NCBI GenBank assembly: GCA_029240815.1
Contig: JARDZO010000151.1
Span: 1-13,184, forward strand
Origin: Brevibacillus sp.
Lineage (GTDB): Bacteria > Bacillota > Bacilli > Brevibacillales > Brevibacillaceae
DNA length: 13,184 bases
Direction: 5' to 3'
Both the position numbers and the translations under genes were made by a program. Shown here in pieces: positions 1 through 13,184 of this stretch (within the stretch, counting starts at the first letter, position 1; each line of letters begins with the position of its first letter). The notes below the pieces were generated by a model. The model was not told where the DNA came from. It did not search any database and was given only the letters and a program-made list of their open reading frames with translations.

Positions 1-248
1 AGCAGGAAGTCTCTTGCGTCCTCATGCGGGCAGTTCGCGTAGATATAAGCGAGATACTCAGCAAATGGACCGACATAGGCGTAATGCTGTTCTACCCAAG
101 CGGCAAAATGCTCTTTCTTCAATTCCCCGTTTGCCCACATTGTCGTGAAAGGTGCTTTCGCAACCGCATTTCCTTCAATCGCTTGTTCGAGTGCATACCG
201 GAACTCCTCTTTGTTCATCAAAGCGGTTTTTGTCAATGTTTCTGCCAT
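1..248 (-). CDS. PqqC/TenA-like helical-bundle enzyme (5' part only, runs off the left edge)
   Basis: The frame reads from ATG at 248 to the window edge, giving 82 N-terminal residues. A good ribosome binding site (GAGAGGAG) lies about 8 bases upstream. The protein opens with MAETLTKTALMNKEEFRYAL and continues through segments such as WANGELKKEHFAAWVEQHYAYV and ANCPHEDARDFL. That layout is typical of the N-terminal half of the PqqC/CADD/TenA haem-oxygenase-like fold, where helices supply iron or cofactor ligands. The ANCP-x-x-x-x-R piece is closer to PqqC and CADD-like oxidases than to thiaminase TenA. No function can be fixed from this fragment: PqqC-like proteins are oxidases and TenA salvages thiamine pyrimidine. 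It follows the permease and creatininase genes on the same strand but has its own upstream palindrome (305-321), so it may be a separate unit of the same regulon. The metal ligands cannot be checked because most of the gene lies outside. Confidence 0.75.
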   Translation of the reverse strand, partial: MAETLTKTALMNKEEFRYALEQAIEGNAVAKAPFTTMWANGELKKEHFAAWVEQHYAYVGPFAEYLAYIYANCPHEDARDFL

Positions 249-304
249 CTAAAAGCACTCCTCTCAAAATGTAAAAATGTAGGGTGAGTAGATTCAGTTG
301 CACA

Positions 305-321
305 TTGTATATTGTATACCA
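305..321 (-). promoter_or_regulatory. 17-bp palindromic operator, copy 1, overlapping a promoter -10
   Basis: The plus strand reads TTGTATATTGTATACCA, 16 of 17 identical to the copy at 2531. On the minus strand a promoter fits over it: -35 TTGGTT (338-333), a 16-base spacer and -10 TACAAT (316-311), reading toward the PqqC-like gene at 248. A protein bound here would cover the -10, which suggests repression. The GTATAC core resembles operators of GntR/FadR-type regulators; this assignment is inference. Confidence 0.6.
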
Positions 322-362
322 AAACTCTTATGAACCAATTATTGCGTACCTGGGCTCGTATG

Positions 363-1781
363 TCAATACACTTTTTTCAGAATAATTAGTAAGAACATTG
401 ACATGAGCAAGTAAACAAGTGTAAATGGCGCATTCCAGTTGGATATACGAATCGAACTCTGCTTGGTCAGATTCGCCATCATGCCCGCCGTTGCGTTGTA
501 GGGTCCCATCAAAAAAGCAGTCGCCGCCCCTGTCAGCATCGCGATCGCTGTCAGCTCGGGGGTAATCCCCAATGCGTGCGGATTGAGAGATTCAGCAGTC
601 AGAGCCAATCCCACTGCCGGATGCAAGCCGATAAAAGCTAGAGCAAGCGGGATCAACGGAATCAGCAACAGAAACAGATCGGCTCCAATCAGATCCTTTC
701 CCGCCATAATCCATCCATTGAGTACATGTCCAGCACCCGAAGTCTGGATCGCGGAAATCATGAATCCGGCGCAGAGAAAGACGACGAATTGCTCTCTCAT
801 TTTCAACAGCTGCGCAGGCAGCATCCTCTTGCTTTTCTCCAAAAACGGGCGGCCTGAACCGATCAGAATCGACCAGAAGAGGGCGAACGGCACGACAGCC
901 ACAGATACAAGCAATAAAAAGCTGTAATGCGTATACCTTTCCAGTAAAGCGATCAGGCACGTAAAAACAAGAATAGCCGCCAAAATATGCACAGGGTGGC
1001 TTGTCGGGCGATCCTGGTGCCGCCGCTCATCCGCGTGTTGCCTGGCAGCAGCCAGTTCGCTGACCGCCATCGGGTCCAGCTGTTTCAGTCTCCGCTTTGC
1101 GATCCAGTGTCCCATGAACCCATCTATCGCCAGCCCGAATATACTGAACGGAATCATGATCGGTAAAATCGCGCTCCAGCGAACATCTGTCATCTCCACG
1201 ATAATGCCAACAATCGGCGCTACAGGAGTCCATACGATTGGCATGCTGTACCCATGCGTAATCGCCCGGCTGATAAAACGCTCCTTTTGTTCGATCGGAA
1301 ACAATTCCACCGCGGGGCGAATCGTTTGATACACCATGGGCAACGTCGCGATATTCATGAAGGAACTCAGAATATACGACAAACTCGCTGTGATCGTATA
1401 AAGCAGACCGGATCGTTTGATGGTCCGCTGGATCATGTGCTGGATCCGGCTCGCATAATTCCCCAGCTCAATCGGCAGGGCGATGAAGGGAATCAAGGCA
1501 AACAGACTTAAAATATTGAGCATATTGCCAAAGCCAGTAACAAACTGCGTCCACGGAGCACCGCTCCCCAGCAGCAAACTCCCCCCAACAAAAAGAAACA
1601 AAGTACTGAGCCCCTGTACGAAGCGGGGAACGAAACGAAACACCATGATCACGATAAGAATACTTAGTGTGGAAATGACCCAATGCAGGAGCTCGGACGG
1701 ATAAAAAGCGGACAGTAAATAAGCGGCAATAGCCGCCAAGAATACATAGGGCGTAAGCTTAGATAAGTTCTTTGACAGCAT
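363..1781 (-). CDS. Multi-spanning membrane permease, ion-transporter-superfamily-like
   Basis: An integral membrane protein of about 472 residues with ten or more strongly hydrophobic segments and short charged loops, the longest near the middle (after KRRLKQLDP). The open frame extends to 1847, but the extra N-terminal stretch is arginine-rich and overlaps the upstream gene by 89 bases. The better start is ATG at 1781 (MLSKNLSKLTPYVFLAAIAA), which goes straight into the first membrane segment and has GGAG 10 bases upstream. With that start it overlaps the creatininase gene by 23 bases, implying translational coupling. The general build recalls citrate, dicarboxylate or other anion carriers of the ion-transporter superfamily, but I do not recognise the exact family. 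From its coupling it probably moves the substrate or product of the creatininase-family enzyme. No clear terminator is seen before the next gene at 248. Confidence 0.75.
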   Translation of the reverse strand: MLSKNLSKLTPYVFLAAIAAYLLSAFYPSELLHWVISTLSILIVIMVFRFVPRFVQGLSTLFLFVGGSLLLGSGAPWTQFVTGFGNMLNILSLFALIPFIALPIELGNYASRIQHMIQRTIKRSGLLYTITASLSYILSSFMNIATLPMVYQTIRPAVELFPIEQKERFISRAITHGYSMPIVWTPVAPIVGIIVEMTDVRWSAILPIMIPFSIFGLAIDGFMGHWIAKRRLKQLDPMAVSELAAARQHADERRHQDRPTSHPVHILAAILVFTCLIALLERYTHYSFLLLVSVAVVPFALFWSILIGSGRPFLEKSKRMLPAQLLKMREQFVVFLCAGFMISAIQTSGAGHVLNGWIMAGKDLIGADLFLLLIPLIPLALAFIGLHPAVGLALTAESLNPHALGITPELTAIAMLTGAATAFLMGPYNATAGMMANLTKQSSIRISNWNAPFTLVYLLMSMFLLIILKKVY

Positions 1782-2511
1782 GAGCCAGCCGCTCCAGAGC
1801 GGTCTCCACGATTTCCTGTCCGATCTCATAGCTTGCCTTGGTCGCATCCCCTATGCATCCGTTACGGGTCATTTCTTCATAATAATAGAAGCCTTGGAGC
1901 GGATTGCCCGGACGCAGCTTTTTCCATCGGCCTTCCTGATAATCAGCCGCTTCCAGTTTTTCCTGACGGACGAGATGCGGCGCGAGATACAACGCTTCTG
2001 ACACTTCGCGATCGCAGCTGTGGCCATACAGCTTGGATTCCAATCGGCGATCCATGACGTCCTTGGCAGAAGCCGTCGTCTTGGCATAGTAAATGCGGAC
2101 GTCCAGTTCACGAGTCAGCATCTCTGTGGCTACCCCAAGAGTCGCTTGATTCCCCCCATGAGCATTTAAAATAAGGAAGTGCTCAATCCCGTGTTGCTTC
2201 AACGATTTCACCATGTCGCGCAAAATCGCAATCACCGTCGTCGGTTCCAGCGAGATCGTCCCAGGAAAATGAAGATGATGGGGCGACACCCCCATATTGA
2301 TCGTAGGAGTCAAGATCGCTTCCGGATACAGCTTTTCCGCCAACCGTTTTCCCATCTCTTCAGCGAGCACCGCATCACAGCTTTCCGCCATATGCGATCC
2401 GTGCTGTTCATGTGCGCCCAGAGGAATCACTGCAATTTTCACTGTGCGTAAAGCATCTTTCACTTCTGGCCATGTCATTTGTGTTAACAGATAAGCTGTC
2501 GTCATCCTCAT
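1759..2511 (-). CDS. Creatininase-family metal-dependent amidohydrolase (first copy)
   Basis: A 250-residue protein, normal length for the family. The metal-site motifs are visible: PLGAHEQHGSH with E35 and H37, D46 after it, PTINMGVSPHHLHFPGT around 69-85, and NAHGGN at 116-121. The usual HAGExETS segment appears as GHSCDREVSEAL (163-174), with E169 the likely equivalent glutamate. Known members hydrolyse a cyclic or linear amide: creatininase, the FAPy deformylase of archaeal flavin synthesis, and MftE, the peptidase of mycofactocin maturation. The substrate here cannot be assigned; true creatinine use is not supported by any neighbour. ATG at 2511 is chosen because GGGAGAGG lies 8 bases upstream; ATG at 2505 is the alternative. 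It is the first gene of a minus-strand operon with the permease, and the palindrome at 2531-2547 sits directly before it. Confidence 0.88.
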   Translation of the reverse strand: MRMTTAYLLTQMTWPEVKDALRTVKIAVIPLGAHEQHGSHMAESCDAVLAEEMGKRLAEKLYPEAILTPTINMGVSPHHLHFPGTISLEPTTVIAILRDMVKSLKQHGIEHFLILNAHGGNQATLGVATEMLTRELDVRIYYAKTTASAKDVMDRRLESKLYGHSCDREVSEALYLAPHLVRQEKLEAADYQEGRWKKLRPGNPLQGFYYYEEMTRNGCIGDATKASYEIGQEIVETALERLAHAVKELI

Positions 2512-2530
2512 TCACACATCCTCTCCCTGA

Positions 2531-2547
2531 TGGTATATTGTATACCA
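2531..2547 (-). promoter_or_regulatory. 17-bp palindromic operator, copy 2 (best copy)
   Basis: TGGTATA-TTG-TATACCA is a perfect inverted repeat with 7-base arms and a 3-base centre. It ends 20 bases upstream of the creatininase ATG, just before its ribosome binding site. On the minus strand it contains TATACAAT, a plausible -10, so binding would block transcription of the creatininase-permease operon. Arms and spacing suit a dimeric regulator of the GntR/FadR kind (inferred from shape). Confidence 0.7.
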
Positions 2548-2553
2548 TTGTTG

Positions 2554-2582
2554 TTGTAGAAAATGACATACACTTTTACATT
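2554..2582 (+). promoter_or_regulatory. Possible sigma-A-like promoter for yyaC
   Basis: TTGTAG (2554-2559), a 17-base spacer and TACATT (2577-2582) read toward yyaC, each box matching the consensus in 4 of 6 places. I looked for forespore (sigma-F/G) boxes here and did not find a convincing pair. It lies back to back with the operator at 2531-2547. Confidence 0.3.
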
Positions 2583-2640
2583 TTTTCGTATTTATTGATT
2601 CAGTCACCATGGTTTACAATTACGAGTAGGAAGAAAGCAG

Positions 2641-3291
2641 GTGAATCGCATGCTGCACTATCGCCACTACCTAGATAAAAAATCAGTGGCTTATTTGTCT
2701 GACGCGTTAATCCGACATTACGAAAACAATCCCGTGCATACTGAGATTGTCGTCGTTTGCATTGGCACCAATCGTTATTCTGGCGATTCCTTAGGGCCGA
2801 TGGTTGGCAGCCAATTAGTCGAGCTGCTGAAAGATCAACGTCACATCCATATTTACGGAACACTGGACAATCCCGTGCACGCCTTGAATATGCAAAAGAC
2901 GCTCTCCCGTATCTCCCAAAAACATGTTCGTGCGTACGTCATCGCCGTCGATGCTTGCCTCGGGCAATATTACAAAATCGGTACGCTCCAGGTCGTTGAA
3001 GAGCCTCTGCAGCCGGGAGTCAGTCTCGACAAGCAGCTGCCTCCCATCGGGCATGTTCATATCAAAGGAATCATTAACAATTACGGACCGTTAAACCACA
3101 AAGTCTTGGAACATACGAGCCTCACCTTTGTGCAGGAAATGTCCGGTGTGATCAGCCGGATCCTGACGAGAGCCGTTTTAGAAATCATTCCGCAGCTCGC
3201 AGGAAACCTCCCCACGGACAACAGCTCTACTGCTACCAGAGAAACAAAGCTGCGATCGTGGCAATCGATAATCCCAAGACGACAGGGATAA
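2641..3291 (+). CDS. yyaC: YyaC-type sporulation protein (DUF1256, Gpr-protease-like fold)
   Basis: A protein of 213-216 residues, close to the length of Bacillus subtilis YyaC. The signature CIGTNRYSGDSLGPMVG near residues 40-56 matches the family's GTDRxxGDxLGPLVG motif, which includes a conserved aspartate related to the spore germination protease Gpr. Further family-like pieces are YGTLDNPVHALN and VIAVDACLG. YyaC is a sporulation-associated protein of unclear biochemical activity. Two starts compete: GTG at 2641 (AGGAAG 7 bases upstream) and ATG at 2650 (AGGTGA about 6 bases upstream). The ATG start is at least as good and would shorten the protein by three residues. The gene is the only plus-strand gene in this half of the window and seems functionally unrelated to the minus-strand operons. 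Its last 59 bases lie antisense to the end of the permease gene that stops at 3233. Confidence 0.9.
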   Translation: MNRMLHYRHYLDKKSVAYLSDALIRHYENNPVHTEIVVVCIGTNRYSGDSLGPMVGSQLVELLKDQRHIHIYGTLDNPVHALNMQKTLSRISQKHVRAYVIAVDACLGQYYKIGTLQVVEEPLQPGVSLDKQLPPIGHVHIKGIINNYGPLNHKVLEHTSLTFVQEMSGVISRILTRAVLEIIPQLAGNLPTDNSSTATRETKLRSWQSIIPRRQG

Positions 3292-4684
3292 AGTTTTTAC
3301 GTGCCAACTCAATGACCGATACGCCGGCAAAGCCAGCTACCGCTACCAGTGAAGACCAGGCGATCAATGTTCCGCCTCCGGACCATACCGAGCCCATTTG
3401 CCCGATAGCTGCCAGCGTCGAAGGATCGATTCCGACAGTTGGCCCCAATGCACCAGAGAGCGAACCAGTCAGCGGGAGTCCGGAGAATCCCGATCCTTCC
3501 AATCCCGCGATGATTCCGATGATTAGGATGCCAAACGACGTTAAAAATCCATTGGCTGGAATGGCATATTGCACAGACATGACTAAATCATACAAAATCG
3601 CGGGAGCCGCAGCAGATTCGCCTAGCGAGAGAATGCTTTTCGAGAAGTCTGCATTTCCCAGAAAGAAAAAACCTGCGATGGGAATCACTGGCCCCATGGC
3701 TTTAAAGGCAAAGACAAAACCTTCTGTCAAATGGTCACTGATCTTGTCCAATGCTCCAATCTTCGAGAACACCGTACAGGACAGGATTAACAGGATCACG
3801 GCTACACCGCCGATGAAAGCTGCTCCATCTCCCCCCTCGAAGCCCCCCATGTTCGTTCCTCCGAATTTACTCGCTGCCATAACCGCCATGACAGCAAGCA
3901 TCGATAACGGAACCAAAATCGAAAAAATCTTCGACCATTTCAGAATATTTGGAGGTAAAGTTTCTACAGCCGCTGCGGCTTGTGCGTACTCTGTTGATTC
4001 CTGGACAGGACGAATATTCCCTGATTCATGCTGGTTAAATGGTGTTTCGGACTTGCGGATTGCCTTGCGGTGCATGAGGTATGCGACAGTTATGGATACT
4101 CCGCCAGTAATGAGCGACAGGACCATTGCCTTGTCTGCGACCATCCCAGTAGCTACCCCTGCGCCTTTTGCACTCAGCATCGGTGCGACTTGCATGATAT
4201 AGTCGGAGGATAGTGCCATCCCCTGTCCCGCAAGCGCAACTGCCATCGCAGCAGCCATCGGTGGAAGTCCGACTCGAATGGCAGCGGGGAACAGCAGCGC
4301 CCCGATGAGCGGTACAGCAGGAGTGGGCCAAAAAAACAAGGAGATCACATACGTGACAATGGCAAGTACAAAAAAGGCCACATGTCCGTTGATCATCAGC
4401 CTCTGAATGGGGCGGATCATTCTGCGGTCAGCCCCAATATCACGCAGGGAAGCCAACAAAGCCACCATGAAGGTAATGATCAAAAAGATTGTAAACAGTT
4501 CTTTTGCTGCTGTGAGATTCGCGTTGTAGACGGCTTGGAATCCACTGATCACATCCCCCTTGTAAATCCAGCCTACCAAAAAAGTACCGATTAAAGATGG
4601 AATGACAACACCGCGCCGGAACAACATGACAATAATGACAGCAACTGTAACAATAGCGTACACCACATGTGACAAAGTGATCAT
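3233..4684 (-). CDS. Large multi-spanning permease (DcuC/GntP/anion-carrier-like)
   Basis: An integral membrane protein of about 483 residues with roughly a dozen hydrophobic segments and one hydrophilic central loop (around residues 213-245, with HRKAIRKSETPFNQHESGN). The glycine- and proline-rich re-entrant-like stretches FFWPTPAVPLIGALLFPAA and MALSSDYIMQVAPMLSAKG, and the near-repeat GSVWSGGGTLIAWSS toward the end, recall ion-transporter-superfamily carriers for organic acids. I cannot name the substrate. The open frame starts at ATG 4690, but the ribosome binding site AGGGGGG touches that codon. ATG at 4684 (MITLSHVVYAIV) sits at correct spacing and is preferred. It is transcribed alone toward the creatininase operon, with convergent yyaC in between. 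An extended -10 (4727-4735) and operator copy 3 (4762-4778) lie upstream, tying it to the same regulon as the creatininase and PqqC-like genes. Confidence 0.8.
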   Translation of the reverse strand: MITLSHVVYAIVTVAVIIVMLFRRGVVIPSLIGTFLVGWIYKGDVISGFQAVYNANLTAAKELFTIFLIITFMVALLASLRDIGADRRMIRPIQRLMINGHVAFFVLAIVTYVISLFFWPTPAVPLIGALLFPAAIRVGLPPMAAAMAVALAGQGMALSSDYIMQVAPMLSAKGAGVATGMVADKAMVLSLITGGVSITVAYLMHRKAIRKSETPFNQHESGNIRPVQESTEYAQAAAAVETLPPNILKWSKIFSILVPLSMLAVMAVMAASKFGGTNMGGFEGGDGAAFIGGVAVILLILSCTVFSKIGALDKISDHLTEGFVFAFKAMGPVIPIAGFFFLGNADFSKSILSLGESAAAPAILYDLVMSVQYAIPANGFLTSFGILIIGIIAGLEGSGFSGLPLTGSLSGALGPTVGIDPSTLAAIGQMGSVWSGGGTLIAWSSLVAVAGFAGVSVIELARKNFIPVVLGLSIATIAALFLW

Positions 4685-4726
4685 CTGCATCCCCCCTGCA
4701 CCATTAGATTAGGTCCGTACAAAAAA

Positions 4727-4735
4727 ATTGTAGCA
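4727..4735 (-). promoter_or_regulatory. Extended -10 promoter for the permease
   Basis: The minus strand reads TGCTACAAT: a TGN extension followed by TACAAT, one base from the consensus TATAAT. The start of transcription would fall near 4720, about 35 bases before the ATG at 4684. No good -35 box lies 17 bases upstream, as is usual for extended -10 promoters. Confidence 0.5.
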
Positions 4736-4761
4736 TAAACCTCCGTCAAAAAATAGAGTTT

Positions 4762-4778
4762 TGGCTTATTGTATACAA
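4762..4778 (-). promoter_or_regulatory. 17-bp palindromic operator, copy 3
   Basis: TGGCTTATTGTATACAA matches the best copy (2531-2547) at 14 of 17 positions and keeps the ATTGTATAC core. It lies about 80 bases upstream of the permease start, just upstream of the -35 position of the extended -10 promoter. Confidence 0.5.
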
Positions 4779-4957
4779 TTATTTTCTGAAAATAGCATTA
4801 ATTCCACGTTTCTTCTACTAATTATCATTATTGGTGTCACTATATATCACATCCCTTGCCTCACACGTAAGCAGAGTTTAGTTAATGTAAAAAAACACAA
4901 TTCCCGTTCAGCCCAACCTCCGCCCACAAGTCGGTTTTTCAACGATTGTACATCCTT

Positions 4958-4972
4958 TTGAAAGCGATTACA
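4958..4972. promoter_or_regulatory. cre-like site (CcpA operator)
   Basis: TTGAAAGCGATTACA fits the published cre consensus WTGNAANCGNWNNCW at every defined position. CcpA binds such sites for carbon catabolite control in Bacillales. It lies 17 bases left of operator copy 4 and about 275 bases upstream of the permease gene, so it may place that transporter under glucose repression. A single short consensus match could be chance. Confidence 0.45.
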
Positions 4973-4988
4973 ATTGGAAATTATTCAT

Positions 4989-5005
4989 TTGCATATTGCA
5001 TACCA
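4989..5005. promoter_or_regulatory. 17-bp palindromic operator, copy 4 (weaker)
   Basis: TTGCATATTGCATACCA matches the best copy at 14 of 17 positions but is less symmetric; its left part is a direct repeat of TTGCATA. Its centre is 227 bases from copy 3. On the minus strand it contains TATGCAAT where copies 1 and 2 have TATACAAT. No protein gene starts directly beside it, so it may be a remote operator for the permease, or control the structured element to its right. Confidence 0.4.
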
Positions 5006-5088
5006 ATTAATTGCTTTGACATTCTCAAAGATGTGAGATTACCGCGGATATTATGCACGCGTCCTTTGGTTTGTTGGTCAATCGAACG

Positions 5089-5563
5089 GTGGTGGAGGGA
5101 AGGAAAAAGGGGAAAACACTCCAGCGATAGGGACACTGCTTGGATGATTGACTGTCTAGCTCCAGCCTTGACTATCCAACTTTCCTTTTCTTGGGGGCTT
5201 TCCATGGAGTTGAAAAGAACGCTACTTGGGGCAATGCCTACGACGAACGGAAGCTTTTCCCCCTTGAATGACCGCTAAAAAGGTGGCTAGAAACCACAAC
5301 AGCTCGCAGGAGAAGCAGGTTTCCAGGCGGAGCGACTCCGGAACCCAACTTAGCGGAACAACGAATTCACGGGATCCAGAAGCGGTACCTCTGTATTCCC
5401 TATGGAGAGGCTACTTCTTTACCGCTTCCCCGTGAATCGTTGTGGAGCGGACTGTCTATACTCCTATGCAGGGCAGCCGAACCAGTTCGGTGGGAATAGG
5501 CTGGAGCGCAGATCGGAAGCCTGCTTCTCCCCACCTCCGCAATGTTGATAAGCTCACCTTTTT
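5089..5563 (+). ncRNA. Candidate large structured RNA or hairpin-rich repeat element (copy A)
   Basis: This stretch has no credible protein frame but many complementary segments. From the 5' end: GGGGAAAA (5109-5116) can pair with TTTTCCCC (5255-5262). AAAAAGGTGGCT (5277-5288) pairs with AGCTCACCTTTTT (5551-5563) with one bulge. GGAGAAGCAGGTTTCC (5309-5324) pairs with 5515-5530 over 16 bases, including one G-U. Inside that lie CAACGAATTCACGGG (5359-5373) with 5429-5442, GAAGCGGTA (5379-5387) with TACCGCTTC (5420-5428), CCTCT (5388-5392) with AGAGG (5406-5410), and a CCGAA/TTCGG hairpin at 5477-5490. GGAGCG occurs three times (5329, 5444, 5503). The plus strand is chosen because related copy B ends in a plus-strand terminator; a miniature inverted-repeat element with termini 5277-5288 and 5551-5563 is the main alternative. 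I do not recognise a known RNA family. Confidence 0.6.
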
Positions 5564-5591
5564 ATCCCTAAGAATTTACACTCCGATATGC

Positions 5592-5620
5592 AAAAAAAGG
5601 CCGCATGATGAGCAGCCTTT
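5592..5620 (-). terminator. Intrinsic terminator of the ArsR-MFS operon
   Basis: On the minus strand, 24 bases after the MFS stop codon, AAAGGCTGC pairs with GCGGCCTTT around a TCATCAT loop, followed by a run of seven T (plus strand A 5592-5598). This separates the operon from the structured element to the left. Confidence 0.85.
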
Positions 5621-5643
5621 GATTCTCGTAGCTTTTTATTCTC

Positions 5644-6879
5644 TTAACCAGACACCTTATACAGAGTCGTGCTTTGACGATACCGTTTTCCATATAGTTG
5701 TTTCCCCAGCCAATAAAATACCAGACTTACGAGGGCGCAACCAGCCATCACCAGAAACATCGTCGGCCCCCCATAGGCAGACAAAATCATTCCCCCCGCC
5801 CAAGGTCCGAGGAAACTACCCAGCTCACTGACGCTTTGCGCCCCATAGTAAGTCCCCCGCATATTGGCAGGGCTGATTTGATCGATCTGGGCGTATTCGG
5901 CGGGTACGATCAAGATCTCACCCAAGGTAAACACGATCATGGCGCTCACCATCCAGACCCAGCCTGCCGAGAAAGCAAATCCGACCTCCCCCACAGCCAT
6001 CAGCACAGCTCCTCCCGCAATTCGGGAAAACAAGGAATACCGTTCGACCAATCGGGTCAATGGAATTTGCAAGAGTAATACGGTAAAGCCATTGGCGCTC
6101 ATCATCACACCAAATAGCGCTACCCCTTCAGCCACATGCTCCCTCAAATACTGAGACAGCGTAACAGACATTTGTCCGTGCACCGTGACCAGCAAAATTC
6201 CGCCCAAGACAAAGGACAGCAGTGCGGTGTCCCGACTGAGGACCTTCCACATTTGGCCCAGACCAGGCTTTTCTTCCACTGCTTCTCCCTGACCATCGCC
6301 CACTGCATAGTGCTTGCAAGCTACCGCTAGCACAAGGGCAAACAGCACATAGGAGATAGCCGTCATGAAAAACGCTGTACCACTCCCGGCAATACCGAGA
6401 AACGCACCGAGCATCGGGCCGATTGCGACTCCGAGGTTGTTTGCTAAATACCGATTGGAAAAGACGCGAAACCGTTTATCCTCCGGTGTCAGATCCCCCA
6501 TCATGGCCTTGGAGACGGTGCCATAAAACGATCCAGCCAAGCCTTTTACGAGACTGACCACAAACAGGGCTATTGGATGACTGACTGTGATAAAGGCAGC
6601 AAACGCAGCAGCCATGACCAGCATCGACAGGATCATGAGCTTGCGCCTGCCAATCAGATCGGACAAAATCCCTCCGAGAAACCCGCCTACCGTGCCCGCC
6701 AATGGCCCAGCCCCAATAATGACCCCGATGTAAGCAGGTCCGAGCGTCGTCGTCTCACTCAAATAGATGGCCAAAAACGGCATGCTCATCGCTTGCGTGA
6801 GCATCACAAATACCGTGCCCGCCATCAACAGATGAACGACGGGATGATAAGCCTGCCAATATTGCCGCAACCGATTCAT
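5644..6879 (-). CDS. Major facilitator superfamily exporter
   Basis: A 411-residue protein with about 12 membrane segments, typical of drug:proton antiporters. The loop between segments 2 and 3 carries GGILSDLIGRRKLMI, a clear form of MFS motif A (GxxSDRxGRR), and the N-terminus MNRLRQYWQAYHPVVHLLMAG leads into segment 1. A repeated loop signature, VERYSLFSRIAGG, is seen in the second half. The substrate cannot be read from sequence; efflux of a toxic small molecule is most likely. Its ATG overlaps the stop codon of the ArsR-type regulator gene in an ATGA arrangement, so the two are translationally coupled and the regulator probably controls this exporter. A strong terminator follows. Confidence 0.88.
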   Translation of the reverse strand: MNRLRQYWQAYHPVVHLLMAGTVFVMLTQAMSMPFLAIYLSETTTLGPAYIGVIIGAGPLAGTVGGFLGGILSDLIGRRKLMILSMLVMAAAFAAFITVSHPIALFVVSLVKGLAGSFYGTVSKAMMGDLTPEDKRFRVFSNRYLANNLGVAIGPMLGAFLGIAGSGTAFFMTAISYVLFALVLAVACKHYAVGDGQGEAVEEKPGLGQMWKVLSRDTALLSFVLGGILLVTVHGQMSVTLSQYLREHVAEGVALFGVMMSANGFTVLLLQIPLTRLVERYSLFSRIAGGAVLMAVGEVGFAFSAGWVWMVSAMIVFTLGEILIVPAEYAQIDQISPANMRGTYYGAQSVSELGSFLGPWAGGMILSAYGGPTMFLVMAGCALVSLVFYWLGKQLYGKRYRQSTTLYKVSG

Positions 6880-7805
6880 TCTGCTCGTTCCCCACTTTCC
6901 AAAAAGGCACGCAGCAAGACAGGCAGCCTATCGACAAATGACTCGCGCAAGCTATAGTAAGAAATCGTCGTTGTCCCTACGTAATGAGCCCGGATCAATC
7001 CAGCTCGCCGTAGTGCCGTGACATGGTGGTGCACGGTGCTTTTCGCCAGTCCGACATGCTGTTGCAGCTCGCTTAGTGTGCACGTCTTTTTTGCCAATAG
7101 CCGCAGGAGCAAGAGGCGTTTTTCGTCCGCAATACATTGAGTCAAAGGCAGCAACTCAAGCAGTGGTTCTGCCTGTTCACGAGCGGCGTCTCCAACGGGA
7201 TACAGACACGTTGCCAACCCGCGATAAAAATCGAGAACGGCAGCTGGAGCGCAATGGTATTGGGGAATGAGCACGACCTGCTGCAAATCTGCCATCGGCT
7301 CAATCCAAATGCCGTTTGTCACTCGATCGATCAGCTCCATAGGGGTGGTATGCCCGATTTGTTCAGTCAGCTGTCTCGCACTCTGTTCCAGACGTTCCAT
7401 GATTTGCGGCTCCAGCTTGGAAAAGTAATGCTCGTTCCAACGAGTCAGCAAGGAAAGACTGTGGTCGCGAATTTCTCCTAGATTCAATGGGATGCTATCG
7501 ACCCACGGAGCCAATCGCTCGTAGATCTCGCCAGCCGGAATCTCCTTTAGCCAGGTGAGAAATTCTTCGACCGTCTCCTTTTTCGGTGATTGTGCGATGA
7601 GCAAAACCAGGCGATGCAGAACCTCCCACCGCTCATCCTCCAGCTCCTGGGCGAACGCTGCTGGCAGCATCCCCATCGTTTCCCTCTTCCACTCGCTACC
7701 GAGCTGGAAGTGTTTCCTTTCTTTCTCGTGAATGTAAGCGTACAGACTCATAATGCATTCATAAGCGGCAGAGCATTCGATTTTTATTGAATAGTTGTTT
7801 TTCAT
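6876..7805 (-). CDS. ArsR-type winged-helix regulator with long N-terminal domain
   Basis: A 309-residue protein, about three times the length of a simple ArsR repressor. The C-terminal part (about residues 225-290) is an ArsR/SmtB winged helix: DEKRLLLLRLLAKKTCTLSEL, then the recognition region HVGLAKSTVHHHVTALRRAGL and a wing with YVGTTTISYYSL. The first 220 residues are mostly helical and acidic, with no metal-binding cysteine cluster like the CxC motif of ArsR, so they may sense a small molecule. This layout fits the long ArsR-family proteins often paired with MFS exporters. ATG at 7805 (MKNNYSIKIEC) is preferred over 7823 because GGTGAT precedes it and the upstream start has no binding site. 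The gene comes first in the operon and overlaps the exporter by 4 bases. Confidence 0.85.
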   Translation of the reverse strand: MKNNYSIKIECSAAYECIMSLYAYIHEKERKHFQLGSEWKRETMGMLPAAFAQELEDERWEVLHRLVLLIAQSPKKETVEEFLTWLKEIPAGEIYERLAPWVDSIPLNLGEIRDHSLSLLTRWNEHYFSKLEPQIMERLEQSARQLTEQIGHTTPMELIDRVTNGIWIEPMADLQQVVLIPQYHCAPAAVLDFYRGLATCLYPVGDAAREQAEPLLELLPLTQCIADEKRLLLLRLLAKKTCTLSELQQHVGLAKSTVHHHVTALRRAGLIRAHYVGTTTISYYSLRESFVDRLPVLLRAFLESGERAE

Positions 7806-7885
7806 TCGATCACCATCGAACATTTTTGTTTTATCTTACCATGCTCTTTCCATTCCGTATAGAGCCAAGTGCCATTTTTCTGTAT

Positions 7886-7936
7886 AAAAAATAATAAGCC
7901 AATCCAGACACGAATGGTGTCAGACTGGCGTGGATT
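7886..7936 (-). terminator. Weak candidate terminator after the LysR gene
   Basis: GACAC (7907-7911) pairs with GTGTC (7917-7921), and AATCCA (7901-7906) with TGGATT (7931-7936) across a 9-base bulge. On the minus strand a run of six T follows, but about ten bases after the stem, so efficiency is doubtful. Confidence 0.35.
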
Positions 7937-7945
7937 CTTATCCTA

Positions 7946-8812
7946 TTAATGTAGGAGTTCAATAAAATCTTGCAGGGAGTGGGACATCCACTTCTTCGGG
8001 CGCATGACCATTTGCAAATCCAGCCGAATGTCGGGATGGCTAAAGGGAAGAGCCGCTAATTCCCCACGTTGAATTTCCTCGTCAGCGGCCATATGTGGGA
8101 GCAATGCAATGGCAGAGCCTGTGATCAAACAACGCTTTATCGCTTCTGGATTACCTAATTCCAGACCGACTCGATACGGAATCCTATGTTCTTGCAGAAC
8201 TCTCTCTAGCATGATCCGGTAGTTGCAGCTAGCCTCTGTCATGATCCATTCCACGTCGCAGAGTTGGTCGAGTGTGATGGTACCCATGGTGGACAAAGGA
8301 TGAGTAGGACTTGCTAGCAGCACCAGTGGCTCTTCCCTGATTTTTACCCATTCCAAGGTCGGTTCGGATGGCTTGCTTTCCAGCAAAAGTCCAATATCGT
8401 ATTCGCCTTCCTTGACCTTCTCGACGATGGCGGTTTCCCGATCCGGTTGAAGTCGGATGGTCAGGGTCGGATATTTCTGGCGAAGAGGTTGAATCAGCGC
8501 TGGGAGATAGTAGGAAGCCAATGAATCAATGGTACCGATCGTCAAAGTTCCCCCTCCTTGAAGAGTCAGCGTTTCCTTCGACTGCTGATACAAATTGAGC
8601 ATTTGAACTGTAATTTTCAGCAACTCTTCCCCTGCCGAAGTAAGGCGCAGACTTTTCCCGTAACGTTCGAACAATTTGACGCCGTATGACTGCTCCAACT
8701 TCTGTATTTGCATCGTCACACTGGACTGTGCATAGCCCAGCTCTCCCGCGGCTTTCGTAAAACTCTGATGGAAGGCAACCTCCCGAAATGTCTGAAAATA
8801 AGTGAGATCCAT
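7946..8812 (-). CDS. LysR-type transcriptional regulator
   Basis: A 288-residue protein of standard LysR length. The N-terminal winged helix (residues 1-60) is unmistakable: MDLTYFQTFREVAFHQSFTK, AAGELGYAQSSVTMQIQKLE and GVKLFERYGKSLRLTSAGEELL. The co-inducer domain begins near 85 with GTLTIGTIDSLASYYLPAL and includes EYDIGLLLESKPSE. The open frame reaches 8851, but the family almost always starts right before the LTYFQTF-like helix, so ATG at 8812 is preferred; its binding site (GTGGTGA) is weak. It diverges from the DapA-like gene at 8926, the classic LysR layout, so it probably autoregulates and controls that gene. The effector is not predictable from sequence. Confidence 0.92.
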   Translation of the reverse strand: MDLTYFQTFREVAFHQSFTKAAGELGYAQSSVTMQIQKLEQSYGVKLFERYGKSLRLTSAGEELLKITVQMLNLYQQSKETLTLQGGGTLTIGTIDSLASYYLPALIQPLRQKYPTLTIRLQPDRETAIVEKVKEGEYDIGLLLESKPSEPTLEWVKIREEPLVLLASPTHPLSTMGTITLDQLCDVEWIMTEASCNYRIMLERVLQEHRIPYRVGLELGNPEAIKRCLITGSAIALLPHMAADEEIQRGELAALPFSHPDIRLDLQMVMRPKKWMSHSLQDFIELLH

Positions 8813-8834
8813 AATTGTCACCACTTCAAAATTT

Positions 8835-8864
8835 TTGATATTACTTATCACTTATTATAGATAA
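8835..8864 (+). promoter_or_regulatory. LysR-type binding dyad and weak promoter in the divergent region
   Basis: TTATC (8845-8849) and GATAA (8860-8864) form an interrupted dyad with a 10-base centre, shaped like a LysR box (T-N11-A type). A -35-like TTGATA (8835-8840) lies 17 bases before a poor -10 (TAGATA, 8858-8863), as expected for a promoter that needs activation. The dyad overlaps this promoter. Confidence 0.45.
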
Positions 8865-8925
8865 CACTGATATCGAATGCCATGGTAAAGTACTAACATC
8901 AAGAATAACGGGGAGGAACACCACA

Positions 8926-9816
8926 TTGTTGCAAGAACGCGATTTGCATGGAATCTACGCGCCAGTCATTACACCTTTCTTGCCAAATGAAGAGCTGGAT
9001 CTCGATTCATACCGGAAGCATGTGCAGGAGCTGCTGAACCATAACATTCACGGCCTGATCGTCAACGGGACTACAGGCGAATCTCCGACAGTATCCTGGG
9101 ATGAAGTAGCTCAGCTCGTCCAAGTAACGAAAGAGGTGCTCCGCGAGTGTGGCAAACAGCTTCCTCTCGTCGTCGGTACGGGTACCAATAGCACCGTATC
9201 AACCGTAAAGCGGACAGAACTGGCAGGAGAGCTGGGAGCGGATGCCGTCCTCGTCGTCACACCGTACTACAACCGACCTCCGCAAGCGGGTGTCATCGAA
9301 CACTATCGACGGGCCGCCCAAGTGGGTGTTCCCGTCATCGCATACGAAATCCCTCATCGCACAGGTCTTCGCTTGGCTGCTGATACCATTAAAGCCGTTT
9401 TGGATATGGATGGCGTGATCGGTATAAAAGACAGCACAGGTAGTCTCGATCTCTTGGGCGAACTTACCAAAGGAGATACGAAACCGGTCCTGTGCGGCGA
9501 TGATATCCTGTTTCTTTCCATGTTAAAGCATGGAGCAACGGGAGGCATTTTGGCCTCTTCCATGATTCAGACCCAAGATTTTGTTCACGTGTATGAGCTT
9601 GCCAAACAATGCGAGTATGATCAGGCACAAAAAACCTTCGATACTCTGGTTCCGTTGATTCAAAAGCTGTTCCAAGAGTCGAACCCTGCACCTATCAAGT
9701 GGATACTGACGCAGCAAGGCATCCTGTCCTCCGATACACTGCGTCTGCCGATGAGCCCGATCAGCCAAGGGCTGCAACAGGAATTGAAAGAGCTGTTCCC
9801 AGCTTTTGCACGATAA
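8926..9816 (+). CDS. dapA: 4-hydroxy-tetrahydrodipicolinate synthase (DapA) family protein
   Basis: A 296-residue TIM-barrel lyase of normal length. The family catalyses aldol-type condensation or cleavage with pyruvate through a Schiff-base lysine; DapA itself joins pyruvate and aspartate semialdehyde in lysine and dipicolinate synthesis. Visible motifs: GTTGES (48-53), VTPYYNRPP (111-119), YEIPHRTG with Y140 and R145, and GIKDST with K168. R145 matches the arginine that binds the aldehyde carboxylate in true DapA, which favours this over sugar-acid aldolases or N-acetylneuraminate lyase. Start is TTG at 8926 with GGGGAGG 9 bases upstream; TTG at 8929 is possible. The gene stands alone rather than in a lysine operon and is divergent from a LysR regulator, so it may be a second, condition-specific copy or act on a related substrate. 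It ends in a strong terminator. Confidence 0.85.
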   Translation: MLQERDLHGIYAPVITPFLPNEELDLDSYRKHVQELLNHNIHGLIVNGTTGESPTVSWDEVAQLVQVTKEVLRECGKQLPLVVGTGTNSTVSTVKRTELAGELGADAVLVVTPYYNRPPQAGVIEHYRRAAQVGVPVIAYEIPHRTGLRLAADTIKAVLDMDGVIGIKDSTGSLDLLGELTKGDTKPVLCGDDILFLSMLKHGATGGILASSMIQTQDFVHVYELAKQCEYDQAQKTFDTLVPLIQKLFQESNPAPIKWILTQQGILSSDTLRLPMSPISQGLQQELKELFPAFAR

Positions 9817-9838
9817 ACGTTATACGTTCAAGAATTCT

Positions 9839-9878
9839 GTGGGACTCCCTATACAAACGGGGGGTCCCACGCTTTTTT
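9839..9878 (+). terminator. Intrinsic terminator of dapA, overlapping the end of yfhP
   Basis: An 11-base-pair stem, GTGGGACTCCC (9839-9849) with 9860-9870 (one T-G pair), loop 9850-9859, followed by GCTTTTTT. It starts 22 bases after the dapA stop. The right arm and T-run lie inside the last codons of the convergent yfhP gene. Confidence 0.9.
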
Positions 9879-10811
9879 GCGCCATCCCAACCGATGGTGA
9901 ACGACATTGAGTTCCCTGTCCAGCCGAACGTCCACACCGAAGGGCAGCTCGCGGTTGTACCAGAAGCGGACGTCGCTCCATACCACTTCATAGCCGTCAT
10001 GACACTCTTTCCAGGTGACGTGGATTCGCTGGGCAAAGCCGAGAAACGCACGCACTCCGTCGACACCGACCGTTGCCTGAATGATGTCATCCCGCTGCTG
10101 CTTGGGATAAATCTCTTGCAAATTCACCTGTGCGTACTCAATCTTTCCCGTGTAGAACAGCTCGGCAGTCTCCACGACGAATCGCCAATGAAACGGGTGA
10201 AAACTGGGGATGACATGGCACACTCCTTTCGTTTCGAGTGCGGATGCTACTCGCTTGACCAAGCGCCCATGCTGCCAGGCTCGCACCCCAATGTAGAGCA
10301 AGGTGATCCCGTATGCCGCTGGAAAGAGAATCGCAGCCTCTCCCCCAAATGCCAGCCACCAGACCGCTGCTACCGAATGCAGCGCAAATAGAAACGGCTC
10401 AAAGATCGCCAATACATCCATGTGGATCCAACGTCGGTTCAGCGGGCGAATGCACTGGACACCGTAAGCATTGAGCATATCGAGAAAGACATGGAATACG
10501 ACGGCGATCCACGTCCAGAAATAGAGGAGTCCGAGGTGGCCCATCACATCAAATCCCCATGCCAACGGGAGACTGATGACAAGCGGCCAAAGAAATAAGG
10601 CGGGGATGGAATGAGTAATGCCCCTATGAAAACGAATATAGGAGGTAATGCCGCGCATTCTGGCTACTGTATCAAAATCGGGTGCATGTGATCCTACAAC
10701 TGTGGCAATGAGCAGCGCCTGACTCACCGCCGGGTCGCTCCCAACCAGTCCAGTCGAATGTGCCAATCCAGCCAACGTAACGCCCAACAAGAGATGGCTC
10801 CCTGTGTCCAC
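9849..10811 (-). CDS. yfhP: YfhP-type membrane-bound metal-dependent hydrolase family protein
   Basis: A 320-residue protein, close to Bacillus subtilis YfhP. The family's (YdjM/DUF457-like) histidine and aspartate motifs are intact: H6 in the first segment, GSHAPDFD (40-47), FHRGITHS (61-68), and FHVFLDMLNAYG (106-117). Four or five membrane segments fill the N-terminal two thirds; the C-terminal 130 residues are soluble and end in WRKKAWDPPFV. The family is annotated as hydrolases by motif, with no firmly known substrate. Start is GTG at 10811, supported by GGGGGAGGT 6 bases upstream. It is a single gene, convergent with dapA and sharing its terminator region. Confidence 0.85.
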   Translation of the reverse strand: MDTGSHLLLGVTLAGLAHSTGLVGSDPAVSQALLIATVVGSHAPDFDTVARMRGITSYIRFHRGITHSIPALFLWPLVISLPLAWGFDVMGHLGLLYFWTWIAVVFHVFLDMLNAYGVQCIRPLNRRWIHMDVLAIFEPFLFALHSVAAVWWLAFGGEAAILFPAAYGITLLYIGVRAWQHGRLVKRVASALETKGVCHVIPSFHPFHWRFVVETAELFYTGKIEYAQVNLQEIYPKQQRDDIIQATVGVDGVRAFLGFAQRIHVTWKECHDGYEVVWSDVRFWYNRELPFGVDVRLDRELNVVHHRLGWRKKAWDPPFV

Positions 10812-10973
10812 TATAATACCTCCCCCGTTATGTGCTTCCCTTTGCTATCGTCGAAAAGCGATCCGTTCTCTTTCACTCTACTCACAGATGACTTTCATTC
10901 GATGAATCGCAGGTAAAGGTTTTTCGAAGATTGATCGGAGGAACTTTACGATCTTTTCATGAATAAGGGCGCT

Positions 10974-11270
10974 TGGTTCGGACTGTAGTGGTGGGGAGGA
11001 AAAAGGAGAAAACGCTCAAGCTTAATAGGGCCACAGCTTGGGGGGCATCCCTGCTCGGCTCCATTTCAAAAGCGGAACCGCGTCCAGTGTGAAGATGCTG
11101 CAGATCAAGCCTAATCAGCCCCTTTGTTTGCGAGCTGGATCCTCTTCCGTACGCAATTGCCCAAAAAGGATATCTTGAATCGCAACAAGGTGAAATCTCG
11201 AACCACTGGGAGCAGTCCCTGTTGCTTAAGCGGTTAGCGGAAGAGACGTGGTAGACTGTAGAGGGATCAT
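10974..11270 (+). ncRNA. Second structured-RNA or repeat locus (copy B)
   Basis: The first 54 bases (10988-11041) align with 5089-5143 of copy A at 46 of 52 paired positions, with three small gaps. In this block CAAGCT (11017-11022) pairs with AGCTTG (11035-11040) around a loop holding ATAGGGCCAC; copy A has a comparable, slightly imperfect helix around ATAGGGACAC. Further possible pairings are TGGTTCG (10974-10980) with CGAACCA (11199-11205) and the hairpin GGGA-GCAG-TCCC (11208-11219). The long hairpin domain of copy A (5359-5442) has no visible counterpart. No protein frame is convincing. A plus-strand terminator follows at 11308. Copy B may be a shorter or decayed relative of copy A. The part of the gap from 10812 to 10973 shows only the yfhP ribosome binding site and no other feature I can support. 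Confidence 0.5.
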
Positions 11271-11307
11271 TCCAATAAACAAAGGCCTAAACAGGAAAAG
11301 CATTCAA

Positions 11308-11340
11308 GGCCCGATAAAGATACTTATCGGGCCCCTTTTT
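11308..11340 (+). terminator. Strong plus-strand terminator with no plus-strand protein gene upstream
   Basis: GGCCCGATAA (11308-11317) pairs perfectly with TTATCGGGCC (11324-11333) around a six-base loop, followed by CCTTTTT and TATT. The T-run is on the plus strand only; the minus-strand exit reads TTGAATGC, so this is not a good terminator for the creatininase operon. The nearest plus-strand gene, dapA, already has its own terminator 1.4 kb upstream. The likely client is an RNA from copy B. Confidence 0.8.
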
Positions 11341-11354
11341 ATTATAGTAAGAAA

Positions 11355-11373
11355 ATGGATTTGGAGGATCCAT
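11355..11373 (-). terminator. Weak hairpin after the creatininase operon
   Basis: ATGGAT (11355-11360) pairs with ATCCAT (11368-11373) with a seven-base loop. On the minus strand it is followed by TTTTC and lies about 20 bases after the stop codon at 11393. The stem is short, so termination is uncertain. Confidence 0.35.
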
Positions 11374-11392
11374 AATCGCCTAACTTACTCTG

Positions 11393-12217
11393 TCACACTC
11401 TATCATGATGAATCACTCGTGAATGATGTTTCCGTTCTCTAAATATTCGAATAAACTCAACTAGCCCCTCAACTGCAGCATCGAGCAGTCTTTCCCCTTT
11501 TTCCTTAGTCGCAACCGTTGGATCTCCCAACGTTCCTGTTTCGGAGATAGAACTCCAGTACGGCATCATGATAACTGGTCTGCCTTCGCCTCGGCCAACC
11601 AAGTCCAGCCAGAAATACTTGGATGTTTTAAATTTATCCATATCGCGAACCGCTTTGTCCATCTGTACGAGTTCTTCCCTTATAGCCAGATACATGGAGG
11701 TCTCGAGTTCGCAGGCATGATTCATACCTCCTGGATTCTCCGATTCCCGAATTTCTTCAGCCAGTTCAATTACGGGCTGCATATCCCAATGAGATATAGA
11801 GGCACACATCACATCTGGATATTCCAAAATCGTCTGGCGTGCCACTACCTGAAGCAAGGAGACGTTACTACCGTGACCGTTGAGCAATAGAATTTTTTTA
11901 AAACCTTGATGGGCAAGGCTTCTACAAACATCGGTGACATAGTTAATGAATGTTTGCGAGCTAATCGAAATGACTCCAGGAAAGTCCATTTGATGAGGGG
12001 CATAGCCGTGGTTTATAGGTGGTATGACAACCATTTCAGACGGAATTTTTTTGGCAGCGCGAACGCATACTTCATTGGCCAAAACCAAATCAGTGTCAAC
12101 AGGCAGGTGGTGACCGTGTTCTTCAATCATTGCTACGGGAACCACAGCTACACGATCCTCACGAATCACCTGCTGGACTTCAGGCCAAGTCATTTCGGCA
12201 AAAAGGTACTTTCTCAT
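11393..12217 (-). CDS. Creatininase-family metal-dependent amidohydrolase (second copy)
   Basis: A 274-residue protein with a full set of family motifs: EMTWPEV (8-14), PVAMIEEHGHHLPVDTD (27-43) with E32, H34 and D43 as likely metal ligands, PPINHGYAPHQMDFPG (66-81), LNGHGSN (112-118), and NHACELETSMYLA (166-178), a close match to the HAGExETS signature. It shares the N-terminal YL-x-x-MTWPEV arrangement with the copy at 1759-2511 but differs in most other positions, so the two are paralogues rather than a recent duplication. The open frame extends to 12244, but GGGAG lies 7 bases before ATG 12217, which is chosen. It is 39 bases downstream of the iron-dependent dehydrogenase and co-oriented, so probably cotranscribed. 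The pair suggests hydrolysis of an amide in a compound also oxidised or reduced by the dehydrogenase; no substrate can be named. Confidence 0.88.
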   Translation of the reverse strand: MRKYLFAEMTWPEVQQVIREDRVAVVPVAMIEEHGHHLPVDTDLVLANEVCVRAAKKIPSEMVVIPPINHGYAPHQMDFPGVISISSQTFINYVTDVCRSLAHQGFKKILLLNGHGSNVSLLQVVARQTILEYPDVMCASISHWDMQPVIELAEEIRESENPGGMNHACELETSMYLAIREELVQMDKAVRDMDKFKTSKYFWLDLVGRGEGRPVIMMPYWSSISETGTLGDPTVATKEKGERLLDAAVEGLVEFIRIFRERKHHSRVIHHDRV

Positions 12218-12256
12218 CTTCATACTCCCTTTCTTGAGGAACATTTGTACTTTGCT

Positions 12257-13184
12257 TTACATTGCCGATTGTAAAATCGTTTTGATGTTGTCTTTTGAAA
12301 GCCGACGAGGATTGAAGAGTAGATATCTGTCCTTAGATGCCTGTTCTGCAATATCATCGAAGCTTGAATCATCTACCCCAATTTCACTTAATCTCTGCGG
12401 CAGATTGATATCCTGTATAAGGGAGCGTACCGTTTCCGTTGTTCCTTTTGCCTTTTCTTCTGTTGATCTTTGAATAGGGCTCATGGCTAATGCATCATGA
12501 ATGGTCGCAAATTTCATCGGACTGGCGATCCAATTCCATTTGATGGCATGCGGTAACAGAATCCCGTTTACCATCCCATGAGAAACTTCATAATGTCCTC
12601 CGATCACATGTGAAATCGCGTGTACAATGCCTAATGATGCATTACCGGCGCCGATCCCCGTTATGGTACTTGCCATTAACATCCCGTTTATTGCTTCCAA
12701 ATTGCTGCTATCCGCAACGGCAGGACGAATGGAAGAGGAGATCAAGTTGATTGCATGCATATTCAGCGCATCCGTAATGGGGTTCGCATTCTTGGAAACA
12801 AAACCTTCTACCGCATGGGTTAATGCATCTATTCCTGTTGCTGCTACGAGATGGCTGGGTAGCTTGGTAACAAGATTTGCATCGAGAAACGTAACTTTTG
12901 GGGCAAGGGACGGGCCTCCTACAATCATTTTAAGATGTCTTTCATGATCACTGATCACACAGGCTCTTGTTACTTCGCTTCCTGTCCCGACTGTTGTCGG
13001 AACAGCGAATAGCGGGATTGCATCATTTTTGAAGATTCCTCTTCCTTCATAGTCTCTGATGGATCCCTCATTTGTCAGAAGCAAGGCAAGAGCCTTTGCG
13101 GTATCGATAACGCTTCCGCCACCAATTGCTATAATCAAATCAAAGGTTCGATTATGGATCAGATGATAGGATCTATCAACATGG
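12257..13184 (-). CDS. Iron-containing alcohol dehydrogenase (5' end beyond the window)
   Basis: The frame is open to the right edge, giving the last 308 residues; family members have about 380-390, so some 75-80 N-terminal residues are missing. A TTG at 13138 is not the true start because the frame continues upstream with HVDRSYHLIHNRTFDL. Motifs: AIGGGSVIDTAK and PTTVGTGSEVT for NAD(P), then GIDALTHAVE and GIVHAISHVIGGHYEVSHG, which carry the aspartate and three histidines that bind Fe2+ in this family. It catalyses NAD(P)-dependent interconversion of an alcohol and an aldehyde or ketone; the substrate is unknown. The creatininase-family gene follows 39 bases downstream on the same strand, so this is probably an upstream gene of the same catabolic operon. 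Confidence 0.92.
   Translation of the reverse strand, partial: HVDRSYHLIHNRTFDLIIAIGGGSVIDTAKALALLLTNEGSIRDYEGRGIFKNDAIPLFAVPTTVGTGSEVTRACVISDHERHLKMIVGGPSLAPKVTFLDANLVTKLPSHLVAATGIDALTHAVEGFVSKNANPITDALNMHAINLISSSIRPAVADSSNLEAINGMLMASTITGIGAGNASLGIVHAISHVIGGHYEVSHGMVNGILLPHAIKWNWIASPMKFATIHDALAMSPIQRSTEEKAKGTTETVRSLIQDINLPQRLSEIGVDDSSFDDIAEQASKDRYLLFNPRRLSKDNIKTILQSAM

What the first reader, a model, noticed from the sequence alone, without database searches (positions are those of the whole stretch)
5277..5563. Large nested-stem element that looks like an undescribed structured RNA
Within 287 bases of non-coding DNA there are at least six helices that nest cleanly: a 12-pair closing helix (5277-5288/5551-5563), a 16-pair helix (5309-5324/5515-5530, one G-U), a 14-pair arm with one bulge (5359-5373/5429-5442), its 9-pair continuation (5379-5387/5420-5428), a 5-pair tip (5388-5392/5406-5410), and a side hairpin at 5477-5490. 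This is far more than expected by chance and is separated from the neighbouring genes, including by the MFS terminator. It could be a stand-alone large RNA or a miniature mobile element with folding termini.
Basis: seen in the sequence. Interest (0 to 1): 0.8.

Follow-up and report, generated by a model that had tools for sequence, protein, structure and literature searches.

The report
Terminator-seeking hairpin mini-transposon in Brevibacillus
The folded stretch is probably not a new RNA gene but one old copy of a widespread family of tiny bacterial jumping DNAs that fold into a long hairpin and settle at the small hairpins that end genes; relatives show which transposase most likely moves them.

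Summary
The helices are real. They belong to a dispersed DNA element rather than a stand-alone RNA. A covariance model built from 30 copies matches in 26 of 26 Brevibacillus genomes and in 43 of 299 genomes drawn from the class, 27 of them outside those 26. 25 of 49 predicted pairs show double-sided changes. The pairing is close to strand-symmetric, unlike SRP RNA from the same genomes, which points to a hairpin kept as DNA.

In related subfamilies the element has inverted terminal repeats (TCAGnnTGnAGACAAA) and sits in intrinsic terminators, with the whole terminator hairpin duplicated on both sides. Intact IS1182-family insertion sequences in genome G224 have the same ends and the same duplication. 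This matches a route that Wan et al. 2017 drew as a possibility. The window copy is an old member without a visible duplication, 50 bases past the MFS terminator, beside a probable decayed second hairpin core. That it is a mobile element is near certain. That IS1182 moved the window's own subfamily is inference.

The parts
5303..5546 (+). Main hairpin core (M-type), full match to covariance model R1 (positions 1-223, 201.9 bits)
   Evidence: the window sequence is one of the 30 rows the model was built from, so the score is partly by construction
5309..5324 (+). 5' arm of the outer core stem (pairs with 5515-5530)
   Evidence: compensatory changes across 30 copies
5515..5530 (+). 3' arm of the outer core stem
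5359..5387 (+). 5' arm of the inner stem (pairs with 5420-5442)
5420..5442 (+). 3' arm of the inner stem
5477..5490 (+). Side hairpin inside a short insertion; among the 30 aligned copies only the window has it; a similar insertion is seen in L064 (not among the 30)
5277..5288 (+). Left outer arm AAAAAGGTGGCT (pairs with 5551-5563); either element end or flanking target sequence; a similar but imperfect pair flanks the copy in L059
5551..5563 (+). Right outer arm
5287..5295 (+). CTAGAAACC motif at the left edge, present in 7 of 8 aligned copies of the window's subfamily (L061 has ATAGAAACC)
5080..5197 (-). Probable remnant of the divergent partner core (P-type) of a two-hairpin element
   Evidence: aligns with partner cores of other copies in its 3' half, judged by eye; only 6.2 bits with R1 on its own
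5596..5620 (-). Intrinsic terminator of the MFS gene, reading toward the element, ending 50 bases from the core
5644..6879 (-). MFS transporter gene upstream of that terminator
   Evidence: PF07690, 149 bits

Best explanation
The feature is one old copy of a widespread family of non-autonomous, hairpin-bodied DNA elements (MITE-like). The body is kept as a nearly strand-symmetric DNA hairpin or cruciform, not as an RNA. In the subfamilies with recognisable ends, an IS1182-family DDE transposase acting in trans binds the shared ends (TCAGnnTGnAGACAAA) and joins them to the foot of a stem-loop target, usually an intrinsic terminator, on both strands. Repair then copies the whole hairpin, so its length sets the length of the duplication. 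Each gene keeps a terminator, so insertion should be nearly harmless, and arrays can grow by re-insertion into the same terminator. Shown here: the family, its covariation and near strand symmetry, the terminator duplications, and the shared ends with intact IS1182 elements. Inferred: the cleavage chemistry, action in trans, that the element's own hairpin takes part in transposition, the harmlessness, and that the window's subfamily (two divergent cores beside a terminator, no duplication seen) was moved the same way.
For: Dispersed family: matches in 26 of 26 Brevibacillus genomes and 43 of 299 class genomes. Covariation: 25 of 49 pairs with double changes over 30 copies. Near strand symmetry with the SRP control and three further alignments, one of them leaning to the + strand. 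Ends: the TIR pattern gave 18 matches in G026 and 46 in G006 against 0 and 4 for the reversed control. Duplicated terminator hairpin: 24 of 32 end-defined elements have an exact flanking repeat of at least 14 nt; with a looser end pattern 29 of 42 have at least 12 nt, with 0 of 684 in mismatched-flank controls. By hand count, 17 of the 30 rows with a repeat of at least 16 nt have the exact repeat the same length as the hairpin and flush with the element (18-31 nt). In the diverged genomes G224 and G257, 8 of 10 fetched copies have repeats of at least 12 nt. Parent: of 17 G224 loci with an IS1182-type domain, 12 show both ends, and 7 of these have repeats of 20-31 nt; the transposase of L258 scores 491.5 bits to NCBIfam IS1182, cut-off 270. 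A truncated IS1182-type gene in G006 and G026 carries the same end beside a terminator hairpin. Window: relatives G001 and G012 have short intergenic regions here, and the copy abuts a terminator as do 13 of 17 hand-picked copies with a partner core, against 66 of 2000 random 100-mers.
Against: The window copy has no flanking duplication and no clean empty site; the intergenic regions of relatives are too diverged. No IS with ends matching the window's subfamily was found. PF13751 was absent from 4 of 16 genomes searched (G012, G016, G020, G075), all of which hold matches to the model, so the partner is often missing today. None of 24 hand-picked paired elements shows an outer direct repeat longer than 9 nt. 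In G018 a core copy lies inside an IS1182-family IS with quite different ends. 8 of 32 end-defined elements lack a repeat of at least 14 nt. A DNA role of the core hairpin rests on covariation only.
Confidence: 0.78

Rival explanations
1. A stand-alone or cis-acting structured RNA, spread by hitch-hiking on mobile elements.
For: Strong fold; 25 of 49 pairs with double changes; conserved unpaired motifs such as GGAGCG give the model a clear strand (L085: 244.6 against 38.3 bits); on the pairs common to both strands of A1 there are 44 G-U and 24 A-C cells of 1705; the G006 type II alignment folds better on the + strand (-156.5 against -146.3) and has 6.3% G-U and 4.6% A-C on the union of pairs.
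Against: Equal alifold energies on both strands of A1 (-125.9 and -125.9) with 57 pairs common; on the union of pairs 47 G-U and 68 A-C cells of 1825; SRP RNA control -163.6 against -115.4, and 11.8% G-U against 1.6% A-C on the union; the partner-core alignment has more A-C than G-U on the union (6.5% against 3.4%); no Rfam match.
Confidence: 0.1
2. The paired changes come from arm-to-arm templated correction (quasipalindrome correction) of any long inverted repeat, not from selection for a hairpin.
For: It gives strand symmetry for free. On the common pairs of A1, 170 cells are changed on both sides with pairing kept, against 41 changed on one side and 69 non-standard; in SRP RNA the forward pairs give 26, 35 and 10.
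Against: Conserved unpaired stretches persist across subfamilies and genera, which correction alone should erase. Sequences are related, so these cells are not independent events, and the excess over all intermediates (170 against 110) is modest.
Confidence: 0.25
3. A REPIN-like element moved by a single-strand (Y1/RAYT-type) transposase.
For: Paired, divergently oriented hairpins in many Brevibacillus copies; gene-end location.
Against: Terminal inverted repeats with long target duplications and a DDE-type IS partner in the TIR-bearing subfamilies. No search for RAYT genes was made.
Confidence: 0.08
4. Domesticated transcription-punctuation repeat (double terminator or mRNA-end protector), kept for the host.
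For: 13 of 17 hand-picked paired copies follow a terminator (random 100-mers are a weak control because gene ends are naturally rich in terminators).
Against: Different terminators at different loci, insertions with exact duplications, and arrays.
Confidence: 0.1

Closest known systems
IS1272 and TnSha1 (IS1182 family), Staphylococcus; Furi et al. 2016 PMC4923244 and Wan et al. 2017 PMC5678879
   Same: IS1182-family elements; targets are stem-loops without sequence consensus, several of them RNA-seq-confirmed terminators (Furi: passages; Wan: abstract and passages).
   Different: There the hairpin is partly or wholly deleted and there is no duplication. Here the whole hairpin is duplicated, a route Wan et al. 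drew as possible pathway b. The mini-elements have no transposase.
Bacterial MITEs (review PMC10969869; passages read)
   Same: Short, non-coding, multi-copy, terminal inverted repeats, target duplication, same ends as an autonomous IS (definition partly recalled).
   Different: Conserved, covarying 223-nt hairpin body across genomes of several lineages; the term search found no mention of IS1182 in the review's main text.
Stem-loop repeat families of PMC2267715 (for example Bhal-1, Bcr1; passages read)
   Same: Dispersed repeats able to fold.
   Different: The Bacillus families seen in the passages are 72-167 bp; sequences were not compared here.
Pneumococcal SPRITE, BOX and RUP repeats (seen only as mentioned in passages and a search listing)
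   Same: Terminator-like or clustered dispersed repeats.
   Different: Not compared by sequence; nothing in those passages on whole-terminator duplication.
Group IIC introns (recalled)
   Same: Insert at intrinsic terminators.
   Different: Retroelements without terminal inverted repeats or duplication; no group II match in Rfam scans.

Membership tests
MITE (non-autonomous IS derivative) | Short and without a transposase gene, multi-copy | tested here: met
   256-346 nt between ends (leaving out L137, whose 3' end match is poor); many matches per Brevibacillus genome
MITE (non-autonomous IS derivative) | Terminal inverted repeats | tested here: met
   Met in subfamilies of G006, G026, G224; not clear for the window's own subfamily
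MITE (non-autonomous IS derivative) | Target-site duplication | tested here: met
   24 of 32, 29 of 42 with 0 of 684 controls; not seen for the window copy or for 24 paired elements
MITE (non-autonomous IS derivative) | Same ends as an autonomous element of the same genome | tested here: met
   G224 IS; remnant in G006 and G026; none found for the window's subfamily
IS1182 family (for the putative parent) | Transposase scores above the family cut-off | tested here: met
   NF033551 491.5 bits for L258 and 386.6 for L080, cut-off 270
IS1182 family (for the putative parent) | Demonstrated mobilisation of the mini-element | not testable with these tools
   needs an assay
Structured non-coding RNA | Covarying base pairs | tested here: met
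   25 of 49 pairs
Structured non-coding RNA | Strand asymmetry of the fold and G-U pairing | tested here: not met
   A1 symmetric, SRP control not; partner cores and the G224/G257/G082 set near symmetric, G006 type II leans to the + strand
Structured non-coding RNA | Discrete transcript | not testable with these tools
   no RNA-seq held
Known Rfam families (incl.
   0 in the window; in 8 related loci only a c-di-GMP-I riboswitch far from the element
REPIN/RAYT system | Y1-type RAYT transposase partner | not tested
   no search made

The most novel reading that the evidence does not exclude
A DNA-shape-to-DNA-shape transposition system of Bacilli: a transposase recognises folded DNA in both partners, a conserved, covarying cruciform as donor body and the cruciform of any intrinsic terminator as target, and its cut at the hairpin foot makes a duplication as long as the hairpin. 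The donor hairpin would be a selected functional DNA structure, comparable in logic to integron attC sites but served by a DDE enzyme.
Probability: 0.35. Interest if true: 0.8.

Novelty: new variant of a known kind. Interest (0 to 1): 0.6.

Why it matters
It supplies many sequence-level examples of a transposition outcome, duplication of an entire stem-loop target with length set by the hairpin, that was drawn as a possibility for the IS1182 family. It also describes a widespread dispersed element that RNA-discovery pipelines could mistake for a large structured RNA, because it covaries. Comparing G-U with A-C cells on both strands, with an RNA control, is a cheap way to tell DNA hairpins from RNAs in such screens. 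Intrinsic terminators appear as safe havens for mobile DNA.

Tried and rejected
Known RNA family: Rfam scans of the window at gathering score, of 4700-5750 at E up to 5, and of 8 related loci gave nothing relevant. Plasmid and phage collections: no match at distant sensitivity for 5100-5640. A search in the window's own genome was not possible. A clean empty site for the window copy was sought in L001 (B. centrosporus) and G012; both have short intergenic regions of about 185-215 bases but too little alignable sequence to place the insertion ends. IS1182-type elements of G022 and G013 (ends GGGGCTGTCC), G018a and G011 were examined as parents and do not share the ends. The IS of G018 that carries a core copy has other ends (GAGAGCCCTGC) and was not taken as parent; its transposase matches 9 of 80 loci, L058-L137. 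The core is absent at E 1e-3 from 23 loci holding IS1182-type genes, including the G224 IS.

My first 69-copy MAFFT alignment gave a poor consensus (-56 and -63 kcal/mol) and was replaced by 30 hand-chosen copies that align well (A1); this favours conserved copies. Pairs predicted from one strand favour that strand's wobble, so adds the union of both strands' pairs. My first terminator test was too strict (2 of 17 against 12 of 2000); the second, with longer loops and one mismatch, gave 13 of 17 against 66 of 2000. I changed it after seeing obvious terminators missed, so the second figure is not blind. The wider flank test over 138 model hits gave exact repeats of at least 14 nt in 27 of 138 against 1 of 690; several of the 27 are tandem-array repeats rather than target duplications. 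Notebook entry 2 speaks of 36 elements; the recount is 32.

No listed title or abstract start describes this family, but the library lacks most subscription papers and all preprints, and ISfinder could not be searched. 'Undescribed' means not found in these searches.

Full report
Observation. The + strand of 5265-5575 folds with z -5.6 and the - strand with z -4.1; none of 100 shuffles does as well in either case. The window has no Rfam match at gathering score.

Origin and dispersal. The three relatives returned for the neighbouring MFS gene are Brevibacillus (B. centrosporus, B. parabrevis, B. invocatus). BLAST with window 5230-5580 finds related DNA at E 1e-3 or better in 20 of 26 Brevibacillus genomes. 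I fetched 60 regions. An iterative profile gave 90 non-overlapping copies there, 73 of them full. The same intergenic interval in G001 and G012 is only about 185-215 bases long and lacks the element. Copies also occur as tandem arrays (L062, L116, L117, L077).

Structure. 30 hand-chosen, well-aligning copies, the window among them (A1), give a consensus with 49 pairs, 25 of which have at least one sequence with both sides changed and pairing kept. The covariance model R1 has matches at E 1e-4 or better in 26 of 26 Brevibacillus genomes, 3 to 74 per genome. These are matches, not copies: a copy can match on both strands and partner cores match too (compare), while the tool scores at most 88 candidates per genome. 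In a draw of 299 genomes from the class, 43 have matches; 16 of these are among the 26 and 27 are not. I take the class to be Bacilli; the tool does not name it.

DNA or RNA. For an RNA, G-U pairs are tolerated on the transcribed strand only; on the other strand the same cells read A-C. For A1 the two strands fold equally (-125.9 and -125.9 kcal/mol, 57 pairs in common). On the common pairs there are 44 G-U and 24 A-C cells of 1705; on the union of pairs 47 G-U and 68 A-C of 1825. SRP RNA from the same 26 genomes (22 distinct sequences) gives -163.6 against -115.4, with 17.6% G-U and 0.1% A-C on the forward pairs and 11.8% and 1.6% on the union. The control is much less diverged (96% against 73% identity). 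Three other alignments, on the union: partner cores 3.4% G-U and 6.5% A-C (energies -104.2, -104.3); G224/G257/G082 5.3% and 3.9% (-147.1, -145.0); G006 type II 6.3% and 4.6% (-156.5, -146.3), which leans to the + strand. On the whole the fold is conserved in a nearly strand-symmetric way, as expected for a DNA hairpin or cruciform. Selection on the DNA hairpin or arm-to-arm correction could give this. Conserved unpaired stretches speak for selection; on the common pairs 170 cells are double-changed against 41 one-sided and 69 non-standard, which is compatible with either.

Ends and target. In genomes G006 and G026 the elements have clear ends, TCAGACTGAAGACAAAC and TTGTCTACACRCTGA, and lie between two copies of an intrinsic terminator hairpin that differs from locus to locus. 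Of 32 elements with both ends, 24 have an exact flanking repeat of at least 14 nt. Among the 8 misses, some show the two hairpins diverged, L134 has two different terminators, and L137 has a poor 3' end match. With a looser end pattern over all loci, 29 of 42 short pairs have repeats of at least 12 nt against 0 of 684 mismatched flanks; a few of the 42 are chance pairings of end-like sites. The repeat equals the hairpin: in 17 of the 30 rows with at least 16 nt (hand count) the exact repeat and the hairpin have the same length, 18 to 31 nt, flush with the element. In the diverged genomes G224 and G257, 8 of 10 fetched copies have repeats of at least 12 nt. A target duplication whose length follows the hairpin is what results if the transposon ends join at the feet of a cruciform on both strands.

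The autonomous partner. In G006 and G026 a truncated IS1182-type gene ends in the same terminal repeat, followed at once by a terminator hairpin. In G224 intact IS of about 1.55 kb have the same ends. Of 17 G224 loci returned by the domain search (21 matches in all), 12 show both ends; 7 of these have exact repeats of 20-31 nt, and one (L276) has two similar hairpins. In L264 and L267 the left hairpin of one matches the right hairpin of the other, as recombination between copies would give. The transposase of L258 (499 aa) scores 491.5 bits to the IS1182 model of NCBIfam (cut-off 270) and carries PF05598, PF01609 and PF13751. These IS do not contain the core.

Known background. Furi et al. 2016 (PMC4923244, passages) and Wan et al. 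2017 (PMC5678879, abstract and passages) report that IS1272 and TnSha1, IS1182-family elements of staphylococci, insert into stem-loops, several of them RNA-seq-confirmed terminators, with deletion of the hairpin and no duplication. Wan et al. [quoted passage not shown] The elements described here fit b. In G018, five of the six IS1182-family copies (L080-L084; L079 served as reference) could be read at both ends: all five lie in terminator-like hairpins, four with an exact and one with an imperfect 6-base repeat of loop sequence, which resembles c (read by eye). A 2025 paper on a megatransposon states that IS1182-related transposases differ in target choice and duplication (PMC12056078, passages). 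A survey reports IS1182 over-represented between convergent genes (PMC9208149, passages), which fits gene-end targeting.

The window copy. It belongs to a Brevibacillus subfamily in which two diverged cores lie divergently; 20 of 24 hand-picked pairs span 484-601 nt. The partner in the window is a probable remnant at 5080-5197 on the - strand: it scores only 6.2 bits with R1, but its 3' half aligns with the partner cores of other copies. The copy lies 50 bases beyond the MFS terminator. 13 of 17 hand-picked copies with a partner core, the window included, follow a terminator reading toward them, against 66 of 2000 random 100-mers, which include coding DNA and are a lenient control. None of the 24 pairs has an outer direct repeat longer than 9 nt, so this subfamily may insert beside the hairpin, may have lost the repeat, or may use another enzyme. 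PF13751 was not found in 4 of 16 genomes searched, so copies there look like relics without a partner.

Verdict. Mobile hairpin element: near certain. DNA rather than RNA as the conserved form: likely. IS1182 as the mover: strong for the subfamilies with ends, inferred for the window copy. The kind (MITE, IS1182, hairpin targets) is known. The whole-terminator duplication as an observed outcome, the covarying hairpin body and the wide spread were not found in the literature searches made.

Noticed in passing
window 3233-4690 (-): 485-aa ORF with long hydrophobic stretches (by eye) next to the element has no Pfam or NCBIfam match at E 1e-3.
   Followed up: no
window 1759-2511 (-) and 11393-12244 (-): Two ORFs look like creatininase-type amidohydrolases (recalled motifs, no family search made) in one 13-kb window.
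   Followed up: no
L079-L084 (G018): Six near-identical IS1182-family IS carry a copy of the hairpin core beside the transposase start (the longest ORF of L080 overlaps the first bases of the core); L080-L084 lie in terminator-like hairpins with 6-base repeats of loop sequence.
   Followed up: partly
L062, L116, L117, L077: Tandem arrays of the core with about 210-295 nt spacing; L117 holds shortened units.
   Followed up: partly
L264 and L267 (G224): The terminators flanking two IS copies look exchanged, as after recombination between the copies.
   Followed up: partly
L118-L136 (G006): A second interior type (329-346 nt) shares the ends and a central motif with the main type and is the commoner one among the G006 loci fetched (20 of the 25 G006 elements by length).
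   Followed up: partly
L138, L145, L151, L155 (G022) and L139, L146, L152, L156, L159, L163, L167 (G013): Another IS1182-type group with ends GGGGCTGTCC; hairpin cores lie close beside the copies in L138 and L139.
   Followed up: no
L085 815-898 (-): c-di-GMP-I riboswitch, 85.8 bits.
   Followed up: no
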